This document shows, piece after piece, positions 1-64,000 of a stretch of DNA of 64,000 nt (position 1 is the first letter of the stretch; every line of letters begins with the position of its first letter). Below the pieces are notes generated by a model that saw nothing but the letters and a program-made list of their open reading frames with translations, searched no databases and was not told the DNA's origin. The DNA is from Phreatobacter cathodiphilus. Its GTDB lineage: Bacteria; Pseudomonadota; Alphaproteobacteria; Rhizobiales; Phreatobacteraceae. The stretch lies in NCBI RefSeq assembly GCF_003008515.1, contig NZ_CP027668.1:1356001-1420000 (forward strand). The letters are read 5' to 3'. A program made the translations under genes and the position numbers.

Positions 1-579
1 CTTGAGGATCTCGCGTCCCCGCAGCTCGATCAGCCGCGGCTCGGCCTCCACCGTCATGACCTCGAGCGCCGTCACCGCGCCGAGATTGTCGATCTGGCCC
101 CAGGTGCAGGAGCCCGCTCCAGCAGCCCCGCCGGCGACGAAGCCGCCGATGGTGGCCTGCGCCCGAGTCGAGGGGTGGAAGCGCAGCTCCTGGCCGTGCG
201 GGTCGAGGAGCTTGTCGATGTCGAGCATGTTGGCCCCGGCCTCGAAGCGCGCTCCGCCCGGCTTCGCGAAGACCATGCGATTCATCTGCCGCATGTCGAC
301 CACCACGCCGCCGGCGAGCGGAACGGCCTGGCCGTAATTGCCGGTGCCGCCGCCGCGGATCACCAGGGGCACGCGGTGGCGCGCGCAGGCCGCCGCGATA
401 CGGCGGAGCTCGTCCTTGTCGGCAGGCGTGGCGACGAGGTCGGCGACCTTGCCCTCGAGTTCGGGCTTCAGCACCGGCGAGAACCAGAAGAAGTCGCGGC
501 TCGCCATCCGCACGGTGGCGGCATCTTCGGCGAGGGCGATGCCGGCAAGGTCGGCGCGAAGGCGATCGAGAGCACTCAT
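1..579 (-). CDS. FAD-binding oxidoreductase, C-terminus beyond window
   Basis: This is the first 193 residues of a GlcD-like FAD-linked oxidase; the frame stays open to the window edge, so the C-terminal half is missing here. The PCMH-type FAD-binding fold is visible in RGGGTGNYGQ (about residues 75-84) and in the HPSTRAQATIGGFVAGG stretch (about 140-156). The ATG at 577-579 was chosen because the product then aligns from its start with the paralogue at 4280-5647 (both have RDFFW(F/Y)SP near residue 30-40). It is divergent from the ABC importer operon at 825 and shares its upstream region. The substrate is unknown; a 2-hydroxyacid or aromatic-type oxidation coupled to the importer is only an inference. 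Confidence 0.85.
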   Translation of the reverse strand, partial: MSALDRLRADLAGIALAEDAATVRMASRDFFWFSPVLKPELEGKVADLVATPADKDELRRIAAACARHRVPLVIRGGGTGNYGQAVPLAGGVVVDMRQMNRMVFAKPGGARFEAGANMLDIDKLLDPHGQELRFHPSTRAQATIGGFVAGGAAGAGSCTWGQIDNLGAVTALEVMTVEAEPRLIELRGREILK

Positions 580-731
580 GACAGGATCCGTTCGAAGAGG
601 GGGGCACAGTGCCAAATCGCGATCGGCTCCGCCATGCCGGAGGGTCGGCGAAATCCGCAGCGCAAGGATGAGAATTTGCGCGACCGGTTGGTCCAGTGCC
701 TAAACAATGTGCAACATGATCCCGGGGGCTT

Positions 732-743
732 TACGATATCGTA
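732..743. promoter_or_regulatory. Perfect 12-bp palindrome upstream of ABC importer operon
   Basis: TACGATATCGTA is a perfect dyad in the 245-bp region between the divergent oxidase and importer genes. It may be a regulator binding site. No regulator gene lies next to it, so the assignment rests on symmetry and position alone. Confidence 0.3.
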
Positions 744-824
744 GGATAAGCCGGCATGCCCGTTGCTCTGGCCGCCATCATGGATTTCAAGGGTCTCCGC
801 AAGGCCCGCTTCAGGAGAGGTCGC

Positions 825-1859
825 ATGTCCGTCACGTCCCCCGCTTTCCGCATCACCCGCCGCCGCGCCCTGGCGCTCGGAGCCGGCCTCGCCGCCGCCC
901 ACGTGATGCGGTCCGATCTCGTCACGGCCCAGGGCCTCGACAAGGTGTCCTACCAGACCAACTGGCGCGCCCAGGCCGAGCATGGCGGCTTCTATCAGGC
1001 CGTCGCCGCCGGCATCTACAAGAAGTACGGCATCGAGGCCGACATCCGCATGGGCGGCCCCCAGCAGAACCCGTCGCAGCTCCTGCTCGGCGGCCGGGTC
1101 GACATGATCATGTCGAACTCCTTCGAAGCCATCCGCTATGTCCAGGAGAACCTGCCCTTCCTGTGCATCGGGTCGATCTTCCAGAAGGACCCGCAGGTCA
1201 TCATCTGCCATCCCGGCGTCGGCAACGACACTTTCGCCGCGCTGAAGGGCAAGACGATCCTGGTCGGCGCCGGCGGGCGCACCTCGTTCTGGCCTTACCT
1301 CAAGGCGCGCTTCGGCTTCACCGACGAGCAGGTGCGCCCCTATACCTTCAACATGGCGCCCTTCCTGGCCGACAAGAACATCTGCCAGCAGGGCTTTCTG
1401 TCCTCCGAGCCCTTCGCCATCGAGCAGCAAGGCGGGGTGAAGCCGCTGGTCCACCTCATCGCCGATGCCGGCTTCGCCAATTACAACACCACCATCAACA
1501 TCTCGAAGAAGATGGTCGACGAGCGCACCGACGTGGTGCAGCGCTTCGTCACCGCCTCGCTCGAGGGCTGGGCCGAGTACATGAAGGGTGGGCCGGCCAT
1601 CGCCGAGGCCAACAAGCTCATCATGCGCGACAACCCGGATATGGACCAGAAGAAGATCGACTACGCGATCAAGGTGATGACCGAGAACGGCATCGTCCTG
1701 TCGGGCGACGCCACCACACTCGGCATCGGCGCCATGACCGATGCGCGCTGGCAGACCTTCTACACCCAGATGCGTGACGCCGGAGTCTTCCCGGCCGGCA
1801 TCGACGTGAAGAAGGCCTACGACCTGCGCTTCGTCAACAAGGGCGTGGGCAAGGCCTGA
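825..1859 (+). CDS. ABC transporter substrate-binding protein, NitT/TauT family
   Basis: This is a 344-residue periplasmic binding protein of the NMT1/SsuA type (nitrate, taurine, thiamine-precursor importers). The N-terminus has a twin-arginine-like signal (RITRRRALALGAGLAAA). The mature part starts with the family's typical YQTNWRAQAEHGGFYQAVAAG region and the GGRVDMIMSNSFEAI region. The ATG at 825 was preferred over upstream in-frame starts because AGGAGAGG lies at 813-820 and the signal peptide then sits at the N-terminus. It is followed after one base by the ATPase gene, so the three importer genes form one operon. The ligand cannot be read from sequence. Confidence 0.9.
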   Translation: MSVTSPAFRITRRRALALGAGLAAAHVMRSDLVTAQGLDKVSYQTNWRAQAEHGGFYQAVAAGIYKKYGIEADIRMGGPQQNPSQLLLGGRVDMIMSNSFEAIRYVQENLPFLCIGSIFQKDPQVIICHPGVGNDTFAALKGKTILVGAGGRTSFWPYLKARFGFTDEQVRPYTFNMAPFLADKNICQQGFLSSEPFAIEQQGGVKPLVHLIADAGFANYNTTINISKKMVDERTDVVQRFVTASLEGWAEYMKGGPAIAEANKLIMRDNPDMDQKKIDYAIKVMTENGIVLSGDATTLGIGAMTDARWQTFYTQMRDAGVFPAGIDVKKAYDLRFVNKGVGKA

Positions 1860-1860
1860 G

Positions 1861-2670
1861 GTGGCGCAGGTCTCCACACGGGAGCGGCCGGTGGCGATGG
1901 GCGCATCCACGCTCGTCGCCGTCCGCCATGTCTCCAAGCAGTTCGCCAACGGCACCATCGCCGTCCGCGACGTGAACCTTGACCTGGCACGCGGCGAGTT
2001 CGTCAGCCTGCTGGGCCCGTCCGGCTGCGGAAAGTCGACCCTGCTGCGCATGATCGCCGGCCTCGGCGAGCCGAGCGTCGGAACGATCGACTGGGCCACC
2101 CTGGGCCACGATTCCCGCGGGCGGCAGGCGCGCGAACTCGGCTTCGTCTTCCAGGACCCGACCCTGATGCCCTGGGCCACCGCGCTGGACAATGTGATCC
2201 TGCCACTGAAGCTATGCGGGACGAACAAGGGCGAGGCGCAGGCGCGCGGCGCCGAGATGCTGGCGCTCGTCGGCCTCAAGGGGTTCGAGAAGAGCTATCC
2301 GCGCGAACTGTCGGGCGGCATGAAGATGCGCGTCTCCATCGCCCGCGCCCTGGTGACCCATCCGAAGATCCTCCTGATGGACGAGCCCTTCGCGGCGCTG
2401 GACGAGATCACCCGCCACAAGCTGAACGACGACCTCCTCAGGCTGTGGGAGGCGAACCGCTTCACTGCCGTCTTCGTCACCCATTCGGTCTTCGAGAGCG
2501 TCTATCTTTCCCAGCGCATCGTCGTCATGGCGGCGCGGCCCGGCCGCGTCATGGCCGATCTGCGGGTCGAGGCGACCTATCCGCGCGACGACCTGTTCCG
2601 CACCTCGGCCGACTATGCCCACTGGTGCCGGATCGCATCCGAGAAGCTGAAGGAGGCGATCTCCGCATGA
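1861..2670 (+). CDS. ABC transporter ATP-binding protein, NitT/TauT family
   Basis: This 269-residue ATPase energises the importer encoded on either side. Walker A is GPSGCGKST (residues 52-60), the signature is LSGGMKMR, and Walker B is LLMDEPFAALDE. The length is normal for SsuB/TauB-type ATPases. The GTG at 1861 gives a 12-residue extension before an internal ATG at 1897 (MGASTLVAV), which is an equally possible start. Its TGA overlaps the ATG of the permease gene, indicating translational coupling. Confidence 0.9.
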   Translation: MAQVSTRERPVAMGASTLVAVRHVSKQFANGTIAVRDVNLDLARGEFVSLLGPSGCGKSTLLRMIAGLGEPSVGTIDWATLGHDSRGRQARELGFVFQDPTLMPWATALDNVILPLKLCGTNKGEAQARGAEMLALVGLKGFEKSYPRELSGGMKMRVSIARALVTHPKILLMDEPFAALDEITRHKLNDDLLRLWEANRFTAVFVTHSVFESVYLSQRIVVMAARPGRVMADLRVEATYPRDDLFRTSADYAHWCRIASEKLKEAISA

Positions 2671-3551
2671 CCGACGCGACGCTTCCCCCCGCCGCCGTCC
2701 CCCATGACGGGACCGATGCCGAGGCCCGCCCGATCTTCCGCGAGGACCGCAAGGTGCTCGGCATCTCCACCGAGGCCTGGCCGGGCATCCTCGCCCCGCT
2801 CGGCATCGGCATCCTCGCGCTCGCCGCCTGGGAGTTCATCGTCTGGTGGCGGGAGATCCCGCCCTTCATCCTGCCCGGGCCGCTGCTGATCGCGAAGACC
2901 CTCGTCGCCGACTGGGGCACGCTCTCGGCCTCACTCTGGGTGACGCTGCGCATCACCGCCGCAGCCCTCATCGCCGCGGTCTCACTCGGCGTCGGCCTCG
3001 CCGTGCTCTTCACCCAGTCCAAATGGCTGGAGAAGTCGCTGTTTCCCTACGCCGTGATCCTGCAGGTGACGCCGGTCGTTTCCATCGCGCCGCTGATCAT
3101 CATCTGGGTCGGGGACATCAACCTGTCGCTGCTGATCTGCGCCTGGATCGTCGCCTTCTTCCCGATCCTGTCGAACACGATCCTCGGCCTCAACTCGGCC
3201 GACCACAACCTGCGCAACCTCTTCGAGCTCTACGGCGCCTCGCGCTGGCAGACCCTGCGCCACCTGCGCCTGCCGGCGGCGCTGCCCTATTTCCTCGGGG
3301 GCCTGAAGATTTCCGGCGGCCTCGCCCTCATCGGCGCCGTGGTGGCGGAGTTCGTGGCAGGTTCCGGCGGCTCGGCCTCGGGCCTCGCCTACCGCATCCT
3401 GGAAGCCGGCTATCAGCTCAAGATCCCGCGCATGTTCGCGGCGCTGATCATGATCTCCATGTCCGGCATCGCCATCTTCCTGACCATCAGCTGGGTGTCC
3501 CACCTGCTGCTGCGCCGGTGGCACGAGAGTGCGCTGAAGCGGGAGAATTGA
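2667..3551 (+). CDS. ABC transporter permease, NitT/TauT family
   Basis: This 294-residue inner-membrane permease has a roughly 40-residue hydrophilic N-terminus followed by about six hydrophobic segments. The EAA-like loop that docks on the ATPase is recognisable at LYGASRWQTLRHLRLPAALP. The ATG at 2667 overlaps the upstream TGA by 4 nt (ATGA), which fixes the start. It is the last gene of the binding protein-ATPase-permease operon; a 92-bp gap separates it from a convergent reductase gene. Confidence 0.9.
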   Translation: MTDATLPPAAVPHDGTDAEARPIFREDRKVLGISTEAWPGILAPLGIGILALAAWEFIVWWREIPPFILPGPLLIAKTLVADWGTLSASLWVTLRITAAALIAAVSLGVGLAVLFTQSKWLEKSLFPYAVILQVTPVVSIAPLIIIWVGDINLSLLICAWIVAFFPILSNTILGLNSADHNLRNLFELYGASRWQTLRHLRLPAALPYFLGGLKISGGLALIGAVVAEFVAGSGGSASGLAYRILEAGYQLKIPRMFAALIMISMSGIAIFLTISWVSHLLLRRWHESALKREN

Positions 3552-3643
3552 GGCCCGGAGCCATGGATGGCCATGTCCGGCCACGGTCTGGTGGTCCAGG
3601 GCTCACTTTCGGCCATCCAGAGCGGGGCGGGTAGGGGCAGCCC

Positions 3644-4228
3644 TCACACCCCCGCCATCGCCGCCTTCACCTTCGCGATGAAGCCCGTCCGCTGCTCGGG
3701 CGTCGCCACGTTGAGGTGGTAGAGCGCGAGATAGCGGCGCTTCGCCTTGCGGCCCGTGAACCACCAGAGGTAGCGCATGACGATCTTCTTCGGCGGGTCG
3801 CCCATGTAGAGCGCGTACCAGAACGGGCGCCCATAGGTGACGATGCCGGTGATGGAGCGGATGTGGCCGAGCAGCGGCTTCACCGCCGCGGGATTCGAGA
3901 TGTCGAAGCCCACGCCCGGCATGAACATGCGGTCGAAGAAGCCCTTGAGCATGGCCGGTGGGCCGAAGCTCCAGGTCGGAAACTGCACCACCAGCGCCTC
4001 GGCCGCCCGCAGCCGCGCGATCAGCGGTTCCAGCCCCTGCTGGTTGCGGCTTTCGTCGTGGTAGCGCCGCCGCCCGTCCTCGGACAGCACGGGATCGAAG
4101 CCCTCGGCATAGAGGTCGAGGAGATCGACGTCATGACCGGCCGCTGTCAGGGCGGCTAGGGCTTCGGCGCGGATCGCCGCATGGAAGCTCTCGGGGAGGG
4201 GGTGGCAGTAGAGGTAGAGCACGCGCAT
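3644..4228 (-). CDS. Flavodoxin-fold NAD(P)H-dependent oxidoreductase
   Basis: This 194-residue protein belongs to the NQO/MdaB-like flavodoxin-fold family, expected to bind FMN or FAD and reduce quinones or similar acceptors with NAD(P)H. Family marks are the N-terminal MRVLYLYCHPLPESFHAAI, DLYAEGFDPVLS (about 38-49) and FPTWSFGPPAMLKGFFDRM (about 85-103). It has a clear paralogue in this window at 25258-25851. It lies 51 bp downstream of the FAD oxidase gene on the same strand and is probably co-transcribed, suggesting redox chemistry linked to that oxidase. Confidence 0.85.
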   Translation of the reverse strand: MRVLYLYCHPLPESFHAAIRAEALAALTAAGHDVDLLDLYAEGFDPVLSEDGRRRYHDESRNQQGLEPLIARLRAAEALVVQFPTWSFGPPAMLKGFFDRMFMPGVGFDISNPAAVKPLLGHIRSITGIVTYGRPFWYALYMGDPPKKIVMRYLWWFTGRKAKRRYLALYHLNVATPEQRTGFIAKVKAAMAGV

Positions 4229-4279
4229 GGAGGCAACCGGCTGAGGAGATGATGGAACGGGGGCAGCAAGTCCCGTGCC

Positions 4280-5647
4280 TCAGCGCACCGGCACGAAGCT
4301 CTCCATCTTGCCGGGGTTGAGCAGGCCCATCGGATCGACCTGCGCCTTGAAGCCGAGCTGGTCCGCCTCGGCCCGCTTGTGGCGCGAGCCGCCCTCCAGC
4401 CCGAAGACGTGGGGATTGGCGACCATGACGCCGTGCTCCTCGTGCAGGCGGATGATCTCGAACAGCCGTTCGGGGCTCGTGTAGCGGACCACGGGTAGCG
4501 CCGAGCAGGTGACCCTGCCGCCGAAGCGGATGAATTCGAGATGCGGCAGCACCTCGCCCTCGAAGAGGGCCGCCATCTGCCGGACGCTCTCCTCCAGCCG
4601 GTCATGCGGATAGAGGAGCTGCAGATAGGTGATGGAGCGGTCGGTCTTCAGCCACTGCAGGGTGGTGTGGTTCCAGGCATATTCGTAGAGCGGCGTCTCG
4701 CCGGGCTCCTCCCGCGACGGCGCCCGATAGGTGAGGGTGCCCCGCCCGCCGAGGATCGCCTCGAAGCTCTCCATGAAGGGCTCGGCGATCATGCAGATGA
4801 GGATGGCCTTGCCCTCTGGGCAGGCGTCCTTCAGGGACACGAAATGGCCGGGGATCGGCCAGGCGATGGGCGTCACCAGCTTCTTCACCACCCCGTCGGC
4901 ATGGGCGATGTCGCGGCCGGCGGCAAAGGCTTCGGCGAAACTGTCGAAGGCGACGATGACGTCGATCCAGGCCCAGGCGGGTGCCGTGGGCATTTCCAGC
5001 TCGGTGATGATGCCGGTGGTGCCGTAGGCGCGGTTGACCTTCTGCGCGGCATCCTGTCGCAGCTCGAGAATCCGCGGCTCCTCCTCCACGGTGACGACAC
5101 GCGCCGCCAGGATGTTGCCGGGTTCGCGCAAACCCCCATAGGCCACCGAGCCGACGCCGCCCGATCCGCCGGCGACGAAGCCGCCGATGGTCGCCGTCCG
5201 CTTGGTGGAGGGATGCATCCTCAGTTCGTAGCCGTTCGGCCGCGTCTCCTGGTCGAGGGCGAGAATGTTGGTGCCGGCCCGGACCCGCACCGACCCCGGC
5301 TTCTGCCAGACCACACCGGTGAGCTCGGTCATCTCCAGGAGGACGCCGCCGGCGAGCGGCATGGCCTGCCCGTAATTGCCGGTGCCGCCGGCCCTGACCG
5401 TCAGGGGAATCCGCAGTTTGGCGCAGGCTGACGCCGTCCGGATCACGTCCGCCTCATCGCGGGGCCTGACGATGATGTCGGCGGCCACGTGCTTCAGCGC
5501 GTCCGCCAGGATCGGCGAGTACCAGAAGAAGTCACGCGAGCGTCGACGCACGATGGTCGGCTCGCGTTCGGTCGGCACATCGCCTAGCAGTCGGACCAGC
5601 GCGTCGACATCGACTGTGGCACGGGGCGGATGTCCCTCACTGATCAT
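4280..5647 (-). CDS. FAD-binding oxidoreductase (GlcD-like)
   Basis: This 455-residue FAD-linked oxidase has an N-terminal PCMH-type FAD-binding domain: RAGGTGNYGQAMPLAGG near residue 87 and HPSTKRTATIGGFVAGGSGG near 153. The C-terminal half is less conserved and ends in NPGKMESFVPVR, matching the DPxGLLNPGK ending of GlcD-like oxidases. It is a paralogue of the partial gene at 1-579; the two bracket the importer operon. The ATG at 5645-5647 was chosen by alignment with the paralogue; an upstream in-frame ATG ending at 5710 lacks a better ribosome site. Substrate unknown. Confidence 0.85.
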   Translation of the reverse strand: MISEGHPPRATVDVDALVRLLGDVPTEREPTIVRRRSRDFFWYSPILADALKHVAADIIVRPRDEADVIRTASACAKLRIPLTVRAGGTGNYGQAMPLAGGVLLEMTELTGVVWQKPGSVRVRAGTNILALDQETRPNGYELRMHPSTKRTATIGGFVAGGSGGVGSVAYGGLREPGNILAARVVTVEEEPRILELRQDAAQKVNRAYGTTGIITELEMPTAPAWAWIDVIVAFDSFAEAFAAGRDIAHADGVVKKLVTPIAWPIPGHFVSLKDACPEGKAILICMIAEPFMESFEAILGGRGTLTYRAPSREEPGETPLYEYAWNHTTLQWLKTDRSITYLQLLYPHDRLEESVRQMAALFEGEVLPHLEFIRFGGRVTCSALPVVRYTSPERLFEIIRLHEEHGVMVANPHVFGLEGGSRHKRAEADQLGFKAQVDPMGLLNPGKMESFVPVR

Positions 5648-5796
5648 GGAATTCTCGTGTCTCTGGCCGGCTTCGCCCCGGCCTCTAGCCATTTTTCCCG
5701 CCGGAGTCATGCATCTTAATATCCAGCAAAAGTGCGCGTTAACGCAGCGGCAAGAAAATATGCAGCATGTTTCTGCGAAATCACTCGGAGTGTCTC

Positions 5797-7467
5797 GTGC
5801 AGATCAGGACCAAGCTGTTTTCCATTGTCGCCGGACTGACCGCCGCCTCCCTGGTCGTTGCCGGCGTCGCCATGTACGGCTTCCAGCGCTATCAGCAGGC
5901 CGTAGAAGCGAACCAGAAGACCGCGCGGGTGACCCAGCTTGCCGAGCGCGCCAACGGGCTCATCTATGCGGTCGTGATGGAATCGCGCGGCATCTACATG
6001 TCGGCGGAGAAGAGCGCCCTGGAGCGCTTCGCCGCCGGTCAGGACCGTGAACTCGCAAAGCTGAGGGAGGTCGTGACCGAATGGGCCGCCCTCGCCAGCC
6101 CCGAGGACGATGCGCTGAAGAGCCGCCTGCTGGAACAGGCGAACCACTTCATCCGCCTGCGCACCGAACTTGCCCAGGTCGGCCGCGCCAGCGGCAACGA
6201 GGCGGCCCGCGTCATCGGCGACAACGAGCCGAATCGCGCGACGCGCCAAAAGCTCAATGCCGAGATGGCAGCCTTCGCGCAGGCCAATGCCCGTCGCGTC
6301 GCGGCTCTTACCGCCGAGGTCGACGCCACCCGCCGGACCCTGACCTGGCTCATCGGCGCGATGATTGCGCTTGCCCTGACGGCCGGCCTTGCCGCCTTCT
6401 GGACCATCGTCACCGGTGTGACGCGTCCGCTCAACCGCCTGACCGGCGCCGTCGACGGCGTCGCCCAGGGGCGCACCGACGTCGAGGTCGGCGATACCGA
6501 CCGCCCCGACGAGATCGGCGGCCTCGCCCGCTCGGTCCTTGTCTTCCGCGACAACGTCCGCGAGGTGGAGCGCCTCAAGGCGACCGAGGCGGAGCGCGAG
6601 GAGGAGGTCCGCGCCCAGCGGGTCCGCGAGATGGCGGCCCTGGCCGACGAATTTTCCGCCACCGTCCAGTCCGTCGTCCAGACCGTGACCCGGTCGGCCG
6701 AGGAGATCGTCGGCAATGCCAGCCGCGTCGGTGACGTCGCGCGCAATGTCGCCGAACTGGGGCAGACCGTGGCAGCGACCTCGGCCGGCGCCACCCAGAG
6801 CGTCGAGAGCGCCGCCAGTTCGGCCCAGGAACTCGCCTCCTCGATCGGCGAGATCTCCAGCCGCACGGCCCAGGCCCAGCACATCGCCGCCTCCGCCGTG
6901 CAGCAGGCGACCCGCACCGGCGAGATCGTGGCGACCCTCGCCACCTCCACCCAGAAGATCGGCGACGTCGTCGCCCTCATCAATGCCATCGCCGCGCAGA
7001 CGAACCTGCTCGCCCTCAACGCCACCATCGAGGCGGCCCGCGCGGGTGAGGCCGGCAAGGGCTTCGCGGTGGTCGCCACCGAGGTGAAGAGCCTCGCCGC
7101 CCAGACCTCGAAGGCGACGGAGGAGATCGCCAGCCAGATCGGCGCCGTCCAGTCGGTCACCGCCGATGCGGTCTGCGCCATCGAGGCGATCAACAAGACG
7201 ATAGGCGAGATCAACTCCGTGTCGTTCTCGATCATGGCCGCCGTCGAGGAACAGTCGGCCGTCACCAACGGCATTGCCGGCTCGGTCTCCGATGCTGCCG
7301 GCGGCACCCGCTCGGTCGAGACCGATATCAACCGCGTCACCCGCGCCGCCGACGAGACCGGCAAGGCCGCCAATGCCATGAACGACGCGGCCCGCCACCT
7401 CAAGCAGGGTTCGGTCGAGCTCGACCGGGCGGTGTCCGGCTTCCTCGGCCGTATCCGCGCCGCTTGA
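5797..7467 (+). CDS. Methyl-accepting chemotaxis protein
   Basis: This chemoreceptor of about 556 residues has an N-terminal membrane segment ([20 protein letters not shown]), a helical periplasmic region of about 140 residues, a second membrane segment ([20 protein letters not shown]), a HAMP linker ([17 protein letters not shown]) and a cytoplasmic signalling domain. The signalling hairpin tip is present in [20 protein letters not shown]. The GTG at 5797 is favoured by CGGAG six bases upstream and by the family-typical QIRTKL start; an ATG at 5767 is the alternative. It is monocistronic and ends at a strong terminator. The ligand is unknown. Confidence 0.9.
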
Positions 7468-7488
7468 TCGCCTCACCGTTTCCCCACC

Positions 7489-7524
7489 ACGACAAAGCCC
7501 GGCGTCACCGCCGGGCTTTGTCGT
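7489..7524. terminator. Bidirectional rho-independent terminator
   Basis: A perfect 16-bp stem (ACGACAAAGCCCGGCG and its complement) closes a 4-base loop and is followed by TTT on the + side and preceded by A-rich bases. It separates the convergent chemoreceptor and amidohydrolase genes. Confidence 0.85.
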
Positions 7525-7542
7525 TTCGTTCGGGTGGAACGG

Positions 7543-8715
7543 TCAGGCCGTCGCCAGCTTGCGGAACCTGTTGGAGCGCTTCGGGTGCCACCACTTGCCG
7601 GCGATCACCGTGCCCTCGGAGACGATCTTCCTGTCGCCGATCAGGTGCTCGCCCACCACGTCGACATAGTCGAACTTGCCCTCCTTGATGGAGAGGATGG
7701 TGGCGTCGCCCGCCGAACCGGGCTTCAGGCTGCCGAGCTCCGGGCGCTTCAGCGCCATGGCGGCGTTCACCGTCGACGCCGCGATGACGCGGTCGAGCGG
7801 CATGCCGAGGCAGAGGAACTTCGACAGGGTCGTCACCTGGTCGAAGGCCGGGCCCTCGATGCAGAGCGTGTGCACGTCGGAGGAGATGACGTCCGGCTCG
7901 AAGCCGTTCGCCAGCATGGCCCGCGTCGTCTTGAACGAGAACGAGCCCTTGCCATGACCGATGTCGAAGATGACGCCCTTCTTGCGGGCGGCGACGACCT
8001 CCGGCTTCACCGCGCCCTGGGCGGTGACCGGTGCATTGGGGAAGGGGCGGAAGGCGTGGGTCAGCACGTCGCCCGGACGCAGGCGGCCGATGACGTGCTC
8101 GTAGGAGGGCGGCGGATGGTCGATATGCGCCATCAGCGGCATGCCCACCTCGTTCGCCACCTGCAGCGCCATGTCGAGGGCCGCCTCGCCGTTGGTGCCG
8201 GAGGAATTGCGGCCGACGCGCACCTTGATGCCGACGATCAGGTCGCGGTTCTCGTCCGCCACCTTGGCGCAGTCCCAGGGGTTGAGATGGTCGATCTCGC
8301 GGCTCTCGCCGACCATCACGCGCTTGTCGAAGCCGTAGATGCCGGCATGGCTGACATGGAGATAGGCAAGGATACGAACCTGGCTCTTCTCGATGACGTG
8401 CTTGCGGAAGCCCATCCAGTTGCCGGGGCCCGCCGAGCCGGTGTCGATGGCGGTGGTGACGCCCGAGGTGCGGCAGAACTCTTCAGCGTCGATGCCGAGC
8501 GAGGTCCCGCCCCAATAGACGTGGGTGTGCAAGTCGATGAGACCGGGAGTGACGATATAGCCCGACACGTCGCGGATCTCGGTGCCGGGGCCGGGCTTCA
8601 GATCCTTGCCCACGGCGGCCACCTTGCCGCCGGTGAAGGCCACGTCGCGCACCCCGTCGATCTTCTGCGAGGGGTCGATCACGCGGCCGCCGCGCAGGAT
8701 CAGGTCGAAAGTCAT
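7543..8715 (-). CDS. Amidohydrolase/deacetylase family metallohydrolase
   Basis: This 390-residue protein belongs to the amidohydrolase superfamily (dihydroorotase-like). It starts with the beta-sandwich motif DLILRGGRVIDPSQK and has the metal-binding HxH in PGLIDLHTHVYWGG (about residues 58-71), later metal-ligand regions LMAHIDHPP and SSDVHTL, and the C-terminal GSAGDATIL region. The ATG at 8713-8715 has GGAG upstream and gives the expected N-terminus. It is divergent from a creatininase-family gene, so both may act on the same cyclic or linear amide. The substrate is not evident. Confidence 0.85.
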   Translation of the reverse strand: MTFDLILRGGRVIDPSQKIDGVRDVAFTGGKVAAVGKDLKPGPGTEIRDVSGYIVTPGLIDLHTHVYWGGTSLGIDAEEFCRTSGVTTAIDTGSAGPGNWMGFRKHVIEKSQVRILAYLHVSHAGIYGFDKRVMVGESREIDHLNPWDCAKVADENRDLIVGIKVRVGRNSSGTNGEAALDMALQVANEVGMPLMAHIDHPPPSYEHVIGRLRPGDVLTHAFRPFPNAPVTAQGAVKPEVVAARKKGVIFDIGHGKGSFSFKTTRAMLANGFEPDVISSDVHTLCIEGPAFDQVTTLSKFLCLGMPLDRVIAASTVNAAMALKRPELGSLKPGSAGDATILSIKEGKFDYVDVVGEHLIGDRKIVSEGTVIAGKWWHPKRSNRFRKLATA

Positions 8716-8837
8716 CAGATGCTCCGCTTGCTGCAAAGGCCGGTCTGGTGCATTGCGCGGCCCTTGTCCGGCGCGCACATTGCGCGCCGGAGCGCGGCTT
8801 GCCAACAGCCGTGACATGAGCCTTGCGGAGACCTCCC

Positions 8838-9635
8838 ATGCCGGCCCGTCACTGGGGTGACCTGAAGACCACCGATTTCGACCGGCTCGATCCGGCGACC
8901 ACCGTCGCCGTCCTTCCGCTGGCCGCAATCGAGCAGCACGGACCCCATCTGCCGGTCTCCACCGACACCTCCATCATGCAGGGCATGATCGAAACGGCCT
9001 TCCCGCTGGTCGGACCGAACGTCACCGCGCTCTTCCTCCCCATCGAGGCGGTCGCCAAGTCGAACGAGCACCTCCATTCGAAGGGCACCCTGACCCTCTC
9101 GGCCGAGACAGTGCTGAAGAGCTGGATCGAGATCGGCGAGAGCGTGAAGCGCGCCGGCATCGACAAGATCGTGCTGCTGACCTCCCACGGCGGCAATCTC
9201 GACCCCATGCGCGTCGTCGCCCGCGAACTGCGCATCCGCTTCCGCCAGCTCGCCGTGGTGACGAGCTGGACCGCCTTCGGCCGCCCGCCCGGCCTCTATG
9301 GCGACCTCGACATCAAGCACGGCATCCACGGCGGCGACGTCGAGACCTCCTTGATGCTGCACTTCCGCCCGGACCTCGTGGACATGAGCCGGGCGAAGCT
9401 TTTCGAACCCGTCATGGTGTCGATGGAGAAGGAGTTCGCCTATCTCCGGCCGACGCTGAACCACGCCTTCGGCTGGATGGCCCAGGACATCAACCCGGAC
9501 GGCGCGGCGGGCGACGCCTCGCGCGCGACGGCGGAGAAGGGCAGGGCGACCGCCGCCTTCCAGGCGGCGGAATTCGTCAGATTGCTCGACGACATGGCGC
9601 GCTTCGACACCGGCCGGCTGTGGGCGCCGGCCTAG
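8838..9635 (+). CDS. Creatininase family protein
   Basis: This 265-residue protein has the creatininase/creatinine amidohydrolase fold. Metal ligands typical of the family are visible: AAIEQHGPHLPVSTD (Glu32, His34 and Asp43) and TSHGGN near residue 115, with IHGGDVETSLML further on. The ATG at 8838 is supported by GGAG at 8827-8830; a TTG at 8823 is less likely. Family members include creatinine amidohydrolase, formamide hydrolases in riboflavin-type pathways and MftE-like peptidases, so the substrate is open. Its stop codon overlaps the convergent PAS gene's stop by 4 bp. Confidence 0.85.
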   Translation: MPARHWGDLKTTDFDRLDPATTVAVLPLAAIEQHGPHLPVSTDTSIMQGMIETAFPLVGPNVTALFLPIEAVAKSNEHLHSKGTLTLSAETVLKSWIEIGESVKRAGIDKIVLLTSHGGNLDPMRVVARELRIRFRQLAVVTSWTAFGRPPGLYGDLDIKHGIHGGDVETSLMLHFRPDLVDMSRAKLFEPVMVSMEKEFAYLRPTLNHAFGWMAQDINPDGAAGDASRATAEKGRATAAFQAAEFVRLLDDMARFDTGRLWAPA

Positions 9636-10453
9636 TCGATGATGTCGTCGGCCTCGGTCCGGCGCAGGTCGAAGGCGAAGACGCGGGTCGCGGACTCGCC
9701 TCTCAGGAGATCCAGTCCGAAGGCCTTCCAGCGCACGCCGCGCACCTGACCGCCCGGGAAGGTCATGACGAACTGGCCGGACAGCGCCTCGCTGGAGAGC
9801 AATGCGCCGCGCACGATCCCTTCGAGCCGATCGGACAGGCTGCCGACGAGCTCGATGACGTTCTGCCTGATCGCCATACGCCTGTCCCGCAGGTTGAGGC
9901 ATTTGGCGAAGGCGGTGTTGCAGTTGAGGATCGTGCCGTCGCGGGCGAGGACGGCGATGCAACTGGTCGACTCGGCTATCATCGTCTCGAGGTTTGCCCG
10001 CATGGCGCCGACGACCGCGGCCTGCCGCCGTTCCTTCTCGCAGTTCCGGTAGAGGCCGACGACGACGGGATGGCCTGACAGCCATTTCAGGACGCAGACG
10101 GATTCGATCTGGCTACCGGCATGGTCGAGGTCGTCGAAACGGAAATGGTCCGGGCCAGCGCTGCCGGTGTCGATGGCCTGTTTCAGATGGGCGCGGAACT
10201 TGCCGGCATCCTCGTCATTGGCCTGCTTCAGGAGGTCCGTCAGCGTCGCCTTGATGACCACGGTGCGGTCGTTGGCATCGAGGGTCTCCCAGCGCACGCG
10301 CTCGGTCTTCAGGTCGATCGACCAGCTGTGGATGCGCAGCAGCCGGAGGAGTTCGCTCTCCCGCGGCGCGCCGCCGGGCTCGTCGGCAAACAGCGGCGGC
10401 GCCGCGATCTGGGGCAGTCCCGTGGTGGCAGTCGGCGACAGAAGCAGGGACAT
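9632..10453 (-). CDS. PAS-domain protein without an output domain
   Basis: This 273-residue protein appears to hold two PAS-like sensory modules: a divergent one at about residues 30-130 (HSWSIDLKTERVRWETLD resembles a PAS core) and a clearer one at about 150-265 (IAVLARDGTILNCNTAFAKC). No kinase, GGDEF, EAL, HTH or methyl-accepting region follows. It might sense a ligand or redox state and pass the signal by protein contact. It has its own upstream region of 135 bp. Its TAG overlaps the convergent creatininase stop. Confidence 0.7.
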   Translation of the reverse strand: MSLLLSPTATTGLPQIAAPPLFADEPGGAPRESELLRLLRIHSWSIDLKTERVRWETLDANDRTVVIKATLTDLLKQANDEDAGKFRAHLKQAIDTGSAGPDHFRFDDLDHAGSQIESVCVLKWLSGHPVVVGLYRNCEKERRQAAVVGAMRANLETMIAESTSCIAVLARDGTILNCNTAFAKCLNLRDRRMAIRQNVIELVGSLSDRLEGIVRGALLSSEALSGQFVMTFPGGQVRGVRWKAFGLDLLRGESATRVFAFDLRRTEADDIID

Positions 10454-10588
10454 AACCGTGCCCTCTCTTTCAACCGATCATCCCAAAAATCCATAAAAAA
10501 AGCGAGAAAAGAGAAGGGAAACAGCGGCTTAACGATCAAGCTTGCCGCCGGTTAACGAACCGGACGGGCGGGGCGCCGCCCGGCGGTT

Positions 10589-11470
10589 TCACGCCCCCAG
10601 CGGCTTGACGTCCACGGCGACCGAGATGTCGTGGTCGCCCGCCGCGATCACCACGCCGCCATTGGGCGCCACGTCGACGAAGTCGCGGCCGATGGCGAGC
10701 ACGATATGATCCTCGCCGACGATCAGGCCGTTGGTCGGATCGAGCCCCCACCATCCCAGCGCCGGCCCGCACCACAGCGACACCCAGGCGTGGGTGGCGT
10801 CGGCGCCTTCCAGCCGCGGCTGTCCGGCGGGCGGTATGGTGCGCAGGAAGCCGGAGACATAGGCCGCCGGCAGGCCGAGTCCGCGCAGGCCGGAGATCAT
10901 GATGTGCGAGAAGTCCTGGCACACGCCCTTGCGCATGGCGAAGGCGCGCGCCGCGGGCGTCGAGGTGTCGGTGGCGCCGGGCGCATAGGTGAAGTCGGAC
11001 TGGATGCGCTTCGCCAGGTCGAAGGCGGCCTCGAGGATCGGCCGTCCCGGCGGGAAGGAGGCACTGGCATAGGCGCGGATCGCCGGATCGCGCGGCACAT
11101 AGGTCGAGGGAAACAGCGCATGGACCGGGGAAGCGGGCGACATGTCGGCGCTGGCGAAGGCGGTCTCGCGCACGCGCTCCCAGGGCGGGTCCATGCCGGG
11201 CAGGGGGCGGCTGAAGCCCGCCACCGTGATTTCGGCGCGCATCTCGATCTGCAGCGACCGGTGCGGCCGGTCGAAGTCGAGGAAAATCCGCCGGTTGCCG
11301 AAGAAATCGGTATCGTCGCGCCGCATGGCCGGCGCCGGGGTGATCTCGATGTCGCAGCGCGCCACCGTCTGCCCCGGCCGGTCCACCGGGACGATACGCA
11401 GCACGTGCTGGGCGAAGACCACCGGTCGCGCATAGGTGTAGTCGGTGACCTGGCGGACCTGGTAGCGCAT
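10589..11470 (-). CDS. Transglutaminase-like domain protein
   Basis: This 293-residue protein has an N-terminal beta-strand domain (MRYQVRQVTDYTYARPV; the bacterial transglutaminase-like N-terminal region) followed by a transglutaminase-like core. The catalytic triad is intact: Cys184 in KGVCQDFSH, His227 in ATHAWVSLW and Asp244 in GWWGLDPTNG. Such enzymes act as peptidases or acyl transferases. The start overlaps the upstream gene's stop (TGATG), so it is translationally coupled to the ATP-grasp/alpha-E gene. It is the last gene of a three-gene operon. There is no signal peptide, so it should be cytoplasmic. Pathway and product are unknown. Confidence 0.85.
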   Translation of the reverse strand: MRYQVRQVTDYTYARPVVFAQHVLRIVPVDRPGQTVARCDIEITPAPAMRRDDTDFFGNRRIFLDFDRPHRSLQIEMRAEITVAGFSRPLPGMDPPWERVRETAFASADMSPASPVHALFPSTYVPRDPAIRAYASASFPPGRPILEAAFDLAKRIQSDFTYAPGATDTSTPAARAFAMRKGVCQDFSHIMISGLRGLGLPAAYVSGFLRTIPPAGQPRLEGADATHAWVSLWCGPALGWWGLDPTNGLIVGEDHIVLAIGRDFVDVAPNGGVVIAAGDHDISVAVDVKPLGA

Positions 11471-13971
11471 CAGAACAGATCGCCGGCGGCTGGGCCGACG
11501 GGGGTCGCCCCGTCGCGGTGGGTGAAATAGCGCTCGGAGATCTCGTCGGAGATGGCCATCAGGCGCTGCTCGATGGCGAGGATCTGGCGGCTGTCGAGGG
11601 TGTGGGCATCGGCGGTCTGCAAGTCCACGCGCGCGCGCGCGATCAGCTTTTCCGGCACGTTCAGCCTCCCGTCGGAGACGTGGTCCGGCAGGTGGGCGAG
11701 GTGGTCGGCGATCCGCTCCACCTGGAAGGCGACCGAGCGGGGATTGTTCGGGTCGAGGATGATGAGGTCGAGCACCGGGGCGCGCGCCGCGATCATCACG
11801 TAGCGGCGCCGGTAGGTAATCTGGCTGTCGGCCAGCGCCAGCAAGAGGTCGAGACCGGCCGTGCCCGTCCGCTGGTCGGAGAAGTTGCGCCCGAACCGAC
11901 AGATCGCCAGCGCCCGCTCGATGCGCTTGCCGATCTTCAGGAAGCGCCAGCCGATGAGCTGGTTCATGTTCTCCTGGGCGAGGCCGGAGAAGACCGCCGA
12001 CAGCCGCAGGCCCGCCTCCACCCGGTCGATCGCCCCGGATTCGGGCTTCCGGCCGTCCTCGGCGAGGTGGACCATGTCGCCGATCGTCTTCCAGGCGTCG
12101 GGGGAGAAGCGGTCGCGGATGACGGAGGCGGCGTTGAGCGCGGCACGCGACAGCGACAGGAGCCCGCCGGGCCGGTCGCCGTGCAGCACGGCGGCCGCCA
12201 CCGCCTGCGGGTCCGTCAGGCCGGTGTCCTTCGGCAGGGCTTCCCACGCAACCAGCAGGTCGACGAGCCGCTTCAACATGTCCGGACCGGTCGATTCGCC
12301 GCTGCCGACATGGTCGCCGAGGGCGCGCAGAAGCCGCAGCGTCGCTTCCGCGCGCTCCATGTAGCGGGCGAGCCAGAACAGGTTGTCGGCTGCGCGGCTC
12401 GGCAGCGAAGAAGTGGAGCGCCTGAGTTCGACCTTGTCGGGCGTCGGCAGCAGCGTCGTCTCCGCTACCGGCCCCTCCGCCAGCACGCAGACATCGGCCG
12501 AGCGGCCGTCGCGCTGCATCGTCACGGCGCGGGCGTCGATGCGATCGCCGATGCGGCAGAAGCCGCCGGGCATCACCTCCCAGCCGTCGCCCACCCGGGT
12601 GAGGAAGAGGCGCAGGATGAAGGGGCGGGGCTCCAGATAGCCGTCGTTCCACACCGGCATAGTCGAGAGCTTCACCACCTCCTGGGCGACGAAGTCGGAG
12701 CCGCGCAGGCGGATCTCCTCGGCGAGCCGCAACCGCTTGTCGGGTGGCAGGCTGGAGGCGAGCACCGCGCCCTCGTCGAGGAGGCCGGGAATGGTCTGGG
12801 TGAAGGCCGGCGCGATGACGAAGGAGTCGAGGTCGGCGATGACGGCACCGCGCTCGATCGGCTGGCCGCACCACCAGGTCGCGACGTGGGGAATGGCGAG
12901 GTCGCGCCCGAGCCGCGCCCGGGCAACGGAGGGCAGGAAGGCGAGCAGCGATCGCGCCTCCAGGACGCCCGAACCGAGGGCATTGGCGAGGGTCACCTTG
13001 CCGGAGCGGATGGCGTGGACGAGGCCGGCGACGCCGAGCTGCGAGCGCGGATTGAGCTCCAGCGGATCGGCGAAGTCGGCGTCGAGGCGGCGCCAGAGCA
13101 TGTCCAGCTTCTTCAGCCCGGAAACGGTGCGCACGTAGAGCGTGTCGTCGCGCACGGTCAGATCGGCGCCCTCGGCGAGCAGGAAGCCGAGATAGCGGGC
13201 GAGGAAGGCGTGTTCGAAATAGGTCTCGTTGAGGGGGCCCGGCGTCAGCACGGCGACGCGCGAATCCGTCGCCGCCGCGTGGGAGGAAAATTCCGAGCGC
13301 AGCGCCTGGAAGAAGCCGGCGAGCCGCTCCACCGGCAGGTTGCGGTAGATCTCCGGCAGCGAGCGCGACATGGCGAGGCGGTTCTGCAAGGCGTAGCCGG
13401 CCCCCGAGGGTGCCTGCGCCCTGTCGCCGAGCACCCACCATCGCCCATCGGGGCCGCGGCCGACGTCGACGGCATAGTAGAGGAGGTGCGAGCCGCCGCG
13501 CGGCTTGGTGCCGACCAGCGGTCTCAGATAGTCCGGCGATCCCGCGATGGTGGCGCCGGGCACGAGGCCGTCGCTGACGAGCTCGGCCGGCCCGAGCAGG
13601 TCCTTCAGAACGAACTCGAGAAGCTCGGCCCGTTCCCGCAGGCCCTCCGAGAGCGCGCGCCATTCCTCCGGCGCGATGACCAACGGCAGATGCGCCAGCG
13701 GCCAGGCCCGCTCGCCGTTCTTCGGGTCATCGTAGACCCGGTAGAAGACGCCGGAATCGCGCATGTAGCGGTCGGCCCCCGCGAAGCGCTTTTCCAGCTC
13801 GCGCGGCCCGAGATCGGCGAGGGTGGCGAGCACCGGCTGCCAGTGCGCCCGCGGTTCGCCCCGCTCGTCCAGGATCTCGTCATAGACGCCGGGCACGGGC
13901 TGATAGCGGGCCAGCATCGCCAGGATGCGCTCGGCGCGGTTGTCGCTCGTGCGTTGGCTGCGGAACGTCAT
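11470..13971 (-). CDS. Circularly permuted ATP-grasp and alpha-E domain fusion protein
   Basis: This 833-residue protein fuses two domains often encoded separately. Residues about 60-480 match the circularly permuted ATP-grasp type 2 family (DUF404/DUF407), with RDDTLYVR near 274-281 and the C-terminal part near 442-470 (NDGYLEPRPFILRLF, VMPGGFCRI). Residues about 523-815 form a helical alpha-E domain (DUF403), beginning SLPSRAADNLFWLARYMERA. ATP-grasp enzymes join a carboxylate to an amine using ATP, so peptide or amide bond formation is predicted. It sits 6 bp after the DUF2126 gene and overlaps the transglutaminase gene, so all three are one operon. No substrate has been assigned. Confidence 0.88.
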   Translation of the reverse strand: MTFRSQRTSDNRAERILAMLARYQPVPGVYDEILDERGEPRAHWQPVLATLADLGPRELEKRFAGADRYMRDSGVFYRVYDDPKNGERAWPLAHLPLVIAPEEWRALSEGLRERAELLEFVLKDLLGPAELVSDGLVPGATIAGSPDYLRPLVGTKPRGGSHLLYYAVDVGRGPDGRWWVLGDRAQAPSGAGYALQNRLAMSRSLPEIYRNLPVERLAGFFQALRSEFSSHAAATDSRVAVLTPGPLNETYFEHAFLARYLGFLLAEGADLTVRDDTLYVRTVSGLKKLDMLWRRLDADFADPLELNPRSQLGVAGLVHAIRSGKVTLANALGSGVLEARSLLAFLPSVARARLGRDLAIPHVATWWCGQPIERGAVIADLDSFVIAPAFTQTIPGLLDEGAVLASSLPPDKRLRLAEEIRLRGSDFVAQEVVKLSTMPVWNDGYLEPRPFILRLFLTRVGDGWEVMPGGFCRIGDRIDARAVTMQRDGRSADVCVLAEGPVAETTLLPTPDKVELRRSTSSLPSRAADNLFWLARYMERAEATLRLLRALGDHVGSGESTGPDMLKRLVDLLVAWEALPKDTGLTDPQAVAAAVLHGDRPGGLLSLSRAALNAASVIRDRFSPDAWKTIGDMVHLAEDGRKPESGAIDRVEAGLRLSAVFSGLAQENMNQLIGWRFLKIGKRIERALAICRFGRNFSDQRTGTAGLDLLLALADSQITYRRRYVMIAARAPVLDLIILDPNNPRSVAFQVERIADHLAHLPDHVSDGRLNVPEKLIARARVDLQTADAHTLDSRQILAIEQRLMAISDEISERYFTHRDGATPVGPAAGDLF

Positions 13972-13977
13972 GGTTCC

Positions 13978-16900
13978 TCAATGCACCGGCGGGCGGCGCA
14001 GGTCGAGGGTCGCCGGAAACTCTCCCGAGCGTTCGGCCCGCGGCGGATCGATCAGGCCCGGGGTGTGGCCGTGATCCTGGAACCGGGCGCGGCGGCGCGC
14101 CTCGGCCTCGTAGGCGTTGACGGGGAAGGTGTCGTAGTTGCGCCCGCCGGGATGGGCGACGTGATAGACGCAGCCGCCCATGGACCGCCGGCTCCAGATG
14201 TCGACCACGTCGAAGGTCAGCGGCGCATGCACCGGAATGGTCGGATGCAGGCCCGAGGGCGGCTGCCAGGCCTTGAAGCGCACGCCGCCGACGAACTCGC
14301 CGCTGCGGCCGGTGGCGGTCAGCGGGACGGGACGGCCGTTGCAGGTGACCGTGTGCCGTTCCGGCTGGAGACCCATGAGCCGGACCTGCAGGCGCTCGAC
14401 GGAGGAATCGACGAAGCGCACCGTGCCGCCGATCGCCCCTTCCTCGCCGAGCACGTGCCAGGGCTCCAGTGCCTGGCGGATTTCCATGCGGACGCCCGCG
14501 TGGTCCACCTGGCCGGCGAGGGGGAAGCGGAACTCGAACTGCGCCTCGAACCAGGCGGGGTCGAAGGCGTAGCCGGCGCGGCCGAGATCGCCGAGCACGC
14601 CGAGAAAATCCTCCCAGACGAAGTGCGGCAGCATGAACCTGTCGTGCAGGGCGGTGCCCCAGCGCACCAGCGGCCCGTCCTGCGGTTCCTTCCAGAACCA
14701 GGCGATAAGGGCGCGGATGAGGAGCTGCTGGGCGAGGCTCATCCGCGCGTCGGGCGGCATCTCGAAGCCGCGGAACTCGACGAGGCCGAGCCGTCCCGAG
14801 GGGCTGTCGGGAGAGAACAGCTTGTCGATGCACAGTTCCGTGCGGTGGGTATTGCCGGTGGAATCGACCAGCAGGTTGCGGAACAGGCGGTCCACCAGCC
14901 AAGGCGGCGGCGCTTCGCCCTCGCCGGGCTTCGGCACCATGCCCATGGCGATCTCGAGTTCGTAGAGCCCGTCGTGGCGGGCTTCGTCCACCCGCGGCGC
15001 CTGGCTGGTCGGGCCGATGAAGAGGCCGGAGAACAGGTAGGACAGGGAGGGATGGCGCTGCCAGTAGAGCACCAGGCTCTTCAGCAGGTCCGGCCGGCGC
15101 AGGAAGGGGGAATCGGCAGGCCTCGCGCCGCCCACCACCACGTGGTTGCCGCCGCCTGTGCCGGTATGGCGGCCGTCGAGCATGAACTTTTCCGTGCCGA
15201 GGCGGGCGAGCCGCGCCTCCTCGTAGAGCCCGCGCGTGATGGCGACGCATTCCCGCCAGGACGCGGCCGGATGCACGTTCACCTCGATCACGCCGGGATC
15301 GGGCGTCACCTTGATGACGTTGAGCCGCGGGTCCGTCGGCGGCGGATAACCTTCCACGTGGACGGTGAGGCCCAGTTCCTTGGCGGTGGCCTCGGTCGCG
15401 GTGAGGAGCTCCAGATAGTCCTCCAGCCGCTCGGTCGGCGGCATGAAGACGCAGAGCTTGCCGTCGCGCGGCTCGACGGCGAGCGCCGTGCGCACGGAAT
15501 TGTCCTCAGTCAGCACCTGCTCGACCTGCTCGGCGCGGTCCGCCTCCCGCTCGCGCTCCACCGAGACGCGCTGCGCGATGCGTCCCTCGATGTCCTGCGG
15601 GTCTGGGAGATCGGACGGCACCGTCCACGGGTCGGCGGCGACCACATAGGGGTACGACGCCGGCGGCACATAGGGCAGGGAGGCCAGCGGCAGGCGGTAG
15701 CCGACCGGACTGTCGCCGGGGACGAGGAAGAGCTTCTCGCGCTTCAGCTTCCACTTCTCCGTCATCCAGTTGGACTTCGCCGGTGCCGCGTTCCAGCGCT
15801 GGATCGGCAGCACGTAGCCGGAGGGGTGTGTCAGGCCGCGTTCGAAGACGCGGGCGATGCGGGCGCGGGCCTCGGCATCCTCGAGCTTGGAATCCAGCGC
15901 ATCCACGTTGACCGGAAGCTCCGCCTCCTTGATCACCCAGTGCGCCGGGTCCTCATAGGCCGGCAGCGCCGCCTCGCCGTCGAGGCCGAGCTTCTCGGCG
16001 ATGCCCGCGGCGAGCGCCCCGGCGCCGTCGATCGTCGCCGTGGTCGGCCCGTCCTCGCGCGCGATCAGGCTCTCGTCGCGCCAGACCGGCTTGCCGTCGC
16101 GCCGCCAGTAGAGGGCGAAGGTCCAGCGCGGCAGGCTCTCGCCGGGATACCACTTGCCCTGGCCGTAATGCAGGAAGCCGCCGGGTGCGAAAGTGTCGCG
16201 CAGCCGGCGGATCAGGGCGTCGGCGCGCTCGCGCTTGGTCGGGCCGACGGCGGCGGTGTTCCACTCCTCGCCCTCGTAGTCGTCGATGGAGATGAAGGTC
16301 GGCTCGCCGCCCATGGTGAGCCGCACGTCGGCCGCCGCGAGATCGGCGTCGACCCGGTCGCCGAGCGCGTCGAGCCGCTCCCAGGCCTCGTCCGAGAAGG
16401 GCGCGGTGACGCGCGGCCGCTCGTCGATGCGGTCCACCCGCATGTCGAAGGCGAACGAGACTTCCGCCGGGTCCACGGCCCCCGAGATCGGCGCCGCCGA
16501 GCGATAGTGCGGCGTCGCCGCCAGCGGAATGTGGCCTTCGCCGCAGAGCAGGCCCGAGGTCGGGTCGAGGCCGATCCAGCCGGCACCGGGGATGTAGATC
16601 TCGGTCCAGGCATGCAGGTCGGTGAAGTCCTTGTCGGTTCCCGACGGGCCGTCGAGGGCCTGCAGGTCGGGCTTGAGCTGGATGAGGTAGCCGGAGACGA
16701 ACCGGGCGGCGAGCCCGAGGCGCCGCGCCAATTGGACGAGCAGCCAGGCCGAATCGCGGCACGAGCCCGAAGCATTCTCCAGCGTCTCGTCGGGGGTCTG
16801 CACCCCCGGCTCCATCCGCACGATGTACCGGATGTCCTGCTGGAGCTTCTGGTTGAGGGCCACCAGAAAGTCGATGGTCTGCTTCGGCTCGCGCGACAGG

Positions 16901-17298
16901 CCGGCGAGGTAAGTCTCGAAGGCGGCATCGCCCTGTTCGGTGACGAGATAGGGCGCCAGTTCCTCCGCCAGCGCCGGCGCATAGGCGAAGGGGAAGGTCT
17001 CCGCATAGGCCTCGATGAAGAAATCGAAGGGGTTGACGACCGCCATCTCGGCGACGAGGTCGACGGTCACCGAGAACTCGGTCGCCTTCTCGGGGAAGAC
17101 GAAGCGCGCCAGCCAGTTGCCGTGCGGGTCCTGCTGCCAGTTCACGAAATGCTGCTCGGGCACGACCTTCAGCGAATAGCTCGGGATGGTCGTGCGGCTG
17201 TGCGGCGCCGGGCGCAGGCGGATCACTTGCGGGCCCAGCGTGACCGGACGGTCGTAGAGATAGCGCGTGACGTGATGCAGCTTCGCGAGAATGGCCAT
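13978..17298 (-). CDS. DUF2126 putative amidoligase with N-terminal transglutaminase domain
   Basis: This 1106-residue protein has an N-terminal transglutaminase-like unit with Cys180 (SGSCRDSAW), His229 (TDLHAW) and Asp245 (WIGLDPTSG) all present. A DUF2126 region then runs from about residue 320 to the end; DUF2126 is listed as a putative amidoligase. Conserved stretches are [14 protein letters not shown] and [17 protein letters not shown]. The ATG at 17296-17298 begins directly with the domain. It is the first gene of the operon and nearly leaderless with respect to the promoter proposed at 17307-17335. The family is widespread but its product is unknown; it probably modifies or makes a peptide. 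Confidence 0.88.
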
Positions 17299-17306
17299 GG
17301 CAACGA

Positions 17307-17335
17307 TGGGTAAAGGGTGACGACCGGCCGGTCAA
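17307..17335 (-). promoter_or_regulatory. Candidate promoter with overlapping palindrome, amidoligase operon
   Basis: Reading the minus strand, TTGACC and TACCCA are separated by 17 bases and placed just before the DUF2126 start codon. A perfect 12-bp palindrome, GACCGGCCGGTC (17322-17333), overlaps the -35 element and could be an operator. High GC raises the chance of such a palindrome by accident. Confidence 0.4.
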
Positions 17336-17452
17336 AGCCTGAGATGGCCCGGCGGATCGGGAGGCAAGCAAGGACCGCGCCGCCGTCATTCCTCCGGCGG
17401 GCTTCCCACCCGGGGCGAAGCGACCCATAACCTCGGCGCTGGAGAACCCGTG

Positions 17453-18622
17453 ATGCCGCTGACCATTCCCCATGCCGACGACCATGCCGACCTCAGGGAG
17501 GCCGTCCGCGACCTCTGCGGGCGCTACGACGACGCCTATTGGCGCAGGATCGACGAGGAACGGGGCTATCCGGAAGCCTTCACCGAGGAATTGACGAAGG
17601 CCGGCTGGCTCGCCGCGCTGATCCCGGCCGAATATGGCGGCTCAGGCCTCGGGCTGACGGAAGCCTCCATCATCATGGAGGAGATCAACCGGTCCGGGGG
17701 CAATTCCGGCGCCGTCCATGGTCAGATGTACAATATGGGCACGATCCTGCGCGGCGGCTCCGACGAGCAGAAGGCGCGCTATCTGCCCATGATCGCGGCG
17801 GGCGAGCTGCGCCTGCAGACCATGGCGGTGACCGAGCCGACCACCGGCACTGACACGACGAAGCTGAAGACCACGGCGGTCCGCAAGGGCGACCGCTGGG
17901 TCGTCAACGGCCAGAAGGTCTGGACCAGCCGCGTCCAGCATTCCGACCTCATGGTGCTCCTCGCCCGCACCACGCCTCTCGACCAGGTGCGCAAGAAGTC
18001 GGAGGGGCTGTCGGTCTTCCTCGTCGACCTGCGCGAGGCGATCGGCAAGGGCATGACCGTCCGGCCGATCCGCAACATGGTCAACCACGAGACCAACGAG
18101 GTCTTCTTCGACGATCTGGAAATCCCCGCGGAGAACCTGATCGGCGAGGAGGGCAGGGGCTTCAAGACGATTCTCTCCGGCCTCAACGCCGAGCGCACCC
18201 TCATCGCGGCGGAGTGCATCGGCGACGGCTACTGGTTCATCGACCGGGCGAAGAAATACGGCGCCGAGCGAATCGTCTTCGACCGCCCCATCGCGCAGAA
18301 CCAGGGCATCCAGTTCCCCATCGCCCGCGCCTATGTGAACATCCGTGCCGCCGACCTCATGCGCTTCCAGGCCGCCGCCCTCTGCGATGCCGGCCAGGAC
18401 TTCGGCGCCGAGGCCAACATGGCCAAGCTGCTGGCGGCCGACGCCTCCTTCGAGGCGGCCAACGCCTGTATCCAGACCCACGGCGGCTTCGGCTTCGCGG
18501 CGGACTACGACGTCGAGCGAAAGTTCCGCGAGACGCGACTCTACCAGGTGGCGCCGATCTCCACCAATCTCATCCTCGCCTATGTCGGCGAGCACGTGCT
18601 GGGCATGCCCCGCTCATATTAG
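17453..18622 (+). CDS. Acyl-CoA dehydrogenase
   Basis: This 389-residue flavoenzyme oxidises an acyl-CoA to the enoyl-CoA using FAD. Family marks are the N-terminal helical domain, MAVTEPTTGTDTTKLKT in the middle beta domain (about 125-141), VNGQKVWTSR, and the C-terminal QTHGGFGF region followed by RKFRETRLYQVAPIS. The expected base position before the GGFG loop cannot be fixed by eye. ATG 17453 was chosen over the GTG at 17450 because GGAG (17441-17444) is then 8 bases away. It is divergent from the amidoligase operon; no acyl-CoA ligase or thiolase is adjacent, so the substrate is unknown. Confidence 0.88.
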   Translation: MPLTIPHADDHADLREAVRDLCGRYDDAYWRRIDEERGYPEAFTEELTKAGWLAALIPAEYGGSGLGLTEASIIMEEINRSGGNSGAVHGQMYNMGTILRGGSDEQKARYLPMIAAGELRLQTMAVTEPTTGTDTTKLKTTAVRKGDRWVVNGQKVWTSRVQHSDLMVLLARTTPLDQVRKKSEGLSVFLVDLREAIGKGMTVRPIRNMVNHETNEVFFDDLEIPAENLIGEEGRGFKTILSGLNAERTLIAAECIGDGYWFIDRAKKYGAERIVFDRPIAQNQGIQFPIARAYVNIRAADLMRFQAAALCDAGQDFGAEANMAKLLAADASFEAANACIQTHGGFGFAADYDVERKFRETRLYQVAPISTNLILAYVGEHVLGMPRSY

Positions 18623-18719
18623 CCCTGCACGGAAAAGATTGCGCATTCCGATCCTTCGGCCTTGACGCGGTCGGCCTTTTACGGCCTTCGATGGGTGCAC
18701 ACCCTCGCCGGGGACGACT

Positions 18720-19652
18720 GTGCAACTTTACCTCCCGATTGCAGAATTGCCCGTCAACATGCTCCTCATCCTGGGCATGGGGCTGGCGATCGGTTTCATC
18801 TCCGGCATGTTCGGCGTCGGTGGCGGGTTCCTGCTGACGCCGCTGCTGATCTTCATCGGCATCCCTCCCGCCATCGCGGTCGCCAGCGTCTCCGGCCAGA
18901 TCGCCGCCTCCTCGCTGTCGGGCACGCTGAGCTACTGGCGCAAGAACGCGGTGGACCCGAAGCTCGTCGGCGTCCTGCTCATAGGCAGCGCCGTCGGCAC
19001 GGCGACCGGTGTCGCCGCCTTCGCCTATCTCAGGCGCGAGGGTCAGCTCGACCTCTTCATCGCCCTGTCCTACGTCACGCTGCTCAGCGGCATCGGCCTG
19101 CTCATGGTCATCGAGAGCGGCCGGGCCATCGCCCGCTCGCGCTCCGGCGAGCCGCCGAAACTGCCGCCGGCGCGCGACCGGCGGGTGGGCACGGCGCTGC
19201 CCTTCGTCATGCACTTCCCGCGCTCGCGCATCACCGTCTCGGCCCTGCCCATCGTCGCCATCGGCCTCGGCATCGGCTTTCTCGGGTCCATCATGGGTAT
19301 CGGCGGCGGCTTCCTGCTGGTGCCGGCGCTGGTCTATCTCCTGCGCGTGTCGACCGCCGTCGTCATCGGCACGTCGAGCCTTCAGACCCTCATCACCATG
19401 CTGATGGCGGTGGTCTTCCACGCCGTCACCAACGGCTCGGTCGACGTCGTGCTCGCCCTGCTGCTGATGATCGGCGGCGTCGTCGGCGCCCAGTTCGGCG
19501 CCCGCACCTCGCTCGCCATGAAGGGCGAGGAACTGCGCCTGCTCCTCGGCCTCGTCGTTCTCGCGGTCGGCATGCGGTTCCTCATCGACCTCGTCGTGCG
19601 CCCCGACGACCCCTTCACCAACACGGTGATGGAATGGGTGGCACGGGTATGA
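18720..19652 (+). CDS. Sulfite exporter TauE/SafE family protein
   Basis: This 310-residue integral membrane protein has about eight hydrophobic segments arranged as two repeats, each with the family's glycine-rich motif: GMFGVGGGFLLTPLL (about 29-43) and SIMGIGGGFLLVPAL (about 191-205). Members export sulfite, sulfoacetate or other organic anions. The GTG at 18720 gives MQLYLPIAELPVN; ATG 18759 is an alternative. Its TGA overlaps the ATG of the TIGR02186 gene, a pairing that recurs in alphaproteobacteria. The transported compound is unknown. Confidence 0.85.
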   Translation: MQLYLPIAELPVNMLLILGMGLAIGFISGMFGVGGGFLLTPLLIFIGIPPAIAVASVSGQIAASSLSGTLSYWRKNAVDPKLVGVLLIGSAVGTATGVAAFAYLRREGQLDLFIALSYVTLLSGIGLLMVIESGRAIARSRSGEPPKLPPARDRRVGTALPFVMHFPRSRITVSALPIVAIGLGIGFLGSIMGIGGGFLLVPALVYLLRVSTAVVIGTSSLQTLITMLMAVVFHAVTNGSVDVVLALLLMIGGVVGAQFGARTSLAMKGEELRLLLGLVVLAVGMRFLIDLVVRPDDPFTNTVMEWVARV

Positions 19653-20410
19653 GGCGGCTCCTCCTCGTCCTCTCCGCCCTCCTGTGGGTCTCGCCCGCCG
19701 CGGCCGAGACCATGATCACCTCGCTCTCGACGCACCGGCTGCAGATCACCTCGAACTTCACCGGGTCCGAAATCGTCCTGTTCGGCGCCATCGAGCGCGA
19801 CGCCCAGACCATTTCCCGCCCGGGCGGCTACGACATGGCCGTCATCGTCCGCGGCCCCCGCGCCATGATGGTCACCCGCCAGAAGACCCGCGTCTTCGGC
19901 ATCTGGGTGAACACCGACGCGCGCGAATTCGTCGAGGTGCCGTCCTTCTACGCGCTGCTCTCCAACAAGCCGGCCGCCGAACTCGCCGATCTCGAACTGC
20001 GTGCCCGCCAGCAGATCGGCGTCGACGCCATCACCGCCATCACCCCGCGCCTCGGCACCAATCCCGGCGCCACCCCCACCTTCCGCGAGGCGCTCCTGCG
20101 CATCAACCGCGCCAAGGGCCTCTACCGCGAGAACCCGACGGGCGTCACCTTCCTGACGCCCAACCTCTTCCGCGCCAACATTCCCGTCGTCCCCAACACG
20201 CCCGTCGGCTCCTTCGACGTCGACATCTTCCTGATGTCCGGCGGTGTCATCCTCGCCCGCGAGAGCACCAATTTCGAGGTGGCGAAGACCGGCTTCGAGG
20301 CCTTCGTCGCCAATGCCGCCCGCGACAACGGCGTTCTCTACGGCCTGGCGGCGGCGGTGCTGGCGCTGTTCACCGGTTGGGCGGCGAGCGTCGTGTTCCG
20401 GCGCGACTGA
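19649..20410 (+). CDS. TIGR02186 family protein, exported and C-terminally anchored
   Basis: This 253-residue protein has an N-terminal signal peptide (MRRLLLVLSALLWVSPAAAE), a periplasmic beta-rich region (TSLSTHRLQITSNFTGSEIVLFG) and a C-terminal membrane segment (LAAAVLALFTGWAASVVF) ending in RRD. The architecture suggests a periplasmic domain tethered to the inner membrane. It overlaps the TauE/SafE gene by 4 nt (ATGA), so the two products are probably made together, possibly as partners in anion export. No biochemical function is known to me for the family. Confidence 0.8.
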   Translation: MRRLLLVLSALLWVSPAAAETMITSLSTHRLQITSNFTGSEIVLFGAIERDAQTISRPGGYDMAVIVRGPRAMMVTRQKTRVFGIWVNTDAREFVEVPSFYALLSNKPAAELADLELRARQQIGVDAITAITPRLGTNPGATPTFREALLRINRAKGLYRENPTGVTFLTPNLFRANIPVVPNTPVGSFDVDIFLMSGGVILARESTNFEVAKTGFEAFVANAARDNGVLYGLAAAVLALFTGWAASVVFRRD

Positions 20411-20432
20411 ATGCGAAGGCGGGAATCTGTCC

Positions 20433-21755
20433 GTGGGTGACGACATCGATGCCGGCTGGAACGAAGGATGGCTCGGTGCCGTCTTCCTCTATGGCGCCGG
20501 CGCGCTGCTGGCAGTGGCCCTCGCCACCGGCGGCGGTCTCGGCTGGTCGGGCGCGGCGGGAGCCGGCCTCGCCCTCGTCGCCGCCGGCACCCTGGTGCGC
20601 CGCCGTCCACGGGTCCGTGCGCCGCTCGAAGACGAGGTTCTGGCGCGCCGCGCCGCCCGCCTGACCGACCTCACCGTCGAGGGCCTGATGGCGGCCCTGC
20701 CGGTGCCCGCCATCCTGTTGGACACCAAGCTGGTCGTTCGCACCCACAATGCCAGGGCCGCGACGCTCCTGCCGGCCCTGCGCCGCGGCGAGCCGCTCAC
20801 CCTGTCGCTGAGGGCGCCGGAAGTGGTCGAAGTGGTGCGCCGGGCGCTCGCCAGCAACAGCCCGCAGGTCATCGACTATGCCGAGCGGGTGCCCGTCGCC
20901 CGCTGGTTCAGCGTCGAGGCCACGCCAGTCGTCGTCACGCCGGAGGCGCGCGACGGCGGCCGGGCCGACTTCATCCTCCTGTCGCTGCGCGACCTCACGG
21001 AGGAACGCCGGCTCGAACAGCTCCGCGCCGATTTCGTCGCCAATGCCAGCCACGAACTGCGCACGCCGCTCGCCTCCGTCGTCGGCTTCATCGAGACGAT
21101 CCAGGGGCCCGCCCGCAACGATCCGGAGGCGCGCGACCGCTTCCTCGGCATCATGCTGTCCCAGGCGCGCCGCATGTCGCGCCTCATCGACGACCTGCTC
21201 TCGCTGTCGCGCGTGGAGCTCAACGAGCACGTCCGGCCCGGCGCGGTGGTCGATCTCGTCCAGCTCCTGCGCCACGTCCGCGACACGCTCGGCCCCTTCG
21301 CGAAGGCCCAGGGCGTCACGGTCGAGATCGACGCGCGCGCCGCCGCCCTGCCGGTCCTCGGCGACAACGACGAGCTCATCCGGCTCTTCGAGAACCTCGT
21401 CCAGAACGCCATCAAATATGGCGCGGAGGGCAAGCGGGTGGAGATCACTCTCGACCGAGAGGCGCGCGACGGCCGCACCGCCGAAGCGGTGGTCGGCGTC
21501 CGCGACCACGGGCCCGGGATTCCCGCCGAGCACCTGCCGCGCCTCACCGAGCGCTTCTACCGGGTGGACGTCGCCTCCAGCCGCGACAAGGGCGGCACCG
21601 GCCTCGGCCTCGCGCTGGTCAAGCACATCCTCAACCGCCATCGCGGGCGGCTCGCCATCGAGAGCGTGCAGGGGGAGGGGGCGACCTTCACCGTGCGCAT
21701 CGAGGCGGTGGACACCGACGGAGCGGCGGATCTGCCCGCCGCGGCCGGCCCGTGA
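20433..21755 (+). CDS. phoR: Phosphate regulon sensor histidine kinase PhoR
   Basis: This 440-residue kinase has two closely spaced N-terminal membrane segments (residues about 13-31 and 36-54) with almost no periplasmic loop, a PAS domain (about 85-190), a HisKA domain with the phosphorylated His207 in ASHELRTPLASVVGF, and an HATPase domain with NLVQNAIKYG, DHGPGIP and GGTGLGLALV. The layout matches PhoR, which senses phosphate through the Pst complex and PhoU rather than directly. The GTG at 20433 has GGGA upstream at a fitting distance. It precedes phoU and phoB on the same strand, supporting the name; pstSCAB is absent. Confidence 0.85.
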   Translation: MGDDIDAGWNEGWLGAVFLYGAGALLAVALATGGGLGWSGAAGAGLALVAAGTLVRRRPRVRAPLEDEVLARRAARLTDLTVEGLMAALPVPAILLDTKLVVRTHNARAATLLPALRRGEPLTLSLRAPEVVEVVRRALASNSPQVIDYAERVPVARWFSVEATPVVVTPEARDGGRADFILLSLRDLTEERRLEQLRADFVANASHELRTPLASVVGFIETIQGPARNDPEARDRFLGIMLSQARRMSRLIDDLLSLSRVELNEHVRPGAVVDLVQLLRHVRDTLGPFAKAQGVTVEIDARAAALPVLGDNDELIRLFENLVQNAIKYGAEGKRVEITLDREARDGRTAEAVVGVRDHGPGIPAEHLPRLTERFYRVDVASSRDKGGTGLGLALVKHILNRHRGRLAIESVQGEGATFTVRIEAVDTDGAADLPAAAGP

Positions 21756-21831
21756 TACAGCCATGGCGGTCGGAATCGCCCGGCCGTTCTGTCGCAACCC
21801 CGACAACCCGTTGAAACAACGAGGCGATCGG

Positions 21832-21849
21832 TGTCATTGATGCGTCACC
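21832..21849 (+). promoter_or_regulatory. Candidate Pho box upstream of phoU
   Basis: TGTCATTGATGCGTCACC holds two GTCA units exactly 11 bp apart (21833 and 21844), the spacing of the PhoB direct repeat (CTGTCAT-type). The second unit matches only partly. It lies about 70 bp upstream of phoU, a position fitting PhoB autoregulation of phoUB. Confidence 0.4.
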
Positions 21850-21919
21850 TGACGGGCATAGAACCGTCGCGGCGCAGGGCTATTGAACAACTCCCCGTCG
21901 CCCCTCGCAGGAGCCTGCC

Positions 21920-22627
21920 ATGACCGAACACACCGTGAGCGCCTATGAGAACGAACTCAGGGGCCTCGCGCAGCGCGTGGCCGAGATGGGCGGGCTCACG
22001 GAGAAGCAGATCGTCGGCAGCATCGATTCGCTGATCCGCAGCGATCTCGACCTCGCCCGCCAGGTCCGCGCCGTCGACCCGCAGATCGATGCGCTGCAGC
22101 GGGAGATCGAGGAGGTCGGCATCCTCGTCATCGCCAAGCGCCAGCCCATGGCCATCGACCTGCGCGAGATCGTCGGCGCGCTGCGCATCGCCTCCGACCT
22201 GGAGCGCATCGCCGACCTCGCCAAGAACATCGCCAAGCGCGTCATCGCCATGAACGGCACGCTGCCGCTGGCCAAGGTGACGGGCGGCTTCGACGCCATG
22301 GCCCGCCTCGCCCTGGAGCGCGTCAAGCGCGTGCTCGACGCCTATGCCCAGCGCGACGTGGACGCGGCGCTGGACGTCTGGAAGGCCGACGGCGACATCG
22401 ACGCCCTCTACAACTCGCTGTTCCGCGAACTCCTGACCTACATGCTCGAGGATCCGCGCAACATCGGCTCCTGCACGCACCTCCTGTTCTGCGCCAAGAA
22501 CCTCGAGCGCATCGGCGACCACGCCACCAACATCGCCGAGACCATCCACTACATGGTGAAGGGCGTTCCGCTTGCCGACGAGCGGCCCAAGCTCGACACC
22601 ACGACCATGGCCGCGGTCGGGCTCTGA
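21920..22627 (+). CDS. phoU: Phosphate signalling complex protein PhoU
   Basis: This 235-residue all-helical protein consists of two PhoU repeats, each carrying the metal-binding E/DxxxD-type motif: ALRIASDLERIADLAKNIA (about 84-102) and LLFCAKNLERIGDHATNIA (about 190-208). PhoU links the Pst transporter to PhoR and restrains phosphate signalling. The ATG follows GCAGGAG with good spacing. It is followed after 32 bp by phoB, and preceded by a 164-bp gap after phoR where the pst genes are found in many relatives. Confidence 0.93.
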   Translation: MTEHTVSAYENELRGLAQRVAEMGGLTEKQIVGSIDSLIRSDLDLARQVRAVDPQIDALQREIEEVGILVIAKRQPMAIDLREIVGALRIASDLERIADLAKNIAKRVIAMNGTLPLAKVTGGFDAMARLALERVKRVLDAYAQRDVDAALDVWKADGDIDALYNSLFRELLTYMLEDPRNIGSCTHLLFCAKNLERIGDHATNIAETIHYMVKGVPLADERPKLDTTTMAAVGL

Positions 22628-22659
22628 TCGCGGATACCGGCACGACGGGGAATCAATCC

Positions 22660-23364
22660 ATGACCGCACGCATTCTGGTGGTCGAGGACGAGGAGCCGAT
22701 CACGGTTCTTCTGCGCTACAATCTCGAGGCCGAGGGCTATCAGGTCGAGGTCGTCGGCCGCGGCGACGAGGCCGAGGTCCGGCTGCGCGAGGCGGTTCCC
22801 GACCTCGTCCTGCTCGACTGGATGCTGCCCGGCCTCTCCGGCATCGAGCTGTGCCGCCGCATCCGCCTGCGGGCCGAGACCGAACGGCTGCCGGTGATCA
22901 TGCTCACCGCCCGCGGCGAGGAGGGTGAACGGGTGAGGGGCCTCGCCATCGGCGCCGACGACTACGTGGTGAAACCCTTCTCCGTGCCGGAACTGCTGGC
23001 GCGCGTCAGGGCGCTGCTGCGCCGGGCCAAGCCCGAGCACCTGTCGAGCCTCCTCAAGTCCGGCGACATCGAACTCGACCGCGAGACGCGCCGCGTCCAT
23101 CGCGCCGGCCGGGAGATCAATCTCGGGCCGACCGAGTTCCGCCTGCTGGAATTCCTGATGCAGTCGCCCGGCCGCGTCTATACCCGCGAGCAGCTCCTGG
23201 ACGGCGTCTGGGGCCGCGACGTCTATATCGACGAGCGCACCGTGGACGTTCACATCGGCCGCCTGCGCAAGGCGGTGAAGCGTGGCCGCGAGGCCGATCC
23301 CATCCGCACGGTGCGCGGCTCCGGCTATTCCTTCAACGAGCGTTTCGCCGGCGCGGCGGCCTGA
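22660..23364 (+). CDS. phoB: Phosphate regulon response regulator PhoB
   Basis: This 234-residue OmpR-family regulator has a receiver domain with Asp10 and Glu11, the phosphorylated Asp53 in LLDWMLPG, and the conserved KPF (VVKPFSVPELLAR), then a winged-helix DNA-binding domain (LGPTEFRLLEFLMQSPGR, YTREQLLDGVWG, VDVHIGRLRKAV, IRTVRGSGYSF). PhoB activates phosphate-starvation genes after phosphorylation by PhoR. It is the third gene of phoR-phoU-phoB. It ends 6 bp from the convergent uup gene with no clear terminator between them. Confidence 0.92.
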   Translation: MTARILVVEDEEPITVLLRYNLEAEGYQVEVVGRGDEAEVRLREAVPDLVLLDWMLPGLSGIELCRRIRLRAETERLPVIMLTARGEEGERVRGLAIGADDYVVKPFSVPELLARVRALLRRAKPEHLSSLLKSGDIELDRETRRVHRAGREINLGPTEFRLLEFLMQSPGRVYTREQLLDGVWGRDVYIDERTVDVHIGRLRKAVKRGREADPIRTVRGSGYSFNERFAGAAA

Positions 23365-23370
23365 GCGCCG

Positions 23371-25185
23371 TCACGCCTCCAGGCTCTCCTTCAACAACTC
23401 CAGCTCCAGCCAGCGGTCCTCCGCCGCCGTGAGTTCGCCCTGCGCCTTGGCCATCGCCGCGCTTGCCCGGTCGAAGGCGGCGCGGTCGCGCTGAAACAGG
23501 CCGGTGTCGGCGAGGATCGTCTGGAGCTTGGCGATGTCGCGCTGCAGGGCCTCCATCCGGGCCGGCAGCGTGTCGAGGTCGTGCTTGTCCTTGAAGGACA
23601 TCTTGCGCCGCGCCGGTTCCGCCTGCGGCGCGGCCTTGGCGGCCGCCGACGGCGCCTCGCCCCGCGCCGGCTTCGCCACCGTCCGCGCCTCCACCCCGGC
23701 GCCGCGCTGGTTGACCATATCCGTATAGCCGCCGGCATATTCGACCCAGCGCCCGTTGCCCTCGCTGACGAGGACCGAGGTGCAGACCCGGTCGAGGAAG
23801 TCGCGATCGTGCGAGACCAGGATCACCGTTCCCGGGAAGTCGGTCAGCATCTCCTGAAGGAGATCGAGCGTCTCAAGGTCCAGATCGTTGGTCGGCTCGT
23901 CCAGCACCAGCACGTTGGCAGGTGATGCCAGCGCCCGCGCCAGCAGCAGGCGGCCGCGCTCGCCGCCCGAGAGCACGCCGACGGGTGTGCCCTTCTGTTC
24001 GGGGGAGAACAGGAAGTCCTTCATGTAGCCGATGACGTGGCGGTTCTCGCCGTTGATCGTCACGTAGTCGCCGCGCCCGCGCGTCAGCGCCTCCGTCAGC
24101 GGCATGGCGGGGTCGAGGGCCTCGCGCTTCTGGTCGAGCGTCGCCATGGCGAGGTTGGTGCCGAGGTCGATGGTGCCGCCGTCGGGGGACAGCGTCCCGG
24201 TGAGGAGCTGGACGAGGGTGGTCTTGCCGGCCCCGTTCGGCCCGACGATGCCGAGCCGGTCGCCGCGCAGCACGCGGATGGTGAGATCCTCGACGATCGG
24301 CCGGTCGCCGTAGCGCTTGGAGACGTGGCGGGCCTCCACCACGCGCTTGCCCGATACCTCCGCCTCGCTCACCGTCATCGACACGGTGCCGACCGCCTTG
24401 CGGTGCTCGCGGAAATCCTTGCGCAGCCCCTGGAGATTGGCGAGCCGGCGCACGTTGCGCTTGCGCCGGGCGGAGACACCGTAGCGCAGCCAGTGCTCCT
24501 CGCGGGCGATCTGCCGGTCGAGCTTGTGCTGGTCCTTCTCCTCCTGCTCCAGAACCTCGTCGCGCCAGGCCTCGAAATGGGCGAAGCCCTTGTCCAGCCG
24601 GCGCGTGGTGCCGCGATCGAGCCAGATCGTCGCCCGCGACAGGGTCTCGAGAAAGCGCCGGTCATGGCTGATCATGACGATGGCGCTGGAGAGCCGCTTC
24701 AGGGTCGCCTCCAGCCATTCGATGGCCGGTAGGTCGAGATGGTTGGTCGGCTCGTCGAGGATGAGGATGTCAGGTTCGGGCGCGATGGCGTGGGCGAGTG
24801 CCGCGCGCTTGGCCTCGCCGCCCGAGAGGGAGGTCGTGCCCTCCTCGCCGGTGAGGCCGAGGTCCTGAAGCAGCATCCGGGCGCGGTAGGGATCGTCGCT
24901 CGGCCCGAGGCCGCTCTCCACATAGGCGAGCGTCGTCGGAAAGGCGGAGAGGTCCGGCTCCTGCAGCAGGTAGCGGATCGTGGCGCCGGGCTGGGCGAAG
25001 CGGCTGCCGCCGTCGGCCTCGATCAGCCCCGCGGCGATCTTCAGGAGCGTCGACTTGCCCGAGCCGTTGCGGCCGACGAGGGCCAGCCGGTCGCCCGCCT
25101 CCACCGACAGGGCGGCGGCGGTGAGCAGCGGCGTGCCGCCGAAGGTGAGGGCGATGTCTTGGAGTTGCAGGAGCGGAGGAGCCAT
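23371..25185 (-). CDS. uup: ABC-F family ATPase Uup
   Basis: This 604-residue soluble protein has two ABC ATPase domains and no membrane segment. The first has Walker A GRNGSGKST (38-46) and signature LSGGEAKR; the second has GPNGAGKTT and LSGGERGR, with DEPTNHLDLP and DEPTNDLDLE as Walker B regions. A charged helical tail from about 525 (RRKMSFKDKHDLDTLPARME) matches the Uup coiled-coil DNA/ribosome-binding domain. ABC-F proteins act on the ribosome; Uup also affects replication-linked recombination. The ATG at 25183-25185 starts directly before the first ABC domain but has no obvious ribosome site. Confidence 0.88.
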   Translation of the reverse strand: MAPPLLQLQDIALTFGGTPLLTAAALSVEAGDRLALVGRNGSGKSTLLKIAAGLIEADGGSRFAQPGATIRYLLQEPDLSAFPTTLAYVESGLGPSDDPYRARMLLQDLGLTGEEGTTSLSGGEAKRAALAHAIAPEPDILILDEPTNHLDLPAIEWLEATLKRLSSAIVMISHDRRFLETLSRATIWLDRGTTRRLDKGFAHFEAWRDEVLEQEEKDQHKLDRQIAREEHWLRYGVSARRKRNVRRLANLQGLRKDFREHRKAVGTVSMTVSEAEVSGKRVVEARHVSKRYGDRPIVEDLTIRVLRGDRLGIVGPNGAGKTTLVQLLTGTLSPDGGTIDLGTNLAMATLDQKREALDPAMPLTEALTRGRGDYVTINGENRHVIGYMKDFLFSPEQKGTPVGVLSGGERGRLLLARALASPANVLVLDEPTNDLDLETLDLLQEMLTDFPGTVILVSHDRDFLDRVCTSVLVSEGNGRWVEYAGGYTDMVNQRGAGVEARTVAKPARGEAPSAAAKAAPQAEPARRKMSFKDKHDLDTLPARMEALQRDIAKLQTILADTGLFQRDRAAFDRASAAMAKAQGELTAAEDRWLELELLKESLEA

Positions 25186-25257
25186 GGCGCGCCGTCTAGC
25201 ATCCTTGCGCGTCCCGTGCACGCTGGAGCCTGACGATTCTGCCGCCGGACCCCGCCC

Positions 25258-25851
25258 ATGCGCATGCTGGTCATCTACTGCCATCCCTGTCCCGAGAGCT
25301 TCACGGCCGCCATCCGCGACCGTGCCCTGGCGGCGCTGGCCGCGGCCGGCCACGAAATCCGGCTGATCGACCTCTACGGCGAGGGCTTCGACCCGGTGAT
25401 GGGGGGCGAGGAGCGGCGCCGCTACCACGAGCGAGGGGCCAACGAGACCCCTGTCGCGGCCCACCTCGACGCCCTGCGTTGGGCCGAGGGGCTGCTCTTC
25501 GTCTATCCGACCTGGTGGTACGGCCTGCCGGCCATGCTCAAGGGCTGGCTCGACCGTGTCTGGATCCCGCACGCCACCTTCACAATGCCGGAAGCCGGCA
25601 AGCCCATCGGCCGGGTGCTGACCAACATCCGCTTCATCGGCGCGGTGTCGACCCTCGGCTCGCCATGGTGGTGGTGGCGCCTCGTCATGTCGGAGCCCGG
25701 CCGCCGGACGTTGCTCAGGGGCCTGAGGCCGCTGGTGAACCCGCGCTGCCGGACGCTGTGGCTCGCCCTGCACGGCATCGACGGGGCGACGCCGGCGCAG
25801 CGGACGGATTTTCTGGAGAAGGTCGAGCGCCGCTTGGCGGCACTCCGCTGA
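25258..25851 (+). CDS. Flavodoxin-fold NAD(P)H-dependent oxidoreductase
   Basis: This 197-residue protein is a paralogue of the gene at 3644-4228. The shared marks are YCHPCPESFTAAI, LIDLYGEGFDPVM and YPTWWYGLPAMLKGWLDRVW. It probably reduces quinones or a related acceptor with NAD(P)H using a bound flavin. Unlike its paralogue it lies apart from any oxidase gene, between uup (divergent) and prs (convergent, 3 bp away). ATG 25258 and ATG 25264 are both possible starts. Confidence 0.85.
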   Translation: MRMLVIYCHPCPESFTAAIRDRALAALAAAGHEIRLIDLYGEGFDPVMGGEERRRYHERGANETPVAAHLDALRWAEGLLFVYPTWWYGLPAMLKGWLDRVWIPHATFTMPEAGKPIGRVLTNIRFIGAVSTLGSPWWWWRLVMSEPGRRTLLRGLRPLVNPRCRTLWLALHGIDGATPAQRTDFLEKVERRLAALR

Positions 25852-25854
25852 GCC

Positions 25855-26805
25855 TCAGTCGAACAGGCTCGACACGCTCTCTTCGCTGGCCGTCCGGGCG
25901 ATGGCCTCGCCGATGAGGCTGGCGATGGACAGGGTGCGGATGTTGCGGGCGACGCGAACGGCTTCCGTCGGCTGGATGGAATCGGTGATCACCAGTTCCT
26001 TCAGCTTCGAGGCGGTGATGCGGGCGACCGCGCCGCCCGACAGCACGCCGTGGGTGATGTAGGCCGAGACATCCTTGGCGCCGCGCGCCAGCAGCGCCTC
26101 GGCGGCATTCACCAGCGTGCCGCCGGAATCGACGATGTCGTCGACGAGAATGCAGCTCTTGCCCTCGACGTCGCCGATGACGTTCATCACCTCGCTCTCG
26201 CCCGGCCGCTCGCGGCGCTTGTCGACGATGGCGAGCAGGGCGTCGATGCGCTTGGCCAGCGCGCGGGCGCGCACCACGCCGCCGACGTCGGGCGAGACCA
26301 CCATCACGTCCTGGATGCTGCGGGTCTCGCGGATGTCCTTGGCCAGCAGCGGCGCTGCGAAGAGGTTGTCGGTCGGGATGTCGAAGAAGCCCTGGATCTG
26401 CCCGGCATGCAGGTCCAGCGTCATGACGCGGTCGGCGCCGGCGCGGGTGATGAGGTTGGCGACGAGCTTGGCGGAGATCGGCGTGCGCGAGCCGGAGCGG
26501 CGGTCCTGGCGGGCATAGCCGAAATAGGGGATCACCGCGGTGATGCGCTTGGCCGAGGAGCGGCGCAGCGCGTCGCAGATGATCAGCAGCTCCATCAGGT
26601 GGTCGTTGGTCGGAAACGACGTCGACTGGACGATGTAGACGTCCTCGCCGCGCACGTTCTCCTGGATCTCGACGAAAATCTCCATGTCCGCGAAGCGGCG
26701 GACCGACGCCTTGGCCGGCGGCGTGTTCAGATAGGCCCCGATCGCCTCGGCGAGCGGCCGGTTCGAATTGCCGGAAACGATCTTGATCCCGGGTTTGCGC
26801 GACAT
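25855..26805 (-). CDS. prs: Ribose-phosphate pyrophosphokinase
   Basis: This 316-residue enzyme makes PRPP from ribose 5-phosphate and ATP for purine, pyrimidine, histidine and NAD synthesis. Family marks are [19 protein letters not shown] at the N-terminus, [11 protein letters not shown] (about 95-105), [12 protein letters not shown] in the Mg-PRPP region (about 131-142) and the PRPP-binding loop [15 protein letters not shown] (about 218-232). The ATG at 26803-26805 gives the normal length; upstream in-frame codons lie in the proposed promoter. It is transcribed separately from pgeF upstream. Confidence 0.95.
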
Positions 26806-26838
26806 TGGAAAGGTTCTCGGGGCGGCAAGGGTGCGGCC

Positions 26839-26867
26839 CTCATAGCAACCGATCCCCCGCGCCACAA
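26839..26867 (-). promoter_or_regulatory. Candidate prs promoter
   Basis: On the minus strand TTGTGG and TATGAG are spaced by 17 bases and lie 34 bp before the prs start codon. The fit to a housekeeping sigma-70-type promoter is good but was judged by eye only. Confidence 0.5.
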
Positions 26868-26918
26868 TGCCGCGCGGCCTGCCAGCACGACTGAATCAAC
26901 AGGCTGTGACGGTGGCGC

Positions 26919-26941
26919 GACGAAGAAGTCACCTCTTCGTC
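26919..26941 (-). terminator. Hairpin downstream of pgeF
   Basis: An 8-bp perfect stem (GACGAAGA and its complement) with a 7-base loop lies 29 bp past the pgeF stop and upstream of the prs promoter. It lacks a clear T-tract, so termination is plausible but not certain. Confidence 0.4.
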
Positions 26942-26969
26942 CCGCACTGCGATACGCCGGAGGCCGGTG

Positions 26970-27737
26970 TCAGCCCGACAGCGCGATGCCGGCGATGTGG
27001 CGGCCATAGTCCGGCTCCTTGCGGTGGGTGGTTCGCCGGTAGGAGTAGAAGCGGGTCTCGTCCGCATAGGTGTCGAGGCCGAGATCGTCGATCGCGGCGA
27101 TGCCCGCCGCCTGCAGCCGGTGGGCGATGAAGCCGGGCAGGTCGAACTGGGCATGGCCCGGCCGCCCCGCCGCGAAGAACCGCTCGTAGCTCTCGTCCGC
27201 GACGCGGAACTGGTCGACGAAGGCCTGGGACACCTCGTAGCTCGGCTGGCGGATGAGCGGGCCGATGGCGGCGTGGATGCGGGCGCGGTCGGCGCCGAGC
27301 CCTTCCATGGCGGCGACGGTGGCTTCCAGCACGCCGCCGACGGCGCCCTTCCATCCGGCATGGGCGGCTCCGACCACGCCGGCTTGCGGGTCGGCGAAGA
27401 GCACCGGGCCGCAATCGGCGGCGGCGACGCCGCAGGCGATGCCCGGAACCTTCGTCACCACCGCATCGGCGCGCGGCCGGTCGCCGCCATCGTGCGGCGT
27501 CTCGGCGACGATCACCTGGGGCGAGTGGATCTGGAAGCAGGAGATCAGGGCGTTTTCGGCGACGCCGAGCGTCTCCGCCATGCGCCGCCGGTTCTCGCGC
27601 ACCCTGGCACCGTCGTCGTTGGAGCCGAGCCCGGCATTGAGCGAGGCGTAGAGCCCTTCCGACACACCGCCCTCGCGGGTGAAGAAGGCGTGGCGGATGC
27701 CGGGCAGGGCGGCGAGGGCAGGGGAGGTGACGAACAT
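26970..27737 (-). CDS. pgeF: Peptidoglycan editing factor PgeF (YfiH, laccase-like domain)
   Basis: This 255-residue cytoplasmic protein belongs to the multicopper polyphenol oxidase/YfiH family, described as removing wrongly incorporated L-Ser from peptidoglycan precursors. The metal-binding residues are visible in FQIHSPQV (about 70), AADCGPVLF (about 108) and AAHAGWKGAVGG (about 125). The N-terminus HAFFTREGGVSEG and the C-terminal YADETRFYSYRR are typical. It lies downstream of midA and lgt, as in many alphaproteobacteria, but with a siderophore-interacting protein gene in between. Confidence 0.9.
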   Translation of the reverse strand: MFVTSPALAALPGIRHAFFTREGGVSEGLYASLNAGLGSNDDGARVRENRRRMAETLGVAENALISCFQIHSPQVIVAETPHDGGDRPRADAVVTKVPGIACGVAAADCGPVLFADPQAGVVGAAHAGWKGAVGGVLEATVAAMEGLGADRARIHAAIGPLIRQPSYEVSQAFVDQFRVADESYERFFAAGRPGHAQFDLPGFIAHRLQAAGIAAIDDLGLDTYADETRFYSYRRTTHRKEPDYGRHIAGIALSG

Positions 27738-27784
27738 GAGGCAAAGCGAAATCTGCTTCGCCCGCCGCTGTCAATCGGCGGCCC

Positions 27785-28864
27785 TCAGGCGGCCTCGTCT
27801 CCCGTCAGCCCGTGCTTCCAGTAGCCGACCGCCATGCACCTGGCGCGGTCGAGGCCCTTCTCGTCGCGCCAATAGGTGCGGATGCGGCGGGCGATCGCCT
27901 CTTCCGCGCCGAGCCAGCAGACGACGTCGTCGTGGTCCGGCAGCGCTGCCGCCATCACCGCATCGGCCAGCAGATCGTTGCGGCCGGGCTCGCGCCCCCG
28001 CCTGAACAGCCAGAGCAGGGTCACCCCCGCGGGATGGGAGAGGTCCTGCACCTCGGCCTCGTTCTCCACCTCGATCAGGGCCTGGCCGGACGTCTGCGCC
28101 GGCAACCGCTCGAGGATCCGCGCCATGGCGGGAATGGCGGTCTCGTCGCCGGCGAGCAGCACATGGGCCGCCGGCCGCATCTCCCGGCCGCCGGGACCCA
28201 TGACGCCGATCACCGCCCCGGCCCGCGCCGAGGCTGCCCAGTCGGACGCGACGCCCGGCGCCGCGTGCAGGACGAAGTCGATGTCCATCTCGCCCGCCGC
28301 GGCGTCGATGCGGCGCATCGTATAGACCCGCTGAACCGGGCGGCGCTCCTCCGGCGGCCAGAGCGGCCGGCCGTTCTTGCCCGGCTTCGGCCATTCCGGC
28401 GGATGGACGCCGGCGGGGGGGAAGAGCAGGCGCACGTGCAGGCTGTCGCCCTCGAAACGCCTGAGGTCCTTGCCCGTGAAGGTGATGCGACGCACTTGCG
28501 GTGTCACGTCGGCGACCCGCAGCACCGTCAGTTCCCGCAGGCTGGGCAGGACGTCGACGTCGCAGCCGTCGCCGGTCCAGACCACCTCCGGCTTCTCCGC
28601 CGCCGCGACCTCCTCGATCTGGCTGCTGAGGACGAATTTCAGCACCGAGAGCCCCTGTTCGGTGCGCGATTCCAGCCTGACGTGCAGCCGGTCGGCCCCA
28701 GCTTCCAGGGTTCCGGTCCCCAGTCCGTCGACCAGTTGAATCCGCCCCCGGCCGGCCGCCGCCTCGGTTTCGAAATCGGCCTCTGCGAGCCGGGCGCAGA
28801 CCGCCGCGACATAGGACTGGCCGGATGTGGTGGGAATGGTGGCCTCGGCCTTCAGCATCGTCAT
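27785..28864 (-). CDS. Siderophore-interacting protein with N-terminal DUF2218 domain
   Basis: This 359-residue protein has a DUF2218 domain at about residues 4-95 fused to an FAD-binding siderophore-interacting domain: VLRVADVTPQVRRITFTGKD (about 112-131), VQRVYTMRRID (flavin-binding RxYT-like region) and AHVLLAGDETAIPAMARIL near 207. Such ViuB-type enzymes reduce ferric siderophores in the cytoplasm to release iron. The ATG at 28862-28864 was chosen because DUF2218 starts there; an upstream ATG ending at 28912 is possible. It has its own promoter at 28958-28986. No siderophore receptor or transporter is nearby. Confidence 0.88.
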   Translation of the reverse strand: MTMLKAEATIPTTSGQSYVAAVCARLAEADFETEAAAGRGRIQLVDGLGTGTLEAGADRLHVRLESRTEQGLSVLKFVLSSQIEEVAAAEKPEVVWTGDGCDVDVLPSLRELTVLRVADVTPQVRRITFTGKDLRRFEGDSLHVRLLFPPAGVHPPEWPKPGKNGRPLWPPEERRPVQRVYTMRRIDAAAGEMDIDFVLHAAPGVASDWAASARAGAVIGVMGPGGREMRPAAHVLLAGDETAIPAMARILERLPAQTSGQALIEVENEAEVQDLSHPAGVTLLWLFRRGREPGRNDLLADAVMAAALPDHDDVVCWLGAEEAIARRIRTYWRDEKGLDRARCMAVGYWKHGLTGDEAA

Positions 28865-28957
28865 GGGTCCAACCTCTGGGCGCGGCGGGAGCGGCTGGCT
28901 GGCGGAAGTCACTCGCTGGCGGGCTGGCGCGACAGCCTCCTCCGGGGAGGCCCGGGA

Positions 28958-28986
28958 GGCATAGAAAAGTAGACACGTGAAGTCAA
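28958..28986 (-). promoter_or_regulatory. Promoter of the siderophore-interacting protein gene
   Basis: On the minus strand TTGACT (28981-28986) and TATGCC (28958-28963) are separated by exactly 17 bases, about 95 bp before the start codon. The AT-rich stretch stands out from its GC-rich surroundings. I could not confirm a Fur or Irr box by eye. Confidence 0.6.
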
Positions 28987-28989
28987 CAA

Positions 28990-30066
28990 TCAGGTGGGCA
29001 GGCGCCGCAGGAGCGGCGGCGAGGAGGCGACGGGAATCGCCTTGAACAGGCTTCCCATTCCCGCCGGTGCCGGATCGATCAGGCGTTCGACGCCGGCGCG
29101 GATGGTCTCGAAGGCACCGGGACGTACTTCCGCCAGGCGCTCCGCCCGCTCGCGCAGGCCGAGGGCGAAGAGCAGCGCCCGCTGGGTCACCGGCTCGCCC
29201 GCCGCGAGGCCCGCTCCCGTCGACGCCGCCGCGAAGGCCTCGAAGTCCACATGGGCGGTCAGGTCCGCCTCGCCGGGGGCCGTCAGCGGATCGGCGAAGC
29301 GATGGCCCCGCACAGCCTGCAATGTCTCGCCGTGGGCGGATCGCGCGTGGCCGTAATCGACGAAGAGGGCGGCGAGGGGAGCCTCGCGTCCGGCGAGCGT
29401 CGCCGCGAGTGGGCGGTAGGCCGGGCAGATCTCCACCACCGCCCCGGCCGGCGCCGCGCGCAGGGCGGCGGGGATGACCTCGAGCGGCACGGGGTCGCGG
29501 GCCAGCCCGAAGGCGAGCGCACCGTCGACCAGGCCCACCACCCGCTCGCGCCAGCCCTGCGGCGTCATGACGAACTGGCGGATCGGCAGCGCGTCGAGGA
29601 ATTCGTTGGCGACGAGGATGGCCGGGCCCGCCGGCACGGCGGCGAGGTCCCGATGCCAGGCGCAGGAAACCCCGACCGACGCCAGCGTCTCCTGCTGGCG
29701 GGCCGTCAGAACCGGCGAAGTCTCGACCAGATGCACCGAGAGCGCCGCCCGGAAGGCCGGGAGCGCCTGCGCCGCGCGCAGCATGTCCGCCATCAGCGTG
29801 CCGCGGCCGGGGCCGAGTTCGACGAGGTTCACCCGCTCCGGCCGTCCCAGGGCCTCCCAGGCCGCCGCCGCCCAGACGCCGATCAACTCGCCGAAGACCT
29901 GGCTGATCTCAGGCGCGGTGACGAAATCGCCCGCAGCCCCGAGCGGATCGCGCGTCATGTAATAGCCGTGGCGGGGATGGCCGAGCGCCAGCGCCATGAA
30001 GCGGTCGACTGGCAGCGGCCCTTCGGTCCTGATCAGCGCCTCCAGCTCGGTCGCGAGCGCGCTCAT
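28990..30066 (-). CDS. Class I SAM-dependent methyltransferase, MidA/NDUFAF7 family
   Basis: This 358-residue protein belongs to the family of mitochondrial NDUFAF7/MidA, an arginine methyltransferase that supports complex I assembly in eukaryotes. Motifs are FMALALGHPRHGYYMTRDPLG (starting near 21), GDFVTAPEISQVFGELIG, the SAM-binding VNLVELGPGRGTLMADML (about 78-95) and EFLDALPIRQF. The ATG overlaps the TGA of lgt by 4 nt, fixing the start and placing it in an lgt-midA operon. Its bacterial substrate is not established. Confidence 0.9.
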   Translation of the reverse strand: MSALATELEALIRTEGPLPVDRFMALALGHPRHGYYMTRDPLGAAGDFVTAPEISQVFGELIGVWAAAAWEALGRPERVNLVELGPGRGTLMADMLRAAQALPAFRAALSVHLVETSPVLTARQQETLASVGVSCAWHRDLAAVPAGPAILVANEFLDALPIRQFVMTPQGWRERVVGLVDGALAFGLARDPVPLEVIPAALRAAPAGAVVEICPAYRPLAATLAGREAPLAALFVDYGHARSAHGETLQAVRGHRFADPLTAPGEADLTAHVDFEAFAAASTGAGLAAGEPVTQRALLFALGLRERAERLAEVRPGAFETIRAGVERLIDPAPAGMGSLFKAIPVASSPPLLRRLPT

Positions 30067-30878
30067 GCCGGCAGGCGCCGCGCCCTCAGCACCAGCCACA
30101 GTCCCACGGCGACCAGCGGCACCGACAGCAGCTGGCCCATGGTGGCGCCGGCGAACAGGAAGCCGAGCTGCGGGTCCGGCTGGCGGAACAGCTCGCCGAA
30201 GGAGCGGGCGAGGCCGTAGCCGATGCCGAAGCAGCCGGCGACGAGGCCGGGGCGCTTCAGGCCGCCGGAACGCGCGATCAGCAGCAGCACGATGAAGAGC
30301 AGCAGGCCCTCGGTCAGCGCCTGGTAGATCTGGCTCGGGTGGCGTGGCTCGGGTCCCGCACCGGGGAAGATGATGGCCCAGGGCACGTCGGCGACGCGGC
30401 CCCAGAGCTCCGGCTTGATGAAATTGGCCAGCCGCCCCAGCGCGATGCCGATCGGCGCGACGACGGCGGCGAGGTCGATGAGCGGCAGCAGCGGCAGCGA
30501 ATTGCGGCGCGCGAAGATCAGGAGCCCGACCACCGCCCCGACGATGCCGCCGTGGAAGGCCATGCCGCCCTCCCAGACCGCGAGGACGGCGGCGGGATGC
30601 GCGAGGTAGTAGTCGAGGTTGTAGACGAAGACGAAGGCGAGGCGGCCGCCGAGAATGCCGCACAGCGCCGCCCAGACGATGGCGTCGTCGATGACCGCCG
30701 GCGCGAAGGGCGCCTTGCCACCGGGCCAGAGCCTGTCGGTCGCGACCAGCCGCTTCGCCAGCCACCAGCCGAACAGGAAGCCGCCGATATAGGCCAGCGC
30801 GTACCAGCGGATGGCGATGGGACCGATCTCGATCAGCACCGGGTCGATGACGGGAAAGGGCAGGGCAAGGAGGGCCAT
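30063..30878 (-). CDS. lgt: Prolipoprotein diacylglyceryl transferase
   Basis: This 271-residue inner-membrane enzyme moves diacylglycerol from phosphatidylglycerol to the lipobox cysteine of prolipoproteins. It has seven hydrophobic segments, the HGG region (AFHGGIVGAVVG, near 103) and the Lgt signature GRLANFIKPELWG (near 145), where Lys replaces the more usual Asn. The ATG at 30876-30878 yields the normal N-terminus; upstream in-frame codons add an unlikely Gly/Arg-rich extension. It is the first gene of lgt-midA and divergent from ubiK. Confidence 0.93.
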   Translation of the reverse strand: MALLALPFPVIDPVLIEIGPIAIRWYALAYIGGFLFGWWLAKRLVATDRLWPGGKAPFAPAVIDDAIVWAALCGILGGRLAFVFVYNLDYYLAHPAAVLAVWEGGMAFHGGIVGAVVGLLIFARRNSLPLLPLIDLAAVVAPIGIALGRLANFIKPELWGRVADVPWAIIFPGAGPEPRHPSQIYQALTEGLLLFIVLLLIARSGGLKRPGLVAGCFGIGYGLARSFGELFRQPDPQLGFLFAGATMGQLLSVPLVAVGLWLVLRARRLPA

Positions 30879-30930
30879 GGCGGGGATGTGCCCGCCGCCG
30901 CCCGCGAGGTCAAGCCACGCCCGCGCACCC

Positions 30931-30959
30931 TTGCGCTGGCGCTCCGGCGACCCCATACC
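30931..30959 (+). promoter_or_regulatory. Candidate ubiK promoter
   Basis: TTGCGC and CATACC lie 17 bases apart, 23 bp before the ubiK start codon. The match to consensus is only moderate. Confidence 0.35.
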
Positions 30960-30982
30960 CTGACCAGCAGCGGAGATTTCCC

Positions 30983-31237
30983 ATGACCCAGACCAGCGGC
31001 CGCATCGCCGACGAATTCGCCAAGCTCATGACCGACGCCGCGGGCTTCGCCCAGGGCATGAAGCGCGAGGCCGACACCTTCGTGAAGACCCAGGCCGAGC
31101 GTTTCCTGCGCGACATGGACCTGCCGAGCCGCGAGGAATTCGAGGCGGTGCGCGACATGGCCGTAAAGGCCCGCGAGGAGAACGAGGCCCTCAAGGCGCG
31201 CATCGAGGCGCTGGAGGCGCGGCTCTCCGCCGGCTGA
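30983..31237 (+). CDS. ubiK: UbiK/BMFP-family accessory protein
   Basis: This 84-residue protein has an amphipathic N-terminal helix (IADEFAKLMTDAAGFAQGMKREAD, described here by residues 7-30) and a C-terminal coiled coil (residues about 49-82, EEFEAVRDMAVKAREENEAL). This matches the Brucella membrane fusogenic protein/YqiC family, whose enterobacterial member UbiK assists aerobic ubiquinone synthesis. It forms trimers in characterised relatives. The gene is single, divergent from lgt, and ends 7 bp from the convergent mlrC-like gene. Confidence 0.85.
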   Translation: MTQTSGRIADEFAKLMTDAAGFAQGMKREADTFVKTQAERFLRDMDLPSREEFEAVRDMAVKAREENEALKARIEALEARLSAG

Positions 31238-31244
31238 ACGGCCC

Positions 31245-32732
31245 TTACTGGTTCGACATCGGCCGGCGCCGCACGTCCGGCCTGAGGTGCCGGAAGGGAA
31301 TGACGCCGGTGTCGTCCAGCGCGGCGCCGGGCGAGGCCCCGACCACCACCGAATCCGCATAGGGCTGCCAGTCGCCGCGGAAATGCACCGAACTCTTCAG
31401 CACCACCACCTTGTAGGCGGTGATGTCGACGCCGAGATGGGTGCAGACCGCCACGCAATGCGGCTGCTGGCGCACCGACCCGACGACGAGGTCGATGCCG
31501 CCGATCCTCAGCCTGGCCGACGGGCCCATGTTGATCGGCTGGCCGCCCACCATGGGCCCGGTGCCGGTAAAGCGCCCGTCCGAGACGGCGACCACCTCCG
31601 CCTTCGTCGTCAGCGGCTGCTCGCCGGGGCCTGAACCGTTCGCCGCAAAGGTCACCTCGATGGTCGCGCCCTTGCCGGCGGCATGGGCGGCCCCGGCGAT
31701 CTCGGGTTCGTGGAAGAGCGCCATCAGCGTCTCCTTCGCGCCGCGGTTGATCATGGCGCGCAGGAACCCGGTGGTGATGGAGGAGCCGCCGGCCCCCGGA
31801 TTGTCCTGGGTATCGGCGATGATGACGGGCTTGGAGGCGAGCGCTGCGCGGGAGAAGGCGAGGGTCACCGCCTCGTCCTGCGGCTTGGCGAGGTGCTCGA
31901 GGAAGGCCGCCTCCGAACGCAGCACAGCCTTGAACAGGCGATCGACGGCCTCATCGACGACCCCCTGGTCGGCGCCGTAGCCGATGACGGTGGCGCCCAT
32001 GTCGAAGATGTCGGCGGAGGGAAAGCCCGGGCAGAGTGAGAGATGCACGCCGGTCTCGGCCTCGATCTCGCCGAGCAGGGCATAGAGCCCCTTCATCGGC
32101 TCGATCATCGAGCAGCCCGAGGCGATGGGGATCAGGAACGGCAACTGCCGGAAGGCGCGCGCGGGACGCGGGCCCCACGACACCACCCGGTCGAACCACT
32201 CGGCGACGCGCTGGCCCGTCTGCAGCCAGTCGATGTGCGGATAGGTGCGGTAGGCCGACATGAAGCTCGCGTTGTCGACCATCTGCCGCGTGACGTTGGC
32301 GTGGAGGTCGAGGGAGGCGACGACCGGCATGTCGGGCCCGACGAGGCGGCGCACGCGGGCGAGCAGTTCCCCCTCGGCATCCTCGATGGTCTCGGTGGTC
32401 ATGGCGCCGTGCAATTCGAGAAACACGGCGTCGGGCGCGGCATCGGCGATGTCGGCGAGAATGTAGGAGACGGCGCGCTCGAAGACGGCATCCTCCACCC
32501 GCCCCGAGGGCTGGGCGAAGGACCACGACAGCGGCACCATCTCGTGCCCCGCCTTTTCGGCGACGCCCATGAAGCCGGCGACGGCGATGTTGAAGGGGCG
32601 GAACTTCGTCAGGATCTCGCCGCCGCGGGTGAAGCCCGGCCAGGCGCCTTCCTGGTTGAACATGGCCCAGGGGGTCGGCGCGGGAACGAAGGTGTTGGTC
32701 TCGTGCATGAAACCGCCGACGGCAATGCGCAT
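31245..32732 (-). CDS. M81 family metallopeptidase (MlrC-like)
   Basis: This 495-residue protein matches the MlrC/M81 family, named for the enzyme that cleaves linearised microcystin peptides. It opens with IAVGGFMHETNTFVPAPTPW and contains the metal-site regions FLELHGAMTTET (about 106) and VASLDLHANVT (about 133). The C-terminal MlrC domain includes IADTQDNPGAGGSS and VLKSSVHFRGDW. The ATG at 32730-32732 begins exactly at the domain. Most relatives in rhizobia are linked to peptide or amide catabolism; no such gene is adjacent here, so the substrate is open. Confidence 0.88.
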   Translation of the reverse strand: MRIAVGGFMHETNTFVPAPTPWAMFNQEGAWPGFTRGGEILTKFRPFNIAVAGFMGVAEKAGHEMVPLSWSFAQPSGRVEDAVFERAVSYILADIADAAPDAVFLELHGAMTTETIEDAEGELLARVRRLVGPDMPVVASLDLHANVTRQMVDNASFMSAYRTYPHIDWLQTGQRVAEWFDRVVSWGPRPARAFRQLPFLIPIASGCSMIEPMKGLYALLGEIEAETGVHLSLCPGFPSADIFDMGATVIGYGADQGVVDEAVDRLFKAVLRSEAAFLEHLAKPQDEAVTLAFSRAALASKPVIIADTQDNPGAGGSSITTGFLRAMINRGAKETLMALFHEPEIAGAAHAAGKGATIEVTFAANGSGPGEQPLTTKAEVVAVSDGRFTGTGPMVGGQPINMGPSARLRIGGIDLVVGSVRQQPHCVAVCTHLGVDITAYKVVVLKSSVHFRGDWQPYADSVVVGASPGAALDDTGVIPFRHLRPDVRRRPMSNQ

Positions 32733-32852
32733 GGGAATGACTTTCCTCTTGGGGCCTGAAGCATCAAAGACGATGGCGCGCGACGCTGCCAGTCGGTCCA
32801 CGGCATGGCGCCGTCGCGCCCCTGGCCCTTGACGCACAGGCGGGGCAAACCC

Positions 32853-32885
32853 TTGATGCCGGCAGCCGCTGAAACCATAATGGTT
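32853..32885 (+). promoter_or_regulatory. Toxin-antitoxin promoter with overlapping operator
   Basis: TTGATG (32853-32858) and CATAAT (32876-32881) are 17 bp apart. A palindrome, AACCAT-A-ATGGTT (32873-32885), covers the -10 element, the expected arrangement for autorepression by the ribbon-helix-helix antitoxin. GGAGG (32893-32897) then precedes the antitoxin ATG by 8 bases. Confidence 0.7.
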
Positions 32886-32905
32886 CCATATCGGAGGTTT
32901 CTGCG

Positions 32906-33148
32906 ATGGCCACGCTGACGTTGAAGAACATCCCGGATGATCTCTACGAGCGGCTGCGCGAGCGTGCGGCCCTGCATCGCCGTTCGATCAACGGGGAGAT
33001 GATCCATTGTCTGGAGCAGGCGCTGCAGCCGCGCAGGCTCACGCCGGAGGATCGGTTGCAACGCATCCGGTCCCTGAGGCCCGCCATCGATCCGCAGGCG
33101 GTGACCCACGAAGACCTCGTCGCAGCCATCGATGAAGGCCGCCCGTGA
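32906..33148 (+). CDS. FitA-like ribbon-helix-helix antitoxin
   Basis: This 80-residue protein begins with an Arc/FitA-type DNA-binding fold (ATLTLKNIPDDLYERLRERA, residues 2-21, then HRRSINGEMIHCLEQAL) and ends in a charged tail that would wrap the toxin. It should neutralise the PIN toxin encoded next and, with it, repress their shared promoter at the palindrome 32873-32885. Its TGA overlaps the toxin's GTG by 4 nt, so the antitoxin is made first and the toxin by coupled translation. Confidence 0.88.
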   Translation: MATLTLKNIPDDLYERLRERAALHRRSINGEMIHCLEQALQPRRLTPEDRLQRIRSLRPAIDPQAVTHEDLVAAIDEGRP

Positions 33149-33546
33149 TCGTCGCCGATACCAACGTCATCGCCTATCTGCTGATTCCCTCGCCTTTCAC
33201 GGAAATGGCCGAGCAACTCTACACGCAGGACACGGAATGGGTTGCGCCGGCACTCTGGCGGAGCGAGTTCCGCAATGTCCTGTCCCTCTATATGCGGCGC
33301 TCTCTGCTGTCGCTGGATCAGGCGGTTGCGCTCCAGGAGGAGGCCGAGGATCTCCTCCGAGGCAACGAGTATGACGTGGTTTCCGCCGACGTTCTGGCGC
33401 TCAGCCGGGACAGCGGATGCTCCGCCTATGACTGCGAGTTCGTCGTGCTCGCCCGCTTCCTCGGCGTTCCGCTGGTGACGGCGGACAGGAGGCTAGCCCG
33501 GGCTTTCCCGCAGTATGCCCGGCCGCTGGAGACGGCAGCCGGATAG
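33145..33546 (+). CDS. PIN-domain toxin, VapC/FitB type
   Basis: This 133-residue protein is a PIN-domain ribonuclease of a type II toxin-antitoxin pair. The acidic metal-binding residues are all in place: Asp5 (IVADTNVIAYLL), Glu41 (WRSEFRN), Asp96 (SAYDCEFV) and Asp114 (VTADRRLARAF). It should therefore be catalytically competent. The GTG start overlaps the antitoxin stop. A hairpin follows immediately after its stop. The target RNA cannot be inferred. Confidence 0.88.
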   Translation: MIVADTNVIAYLLIPSPFTEMAEQLYTQDTEWVAPALWRSEFRNVLSLYMRRSLLSLDQAVALQEEAEDLLRGNEYDVVSADVLALSRDSGCSAYDCEFVVLARFLGVPLVTADRRLARAFPQYARPLETAAG

Positions 33547-33549
33547 GCA

Positions 33550-33578
33550 AACGCCGCCGCGGAAACCGCGACGGCGTT
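33550..33578. terminator. Hairpin between convergent toxin and mmsA genes
   Basis: A 13-bp stem with one mismatch (AACGCCGCCGCGG against CCGCGACGGCGTT) closes an AAA loop 3 bp after the toxin stop and 28 bp from the mmsA stop. T-tracts are poor, so it may act with Rho. Confidence 0.55.
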
Positions 33579-33606
33579 GTCATGACGTCGGATCTGACCG
33601 ATATCC

Positions 33607-35103
33607 TCAGCCCATGGTGGGGATGACGAAGCTGGCGCCGTCCTTGATGCCCGAGGGCCAGCGGGACGTGACGGTCTTCGTCTTGGTGTAGAAGCGGAAG
33701 GCGTCCGGGCCGTGCTGGTTGAGGTCGCCGAAGGACGAGCGCTTCCAGCCGCCGAAGGTGTAATAGGCCAGCGGCACCGGGATCGGCACGTTGATGCCGA
33801 CCATGCCGACATTCACCTTGGCGGCGAAGTCGCGGGCAGCATCCCCGTCGCGGGTGTAGATGGCGACGCCGTTGCCGTATTCGTGGTCGTTGGCGAGGTC
33901 GAGCGCCTCGTTGTAGGTCTTGGCGCGGACCACCGAGAGCACGGGGCCGAAGATCTCTTCCTTGTAGATTCGCATGTCCTTGGTGACGTTGTCGAACAGA
34001 CAGCCGCCCATGTAGTAGCCGTTCTCGTAGCCCTGCATCTTGAAGCCGCGGCCGTCGACGACGAGCTTGGCGCCTTCCTTCACGCCGATGTCGACATAGC
34101 CCTTCACGCGCTCCAGCGCCTGGGCGGTGACGAGCGGCCCGAAATCGACGTCGGCTGCGGTCGACGGTCCGATCTTCAGCGCCTCGACGCGCGGCACCAG
34201 CTTGTCCATCAGGCGGTTGGCGGCGTCCTCGCCGACCGGCACGGCGACCGAGATCGCCATGCAGCGCTCGCCGGCCGAGCCGTAGCCGGCACCGATCAGG
34301 GCGTCGGCGGCCTGGTCCATGTCGGCATCCGGCATGATGATCATGTGGTTCTTGGCGCCGCCGAAGCACTGCACGCGCTTGCCGGCCGCGCAGCCGCGGG
34401 AATAGACATACTCCGCGATCGAGGTCGAGCCGACGAAGCCGACCGCCTTGATGTCCTCGTCGTCGAGGACCGCGTCCACCGCTTCCTTGTCGCCGTTGAC
34501 GACGTTGAAGATGCCCGGCGGCAGGCCGGCCTCGAGGAAGAGCTCGGCCAGCATCAGCGGCACGCCCGGGTCACGCTCGGAGGGCTTCAGCACGAAGGCG
34601 TTGCCGGCGGCGATGGCGGGGCCTGCCTTCCACAGCGGGATCATGGCGGGGAAGTTGAACGGGGTGATGCCGGCGCAGACGCCGAGCGGCTGGCGCATCG
34701 AATAGATGTCGATGCCGGGGCCGGCGCCCTCGGTATATTCGCCCTTCATCATCTGCGGCGCGCCGATGGCGAACTCGACCACTTCGAGGCCGCGCTGGAT
34801 GTCGCCCTTGGCATCGGGAATGGTCTTGCCGTGCTCACGGGCCAGCAGCTCGGCCATCTTATCGTTGTCGCGGGCGCAGAGCTCGAGGAACTTCATGAGC
34901 ACGCGGGCGCGGCGCTGCGGATTGGTGGCGGCCCAGGCCGGTTGCGCCGCCTTGGCGTTCTCCACCGCCTCGCGCACTTCGGCCTTGGAGGCGAGCGCCA
35001 CCTTGCCGAAGACCGAGCCGTCCAGCGGCTGGAACACGTCGGCGGTGCGGCCGGACTTGCCGGCGACGTGCTTGCCGCCGATGAAATGACCATAGTTGCG
35101 CAT
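33607..35103 (-). CDS. mmsA: CoA-acylating methylmalonate-semialdehyde dehydrogenase
   Basis: This 498-residue aldehyde dehydrogenase converts methylmalonate semialdehyde or malonate semialdehyde to propionyl-CoA or acetyl-CoA in valine, inositol and beta-alanine breakdown. It has the family start YGHFIGGKHVAGKSG, the NAD-binding PFNFPAMIPLW (148-158), the cofactor region VGFVGSTSIAEYVY and catalytic Cys281 in GSAGERCMAISVAV. ATG 35101-35103 gives the normal start; further upstream in-frame codons would run through the operator region. It is divergent from a LysR regulator that probably controls it. Confidence 0.9.
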   Translation of the reverse strand: MRNYGHFIGGKHVAGKSGRTADVFQPLDGSVFGKVALASKAEVREAVENAKAAQPAWAATNPQRRARVLMKFLELCARDNDKMAELLAREHGKTIPDAKGDIQRGLEVVEFAIGAPQMMKGEYTEGAGPGIDIYSMRQPLGVCAGITPFNFPAMIPLWKAGPAIAAGNAFVLKPSERDPGVPLMLAELFLEAGLPPGIFNVVNGDKEAVDAVLDDEDIKAVGFVGSTSIAEYVYSRGCAAGKRVQCFGGAKNHMIIMPDADMDQAADALIGAGYGSAGERCMAISVAVPVGEDAANRLMDKLVPRVEALKIGPSTAADVDFGPLVTAQALERVKGYVDIGVKEGAKLVVDGRGFKMQGYENGYYMGGCLFDNVTKDMRIYKEEIFGPVLSVVRAKTYNEALDLANDHEYGNGVAIYTRDGDAARDFAAKVNVGMVGINVPIPVPLAYYTFGGWKRSSFGDLNQHGPDAFRFYTKTKTVTSRWPSGIKDGASFVIPTMG

Positions 35104-35218
35104 GGACGTCGTCTCCCTCGGTACCTGGCTTCGGCGGGCGAAAAGCGTCGCGCCCCGGCCAAGCGTCAGATCGAAATGGACCCGCGCCATCCCTAGAGCG
35201 AAGCCATGCGGCAACCAA

Positions 35219-35282
35219 GCGCCAAGTTGGCGCATGTCTTGTGCGCAAAATGGCGTAAGATGATCGCATGACGCCAAATTGG
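35219..35282. promoter_or_regulatory. Repeated dyads between mmsA and its LysR regulator
   Basis: The region holds a perfect dyad GCGCCAAGTTGGCGC (35219-35233), a related imperfect copy GCGCAAAATGGCG (35243-35255) and CCAAATTGG (35274-35282) overlapping the first codons of the regulator gene. They look like binding sites for the adjacent LysR protein. Confidence 0.55.
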
Positions 35283-36155
35283 GATCATGTCCGGGTCTTC
35301 CTCGCCGTGGCGCGCGCGCGCCAGTTTCTCGCCGCCGGGCGGGCGCTGTCGCTCGACCACGCGACGGTGGCCCGCCGCATCACGTTGCTGGAGGAACAGC
35401 TTGGTACCCAGCTCGTCGCCCGTTCGACGGCCGGCATCGCCCTGACGGTCGCCGGCGAGAAGTTCGTCGCCGCGGCAGAGGCCATGGAAACCGCCTGGCT
35501 CGACGCCCAGGCCGACGTCTCGCAAGTCGACCGGGTCATTTCCGGCACGGTGCGCATCGGCGCGCCGGAGGGTTTCGGCGCCCTGTTCCTCAGCGCCCGG
35601 CTCGGGCGTCTCGCGGCGCGCCATCCGGACCTCACCATCCAGCTCGTGCCGCTGCAGCGGACCATGTCGCTGTCGAAGCGCGACGCCGACCTTGCCGTGG
35701 TCATCGATCCGCCGACGGACGGGCGGCTCACGGTGCGCAAGCTGACCGATTACGGCCTCGGCATGTATGCGACGGAGCGCTACCTCGCCCGGCACGGCAC
35801 GCCGGAGACGCCGGAGGCGTTGCGCCGCCACCTGCTTGTCACCTCGGTGCAGGACCTGCACTATTCCCAGTCGCTGACCTATTATCCGCCGGCCTTCGAC
35901 GCGGGACAGCGACGCTTCGAATGCGCCAGCGTCCTCGCCCAGATGGCGGCGGTGAAGGCCGACGTCGGCATCGGCGTGCTCCACGACTATGCCGCGCGCG
36001 ATGCCGGGGGCCTCACGCGGGTGCTGCCGGAATTGACGATCCGGCGCACCTACCATCTCGTCGCCCATGTCGACACCCGGCGCATCGCCCGCATCGACGA
36101 GGCCTATCGGTTCCTCGTGGACGAGGTGGAGGCGGCGGAAGGACTGTTCCTCTGA
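35268..36155 (+). CDS. LysR-family transcriptional regulator, probable mmsA regulator
   Basis: This 295-residue protein has an N-terminal winged helix (residues about 4-62: VRVFLAVARARQFLAAGRAL, then LDHATVARRITLLEEQLG) and a LysR substrate-binding domain (from about 92, GTVRIGAPEGFGALFLSARL). It is divergent from mmsA with 164 bp between the start codons, the standard layout for a LysR activator and its target. The start codon lies beside a repeat unit, suggesting autoregulation. The inducer might be a semialdehyde or related acid, which is inference. Confidence 0.88.
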   Translation: MTPNWDHVRVFLAVARARQFLAAGRALSLDHATVARRITLLEEQLGTQLVARSTAGIALTVAGEKFVAAAEAMETAWLDAQADVSQVDRVISGTVRIGAPEGFGALFLSARLGRLAARHPDLTIQLVPLQRTMSLSKRDADLAVVIDPPTDGRLTVRKLTDYGLGMYATERYLARHGTPETPEALRRHLLVTSVQDLHYSQSLTYYPPAFDAGQRRFECASVLAQMAAVKADVGIGVLHDYAARDAGGLTRVLPELTIRRTYHLVAHVDTRRIARIDEAYRFLVDEVEAAEGLFL

Positions 36156-36165
36156 CGGCAGGGCA

Positions 36166-36903
36166 TCAGCCGCCGGGCGCCGGCATGGCGAGGTCGAGCG
36201 CCTCGGCGACCCGCGCGCTCGCCGGTCGAGCCAGCACATCCGCCGGCACCCCCACCTGCAGGATGTCGCCGCGGTCGATCACCGCCAGGCGATCGGCGAG
36301 ACCCGCCGCCTCGTCGAGATCGTGGGTGACGAGCAGGATCGGCACCCGCACCGCGGCGCGGATGGTGGCGAGCTCGGCGTGGAGTTCGCGGCGCACTCGA
36401 CGGTCCACGGCCGAGAAGGGTTCGTCGAGCAGCAGCACGGCGGGGTCGCGGGCCAGCGCCCGCGCCAGCGCCACGCGCTGCTGCTGGCCGCCGGAGAGCT
36501 CGGCGGGATAGCGCCGTTCCAGCCTGTCGAGATGGACGAGGGCGAGGAGCCGGCGCGCCTCGGCCTGCCGCTCCGCCGCGGGACGGTGGCCCATGGCGGC
36601 GGTGACGTTGGCGAGCGACGTCATGTGCGGGAAGAGCGCGTAGTGCTGGAAGACGAGGCCGGCGCGCCGCCGGTGCGGCGGCAGGGCGGTGCCGGCGGCG
36701 GTGTCGAGCCAGGTCTCGCCGCCGCATACCACCCGGCCAGCCGAAGGGGTGTAGAGCCCGGCGATGGCGCGCAGGATGGTGGTCTTGCCGCTGCCCGAGG
36801 GGCCGACGAGGGCAAGCATCTCGGCGGGCGCGCAGGACAGCGTCACGGCGAGCGGAATGGGCGCCGCCTGATGGAGTTCAACCGTCAGCCCCGGCTCATC
36901 CAT
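36166..36903 (-). CDS. modC: Molybdate ABC transporter ATPase ModC, lacking the MOP domain
   Basis: This 245-residue ATPase drives molybdate import with ModB and ModA. Walker A is GPSGSGKTT (about 34-42), the signature is LSGGQQQRVALARAL and Walker B is LLLDEPFSAVDRR. The protein stops after LARPASARVAEALDLA, so the C-terminal TOBE/MOP molybdate-binding domain of the roughly 350-residue E. coli-type ModC is missing. Its start overlaps the modB stop by 8 bp. It is the last gene of modABC and convergent with the LysR gene. Confidence 0.88.
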   Translation of the reverse strand: MDEPGLTVELHQAAPIPLAVTLSCAPAEMLALVGPSGSGKTTILRAIAGLYTPSAGRVVCGGETWLDTAAGTALPPHRRRAGLVFQHYALFPHMTSLANVTAAMGHRPAAERQAEARRLLALVHLDRLERRYPAELSGGQQQRVALARALARDPAVLLLDEPFSAVDRRVRRELHAELATIRAAVRVPILLVTHDLDEAAGLADRLAVIDRGDILQVGVPADVLARPASARVAEALDLAMPAPGG

Positions 36904-37564
36904 GGCGGCGCACCAGGCGGGCCGAGAGCAGCGAGGTCGTCGCCAGAGCCGCCACCGAGACGGCGACGAGGACAGCCGCCATGGCGTGGGCCGCCGCATC
37001 GTCGAAGGCCTGGACGCGGTCGTAGATGGCGATGGAGAGGGTGCGCGTCTCGCCCGGCAGAGACCCGCCGACCATCAGCACCACGCCGAACTCGCCGAGC
37101 GTATGGGCGAAGGTGAGAACCATGCCGGTGACGATTCCCGGCCAGGCCAGCGGCAGGTCGATGCGGCGCATGACCGTCAGCGGCGCCATGCCGGAGACGG
37201 CGGCAGCCTCCCGAACCTCCCGCGGGATGGCGCGGAAGGCCTGCACCATCGGCTGGATGGCGAAGGGCAGGTTGGCGATGACGGAGGCGATCAGCAGGGC
37301 CTCGAAGTGGAAGACGAGCTGGCGGCCGACGAGCGCCTGCCAGATCTGGCCGACGGGCGAGGCGGCCCCGAGCCCCACCAGCAGGTAATAGCCGAGCACG
37401 GTCGGCGGCAGCACCAGCGGCAGGGCGATCAGCGCCTCCACCAGACCCTGGGCGCGAAAGGGCCGGAAGGCGAGGCGGCGCGCCACGACGAAACCGATCG
37501 GCAGGAGGATGAGGACGGTGGCCGCGCCGAGCTTCAGCGACAGGGAGAGCGCGACCCAGTCCAT
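36896..37564 (-). CDS. modB: Molybdate ABC transporter permease ModB
   Basis: This 222-residue inner-membrane permease has about five hydrophobic segments, the family region LPLVLPPTVLGYYLL (about 48-62) and the ATPase-docking EAA loop AAAVSGMAPLTVMRRIDLPL (about 140-159), then FAHTLGEFGVVLMVGG. It forms the membrane channel for molybdate with ModC. It follows modA after 3 bp and overlaps modC, so the three are one transcription unit. Confidence 0.92.
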   Translation of the reverse strand: MDWVALSLSLKLGAATVLILLPIGFVVARRLAFRPFRAQGLVEALIALPLVLPPTVLGYYLLVGLGAASPVGQIWQALVGRQLVFHFEALLIASVIANLPFAIQPMVQAFRAIPREVREAAAVSGMAPLTVMRRIDLPLAWPGIVTGMVLTFAHTLGEFGVVLMVGGSLPGETRTLSIAIYDRVQAFDDAAAHAMAAVLVAVSVAALATTSLLSARLVRRHG

Positions 37565-37567
37565 TCG

Positions 37568-38356
37568 TCAGGACTCTTCGCCGGCGATGAGGAAGCCGTG
37601 GCGCCGGAAGATCACCCGCGCCTCCGGCGTCCGGAGATAGGCGTAGAAGTCGCGCGCCACCGGACCCGCCGTCTTCATCAGCGCCATGCGCTGGCGCAGC
37701 GGCAGGTGCCAGTCCGCCGGAACGAGGACGAAGCTGCCGAGCGCCCTGACCTGCGGCGCCAGCACCAGCGAATGGGCGACGAGGCCGCCCTGGGCCGATC
37801 CGCTCGTGGCGAAACGCACGGCCTGCGCGATGTCCTCGCCGATGGCGAGCCGGCCCTGCAGCGGCTCCCACAGGCCCTGGCCCTTCAGCACCTGTTCCGC
37901 CGCGCGGCCATAGGGCGCATGTTCCGGGCTGGCAATGGCGAAGCGCGTGACCCGGCCGTCCATCAGTGCCGCGCGCAGGTCCGCGAGGGCGGCATCGGCC
38001 TTCAGCGGCGAGCCGTGCGGGACGAAGAGCGCGAGGCGCCCCTCGGCATAGACCTCGCCGCGGTCGGCCGCGAGGCCCGCATCGGCGAGCTGGAAGACGA
38101 AGCCCTCGTCGGCGGAGAGGAAGAGCTGGAACGGCGCGCCCTGGCGAATCTGCCGGGTGAAGTTGCCGGAGGCGCCATAGACCACCGAGACCTCCTGGCC
38201 GGTCGCCTGCCGGAAGGCGACGACGAGTTCGTCCATGGCGGCCTTGACGCTGGCCGCCACGGCGATCTGCGGCGCCTGGCCGAAGGCGGGCGTGACCAGC
38301 GCGGCGGCGAGGCCGGCCGCCAGCATCAGGCGGCGGAGAGGGTCGGTGAGGGCCAT
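37568..38356 (-). CDS. modA: Molybdate ABC transporter substrate-binding protein ModA
   Basis: This 262-residue periplasmic protein has a signal peptide (LRRLMLAAGLAAALVTPAFGQ) and the ModA marks VAASVKAAMDELVVAF, VVYGASGNFTRQIRQGAPF and LFLSADEGFVFQLAD. It binds molybdate for delivery to ModB. The start codon lies 12 bp from the ModE-like operator at 38369-38392, so the operon should be shut off when ModE is bound. Confidence 0.9.
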   Translation of the reverse strand: MALTDPLRRLMLAAGLAAALVTPAFGQAPQIAVAASVKAAMDELVVAFRQATGQEVSVVYGASGNFTRQIRQGAPFQLFLSADEGFVFQLADAGLAADRGEVYAEGRLALFVPHGSPLKADAALADLRAALMDGRVTRFAIASPEHAPYGRAAEQVLKGQGLWEPLQGRLAIGEDIAQAVRFATSGSAQGGLVAHSLVLAPQVRALGSFVLVPADWHLPLRQRMALMKTAGPVARDFYAYLRTPEARVIFRRHGFLIAGEES

Positions 38357-38368
38357 GGTCGGCTCCAG

Positions 38369-38392
38369 CGATATTTCCGTACGGCTATATCG
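38369..38392. promoter_or_regulatory. ModE-like operator upstream of modABC
   Basis: The 24-bp element has arms CGATAT and ATATCG around a CCGTACGG core and is symmetrical except for two central-flank positions. The spaced TATA-type arms resemble ModE boxes, and it sits between modE and modA. Confidence 0.7.
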
Positions 38393-38411
38393 CGTCGGAG
38401 CGCGGCTCCTG

Positions 38412-38768
38412 TCAATCGCCGTCCCGGCGCAGCAGCCCCACCAGGGTCGCCGTCTCGGCGGCCGATCCCGTCCTCAGCTTGTCCTCCATGGCGCGGAAGG
38501 CGGCGAGCACGGTGCGGCCGGCCTCCGTCAGCTCGGCGCCGCCGCCGTCCCGTCCGCCCTTGGAAGAAGCGACGAGCGGTGCGGCGAACATGGCATTCAT
38601 CGCCTCCACCAGCAGCCAGGCGCGCTTGTAGCTCATGCCCATGCGGCGCCCGGCCGCAGCGATGGAGCCGGTGTCGCGGATCCCCTCCAGCAGGTCGGCC
38701 TTGCCCGGTCCGAGCCTCAGTCCGGGGGCGAAATCGACGCGCAGGGTGATGAGCGGAGCGCTGGCCAC
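38412..38768 (-). CDS. modE: Short ModE-type regulator (winged helix only)
   Basis: This 118-residue protein matches only the N-terminal DNA-binding part of ModE: LGPGKADLLEGIRDTGSIAAAGRRMGMSYKRAWLLVEAMN spans residues about 19-58, with the wing GGRDGGGAELTEAGRTVLAAF after it. The C-terminal molybdate-binding di-MOP domain of the full 260-residue ModE is absent. It lies upstream of modA on the same strand with the operator in between, so it probably represses modABC and perhaps itself. How it would sense molybdate is unclear. Confidence 0.85.
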   Translation of the reverse strand: MASAPLITLRVDFAPGLRLGPGKADLLEGIRDTGSIAAAGRRMGMSYKRAWLLVEAMNAMFAAPLVASSKGGRDGGGAELTEAGRTVLAAFRAMEDKLRTGSAAETATLVGLLRRDGD

Positions 38769-38837
38769 GTGGGTCCCATCGGTGCGGCGGAGGAGGCCGC
38801 AGCCTAGCCACGGCGAAGCTAACTGTCAGCCGGAAGG

Positions 38838-38882
38838 AAAAGAGCCCGGCGCCCACGGGGGCGGACCCGTGGAGGCCGGGCT
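38838..38882 (-). terminator. Rho-independent terminator of the RND efflux operon
   Basis: On the minus strand a 17-bp stem with two mismatches (AGCCCGGCCTCCACGGG) and a 6-base loop is followed by TTTT. It lies 45 bp past the RND pump stop codon. Confidence 0.85.
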
Positions 38883-38926
38883 CCCGTGCCCCCGCGCGCC
38901 GTCGAGGCCGCGCAGGGACGCGTTCG

Positions 38927-41900
38927 CTATTCCGCGGCGACGCGGATGGGGCGCGGCGCCTCGCCCGGGGGCGAAGCGTCGGCGGGCAGCAGCAGCGGCG
39001 GTGCGCCGTGTCCGCCATGGCCCGCATGGGCCTCGTCCGTTTCGTCGGAGGGGCCGACGAAACGGCCGAAGATCCAGCCGAAGAAGCGGCCGACGTCATC
39101 CATCACCGTATAGAACGACGGCACGAAGACGAGGCTGAGCACGGTCGAGACCAGGAGGCCGCCGATCACCGCGATGGCCATCGGCGCGCGGAACTCGCCG
39201 CCGTCGCCGGCGCCGAGGGCCGGCGGGATCATGCCGGCGCCCATGGCGAGGGTGGTCATGATGATCGGGCGGGCGCGCTTGCGGCCGGCGTCGAGAATGG
39301 CCTCGCGGCGGCTCATGCCCTCACGCGTCTTCTCCACCGCGAAATCGACCAGCATGATCGCGTTCTTGGTGACGATGCCCATCAGCATGAGGATGCCGAT
39401 GACCACCGGCATGGAGATGGCGTTGTTGGTGAGCAGCAGGGCGATGATGACGCCGCCGAGGGAGAGCGGCAGCGACATCAGGATGGTCAGCGGCTGGAAC
39501 ACCGAGTGGAACAGCAGCACGAGCACTCCGAGCACCATCAGCAGGCCCGTGCCCATGGCCATGGCGAAGCCCTGGAACACCTCCTCCATCACCTCCGCGT
39601 CGCCGCCGCGCTGGAACGAGACGCCGGCGGGCAGGTTGCGCGCGGCCGGAAGGGCGAAGACCTTTTCCAGGGCCGGGCCGATCTCCAGCCCGCCGCCGAG
39701 GTCGGTGCCGATATTGACGCGGCGCACCCGGTTGTAGCGTTCGATGGAGGAGGGGCCCTGGCCGAAGGTGATGTCGGCGACGGCCGTCAGCGGCACCTGC
39801 TGGCCCGACGGCGTCGTCACCGTCAGCGCCGAGAGGATGTCGAGCCTGGCGCGCGCGTCCGTGTCGAGCTGCACGCGGATCGGGACGAGCCGGTCGCCGG
39901 CATTGAACTTGGCGAGGTTCGCCGCCACGTCGCCGATCGTGGCGATGCGCACCGCTTCGGAGATCTGGTCGGTGGTGATGCCGTAGCGCGCGGCTTCGTC
40001 GGTCTTCGGAACGATGCGGATTTCCGGCCGGTCGAGGCCCGCCGTGGCCGCGACGTTCACGAAGCCGGGGATCTGGCGCATCTCCGCTTCGAGATTGGCC
40101 ACCGCTTTCGACAGGTTCGCCGCGTCGTTGCCGCGCACGATGATGGAGAGCTCCCGCTCGCCGCGATCGTTGACGTACCAGGCGCGGATGTCCGGGATCT
40201 GGGTGAAGAGCGGCGAGGTCGCCTGCTGGATCTGGCGCTGCTTGCGCTCGCGCTTCGACTTGTGGACCAGTCGGACGATCACCGTGGCGCGTCGGATCTC
40301 CAGCGTTCCCACCGGGTTCGAGCCGCCGATGACGAGGACGGATTCCACCTCCGGCGTCTTCTCGCGGATCAGCTTGGCGAGCTGGTCGGAGCGCGCCCGC
40401 GTGTCCTCCAGCGTCGAGCCCGGCGGCAGCTCCATGGAGATGACGAAGCGCGCCTCGTCGGGGAAGGGGATGAAGCCGGTGGGCAGGAACTTCACCGCCC
40501 AGATCGACACCGCGAAGACGCCGATGCCGGCGAGCAGCGTCAGGTAGCGGAAGCGGATCGTTCCCGACAAAAAGCGCAGATAGCTCCGCATCAGGATGCC
40601 GTCCTTCGGCTCCTTGTGCGCGTGCGGCCTGAGGAAATAGGCCGCCAGCATGGGCGTGATCAGTCGGGCCACCAGCAGCGAGAACAGCACGGCGATGGCG
40701 ACGACGAGGCCGAACTGCTTGAAGTACTGGCCGGCGATGCCGCCCATGAACGACACCGGCGCGAAGACGGCGACGATGGTCAGCGAGATGGCGATGACGG
40801 CGAGGCCGATCTCGTCCGCCGCCTCCATGGAGGCGCGGTAGGGCGACTTGCCCATCTTCATGTGTCTGACGATGTTCTCGATCTCGACGATGGCGTCGTC
40901 GACCAGGATGCCGGTCACCAGGATGATGGCCAGCAGCGAGACGAGGTTCATCGAGAAGCCCATCATGTCGATCACCCAGAAGGTCGGGATGATCGACAGC
41001 GGCAGCGCCACGGCGGAGATGAGCGTGGCGCGGAAATCGCGCAGGAACAGGAAGACGACGATGACGGTGAGGCCGGCGCCCTCCAGCAGCATGGTCATGG
41101 CCGAGGTGTGGTTGCCGGCCGTGTAGTTCACCGAGTTGTCGATCTCGGTAAAGGTGATGCTGGGATGGGCGGCCCGCAGTTCATTGATCTTGGCGCGGGC
41201 CAGCGCCGCGACCCGCACGTCGGAGGCGCCCTTCGAGCGGAAGACCTGGAAGGCGACCGTCGGGATTTCGCCGTTGAGGCGTGTGAAGCTCTTCGGTTCC
41301 TCGTAGAGATCGGTGACCGTGCCGAGGTCGGAGAGCACCACCTCTCGCCCGGCGGGGAGCACGATGCGGGTGGAGGCGAGTTCCTCCACCGTCTGCGCGC
41401 CCGCCAGCGTGCGGATCGACTGCTGCTGGCCGCCAATGTCGCCCTGGCCGCCGGCGAGGTCGACATTGGTGGCGCGAAGCTGGCGGTTGACGTCGCCCGC
41501 GGTGATGCCGAGGGCCATCAGCCGGTTGGGATCGAGCGCGACGCGGATCTCGCGCAGCACGCCGCCGTTGCGGCTGATGCGGCCGATGCCGCGCAGGCCC
41601 TGCAGCTCGCGCTTCACCGTGTCGTCGACGAACCAGGAGAGCTGCTCGAGGGTCTTGGCGGGGGCAGCGACGGCCACCGTCATGATGGCCTGATTCTCGA
41701 TGTCGAGCCGCTCGATGATCGGCTCGTCGATGTTGCGCGGCAGATCGGCGCGGATCTTGGCGATGGCGTCCTTGACGTCATTCAGCGCCCGGTCGGTGTT
41801 CACCTCGAGGCGGAACTCCACCACCGTCGACGACTGGCCGTCGGTGAGGTTGGAGATGACGTTCTTGACGCCGGTGATGTTGGCGACCGCGTCCTCGACG

Positions 41901-42106
41901 CGCTTGGAGATCTGGCTCTCGAGCTCGGCCGGCGCGGCGCCCGCCTGGGTCACCCGCACCTGGATGAGCGGCACGTCGATGTTGGGAAAGCGCGTGATCG
42001 GCAGGTTGTTGTAGCTCATCCAGCCGAGGAAGCAGAGCACGATGAACAGCACGATCGAGGGGACCGGCTGCCGGATCGAATAGGCGGAGATGTTGAAGGA
42101 CGACAT
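38927..42106 (-). CDS. RND efflux transporter permease
   Basis: This 1059-residue pump belongs to the hydrophobe/amphiphile RND family. It has the N-terminal SIRQPVPSIVLFIVLCFLGW segment, two large periplasmic loops, a second membrane cluster near 335-480 and a third from about 860. The proton-relay acidic pair is present in ILVTGILVDDAIVEIENI (near 400). The C-terminal tail is His/Pro-rich. It is the last gene of a TetR-adaptor-pump operon; no outer-membrane channel gene is present, so a TolC-type partner must be elsewhere. The exported compounds are unknown. Confidence 0.92.
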   Translation of the reverse strand: MSSFNISAYSIRQPVPSIVLFIVLCFLGWMSYNNLPITRFPNIDVPLIQVRVTQAGAAPAELESQISKRVEDAVANITGVKNVISNLTDGQSSTVVEFRLEVNTDRALNDVKDAIAKIRADLPRNIDEPIIERLDIENQAIMTVAVAAPAKTLEQLSWFVDDTVKRELQGLRGIGRISRNGGVLREIRVALDPNRLMALGITAGDVNRQLRATNVDLAGGQGDIGGQQQSIRTLAGAQTVEELASTRIVLPAGREVVLSDLGTVTDLYEEPKSFTRLNGEIPTVAFQVFRSKGASDVRVAALARAKINELRAAHPSITFTEIDNSVNYTAGNHTSAMTMLLEGAGLTVIVVFLFLRDFRATLISAVALPLSIIPTFWVIDMMGFSMNLVSLLAIILVTGILVDDAIVEIENIVRHMKMGKSPYRASMEAADEIGLAVIAISLTIVAVFAPVSFMGGIAGQYFKQFGLVVAIAVLFSLLVARLITPMLAAYFLRPHAHKEPKDGILMRSYLRFLSGTIRFRYLTLLAGIGVFAVSIWAVKFLPTGFIPFPDEARFVISMELPPGSTLEDTRARSDQLAKLIREKTPEVESVLVIGGSNPVGTLEIRRATVIVRLVHKSKRERKQRQIQQATSPLFTQIPDIRAWYVNDRGERELSIIVRGNDAANLSKAVANLEAEMRQIPGFVNVAATAGLDRPEIRIVPKTDEAARYGITTDQISEAVRIATIGDVAANLAKFNAGDRLVPIRVQLDTDARARLDILSALTVTTPSGQQVPLTAVADITFGQGPSSIERYNRVRRVNIGTDLGGGLEIGPALEKVFALPAARNLPAGVSFQRGGDAEVMEEVFQGFAMAMGTGLLMVLGVLVLLFHSVFQPLTILMSLPLSLGGVIIALLLTNNAISMPVVIGILMLMGIVTKNAIMLVDFAVEKTREGMSRREAILDAGRKRARPIIMTTLAMGAGMIPPALGAGDGGEFRAPMAIAVIGGLLVSTVLSLVFVPSFYTVMDDVGRFFGWIFGRFVGPSDETDEAHAGHGGHGAPPLLLPADASPPGEAPRPIRVAAE

Positions 42107-42117
42107 GGCCCGCCTCC

Positions 42118-43266
42118 TCAGCGCTGCACGGCCGCGACCGGGGTCACCCGGTCGCCGTTGCGCACGAAGCTGCCCGAAACCGAGACCACCTCCTCGCCCT
42201 CGGCGAGGCCGTCGCGGATCTCGACCCGCCCCTGGGCGCGCAGGCCCGGCACCACGGTCCGCGTCTCCACGACGCCGTTCTTCACCACCTGGACGGTCGT
42301 GGTCGGCCCGAACATCACCGCCGACAGCGGCACGGTGAGGCCGGTGGAGCGCGCCACCTCGACGGTCGCACGGCCGAAGGCGCCGAGCGGCGGGCGCTCG
42401 TCGGCGGTCAGGGTGACGCGGACACGGCCGAGCCGGTTTGTGCGGTTCACCTCCGGCGCGACCAGACGGACGGTGCCGGCGAAGGGCTTATCGTAGCCCG
42501 CCGCCTCGATCGTCGCCGGTTGGCCGGGACGCATGCGGGCCAGCGTCGTCTCCGGCACGTCGGCCTCGAGCTCGACCTCGGAGTCGGCGATGATGCGGAA
42601 GAGCGGATCGCCGGCCGCGGCGGCCAGAGCGCCGAGGCGTGCCGTGCGGCGGGAGATGGTGCCGCCGACCCTGGCCTTGATCTCGGTGCGCGCGATGCGC
42701 AGCTCGATGTCGCGGCGCTGGGCCCGGGCGAGCACGAGGTCGGCCTCGGCGAGTGCGAGGGCGTTGGTCGCGGATTCGACCCGCGCCCCGGCGCTGCGGG
42801 CGGCGCTCGTCCGCTGGTCGAGCGCATCCGCGGTGGATGCGCCGCTGCGCTGGAGCTGCTGGGTGCGCTCGAGCTGCTGCTGGGCGAGGGTGCGGGCGGC
42901 CGTCGCTTCGGTGATCTGCGCCCGCGCCTGGGCGATCGCGGCCTCGGCGCGGCTGATCTGGGCGGCGTTCTGCGCGAGCTGGACGTCGAGCATCTCGCGG
43001 TTGAGGCGGGCGAGCACCTGGCCGGCGACGACCTTGTTTCCCTCCTCGGCGAGGATCTCGACGATGGTCAGGCCGTCGACCTCCGGCGAGACCATGACCT
43101 CGTCGCGGGCGACGAAGGAGCCGGTGACGATGACGGTCTCGCGCAGCTCGGTGCGTGCGGCCGCCGCGACCGTGATGGCGGGCGCGACCGTCTGGGCACC
43201 TGCGGCGCCGGCGAGGGCGCCGGCCAGAATGCCGGCGAGAACGAGGGAGCGGACAGGGGCGGTCAT
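42118..43266 (-). CDS. RND efflux periplasmic adaptor (membrane fusion protein)
   Basis: This 382-residue protein has a signal peptide (LVLAGILAGALAGAAGAQ), a lipoyl-like domain split by a long coiled-coil hairpin (about 100-185, with LAQQQLERTQQLQRSGASTA), and C-terminal beta-barrel domains (LFRIIADSEVELEADVPE). It bridges the inner-membrane pump to an outer-membrane channel. The ATG overlaps the TetR gene's stop by 4 nt and the pump gene starts 11 bp after its stop, so expression is coordinated. Confidence 0.9.
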   Translation of the reverse strand: MTAPVRSLVLAGILAGALAGAAGAQTVAPAITVAAAARTELRETVIVTGSFVARDEVMVSPEVDGLTIVEILAEEGNKVVAGQVLARLNREMLDVQLAQNAAQISRAEAAIAQARAQITEATAARTLAQQQLERTQQLQRSGASTADALDQRTSAARSAGARVESATNALALAEADLVLARAQRRDIELRIARTEIKARVGGTISRRTARLGALAAAAGDPLFRIIADSEVELEADVPETTLARMRPGQPATIEAAGYDKPFAGTVRLVAPEVNRTNRLGRVRVTLTADERPPLGAFGRATVEVARSTGLTVPLSAVMFGPTTTVQVVKNGVVETRTVVPGLRAQGRVEIRDGLAEGEEVVSVSGSFVRNGDRVTPVAAVQR

Positions 43267-43889
43267 GGGGTGTTCAGCCTATCGTCGGCCGGCGTGGCGG
43301 GTGGCAGCAGCATGGAACGCAGGATGGAAAACATCAGCGCGACATGGGGCTCGGGGTCGAAACGGGTGTCGCGGGCGCGCCGCAGCATGAGGCCGTCGGC
43401 GAAGGTGATGAGGAACTGCACGGCACGTTCGAGGTCGGCGTCGGGATGGGTCTGTCCGCGGTCGCGGGCCATATCCAGCGCGAATCGCATTTTCGCTTCG
43501 ATGAAGGCGTCGATCTTCTTACGCAGGTCGCCGATCTGCGGATTTCGGGTCGCCTCCGACATGATCTCGACCCAGAGCTGGCAGCTCTCCCTGGGCTCCT
43601 CGATCATGTGGAAGCGGGCGAGGGCCTCAAAGGCGGCCCAGATGTCCGGAGCCTGGGCGAGGGCTGCGAAACCATCGCCCACCTCGGCGAAGTCCCGCTC
43701 GCACAGGCCTTCGATCATCGCCTCCTTGGAGGGGAAGTAGCGATAGAGGTTGCCCGGGCTCATGCCGGCCTCGGCGCAAATCTCGCTCATCGACGTGCCG
43801 TGGAAGCCGGAGCGCACGAAACAGCGCTCGGCGGCATCGAGAATGGCCGTCTTGCGGTCGATGCGTTGGGCAGTGTCGATCCGCGGCAT
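43263..43889 (-). CDS. TetR-family transcriptional regulator of the RND operon
   Basis: This 208-residue repressor has a TetR helix-turn-helix at about residues 12-58 (RKTAILDAAERCFVRSGFHG, then EICAEAGMSPGNLYRYFPSK) and a helical ligand-binding domain with the TetR_C-like FHMIEEPRESCQLWVEIMSE. It is first in the operon with the adaptor and pump, so it should repress all three, including itself, until an effector binds. ATG 43887-43889 starts just before the helix-turn-helix; an ATG ending at 43922 is possible but has no ribosome site. Confidence 0.88.
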   Translation of the reverse strand: MPRIDTAQRIDRKTAILDAAERCFVRSGFHGTSMSEICAEAGMSPGNLYRYFPSKEAMIEGLCERDFAEVGDGFAALAQAPDIWAAFEALARFHMIEEPRESCQLWVEIMSEATRNPQIGDLRKKIDAFIEAKMRFALDMARDRGQTHPDADLERAVQFLITFADGLMLRRARDTRFDPEPHVALMFSILRSMLLPPATPADDRLNTP

Positions 43890-43956
43890 GGCGACGGGTG
43901 TCCTCGGGGCAGGGAACTCCATAAAACAGGGCGAAACGCACTGCAACAAAAAAGAG

Positions 43957-43970
43957 AATGAACATTCATT
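43957..43970. promoter_or_regulatory. Candidate TetR operator
   Basis: AATGA-ACAT-TCATT is an inverted repeat in an AT-rich patch 68 bp upstream of the TetR gene start. It resembles AcrR/TetR-type operators in other efflux loci. Confidence 0.6.
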
Positions 43971-44181
43971 TTTATGAGACCGCCCGTAAGGCAGTGCCCC
44001 TTGGGCCTGCCGCCTGACCAACGCCTCAACGCGCCGTTCGGCCGGCGTTCATCGGAGGAACACGGTCGCAGCGAAATGGCGTCTTGCATGCGCCATCAAC
44101 GGGTGGTGACCTCGCATGGTCGGCAGGGAACGGCGCAGCCTTGCGAGGCCCCTGGACCCGACCCCAAGGAAGGACACGTCC

Positions 44182-44508
44182 ATGCTCAAGACCCTGATGC
44201 TCGCCGCTTCCCTCGCGCTCGCCGGCACCGCCGCCATGGCGCAGACCGCGACCCAGCCGGCCACCCGCCCGGCCGCGCCGGCGACGACCCCGGCTCCGGC
44301 GGCCACGACGCCGGCCGCCGCCCTCATCGACATCAATTCGGCCACCGAGGCCGAGCTGCGCGTGCTGCCGGGCATCGGCGAGGTCCGCGCCAAGGCGATC
44401 ATCGCCGGCCGCCCCTATCGCGGCAAGGACGAGCTCGTCCGCAAGAACATCATCCCGCAGGGGGTCTATGACGGCATCCAGGCGCGCATCATCGCCCGCC
44501 AGCGCTGA
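44182..44508 (+). CDS. Helix-hairpin-helix (ComEA-like) protein
   Basis: This 108-residue protein has a signal peptide (MLKTLMLAASLALAGTAAMAQ), a low-complexity Ala/Pro/Thr linker (about 22-47) and a helix-hairpin-helix DNA-binding domain (about 50-105) with IDINSATEAELRVLPGIGEV and KAIIAGRPYRGKDEL. The fold resembles the DNA-binding end of ComEA and may bind DNA in the periplasm. ATG 44182 is supported by AAGGAAGGA upstream and by the signal peptide. No other competence gene is nearby. Confidence 0.83.
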   Translation: MLKTLMLAASLALAGTAAMAQTATQPATRPAAPATTPAPAATTPAAALIDINSATEAELRVLPGIGEVRAKAIIAGRPYRGKDELVRKNIIPQGVYDGIQARIIARQR

Positions 44509-44567
44509 CCGGCCGGCAGGACGCCGTCCGCCCCGGAAGTGGCGGGCGGCGTCACCGGATCAGCGTC

Positions 44568-45731
44568 TCAGAGGGAGCACTCGCGGATCAGCCCCGCGAG
44601 GAAGGCGTCGCATTTGGTGAGTTCGGACACCTCGATCCACTCGTCGGGCTGGTGCGCCTGGGCGATGTCGCCGGGCCCGCAGATGACGGTGGAGATGCCG
44701 GCCGCCTGGAACAGCCCGGCCTCGGCGCCGTAGGGCACGACCTGGATGCCGTTGTCGCCGGTCAGCCGGCGGGCGATGCGCTCGGCCTCGCCGTCCTCCT
44801 CGCGCACCAGCGGCTCGCCGCCGACCCGCCAGGTGATGTTGACCCCGGCGTCGGGGTGGACGGCCTTCATCGCCGGTTCGATCTCGCGCCGGACGAAATC
44901 CTCGTATTCCCTGAGGTAGCGCATGCCGTCGTCGCCCGGCACCACCCGGATTCCGGTGACGAAATGGCAGTCGAGGGCGGTGATGTTGTGGGCGGTGCCG
45001 CCCGACAGCGTGCCGACATGCAGCATCGTCCAGCCGGGATCGAAATAGGGCGCGCCGCCGCTCGCCTCCGCCTCAGCCTTGTTCTTCAGGTCGCGCTCCT
45101 CCATCCAGGTGACCAGGCGTGCCGCGACGAAGATCGCCGAGACGCCGGCATAGCGGTTGGAGGAATGCACCTCGTGGCCGCGCACATGGGTGTCGATGCG
45201 CATGTAGCCCTTGTGGCCGGTGACCACCTTCATCCGGCTCGGCTCACCGACGATGCAGACGGAGGGCCGCGTCCAGTCCTTGCCGAGCCGCTCGATGACG
45301 GCGCGGGCGCCGTCCATGCGGATCTCCTCGTCGGCGGTCAGGCAGATGTGGATGGGCCGCTTCAGGTCGGCGGCGACCATGGCCGGCACGGCCGCCAGCA
45401 CGCAGGCGTCGAAGCCCTTCATGTCGCAGGCGCCGCGGCCGTAGAGCCGGTCGCCCTTAGGGGTCAGGGTGAAGGGGTCGCTCGTCCAGGGTTGGCCCTC
45501 CACCGGCACCACGTCGAGATGGCCGGAGAGCACCACGCCGCCGTCGATACGCGGGCCGATCGTCGCCCAGATGTTGGCGTTCCGCCCGTCCGGCTGGGGG
45601 ATCACCTCGTAGGCGACGCCGTGCGCCATCAGGTACTCGCCGATGAAGGCGACGAGGTCGAGGTTGCTGGCGTCGGACACCGAGGGAAAGCCGACGAGGC
45701 GGTCGAGGAGTTCGATGCTGGTGAGGTTCAT
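44568..45731 (-). CDS. argE: Acetylornithine deacetylase (ArgE), M20 family
   Basis: This 387-residue zinc hydrolase matches the ArgE/DapE branch of M20 peptidases. Metal and catalytic residues are visible in VVLSGHLDVVPVEGQPW (His and Asp near 70-72), GACDMKGFDACVLAA (near 101) and LTADEEIRMDGA (Glu-Glu near 135). It likely removes the acetyl group from N-acetylornithine, although related amide substrates are possible. ATG 45729-45731 was chosen by homology; upstream GTG/ATG codons add 14 residues. It is divergent from three tandem M20 genes of a different subfamily. Confidence 0.83.
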   Translation of the reverse strand: MNLTSIELLDRLVGFPSVSDASNLDLVAFIGEYLMAHGVAYEVIPQPDGRNANIWATIGPRIDGGVVLSGHLDVVPVEGQPWTSDPFTLTPKGDRLYGRGACDMKGFDACVLAAVPAMVAADLKRPIHICLTADEEIRMDGARAVIERLGKDWTRPSVCIVGEPSRMKVVTGHKGYMRIDTHVRGHEVHSSNRYAGVSAIFVAARLVTWMEERDLKNKAEAEASGGAPYFDPGWTMLHVGTLSGGTAHNITALDCHFVTGIRVVPGDDGMRYLREYEDFVRREIEPAMKAVHPDAGVNITWRVGGEPLVREEDGEAERIARRLTGDNGIQVVPYGAEAGLFQAAGISTVICGPGDIAQAHQPDEWIEVSELTKCDAFLAGLIRECSL

Positions 45732-45848
45732 GTCACCGAGGGAGCCGACAGCAGCCATGCGCGTCAAGAGCACCCGATCGCATGGCAGCCCGGTTGACCG
45801 CCGCTCCCGCCTTCGGTTCTGTGGGTCTTTCTCCCCAGGGACGCATCA

Positions 45849-47012
45849 ATGCCCATCGTGAACCGGATCGCCGGGCTGCATGACGAAGCCACCGCGTGGC
45901 GCCGCGACTTTCACCAGCATCCCGAACTGCTCTTCGACCTGCCCCGCACCTCCGCCATCGTCGCCGACAAGCTGCGCGAGTTCGGCTGCGACGAGGTCGT
46001 GACCGGCATCGGCCGCACCGGCGTCGTCGGCCTCATCCGCGGCGCGAAGACGACGTCGGGCAGGGTGATCGGCCTGCGCTCCGACATGGACGCCCTGCCG
46101 CTCACCGAGATCACCGGCCTTCCCCATGCCTCCACCGTGCCGGGCAAGATGCACGCCTGCGGCCATGACGGCCACATGGCCATGCTGCTGGGTGCGGCGA
46201 AATACCTCGCCGAGACCCGCAATTTCGACGGCACCGTCGCGCTGATCTTCCAGCCGGCGGAGGAGGGCGGCGGCGGCGCCCGCGAAATGGTGGCCGAGGG
46301 CCTGATGGATCGCTTCGGCATCCAGGAGGTCTACGGCATGCACAACAACATCGACCCTGCCGGCACCCTCTCGGTGCGCGCCGGGCCGACCAGCGCCGCC
46401 GCCGACCGCATCCACATCCTCGTCGAGGGCAGGGGCGGCCATGCCGCCAAGCCTCATCTCGCCGTCGACACCGTGCTCGTCGCCGCCCAGATCGTCATCG
46501 CCGTGCAGTCGGTCGTCGCCCGCAGCATCGACCCGCTGGGATCGGCCGTCGTCTCCATCTGCGCCTTCAATGCCGGCCACGCCAACAACGTCATCCCGCA
46601 GACGGCGGAACTGCGCGGCACGGTGCGCACCCTCACCAAGGACATCCAGGCGCTCGTCGAGCAGCGTCTACGCGAGGTCGTCGAGAAGACCGCCGAGAGC
46701 TACGGCGCCACCGCGACCTTCACCTACACCTACGGCTGCCCCATGGTGGTGAACCACGCCGCCGAGGCCGAATACGCCGCCGCCGTCGCCGCCTCCATCG
46801 TCGGGGCGGAGAACGTCCGCCGCGACAAGCCGCCGACCATGGGATCGGAGGACTTCTCCTTCATGCTCGAGGAGCGTCCCGGCTGCATGATCGGCATCGG
46901 CCAGGGCGGCGAGTTCGGCGTCCATCACCCGGCCTATGACTTCAACGACGAGATTCTGCCCATCGGCATGAGCTACTGGGCCCGGCTCGTCGAAACCCGC
47001 ATGCCCGCCTGA
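45849..47012 (+). CDS. M20 family amidohydrolase, tandem copy 1
   Basis: This 387-residue protein belongs to the aminoacylase/hippurate hydrolase branch of M20. The metal-binding HACGHDGH covers residues 103-109 (Cys104, His106, His109) and the catalytic glutamates lie in QPAEEG (about 136-140). The C-terminal PTMGSEDFSFMLEERPG and the ending DFNDEILPIGMSYWARLVE are shared with copies 2 and 3. By my count 48 of the first 60 residues match each of the other two. It starts a three-gene run with short gaps of 15 and 27 bp, so one transcript is likely. Substrate unknown. Confidence 0.88.
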   Translation: MPIVNRIAGLHDEATAWRRDFHQHPELLFDLPRTSAIVADKLREFGCDEVVTGIGRTGVVGLIRGAKTTSGRVIGLRSDMDALPLTEITGLPHASTVPGKMHACGHDGHMAMLLGAAKYLAETRNFDGTVALIFQPAEEGGGGAREMVAEGLMDRFGIQEVYGMHNNIDPAGTLSVRAGPTSAAADRIHILVEGRGGHAAKPHLAVDTVLVAAQIVIAVQSVVARSIDPLGSAVVSICAFNAGHANNVIPQTAELRGTVRTLTKDIQALVEQRLREVVEKTAESYGATATFTYTYGCPMVVNHAAEAEYAAAVAASIVGAENVRRDKPPTMGSEDFSFMLEERPGCMIGIGQGGEFGVHHPAYDFNDEILPIGMSYWARLVETRMPA

Positions 47013-47027
47013 GGCCGGAGGCTGCCC

Positions 47028-48191
47028 TTGCCGATCGTCAACAGGATCGCCGCGCTGCACGAGGAGGCGACGGCCTGGCGGCGGGACTTCCACCGCCGTC
47101 CCGAGCTCAACTTCGACCTGCCGCGCACCGCCGCCCTCGTGGCCGAGAGGCTCCGGGCCTTCGGCTGCGACGAGGTGATCACCGGCATCGGCCGCTCGGG
47201 CGTCGTCGGCGTGATCCGCGGCGCGCGCACCAGCTCGGGACGGGTGATCGGCCTGCGGTCCGACATGGACGCGCTGCCCATCCACGAGACCAGCGGCGTG
47301 CCCCACGCTTCCGCCGTGCCGGGCCGGATGCACGCCTGCGGCCATGACGGGCACATGGCCATGCTCCTCGGCGCCGGCAAATATCTCGCCGAGACCCGCA
47401 ATTTCGACGGCACCGCCGTGCTGATCTTCCAGCCGGACGAGGAGGGCGGCCACGGTGCCCGCGCCATGGTCGCCGACGCCCTGATGGAGCGCTTCGGCAT
47501 CGACGAGGTCTATGGCATGCACAACAGCCAGGACCCCGTCGGCACCATCCAGGTCATCACGGGGGCGGCGAGCGCCGCCGTGGACTGGATCGACATCCGC
47601 GTCGAAGGGAAGGGCGGCCACGCCGCAAAGCCCCATGTGGCGGTGGACACGGTGCTGGTGGCGGCGCAGATCGTCATCGCCGCCCAGTCGGTGGTCGCCC
47701 GCGCCGTCGACCCGCTCGGCAGCGCCGTGCTGTCTCTCTGCGCGGTGGAGAGCGGGGCGGCCGACAACGTCATTCCCCATACGGCGGTCCTGCGCGGCAC
47801 GGTGCGCACCCTGTCGAGGCAGGTTCAGGACCTCGTGGAGCGGCGGCTGCGCCAGGTGGTGGAGGCGACCGCCGCCGCCTATGGCGCCACCGCCACCCTG
47901 ACCTACGACCGTGCCTGCCCGAGCGTCGTGAACACGCCGGCGGAAAGCGCCGCCGCGGCTGTCGCCGCCGCCGCCGTCCTGGGTGAGGGCGGCGTCCAGC
48001 GCGATGTCGAGCCGCCCATGGGTGGCGAAGACTTCGCGTTCATGCTCGAAGAGCGGCCGGGCTGCATGATCGGCATCGGTCAGGGCGGCGCTTTCGGCCT
48101 GCACCACCCGTCCTACGACTTCAACGACGAGATTCTTCCCATCGGCATGAGCTATTGGGCCAAACTCGTCGAGACACGCCTGCCGGCCTGA
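47028..48191 (+). CDS. M20 family amidohydrolase, tandem copy 2
   Basis: This 387-residue paralogue has the same HACGHDGH metal site but reads QPDEEGGHGARAM where copies 1 and 3 have QPAEEGGGG, a change next to the catalytic glutamates. It starts with TTG (47028-47030), preceded by GGAGG at 47016-47022, and the product aligns from residue 1 with copies 1 and 3, so the rare start is well supported. A TTG start may lower its expression relative to its neighbours. Substrate unknown. Confidence 0.86.
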   Translation: MPIVNRIAALHEEATAWRRDFHRRPELNFDLPRTAALVAERLRAFGCDEVITGIGRSGVVGVIRGARTSSGRVIGLRSDMDALPIHETSGVPHASAVPGRMHACGHDGHMAMLLGAGKYLAETRNFDGTAVLIFQPDEEGGHGARAMVADALMERFGIDEVYGMHNSQDPVGTIQVITGAASAAVDWIDIRVEGKGGHAAKPHVAVDTVLVAAQIVIAAQSVVARAVDPLGSAVLSLCAVESGAADNVIPHTAVLRGTVRTLSRQVQDLVERRLRQVVEATAAAYGATATLTYDRACPSVVNTPAESAAAAVAAAAVLGEGGVQRDVEPPMGGEDFAFMLEERPGCMIGIGQGGAFGLHHPSYDFNDEILPIGMSYWAKLVETRLPA

Positions 48192-48218
48192 CCGGCGTCA
48201 TTCTTCCCGGAGACCACC

Positions 48219-49385
48219 ATGCCCATCGTCAACCGCATTTCCGCCCTCCACGACGAAGTCACCGCCTGGCGCCGCGACCTCCACGAGCACCCCGAACTGC
48301 AGTTCGACGTGCATCGCACCGCCGGCATCGTCGCCGACAAGCTGCGCAAATTCGGCTGCGACGAGGTGGTCACCGGCATCGGCCAGACCGGCGTCGTCGG
48401 CATCATCAAGGGCCGGAATACCGCGTCGGGCAAGGTGATCGGCCTTCGCGCCGACATGGATGCCCTGCCGCTCAGCGAGATCACTGGCCTGCCGCACGCC
48501 TCGAAGGTTCCGGGCAAGATGCACGCCTGCGGCCATGACGGTCACACCGCCATGCTGCTGGGCGCCGCCAAGTACCTCGCCGAGACCCGCAATTTCGACG
48601 GCACGGTCGCCGTCATCTTCCAGCCTGCCGAGGAGGGCGGCGGCGGTGGCCGGGAAATGGTCAATGACGGCATGATGGATCGCTTCGGAATCCAGGAGGT
48701 CTACGGCATGCACAATGCGCCGGGCCTGCCCGTCGGCAGGTTCGCCCTGCGCGCCGGCCCACTCATGGCCGCCGCCGACCGCATCCAGATCGACGTCGAG
48801 GGCAAGGGCGGCCATGCCGCGCGGCCGCACCAGTCGATCGACACGATCCTGATCGCGTCGCAGATCGTCAATGCGGTGCAGTCCATCGTCTCGCGCAACG
48901 TCGATCCGCTCGGCAATGCCGTGGTCTCCATCTGCGCCTTCAACGCCGGCTTCACCGACAACGTCATTCCGCAGACGGCCACGCTGCTCGGCACGGTTCG
49001 CACGCTGACCCCGGAAATGCGCGACTTCGTCGAGAAGCGCCTGCACGCCATCGTCGAGGGCACGGCGGCGGTCTATGGCGGCAAAGCCAAGCTCACCTAC
49101 TACCGCGACTACCCGGTGACGCGGAACCACGCCGAGAACGCCGTCTTCGCCGGCGACGCGGCCGCTTCCGTGGTCGGCGAGGAGGGCGTCAATCGCGACA
49201 CCGTGCCGGTGATGGGCGGCGAGGACTTCTCCTTCATGCTGGAGGCCCGCCCCGGCGCCTTCATCTTCATCGGCCAGGGCGACACGGCCTCCGTCCACCA
49301 CCCGGCCTACGACTTCAATGACGAGATCATCCCGATCGGCATGAGCTACTGGGCCAAGCTCGTCGAGAGCCGCCTCGCGGCCTGA
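48219..49385 (+). CDS. M20 family amidohydrolase, tandem copy 3
   Basis: This 388-residue paralogue keeps HACGHDGHTAM and QPAEEGGGGREM. It differs most near residues 158-168, where copy 1 has NNIDPAGTLSVRAG and this copy has NAPGLPVGRFALRAG, the latter being the form usual in the family. The C-terminal PVMGGEDFSFMLEARPGAFIF is also closest to ordinary members. This copy may therefore be nearest the ancestral gene. It is followed by a hairpin before the convergent vtlR gene. Confidence 0.88.
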   Translation: MPIVNRISALHDEVTAWRRDLHEHPELQFDVHRTAGIVADKLRKFGCDEVVTGIGQTGVVGIIKGRNTASGKVIGLRADMDALPLSEITGLPHASKVPGKMHACGHDGHTAMLLGAAKYLAETRNFDGTVAVIFQPAEEGGGGGREMVNDGMMDRFGIQEVYGMHNAPGLPVGRFALRAGPLMAAADRIQIDVEGKGGHAARPHQSIDTILIASQIVNAVQSIVSRNVDPLGNAVVSICAFNAGFTDNVIPQTATLLGTVRTLTPEMRDFVEKRLHAIVEGTAAVYGGKAKLTYYRDYPVTRNHAENAVFAGDAAASVVGEEGVNRDTVPVMGGEDFSFMLEARPGAFIFIGQGDTASVHHPAYDFNDEIIPIGMSYWAKLVESRLAA

Positions 49386-49400
49386 GCCCCGAAAAGGGCA

Positions 49401-49430
49401 GGGGCGCCTCCCGTTTGCGGAAGGCGCCCC
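49401..49430. terminator. Terminator hairpin after the M20 array
   Basis: A 9-bp stem (GGGGCGCCT and AGGCGCCCC) encloses a smaller CCG-TTTG-CGG hairpin. It lies between the convergent M20 copy 3 and vtlR genes and lacks a T-tract. Confidence 0.55.
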
Positions 49431-49471
49431 AGCCTGTTCTGCTGGATGTGGAAGGGGGCGTGAGTCTCGCC

Positions 49472-50362
49472 TCAGGCCGGCCAGCGCGAGGCCTTGGAGA
49501 CGAGGAAGTCGCGGAACACCTGCACGCGGGCGACCGACTTCAGCTCCTCCGGATAGACGAACCAGGCGTCGAGCACCGGCATCTCCTCGTCGTCGAGGAT
49601 CTGCACCAGGCCCGAGCCGTCGCGGATGAGATAGTCCGGCAGGACGGCGATGCCGATGCCGTTCTCCACCGCCGCCACCAGGCCGGAAATGTTGTTGATC
49701 GTCATGGCGAAGGAGCGCGGCGCCATGCCGTTGCGCCCCGCCGTCGACAGCCACGTGACGTTCTGCATGTAGTTCGGCGCCCGCCCGCCGAAGGCGAGGA
49801 TGCGGTGGCCGTCCAGCTCCGTCGCGCTCTTCGGCGAGCCGTGGCGCTTCAGGTAGTCGGACGAGGCGAAGGCGTGGAACTTGATCTGGAAGAGCTTGCG
49901 CTGGATCAGGTCCGGCTGCACCGGCTGTCGCACGCGGATGCCCACATCAGCCTCGCGCATCGACAGGTCGAGCTCCTCGTCGGTGAGGATCATCTTGATC
50001 TGGATGTCGGGATAGAGCTCCAGGAATTCGCCGAGCCGCGGGGCGAGCCAGGCGGTGCCGAGCCCGACCGTGGTCGTCACCTTCAGCTCGCCGTTCGGCC
50101 GTTCCTTCGAATCCGTCAGCTTGATCTTGGCGCTCTCGAGCTTCATCAGCACGTCTTGCGCCGTGTGGTAGAGAAGCTCGCCCTGCTCGGTGAGGACGAG
50201 GCCGCGGGCATGGCGGTGGAAGAGGGGGACCTTCAGGTCCTGTTCCAGCGACGAAACCTGGCGTGAGACCGCCGACTGCGACAGCCCCAGCGTATCGGCC
50301 GCGTGGGTGAAGCTTCCCGCTGCCGCGGCGGCATGGAAAATCCTCAGCTTGTCCCAGTCCAT
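49472..50362 (-). CDS. vtlR: LysR regulator of the VtlR/LsrB type
   Basis: This 296-residue LysR protein starts MDWDKLRIFHAAAAAGSFTHAAD and has SQSAVSRQVSSLEQDLKVPLFHRHARGL, described by residues about 28-55, which I recognise as the VtlR/LsrB group of rhizobia and Brucella. Members control small RNA genes, stress responses and host interaction. The effector domain has TTTVGLGTAWLAPRL (about 95) and NGIGIAVLPDYLI (about 235). It follows trxB by 33 bp on the same strand, the gene order seen in that group. Confidence 0.85.
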   Translation of the reverse strand: MDWDKLRIFHAAAAAGSFTHAADTLGLSQSAVSRQVSSLEQDLKVPLFHRHARGLVLTEQGELLYHTAQDVLMKLESAKIKLTDSKERPNGELKVTTTVGLGTAWLAPRLGEFLELYPDIQIKMILTDEELDLSMREADVGIRVRQPVQPDLIQRKLFQIKFHAFASSDYLKRHGSPKSATELDGHRILAFGGRAPNYMQNVTWLSTAGRNGMAPRSFAMTINNISGLVAAVENGIGIAVLPDYLIRDGSGLVQILDDEEMPVLDAWFVYPEELKSVARVQVFRDFLVSKASRWPA

Positions 50363-50395
50363 CGGTCTCTCCCGGAGCCGGCTGCTCTGTCCGTC

Positions 50396-51358
50396 TTATT
50401 CGGCGGCTTGGCGGATCGTCGCGTGGTGGGCGAGAAACCGTTCGGCTTCGAGGGCGGCCATGCATCCCATGCCGGCGGCGGTGACCGCCTGGCGGTAGGT
50501 GTCGTCTGTGACGTCGCCGGCGGCGAAGACGCCGGGAACGTCGGTGGCGGTGGAATCGGGGGCGGTCCACAGATAGCCCGACGGCTTCTTGCGGAGCTGG
50601 CCCTCGAAGAGTTCGACGGCCGGGGCATGGCCGATGGCGATGAAGACGCCGTCGACGGGGCGCTCCTCGGTCTCGCCGGTCTTGACGTTCTTCAGACGCA
50701 CGCGGGTGACCGCGGCGGGATCGTCACGGCCGATGACCTCGTCCAGCGCGCTGTCCCACACCACCTCGATCTTGGGATGAGCGAAGAGGCGCTCCTGCAG
50801 GATGCGCTCGGCCTTGAAGGAGTCGCGACGGTGGACCACCGTCACCTTCGAGGCGAAATTGGTCAGGAAAAGCGCTTCCTCGACCGCGGTGTTACCGCCG
50901 CCGACGACCAGCACCTCCTTGTTGCGGTAGAAGAAGCCGTCGCAGGTGGCGCAGGCCGAAACGCCGAAGCCGCGGAACTTCTGCTCGGACGGCAGGTCCA
51001 GCCACTTCGCCTGGGCGCCGGTGCAGATGATCAGCGAGTCCGCCTCGTAGACGTCGCCGGACTCGCAGGTGATGCGGAACGGACGCTGCTTGAGGTCGAC
51101 CGCGGAGACATGGTCGGAGACGATGCGGGTGCCGACATGGGCCGCCTGCTTCTCCATCTGCTCCATGAGCCAGGGGCCCTGGATCACGTCCGCGAAGCCG
51201 GGATAGTTCTCGACGTCGGTGGTGATGGTGAGCTGGCCGCCGGGCTGGATGCCCTGGATCAGCACGGGCTTCAGCATGGCGCGGGCGGCATAGATCGCGG
51301 CGGTATAGCCGGCCGGTCCCGAACCGATGATGACGACGCGCTCGTGATGGATGCCCAT
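50396..51358 (-). CDS. trxB: Thioredoxin-disulfide reductase
   Basis: This 320-residue flavoenzyme passes electrons from NADPH to thioredoxin. FAD binding is seen in VVIIGSGPAGYTAAIYAARA (8-27), the redox-active disulfide is Cys136-Ala-Thr-Cys139 in SACATCDGFF, the NADPH-binding motif is VVGGGNTAVEEALFL, and the C-terminal FAD motif is GVFAAGDVTD. ATG 51356-51358 begins at the fold; upstream in-frame codons are unlikely to be used. It probably forms an operon with vtlR. A perfect TTGACA on the minus strand (51461-51466) may be its -35 element. Confidence 0.94.
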   Translation of the reverse strand: MGIHHERVVIIGSGPAGYTAAIYAARAMLKPVLIQGIQPGGQLTITTDVENYPGFADVIQGPWLMEQMEKQAAHVGTRIVSDHVSAVDLKQRPFRITCESGDVYEADSLIICTGAQAKWLDLPSEQKFRGFGVSACATCDGFFYRNKEVLVVGGGNTAVEEALFLTNFASKVTVVHRRDSFKAERILQERLFAHPKIEVVWDSALDEVIGRDDPAAVTRVRLKNVKTGETEERPVDGVFIAIGHAPAVELFEGQLRKKPSGYLWTAPDSTATDVPGVFAAGDVTDDTYRQAVTAAGMGCMAALEAERFLAHHATIRQAAE

Positions 51359-51460
51359 GATGTCCGGCCGCGGGATGTGGGTGAAAATGTTCCCTGCGGG
51401 CCGGCAATTTGGAACAGCTATGCGCATGGCGCAAGGCTCATTCCTGCCGCTTCTTCATAT

Positions 51461-51466
51461 TGTCAA
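51461..51466 (-). promoter_or_regulatory. Candidate -35 element for trxB
   Basis: A consensus TTGACA on the minus strand lies in the 199-bp gap between the 2OG oxygenase and trxB genes. A matching -10 (GAATGA at 17-base spacing) is weak. Confidence 0.3.
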
Positions 51467-51557
51467 CGAAATGCGTTGATGGAAACCGTCACAAAAGTGA
51501 ATGGGATGCATCGCATGGCGATACCGTGGGGGCGTTCCGCGATGCATCCCGACTGGT

Positions 51558-52196
51558 TCAGGCCGCCTTCCCGGTGATCATCCGGATGAACTTCTTGAAG
51601 CGGCTGGAGCGGGCGTGACGGCCCTGTTCATGGTCCACCACGGACTGGCTGGTGACCCAGTTCATCTGGATGGCCCGCCGCTTGCCGGTAAAGGGCTCAT
51701 GGCCGTGCCAGGAGGTGTCCGAGCGCTTGAACACCAGAAGCGTGCCGCCGTCGGGCGGAATCTCGGCGGCGTAGTCGTTGAGGTCGGTGCCGTTGTTGAG
51801 CACCCGCAGCCGGCCGCCGTCCGAGTCCCACGCGTCGTTCATGTAGAGCAGGACCGTGATGATCTTGGTCTCGGAATCGGTGTGGATCTTGCCGTCCGTC
51901 GCCCGGGTGAAGCCGCGCACCGTGTACATGGTCGGCCGGCCCGTGAGGTCGATGCCGAACTTGTCCTCGATCGCCTTGCGGAACGGCTCCTGGTCCAGTT
52001 CCTCCATCAGCGCCTTGAAGTCCCCGCGGATGTCGAGCACCGAGGGCGGATGGGAGCCGGGGCCGGGCACGTCCGGATAGTCCTTGAGGACGTCCTGGAG
52101 CCGGTCGGCCCGGACGAAATTGGGGACCACCAGATAGTCGTAGGGGACGGTCTCCAGCGGCGTGGCGCGCAGGCGCTCAATATCGATAAAGCTCAT
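51558..52196 (-). CDS. 2OG-Fe(II) oxygenase family protein
   Basis: This 212-residue protein has a double-stranded beta-helix oxygenase core. The iron-binding HxD is in GKIHTDSETKIITVLLYMND and the distal His in TSWHGHEPFTGKRRAIQMNW, where the following Arg would bind 2-oxoglutarate. ATG 52194-52196 has AGGG-rich sequence upstream and gives MSFIDIERL. Relatives hydroxylate amino-acid side chains or small molecules, but the substrate is unknown. It is divergent from the Lrp gene with 202 bp between starts. Confidence 0.82.
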   Translation of the reverse strand: MSFIDIERLRATPLETVPYDYLVVPNFVRADRLQDVLKDYPDVPGPGSHPPSVLDIRGDFKALMEELDQEPFRKAIEDKFGIDLTGRPTMYTVRGFTRATDGKIHTDSETKIITVLLYMNDAWDSDGGRLRVLNNGTDLNDYAAEIPPDGGTLLVFKRSDTSWHGHEPFTGKRRAIQMNWVTSQSVVDHEQGRHARSSRFKKFIRMITGKAA

Positions 52197-52398
52197 CAGG
52201 GCCTCGCAGGGGCTTGCAATGCGTCGTCTATATGGCCGGGACCGGGGGCATGTCCACGCGCGCGCCGATGCCGGGAGCACCGCCTCGCGATCCTGTCGTG
52301 CGCGCCCGATGCGGCGAAATTTTGTTGCGTGCGAGGGGGTGCTGGGCTATCCGGCTGATACCGCGCCGCAACCTGCCGCCACAGTGGAGACGTGCCCC

Positions 52399-52878
52399 GT
52401 GAAGGCCCGCCTGGACGCCATCGACTGGAAGATTCTCAGGGAGCTCCAGGCCGACGGGCGCATGACCAACGTGGAGCTGGCGAGCCGCGTCGGGATTTCG
52501 GCGCCGCCCTGTCTCAGGCGCGTGCGCGCCCTCGAGGAGATGGGGGTCATCCGCGGCTATCGCGCGCTCCTCGCCAGCGAGAAGCTCGGCTACGGCGTCA
52601 CCGTCTTCGCCATGGTGCATCTGGCCAGCCAGGCCGAGGCCGACCTCCACGCCTTCGCCGAGAAGGTGCGCCACTGGCCGGTCATCCGCGAGTGCCACAC
52701 GGTGTCGGGCGATTTCGACTTCGTGATGAAATGCGTCGCCCCCGACCTCGCCAGCTTCCAGCATTTCGTCTCCGACCTCACCGCGACCCCCAACGTACGC
52801 AACGTGCGCACCGTGCTCACCCTCGGCCAGGTGAAGGACGAGGCGGCGGTTCCCCTCGAGATCGCGCCGGCCGACTGA
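52399..52878 (+). CDS. Lrp/AsnC-family transcriptional regulator
   Basis: This 159-residue regulator has the Lrp helix-turn-helix at about residues 6-60 (LDAIDWKILRELQADGRMTN, then ISAPPCLRRVRALEEMGVI) and a RAM ligand-binding domain (GVTVFAMVHLASQAEADLHA onward, with TVSGDFDFVMKCVAPDL). The GTG at 52399 follows GGAGA by 8 bases and gives the standard N-terminus. It could control the divergent oxygenase gene or the downstream hydrolase. The effector, often an amino acid, is unknown. Confidence 0.88.
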   Translation: MKARLDAIDWKILRELQADGRMTNVELASRVGISAPPCLRRVRALEEMGVIRGYRALLASEKLGYGVTVFAMVHLASQAEADLHAFAEKVRHWPVIRECHTVSGDFDFVMKCVAPDLASFQHFVSDLTATPNVRNVRTVLTLGQVKDEAAVPLEIAPAD

Positions 52879-52904
52879 CGCGCGGCCGGGCAGGGGACCA
52901 TGAC

Positions 52905-53816
52905 ATGGATGGCATGATGACGACGACCCTGGGCGAACCCGGCGAGCGGCTGACCATCGCCCTTGCCGACGGCGTCATGTCCGGCCTGCGCTGGGGGCCC
53001 GAGCGCATGCCGCCGGACCTCCTCTTCCTCCACGCCAACGGCTTCAACGCCGCGACCTACGGTCCGCTGCTGGCGCCCCTCGCGGCGGACCGCAGCATCA
53101 TTGCTCTCGACATGCGCGGCCACGGCCTCTCCGAGCTGCCTGCCGACCCGGCGCGGATGACCAACTGGGACGCCTATGCCGACGACCTCGTCGCGGTCCT
53201 CGACCGTATCGTGCCGGAGGGCGCCCGCCCGCCGGTCCTCGCCGGTCATTCCATGGGCTCGGTCGCTGCCCTGCTCACCGCCGTGCGCCGGCCGGCCCGG
53301 GTCCGCTCCCTCCTTCTGCTCGATCCGGTGATGATGCATCCCTGGTTCTGGCTCTTCGCGCGCACGCCCTGGGGCGCCGCCCGCATGCGCCGCTTCGACC
53401 TCGCCGTCGGCGCGGCCAAGCGCCGCGCCGTGTTCCCCTCCAAGGCGGAGGCGGTGGCAACCTATCGCACGCGCAAGACCTTCGCCTCCTGGCAGCCTGG
53501 CTTCCTCGAGGGCTATGTCGAGGGCGGATTCGTGGAGGATCCCGACGGGGTGCGTCTCGCCTGCGCGCCCGCGTGGGAGGCGGCCAATTTCGCCACGCAG
53601 ACCCAGAACCCCTGGGGCGCGCTCGCCCGCGTGCGCGTGCCCGTGACCGTCCTCGCCGGGAGCAACCGCTCGACCGTCTATGGCGGGGCCGCGCGGATCG
53701 CGCGCGTCGCCCCGCATGCGCGCGTGGAGACCCTTCCCGACACCACCCACTTCTTCCCCATGGAGCGCCCGGACCGCGTCCGGCAGGTTCTGACGGAGAC
53801 GCTCGCGCAGTCGTGA
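52905..53816 (+). CDS. Alpha/beta hydrolase
   Basis: This 303-residue enzyme has the alpha/beta hydrolase fold. The oxyanion region is FLHANGFNAATYG (about 42-54), the nucleophile elbow is LAGHSMGSVAALL with the Ser near 113, and the catalytic His is in DTTHFFPMERPDRV near the C-terminus. The HANGFN motif is found in several bacterial esterases and lactonases. ATG 52905 has GGGGA upstream; internal ATGs at 52914 and 52917 are alternatives. It follows the Lrp gene by 26 bp and may be co-transcribed. Substrate unknown. Confidence 0.85.
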   Translation: MDGMMTTTLGEPGERLTIALADGVMSGLRWGPERMPPDLLFLHANGFNAATYGPLLAPLAADRSIIALDMRGHGLSELPADPARMTNWDAYADDLVAVLDRIVPEGARPPVLAGHSMGSVAALLTAVRRPARVRSLLLLDPVMMHPWFWLFARTPWGAARMRRFDLAVGAAKRRAVFPSKAEAVATYRTRKTFASWQPGFLEGYVEGGFVEDPDGVRLACAPAWEAANFATQTQNPWGALARVRVPVTVLAGSNRSTVYGGAARIARVAPHARVETLPDTTHFFPMERPDRVRQVLTETLAQS

Positions 53817-53937
53817 TCGGCCGTGGGCGATCGTGATCGCGTTGTGGAAACTTTAGCCATGATTAGCGCGTAGGAAGCAGGACGTCGACCGTGCAGCCGT
53901 GCAGTCTTCCGCCGTTCCCCGCTCAACTCCGGTTTCC

Positions 53938-55137
53938 ATGCCCGCTCCGCTGTCCTTCGGCTCCTGGTTCTGGCTCGGCGCCTCGCCCGCCTCGGCGGTG
54001 CGGGTCGAGCGGGACGTGCGCGTCGACGTGTTCCGCGGCCTCTCCCTGCTGATCATCTTCGTCGATCACGTGGCCGGCAACGTGCTGACCCGCGTCACCC
54101 CGACCTCCATGGGCTTTTCGGACGCGGCGGAATATTTCGTCCTGCTCGCCGGCTTCTCCGCGGCGCTCGCCTACGGGACGGTGATGGACCGTCGCAGCCT
54201 GGTCACCGGCACCGCCCAGGTCGTCGCCCGCATCTGGAAGCTCTACCTCGCCCATCTCGGCCTGTTCGTGTTCACCGCCGTCGCCGTCGCCTTCATGGCC
54301 GTGCGCTTCGGCAACCCGGTCTATTACGAGCACGTCGCGATCCTGCCCTTCTTCCAGGATCCGGCCACGACTCTGCTGCAGACGGCGGCCCTCGTCTTCC
54401 TGCCGAACTACCTCGACATCCTGCCGCTCTACATCGTGCTGCTCGCCATGCTGCCGGTGCTGTGGCTCCTGGCGCGCATTGCGCCGGCGGTGGCGCTCGC
54501 CGCCTCGGCCGGGCTCTATGCGGCGTCCTGGGCCTTCGAGCTGGCCATTCCCAACATGTCGACGGGCGGCACCTGGTTCTTCAATCCCTTCGCCTGGCAA
54601 CTGCTCTTCACCACCGGCATCGTCGCCGGCCAGGCGGTGCTGCGCGGCGTCGCCCTGCCGCGCTCGCCCGTCATCACCGCCGCCGCCGTGGCGATCGTCC
54701 TGTTCGGCCTGGTCAGCGCCGCGCCCTGGGCCGTCGTCGCCGGCTTCGAGAGCCTGGTCCTGCCAGACGACTGGCGCCTCGACCTCGACAAGACCAATCT
54801 CTCCCTGTGGCGCTTCGCCCACGCCCTGTCGCTGGCCTATCTCGTCGCCGCCCACGTACCGCGCACCGCCGCCTGGCTCGCCGCGGCACCGGCCCGGCTG
54901 CTGGAACAGGCCGGGCGGCATTCGCTGCCGCTGTTCAGCTTCGGCGTCATCCTGTCGCTCCTCGGCACCTTCGCCTTCACCGAGATCGGCCGCGGCCCTG
55001 CGATGCAGCTCTTCGTCAACCTCGTCGGCATCGCCCTCTTGCTCGGCACGGCGGCTGTGCTTGAATGGTATAAGAGTGCAACCGCCAAGGTGCCGGCGAA
55101 AGCTGTGGCTAGCGCCAGCGAGGTGAAGCCCGCGTGA
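53938..55137 (+). CDS. OpgC-family membrane protein
   Basis: This protein of about 399 residues has some ten membrane segments and opens with the OpgC motif RDVRVDVFRGLSLLIIFVDH (residues about 26-45). OpgC adds succinyl groups to osmoregulated periplasmic glucans; relatives modify other envelope glycans. The ATG at 53938 and a GTG at 53899 (13 residues longer) are both weakly supported. Its TGA overlaps the GTG of an SGNH hydrolase gene, so the pair may act together in acyl transfer and removal. No glucan synthase genes (opgG, opgH) are nearby. Confidence 0.83.
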   Translation: MPAPLSFGSWFWLGASPASAVRVERDVRVDVFRGLSLLIIFVDHVAGNVLTRVTPTSMGFSDAAEYFVLLAGFSAALAYGTVMDRRSLVTGTAQVVARIWKLYLAHLGLFVFTAVAVAFMAVRFGNPVYYEHVAILPFFQDPATTLLQTAALVFLPNYLDILPLYIVLLAMLPVLWLLARIAPAVALAASAGLYAASWAFELAIPNMSTGGTWFFNPFAWQLLFTTGIVAGQAVLRGVALPRSPVITAAAVAIVLFGLVSAAPWAVVAGFESLVLPDDWRLDLDKTNLSLWRFAHALSLAYLVAAHVPRTAAWLAAAPARLLEQAGRHSLPLFSFGVILSLLGTFAFTEIGRGPAMQLFVNLVGIALLLGTAAVLEWYKSATAKVPAKAVASASEVKPA

Positions 55138-55922
55138 GACTCTTCCCGCCGTTCCGCGTCCTGGGGCCGTGCCTGGCCCTGATGGCTCTCCTGGGGCCCG
55201 CGGCCCTGGGGTCGGAGACGCGTGCGCCGGCCGAGGCCTCCTGTCCCGTCGCCGCACAGCTGCGTGGTTTCGCCGCCGACCTGCCGAGAGCCCGCGGCGC
55301 CATCGCCGACGGGCGGAAGCTCACCATCGTCGCACTCGGCTCGTCCTCGACGCTGGGCACCGGTGCCTCGTCGGAGGAACACGCCTATCCCGCGGTCCTC
55401 CGCCGCGAGCTGGCCTCGTTGCTGCACGGTCATGAGATCGACGTGGTCAATTCCGGGGTCGGCGGCAATTCAGCCCACCAGATGTACCAGCGTATCGACG
55501 CGGACGTGCTGTCCGAGCAGCCGCAGCTCGTCGTCTGGCAGACCGGCGTTTTCGACGCGGTCCACGACATCGGCATCGAGAAGTTTAAGCGCATCCTGCG
55601 CAAGGGCATCGCCAAGATTCGCGAGGGCGGTGCCGACGTCGTGCTGATGGACCAGTTGCCCCTGCCGCGCGCCGACCGCTTTCCGGCCTATGCCAGCTAT
55701 GTCGCAGCCCTGCACGAGGTCGCGGCCGAGACCGAGACGCCCGTCTTCCGACGCAACGACCTCTTCGCCGTTTTGATCAACGAAGGCCGGCTGCGCCAGG
55801 ACGAGATGCTGCCGACGGCGGGAGACAACCTGGTGGACGGCAGCTATCACTGCCTCGGCGTCAATCTGGCGCGGACTCTCGCGGAAAAACTGTCCCCGCG
55901 CGCCGTTCCCTCCCGTCCCTGA
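55134..55922 (+). CDS. SGNH/GDSL hydrolase, exported
   Basis: This 262-residue protein has a signal peptide (VLGPCLALMALLGPAALG) and an SGNH esterase fold. Block I is VALGSSSTLGTG (Ser71 as probable nucleophile, replacing the usual GDS with GSS), block III is NSGVGGNSAHQ (Gly and Asn), and the Asp-His end is DGSYHCLG near 236-243. It should act in the periplasm on acyl esters. The GTG start overlaps the OpgC-family stop (GTGA), a tight coupling that suggests a shared envelope-glycan substrate. Confidence 0.85.
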   Translation: MRLFPPFRVLGPCLALMALLGPAALGSETRAPAEASCPVAAQLRGFAADLPRARGAIADGRKLTIVALGSSSTLGTGASSEEHAYPAVLRRELASLLHGHEIDVVNSGVGGNSAHQMYQRIDADVLSEQPQLVVWQTGVFDAVHDIGIEKFKRILRKGIAKIREGGADVVLMDQLPLPRADRFPAYASYVAALHEVAAETETPVFRRNDLFAVLINEGRLRQDEMLPTAGDNLVDGSYHCLGVNLARTLAEKLSPRAVPSRP

Positions 55923-55927
55923 GACTT

Positions 55928-57262
55928 TCAGGACACCGGCAGGCTGAGCTTGACGATCAGGCCCGAGGGGCTGTTGTCGGCAAAGGCGATGGTGCCGCCA
56001 TGGGCTTCCATCACCGAGCGTGCGATCGTCAGGCCGAGGCCAAATCCGTCCGTGTCGTTCATGGTGCGCGCGTCTTCGCCCCGCACGAAGGGCTCCAGCA
56101 TGGCGGCGCGCCGGGCGAGGGGGATGCCGGGACCTTTGTCGGCGACCGCGATCACGGCCATGGACCCCTCGCGGCTGAGGGAGAGTTCAGCCGTGCCGCC
56201 GTATTTGATGGCGTTGTCGACCACGTTGGCCACCGCGCGCTCCACGTCGAAGGGCCGGCCGCGCACCGGCAGGCGCGCCGAGACCTGCATAGTCACGGGC
56301 TTGCCCACGTCGGCATAGCCGTCGGCGATGGTCTGCAGCAGGCTCTGAAGGTCGAAGGTGGTGGACGCGGCGTCGCTGCGGCCATCGCGCAGGTGGGTGA
56401 GGGCGCTCTGCACCAGCGCGTCCATCTGGTCGAGATCAGCCAGCATGCGGCTGCGTTCCGGGCTCTCGTCGAGCATCTCCGCGCGCAGCCGCAGCCGTGT
56501 GATCGGCGTGCGCAGGTCGTGGCCGACCGCGGCGAGGGTCTTGGTCCGGTCATCAACCAGCTTGGTGATGCGCTCCTGCATGCGGTTGAGGGCGCGCGCC
56601 ACCGTACGGATCTCACGCGGCCCGCTCTCGGACAGCGGCTGGACGGTCTGTCCGAAGCCATAGGACTCCACCGTCGCCTCGATGGCGCGGAGCGGCTTCG
56701 TCAGCGACAGCGCCGCCCATGATCCGAGCATGGCGAGGCTGACCAGAACGAAGATGATCGTCACCCGCAGGGGACCGCCCGGAGCCGGCGGCGGCCTGTC
56801 CCGCACCAGCGTCACCGCCGCCGGCGTGCCGTCCCTGAGGCCGATGACGATCCGCACCCGGTCGCTGCCCGGCCGGTCGCTGGCCTCCGTCGGCTCGCCG
56901 ACGTTGAAACCCTCTCCCAGCAGGCGCCTCAGGTGCATCGCCCGGTGGTCGGGGACCGCGGGGGCGGCCGGCGATCCGGCCGGAGGGAGCTCGATGCCCA
57001 GATCCGGCGCGCTGCTGCGGATGCGGGCGATCACCTGCGCCCGCTCGGCGGGAGGCGTGACGTCGAGCAGACGGACGAAGCCCGCGACGCGGCCGGTCGT
57101 CTCGGCCGGATGCTCGCCCCGGTCCTGCCGCGACCAGACCACCGTGATGAAGAACACCAGATGGAGCGCGCAGACCGAGAGGATGACCAGCAGGGCGATC
57201 TGGCCGGCGATTCTGTCGGGGAGGAAGCGCGTCCAGATCGATCCGGGCCGGCCCGGCATCAT
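55928..57262 (-). CDS. EnvZ-type sensor histidine kinase
   Basis: This 444-residue kinase has a first membrane segment (about 20-43), a periplasmic domain of about 120 residues, a second segment (about 166-187), a HAMP linker (TKPLRAIEATVESYGFGQ), HisKA with His248 in AAVGHDLRTPITRLRLR, and HATPase with NVVDNAIKYGG, ADKGPGIPL and GFGLGLTIA. It would sense an envelope signal and phosphorylate the regulator encoded just upstream, with which it overlaps by 4 nt. The signal is unknown. It is convergent with the SGNH gene, 5 bp away. Confidence 0.9.
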   Translation of the reverse strand: MMPGRPGSIWTRFLPDRIAGQIALLVILSVCALHLVFFITVVWSRQDRGEHPAETTGRVAGFVRLLDVTPPAERAQVIARIRSSAPDLGIELPPAGSPAAPAVPDHRAMHLRRLLGEGFNVGEPTEASDRPGSDRVRIVIGLRDGTPAAVTLVRDRPPPAPGGPLRVTIIFVLVSLAMLGSWAALSLTKPLRAIEATVESYGFGQTVQPLSESGPREIRTVARALNRMQERITKLVDDRTKTLAAVGHDLRTPITRLRLRAEMLDESPERSRMLADLDQMDALVQSALTHLRDGRSDAASTTFDLQSLLQTIADGYADVGKPVTMQVSARLPVRGRPFDVERAVANVVDNAIKYGGTAELSLSREGSMAVIAVADKGPGIPLARRAAMLEPFVRGEDARTMNDTDGFGLGLTIARSVMEAHGGTIAFADNSPSGLIVKLSLPVS

Positions 57263-57978
57263 TGCGCCTCGACGTCCGGGGTGAACATGTAGCCGCCGGA
57301 CCTCACCGTCTTGATGAGGTCGGGCCGTTGGGGATCGGTCTCGATCTTGCGGCGCAGGCGGACCACGAGGATGTCGATGCTGCGCTCGTTCGGGCCGGCG
57401 GCGCGGCCCTGGGTGAGGTCGATGAGCTGGTCGCGGCTGAGAAGGCGGCCCGGCCGCTGGCAGAAGACGCGCAGCAGGTCGAATTCGCCGTCGGTGACGG
57501 AGACGCGGGCGCCGCCCGGATCGGTCAGGCTGCGGCGCAGCGCATCCAGGGTCCAGCCGTGAAAGCTGAACCGGTGGGCGCTGTCGACCGGCGGCTCGTC
57601 CTGCTGCCCGTTGGAGCGGCGCAGCACAGCCCGCACGCGTGCCAGCAGCTCGCGCGAGGCGAAGGGCTTGACGAGGTAGTCGTCGGCCCCGAGCTCGAGG
57701 CCGAGAACCCGGTCGAGTTCCTCGCCCTTGGCCGAGACCATGATGATGGGAAGCTTGGTCTGCGCCCGCAGCCGGCGGCAGATCGACAGGCCGTCTTCCT
57801 GGGGCAGCATGACGTCGAGGATGATGAGGTCGATGCGGCTGTCGGCCAGGATCTTGTCCATCTCGCGGCCGTCGCCGGCGGTGGAGACACGGAAGTCGTT
57901 GGACTTCAGGAATCGGGCGATGAGTCCGCGAATCTCGCGGTCGTCCTCGACGATCAGAATGTGGGGTTCGCTGGACAT
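57259..57978 (-). CDS. OmpR-family response regulator
   Basis: This 239-residue regulator has a receiver domain (acidic pocket IVEDDREI, phosphorylated Asp55 in IILDVMLPQEDG, Lys in LVKPFASREL) and a winged-helix DNA-binding domain (SVTDGEFDLLRVFCQRPGRL, RSIDILVVRLRRKIE, IKTVRSGGYMF). It is the partner of the kinase downstream. ATG 57976-57978 starts right before the receiver domain. Its upstream region contains five related GTTTC(C/G)G elements, suggesting autoregulation and control of the divergent gene at 58162. Confidence 0.9.
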   Translation of the reverse strand: MSSEPHILIVEDDREIRGLIARFLKSNDFRVSTAGDGREMDKILADSRIDLIILDVMLPQEDGLSICRRLRAQTKLPIIMVSAKGEELDRVLGLELGADDYLVKPFASRELLARVRAVLRRSNGQQDEPPVDSAHRFSFHGWTLDALRRSLTDPGGARVSVTDGEFDLLRVFCQRPGRLLSRDQLIDLTQGRAAGPNERSIDILVVRLRRKIETDPQRPDLIKTVRSGGYMFTPDVEAQ

Positions 57979-58011
57979 GGCCGGACAGATAGGTGAGGGC
58001 AGGCGGGTCGA

Positions 58012-58068
58012 GAAACGGAAATTTGTTTCCGTCTGTTTCGGTATGGGGATGCCGAAATAGTCCGAAAC
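58012..58068. promoter_or_regulatory. Cluster of GTTTC(C/G)G repeats, probable response-regulator sites
   Basis: The region contains GAAACGG at 58012-58018, then GTTTCCGTCTGTTTCGG at 58025-58041 (direct repeats 10 bp apart) and CCGAAATAGTCCGAAAC at 58052-58068 (the same spacing in inverted orientation). Ten-bp-spaced direct repeats are typical of OmpR-family sites. TAAGAT at 58086-58091 may be the -10 element of the + strand gene. Confidence 0.6.
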
Positions 58069-58161
58069 CAAGTGGGCGTCGGCGCTAAGATCGCATTAAG
58101 CATATCGGCGCGTCCTGCCGGTGTCAGTGTAGTCCTGTCACCGCAACCGAAGGAGGCACCC

Positions 58162-58719
58162 ATGACGACGACGATATCATCGTCTTCGTACGCCGCGCAG
58201 CGACCCTCGCCGCGCGACATGCTGCAAAATACCCTCGCCGCACAGGTTTCGTCCGGCGAGGTCTCCTCATCCGACGCGAGCGCGCTTTCGTCGGCCCTCG
58301 ACCAGATCGACCAGGCCATGAAGGCCGAGCGTGGCAGCTTCTCCTCCACGCGCACCGCACCCCCGAGCCCCGACGAGGCCAAGTCCAAGATCGACAGCCT
58401 CATCGCCGAGCAGGTGGAGGCCGGCACGCTCACCGAGGACCAGGCGGCCGAGCTCAAGGAAATCTTCTCCGAGACCTTCGCCAATGGCCCCGGCGGCGGT
58501 CGTGGCCCCGGCGGTCCGCCTCCCGGCCCGCCTCCGGGCGAGGAGAGCGAGAGCTCCGGCACCACCAGCCTCACCATCACCACCAACGATTCGGCGGTGA
58601 GCACGGCGCTGCAGGATTTCCTCAAGCAGCTCCAGGAGAAGCTGGGATCCGGCTACGGCACCTCCGGCCAGTCGACCTCGGGGACCTCGACCTCCCTGCT
58701 GTTCGACGTCTCCGCCTGA
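58162..58719 (+). CDS. Unrecognised Ser/Gly/Pro-rich protein beside a two-component system
   Basis: I do not recognise this 185-residue protein. It opens with a Thr/Ser-rich stretch (MTTTISSSSYAAQRPSPRDM), has two helical, acidic segments (about 30-55 and 74-110, with KIDSLIAEQVEAGTLTEDQA), then a Gly/Pro run (GPGGGRGPGGPPPGPPPGE, about 113-131), a Thr/Ser-rich part and a short helix (LQDFLKQLQEKLGSG). No signal peptide or membrane segment is seen. AGGAGG at 58151-58156 firmly supports the ATG at 58162. Its promoter region carries the repeat cluster, so it is likely a main target of the divergent regulator. Confidence 0.75.
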   Translation: MTTTISSSSYAAQRPSPRDMLQNTLAAQVSSGEVSSSDASALSSALDQIDQAMKAERGSFSSTRTAPPSPDEAKSKIDSLIAEQVEAGTLTEDQAAELKEIFSETFANGPGGGRGPGGPPPGPPPGEESESSGTTSLTITTNDSAVSTALQDFLKQLQEKLGSGYGTSGQSTSGTSTSLLFDVSA

Positions 58720-58725
58720 CCTGTG

Positions 58726-58755
58726 GGCCGCCGCGCCCGGGGTGCGGCGGCCTTT
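58726..58755 (+). terminator. Terminator after the Ser/Gly/Pro-rich protein gene
   Basis: A perfect 9-bp stem, GGCCGCCGC and its complement, encloses a 9-base loop and is followed by TTTCTCTC. It separates the gene from carB. Confidence 0.7.
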
Positions 58756-58959
58756 CTCTCCGCGACACGGGGCCTCGGCTCCCGTGTCGTCGTCGCGGCT
58801 TCCCATCGGCGGGAAAGCCGTCTATAGGGGCCGCTTAATCACGCGACCCGATGTTCAGGGGATGCGGTTGCGGGAGGCTGGCTCGAAGCGGGTCCGGCCT
58901 CTTTTTTTGCGCCGCGCGTCCCCGAAGATCCAGACGAGCCTTCAAAGGGCCGGAGCCTC

Positions 58960-62289
<3,330 letters not shown>

Positions 62290-62328
62290 TCTTTCGGCCG
62301 CTGCCGGAACACGCAAGGGTAAACCATG

Positions 62329-62366
62329 AAGGTTCGCGGGGCCGGCGTCCTCGGCCCGCGGACCTT
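62329..62366 (+). terminator. Terminator after carB
   Basis: An imperfect stem of about 15 bp (AAGGTTCGCGGGGCCG against CGGCCCGCGGACCTT) lies 40 bp after the carB stop and is followed by a short T/A-rich run (TTTATT). Confidence 0.7.
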
Positions 62367-62397
62367 TATTCGTCATTGAAAGGCAAGGGCGAGCATC

Positions 62398-62871
62398 ATG
62401 GAAAAGGTTCCGATGACCGTCGGCGGTTTCGCCAAGCTCGAAGCCGAGCTCAAGGAACGCCAGCAGGTCGAGCGCCCGCGCATCATCGCGGCGATTTCAG
62501 AAGCGCGCTCCCACGGCGATCTTTCGGAGAATGCCGAATATCATTCCGCCAAGGAGCAGCAGTCGCTCAACGAGGGCCGCATCGCGGAACTCGAGAGCCT
62601 CATCGCGCGTGCCGAGGTGATCGACGTCACCAAGCTCTCCGGTGACACGGTGAAGTTCGGCGCCACGGTGAAGCTCGTCAACGAGGACACCGAGGAAGAG
62701 CGCGTCTGGCAGATCGTCGGCGACAGCGAGGCCGACGCCAAGGCCGGCCGTATCTCCATCTCCTCGCCGCTCGCCCGCGCCCTGATCGGCAAGGCCGCCG
62801 GCAGCGTCGTCGAGGTGAACACGCCGAAGGGCGCCCAGAGCTACGAGGTCCTGGAAATCCGCTGGGGCTGA
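62398..62871 (+). CDS. greA: Transcription elongation factor GreA
   Basis: This 157-residue factor rescues backtracked RNA polymerase by stimulating transcript cleavage. The N-terminal coiled coil carries the acidic tip and the signature [18 protein letters not shown] (about 40-57), and the C-terminal FKBP-like domain includes [20 protein letters not shown] and [20 protein letters not shown]. Length is standard. It lies downstream of carB but appears to have its own transcription start because a hairpin precedes it. Confidence 0.96.
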
Positions 62872-62898
62872 CCTTCTTGGCGCATGAGGCCATGCAGC

Positions 62899-62926
62899 AA
62901 GGCGCCGTCCGCGAGGGCGGCGCCTT
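62899..62926 (+). terminator. Terminator after greA
   Basis: A 9-bp perfect stem (AAGGCGCCG and its complement), extended by wobble pairs, lies 27 bp past the greA stop and is followed by CGTCTTT. Confidence 0.65.
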
Positions 62927-63031
62927 CGTCTTTGGCGTACCCTGCCGCTGAAACGATGGCGGCCGAGCCTCGCGGACGGACTGAAACGCTGCGGGGGGAT
63001 GGTCGGCGGCCGCTGGAGAGGACGTTCCACC

Positions 63032-63982
63032 ATGACGAGACCTTGCCCGACCCACCGCCCGGATCGCCGCCAGGCGCTTCGTCTCGGCTTCGCCGCCGCA
63101 CTCGCCGTGACAGCCACGGCCCGGGCGCAGGACAGGCCGACGCCCGACCCGGCACTCCAGGCGGCCATCGTCAAGTCCAACGCCTATACCGAATTGCTCA
63201 ACCGCACCCTGCGGGCGGTCGATTCCTGGAACCGCTACCGGAGCTGGGTCGACATGCGGCGCGGGCCGACGGGCCGCGAGCGCTACATCACCTACGGCCT
63301 CTACAGCCTCTATGACGTGCGCGGCGAGATCGAGAAGGCCGGGCAGGCGGTGATCCAGGAACCGGCCATGCCGGACCTCGACGACGCCATCCGACGCTAT
63401 ATCCAGTCCTATTCAGCCCTGGCGCCCCTGATCACCCGCGCCAACGTCTATTACGAGCGCAAGGACTACCAGGACGACGGCGCGGCGTTCGGCCGCGAGC
63501 TGCACCGCGACATGGTGCCGGCGGCGGAAGCCTTCCTGAAGGACCGCGCCGAGGTGGAGCAGCACATGCGCGCCATGCGCGCCGATCTCGACGTGCGCGA
63601 ACTCGCCGACGTGGAGCGGCGGGAGGGGCGCTCGGCCCGCTGGAACGTCCGCAACGTCATGATCGCCGCGCGCGGGGTGATGGACCTCATGCCCTCGGAT
63701 GCGCGGCCGGTGGTGGATCTCGCGGCCTTCGACGCGGCGATCGGGCGCTATGCGGCGGCGCTTCGCGAGCTGGACAAGCTGAAGGAGACCGATCCCTCGG
63801 GGGCCTCCATCATCGACGGGCAGGCCGGCTCCTGGCTCGGCAGCCTGCGCGAATACCGGCAGAAGCTCGGCCGTGCCCGCGGCGACGCCCGCCGTGCGGG
63901 CGGCCACGAGCGCATGTGGATCGTCAACAACTACAACATGATGGTGTCCATGGCGCAGACGCGGCTGCGGATCGGGCGCTAA
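63032..63982 (+). CDS. DUF3829 (YiiG-like) protein, exported
   Basis: This 316-residue protein has a signal peptide with paired arginines (DRRQALRLGFAAALAVTATARAQ covers residues about 10-32) and a helical DUF3829 domain: KSNAYTELLNRTLRAVDSWN (about 48-67), YYERKDYQDDGAAFGRELH and the C-terminal FDAAIGRYAAALRELDKLKE. ATG 63032 follows GAGAGGAC. DUF3829 proteins such as E. coli lipoprotein YiiG are of unknown role; this one shows no clear lipobox. It stands alone after the greA terminator, and the beginning of another hairpin is seen at the window end. Confidence 0.8.
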   Translation: MTRPCPTHRPDRRQALRLGFAAALAVTATARAQDRPTPDPALQAAIVKSNAYTELLNRTLRAVDSWNRYRSWVDMRRGPTGRERYITYGLYSLYDVRGEIEKAGQAVIQEPAMPDLDDAIRRYIQSYSALAPLITRANVYYERKDYQDDGAAFGRELHRDMVPAAEAFLKDRAEVEQHMRAMRADLDVRELADVERREGRSARWNVRNVMIAARGVMDLMPSDARPVVDLAAFDAAIGRYAAALRELDKLKETDPSGASIIDGQAGSWLGSLREYRQKLGRARGDARRAGGHERMWIVNNYNMMVSMAQTRLRIGR

Positions 63983-64000
63983 AAGGCCGCAGGCCGCCTC

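Follow-up and report, generated by a model that had tools for sequence, protein, structure and literature searches.

The ATP-grasp half of P0002, the middle protein of the three-gene operon P0001–P0003, does not look like a ligase, judging by the residues that it has lost. The operon also has a counterpart elsewhere in the same genome. According to the whole model, which we consider about evenly poised between right and wrong, the operon would be one half of a two-module amide-bond system used in nitrogen starvation. The Alpha-E, ATP-grasp and transglutaminase-like (TG-like) families are widespread, as is the proteasome relative Anbu, and their function is not settled in the literature cited here. 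This kind of system for making and cutting amide bonds is already known; the new details make it testable. Namely, the pseudoenzyme evidence, the joinable modules and the sigma-54-like promoter indicate which protein to assay, which one is the partner, and under what growth condition the product should be sought.

Operon organization and the candidate ligase and thiol domains

Three co-directional ORFs (1106 aa, 833 aa, and 293 aa, respectively) were found on the minus strand of the window, i.e., of the whole 64,000-nt stretch of DNA that was analysed (Table 1). The first junction is a gap of 6 nt, and at the second one the stop of P0002 and the start of P0003 overlap by one base. The ORF coordinates thus bear out the coupled three-gene operon proposed in the preliminary description, and the Pfam matches do the same for its domain calls. 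DUF2126 was detected in 84 of the 299 sampled genomes of the phylum, and identity across the best 80 loci from the genome-contig search (alphaproteobacterial or close, by title) was 62–74%; therefore, the operon is not a chance arrangement. A search of NCBIfam found no family for P0001, P0002, or P0003, and the string DUF2126 was not found in the literature search.

Table 1. Coordinates of the operon genes and of the upstream element in the window
Feature	Coordinates	Strand	Evidence
P0001, N-terminal TG-like unit (~1–262) and DUF2126, GS-fold carboxylate-amine ligase candidate	13978..17298	-	Pfam, alignment, model
P0002, circularly permuted ATP-grasp (~27–498, ATP-site residues lost) and Alpha-E (~523–816)	11470..13971	-	Pfam, alignment, model, tree
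P0003, unfused TG-like protein; Cys184-His227-Asp244 triad intact	10589..11470	-	Pfam, alignment
Sigma-54-like -24/-12 element CGGCGCGGTCCTTGCT, begins 84 nt upstream of the start of P0001	17367..17382	-	String match, genus conservation

According to the Pfam analysis, P0001 contains Bact_transglu_N (3.7e-26), Transglut_core (1.1e-17), and DUF2126, the last matching all 826 profile positions (E 0). Comparison of the DUF2126 model with PDB structures gave a best match to glutamine synthetase (GS) with Z 10.5 (282 residues, rmsd 5.1) and a match to YbdK with Z 9.3, where the P0001 model is of middling quality (pLDDT 73.7) and a Z of about 10 is not much above that of common arrangements. Residues E332, E672, H719, E841, and R843 of DUF2126 are invariant in 120 of 120 aligned rows; by motif, they are putative counterparts of the metal and phosphate residues of GS. 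Compared with GS, YbdK/GCS2, and PafA, DUF2126 is much longer, is fused to a TG unit and shows no significant similarity to either of two GCS2 groups in hhalign. Sequence searches of the PDB matched TG relatives, but no DUF2126 relative. The amidoligase fold assigned to DUF2126 earlier is consistent with the GS-like model and with the invariant Glu, His, and Arg residues, and the domain can be considered a candidate GS-fold ligase.

As for P0003, the Pfam matches were Bact_transglu_N (2e-22) and Transglut_core (4.6e-15). By alignment, a Cys-His-Asp triad is present in both TG-like units, at the positions listed in the preliminary description: 120 of 121 TG-DUF2126 rows have C180/H229/D245 of P0001, and C184/H227/D244 of P0003 is shared by 105 of 105 separate TG rows closest to it (Asp in 104, with one gap). 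In the proposed mechanism, DUF2126 of P0001 would join a carboxylate to an amine with the use of ATP, yielding a small peptide-like amide, free or attached to a target. The TG unit of P0001 and P0003 may cut or exchange such amides by Cys-His-Asp chemistry. A peptide-like tag or metabolite may be the product of the operon.

No signal peptide was seen by eye in P0001, P0002, or P0003, and their cytoplasmic location, suggested previously, is plausible. Rv2569c is presumably a TG-like relative. One paper (PMC11081392) describes it as a cell-wall serine protease, a picture that does not fit a cytoplasmic TG.

Second module in the same genome

An intact ATP-grasp/Alpha-E/TG set with a divergent Anbu is located at 2.05 Mb of the same genome. 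This Anbu is the single match in the genome, and no Anbu gene was found among the ORFs of the P0001–P0003 locus. The Anbu operon (PMC6376114, PMC5666114) has three domain families in common with the operon under study (ATP-grasp, Alpha-E, and TG), whereas the latter lacks Anbu, contains DUF2126, and has its pseudo-ATP-grasp fused to Alpha-E.

Both ATP-grasps, the intact type and the fused type of P0002, were found together with DUF2126 within one piece of 10.6–20 kb in 21 of 40 hand-picked loci. In B. stagnalis, all six genes of both modules form one co-directional run. The DUF2126 and Anbu sets are, then, modules that are also found joined in many other proteobacteria. The closed three-gene system of the preliminary description was rejected in view of this contiguity and of the intact set at 2.05 Mb.

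Among the 299 genomes, the intact ATP-grasp type was present in 155 (E<1e-200) and the fused type in at least 86, 85 of these 86 also carrying the intact type. The coupling with DUF2126 is loose: no fused ATP-grasp was detected in 9 of the 84 DUF2126 genomes (some incomplete or with the locus at contig ends), and, conversely, 11 of the 86 fused-type genomes have no DUF2126. Most likely, P0002 would act as a partner of the set at 2.05 Mb.

Sigma-54-like element and proposed nitrogen control

With up to two mismatches allowed, CGGCGCGGTCCTTGCT was the single match to that string in the window. Each of 12 genomes of the genus has a sigma-54-like element with a score of 13–13.5 of 15.5; among 893 control upstream regions, 11 scored at least 13.5 and 24 at least 13. 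Sites with a score of at least 13 were found in 12 of 39 loci of the set L121–L160 versus 7 of 79 other loci, and such sites are not general in Alphaproteobacteria. A simple-pattern search for an NtrC palindrome in the 200 nt upstream of P0001 and a scan for sigma-70-type promoters at 10300–17600 gave no matches. A sigma-54 site common to the intact ATP-grasp operons of the genus was not found in the 10 genomes examined, so that one and the same promoter type does not serve both modules here.

Strong NtrC/sigma-54 dependence was reported for the matching Burkholderia cluster (PMC5491218). In the ntrC mutant of B. cenocepacia under nitrogen limitation, the log2 changes of I35_5080-83 were -8.2, -9.4, -9.4, and -6.0, and that of glnA was smaller (-4.8). 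Genes I35_5084 and I35_5085 are absent from the main text of that paper, where four of the six Burkholderia genes are covered. BCAM1236 was assigned as TG-DUF2126 by gene order. By analogy with Burkholderia, the P0001–P0003 operon may be under nitrogen/NtrC/sigma-54 control, in which sigma-54, probably with NtrC, would turn the operon on at nitrogen shortage.

Such control would also suit nitrogen salvage, where the TG-like enzymes and Anbu would hydrolyse amides or isopeptides for nitrogen and DUF2126 would recapture ammonia or an amine by joining it to a carboxylate in a GS-like manner. In B. cenocepacia, the NtrC/sigma-54 control is described alongside urease, urea transport, and glnA (PMC5491218), and Bact_transglu_N, DUF403, DUF404, and DUF407 correlate with urea-metabolism domains in metagenomes (PMC3597751). 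In addition, in at least 13 of the 39 genomes with PF10005, the coordinates place a zinc-ribbon gene of this family close to DUF2126, Alpha-E, or Anbu, and Peptidase_Mx was found in four of four PF10005 genes scanned whole. However, PF10005 has no match in the genome carrying P0001–P0003, and PMC6376114 reports Anbu to be without peptidase or amidase activity in vitro; salvage seems to us somewhat unlikely.

ATP-grasp half of P0002 and related systems

The Pfam matches of P0002 were CP_ATPgrasp_2 (3e-132) and Alpha-E (6.7e-66). The high-confidence model (pLDDT 89) keeps the circularly permuted ATP-grasp fold (3n6x, Z 43.7, 443 residues). Of the two ligase-type folds claimed previously, both were recovered as models, but the role of P0002 as a ligase did not hold up, its ATP-site residues being lost. 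Ten residues do not vary in 25 of 25 intact paralogues. P0002 retains one of them, and none of 104 fused sequences has more than three; the ten, which include the E-x-N pair, the Gly-rich loop, and two Lys, are thus mostly gone. E185, N187, D453, and K493 of the intact paralogue, present in 25 of 25 intact sequences, occur in 2, 0, 0, and 26 of the 104 fused ones, respectively, and P0002 has G182, R184, I452, and A492 at these positions. In the tree, a single branch with support of 100/100 parts the intact type from the fused one. On the residue counts, the reading of P0002 as an ordinary ATP-grasp ligase was rejected; the preliminary description had itself listed missing ATP-binding sites among the findings that would refute it.

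P0002 resembles glutathionylspermidine synthetase, the peptide-spermidine ligases YgiC/YjfC, and Cp1B in its ATP-grasp fold (Z about 20–23). In Cp1B, a same-fold ligase, replacement of R139, D141, E163, or N165 by Ala led to complete or nearly complete loss of activity, so that E163 and N165 are needed there (PMC12568646). E. coli GspS has E330-Y-N332. In P0002, the two residues of the corresponding E-x-N motif are Gly and Arg. In the MAFFT alignment, D318 and K533 of GspS fall on D172 and K393, with E330/N332 off by three residues, and the intact ATP-grasp profile gave no significant match to E. coli GspS alone in hhalign; by motif and spacing, the E-x-N of the intact ATP-grasp would correspond to that of GspS.

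The ATP-grasp half of P0002 would be a pseudoenzyme that carries and places Alpha-E. A bolder version of the model, which we judge unlikely, is a split-locus nitrogen-starvation pathway. Its pseudo-ATP-grasp would carry an undescribed Alpha-E activity and pair with the intact ATP-grasp of the Anbu operon, while the GS-fold ligase and thiol amidases would make and recycle an undescribed amide-linked nitrogen compound or protein mark. Alternatively, as the preliminary description implies, the P0002 ATP-grasp could be active through a changed site, with two ligases and two thiol hydrolases working in series on one peptide. The kept fold and its confident model would suit such an enzyme, as would D169 and R454, common to both types and still present in the fused one, and the family's own R184 (96 of 104) and G192 (103 of 104). 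The extent of the residue loss and the presence of an intact paralogue in the same genome nevertheless make this alternative distinctly improbable.

TG-ligase fusions and peptide synthesis have already been predicted (PMC2588565; Iyer et al. 2009, as cited in PMC6376114, PMC5666114, and PMC3597751). In the Rv2566-type family, as in P0001, an N-terminal TG-like domain is joined to a C-terminal ligase of the GS superfamily (PMC2588565), and ATP-grasp, Alpha-E, and TG neighbours are shared with these proteins and with the amidoligase systems of Iyer et al. The fused ATP-grasp without an ATP site, the two joinable modules, and the sigma-54-like element are added here. Protein tagging, in which amino acids, amines, or peptides would be conjugated to proteins and removed by TG or Anbu, is very improbable: one ligase superfamily holds the Pup ligase and Rv2566-type proteins (PMC2588565) and Iyer et al. 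proposed tagging for the Anbu operon (quoted in PMC6376114), but, according to PMC2588565, the gene neighbourhoods of the family show no Pup-like small ORF, and the P0001–P0003 operon, whose junctions measure 6 nt and -1 nt, cannot accommodate one.

The Alpha-E part of P0002 carries conserved charged residues, among them E539 and R540, and its sole matches in the PDB look like generic helical bundles.

Predicted pseudoenzyme character of the ATP-grasp half of P0002

According to ORF and domain searches, the three reading frames of the operon, their 6-nt gap and 1-nt overlap, and their domains all match the preliminary description, and its two Cys-His-Asp triads are correct and near-invariant in the alignment. 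The source genome, a single contig of 4.49 Mb, contains one genome-wide match to DUF2126, two to Alpha-E and four to Bact_transglu_N. The fourth Bact_transglu_N protein shows ~33% identity to the transglutaminase-like (TG) unit of the TG-DUF2126 protein P0001, and its relatives are present within the genus. The operon is adjoined by genes of the creatininase and amidohydrolase families.

P0002, in which ATP-grasp is fused to Alpha-E (type D), was compared with intact ATP-grasps (type A), which resemble the paralogue encoded at 2.05 Mb. ORFs of 120 loci (80 alphaproteobacterial and 40 others) and of the source genome were assigned by best phmmer match. After removal of ORFs below 150 bits and of D candidates that lacked Alpha-E, there were 104 D sequences, including P0002, and 25 A sequences, including the paralogue. 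Ten positions are invariant in 25/25 A rows; of these, 39 D rows keep none, 46 keep one, 15 keep two and four keep three, and P0002 itself retains 1/10. The best anchored positions, with neighbours conserved in both families, are E185, N187, D453 and K493 (paralogue numbering), retained in 2, 0, 0 and 26 of the 104 D rows and occupied in P0002 by Gly182, Arg184, Ile452 and Ala492. In a tree of 81 sequences (28 A and 53 D, the latter comprising P0002, the rows from outside the alphaproteobacterial set and each fourth row of that set), a single branch with 100/100 support splits D from A; the branches of two D rows are very long.

The preliminary description had counted P0002 among the ligase-type folds. 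The fold was kept but the ATP site was lost: in the good P0002 model (pLDDT 89), 443 residues of the ATP-grasp part align with 3n6x, a type A structure with intact motifs, at Z 43.7, while the site residues are mostly gone. Judging from the alignment, P0002 has a predicted pseudoenzyme as its ATP-grasp half. As for active relatives, published work reports phosphate release from ATP by the ATP-grasp of a Y. bercovieri Anbu operon (PMC6376114) and activity lost or nearly lost in Ala mutants of R139, D141, E163 or N165 of Cp1B, a ligase of the same fold (PMC12568646). A literature search covering titles and abstract openings, with Iyer et al. (2009) outside its reach, returned no pseudo-ATP-grasp of this family.

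The constrained part of P0002 seems to be Alpha-E, because E539, R540, R546, R619, G663, G681, E685, R686, P744 and R745 are retained in 100–104 of the 104 D rows and in 24–25 of the 25 A rows.

DUF2126 domain and possible activities

DUF2126 is most likely a glutamine synthetase (GS)-fold domain, judging from the P0001 model (pLDDT 73.7), which resembles glutamine synthetases (Z ~10; best 10.5, rmsd 5.1, 282 residues) and YbdK (Z 9.3); its TG unit matches 3isr (Z 12.1). Residues E332, E672, H719, E841 and R843, which by motif are the putative GS metal/phosphate residues, are invariant in 120/120 rows (one short row excluded). Profile–profile comparison of DUF2126 with GCS2 gave no significant match. 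Rv2566-type proteins (TG plus ligase) were placed earlier in the GS-fold ligase superfamily (PMC2588565). This kind of system was already predicted there and, according to PMC6376114, PMC5666114 and PMC3597751, by Iyer et al. (2009). DUF2126 would be the putative ligase, the TG units may act as hydrolase or transferase, P0002 might partner the type A set, and the product might be a peptide-like tag or metabolite, as suggested in the preliminary description.

Two modules and their distribution

The operon of the window is one of two modules. At 2.05 Mb, genes for type A ATP-grasp, Alpha-E and TG are consecutive, with a divergent Anbu gene upstream (protein match to 5loy, 4.5e-84). Among 299 genomes sampled from the phylum, 84 carry DUF2126, 156 carry Alpha-E and 102 carry Anbu; Alpha-E was present in 84/84 DUF2126 and 101/102 Anbu genomes, and DUF2126 and Anbu were co-present in 51. 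Type A was detected in 155/299 genomes (E < 1e-200) and type D in at least 86/299, that is, 84 at ~500 bits or above among the matches listed and two added by hand, with fused genes seen directly at their loci. Type A also occurs in 85 of these type D genomes, the exception being 74% complete (G149). D and DUF2126 occur together in at least 75 genomes; among the matches listed, nine have DUF2126 without detected D and at least 11 have D without DUF2126.

Forty of the 84 DUF2126 loci were chosen by hand, mainly outside Alphaproteobacteria (pieces of 10.6–20 kb), and read by eye: 21 carry both ATP-grasps, 13 only type D, three only type A and three neither, and Anbu lies within the piece at 11/40. 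Distances between DUF2126 and Anbu were taken in 16 of the 51 genomes that have both, namely those noticed to carry them on one contig; the two are 158–931 bp apart in 15 genomes and 7.3 kb apart in the other. In Burkholderia stagnalis, a single strand encodes, in this order, ATP-grasp A, Alpha-E, TG, TG-DUF2126, ATP-grasp D/Alpha-E and TG. Caballeronia and Azospirillum plasmid loci carry the DUF2126 half only (22-kb pieces); those of Tsukamurella, Deinococcus and Hymenobacter carry type A sets only, with DUF2126 absent from the stretch seen.

In one locus, a diverged DUF2126 relative (713 aa) has an adjacent, separate TG-like gene. On S. meliloti pSymB, the D-type operon has glycogen phosphorylase and glgB on its downstream side; two families resembling them by eye recur in 11/80 and 9/80 alphaproteobacterial loci.

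Promoter-like element and a candidate further component

Upstream regions were scored against a sigma-54 -24/-12 consensus; the counts include related, hence non-independent, sequences. Scores of at least 13 and at least 13.5 were obtained for 24/893 and 11/893 control upstreams (other genes of the same loci), 19/118 and 8/118 DUF2126 upstreams, and 9/23 and 7/23 type A ATP-grasp upstreams. The DUF2126 excess comes mainly from loci outside the alphaproteobacterial set (at least 13 in 12/39 vs 7/79 elsewhere). An element scoring 13–13.5 is found in 12/12 genus genomes, including the source genome, and starts 62–84 nt upstream; its invariant parts are GGC.C and TTGCT, and the only five-base invariant runs seen in the upstream alignment are TTGCT and the start-adjacent TTACC. 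Upstream of the type A operon, no common sigma-54-like site was found in 10 genus genomes (one alone scores 13); the two modules therefore do not share a promoter in this genus. This region contains a strongly conserved block, TGCGAAAGSCCCCTTCCCT ... TTTRCCGYTAGCTTG, a putative promoter or leader.

According to PMC5491218, B. cenocepacia H111 genes I35_5080-83 (DUF404/407, DUF403, TG-like and "large protein containing transglutaminase-like domain") are listed as common sigma-54 and NtrC targets, with log2 values in the ntrC mutant versus wild type under nitrogen limitation of -8.2, -9.4, -9.4 and -6.0 (glnA, -4.8). By analogy with the B. stagnalis gene order, the "large protein" is probably TG-DUF2126. 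NtrC may control the operon of the window. Induction of Anbu under nitrogen limitation is cited in PMC5666114.

A zinc-ribbon Peptidase_Mx protein is a candidate further part of the system. PF10005 and PF15887 were found in 4/4 such proteins scanned, and for at least 13 of 39 PF10005 genomes, coordinates read by eye put a PF10005 match close to DUF2126, Alpha-E or Anbu; a genome-wide profile search of the source genome gave no PF10005 match. Relatives also occur at Caballeronia, Halomonas and Hymenobacter plasmid loci.

Coordinates of features in the window, the source genome and other loci (L-numbers)
Feature	Position	Remark
Sigma-54-like element	window 17367-17382	score 13.5; 84 nt upstream of P0001 start
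Creatininase-family gene	window 8823-9635	
Amidohydrolase-family gene	window 7543-8928	
Fourth Bact_transglu_N protein	source genome 4221881-4222711	
Zinc-ribbon + Peptidase_Mx gene	L130:5191-6309	beside DUF2126/Alpha-E genes; several proteobacteria
Zinc-ribbon + Peptidase_Mx gene	L139:14719-15912	as above
Zinc-ribbon + Peptidase_Mx gene	L146:14849-16372	as above
Zinc-ribbon + Peptidase_Mx gene	L160:6099-7238	as above
Diverged DUF2126 relative	L149:7709-10736	TG-like gene not fused
Glycogen phosphorylase + glgB	L181:12880-17552	example
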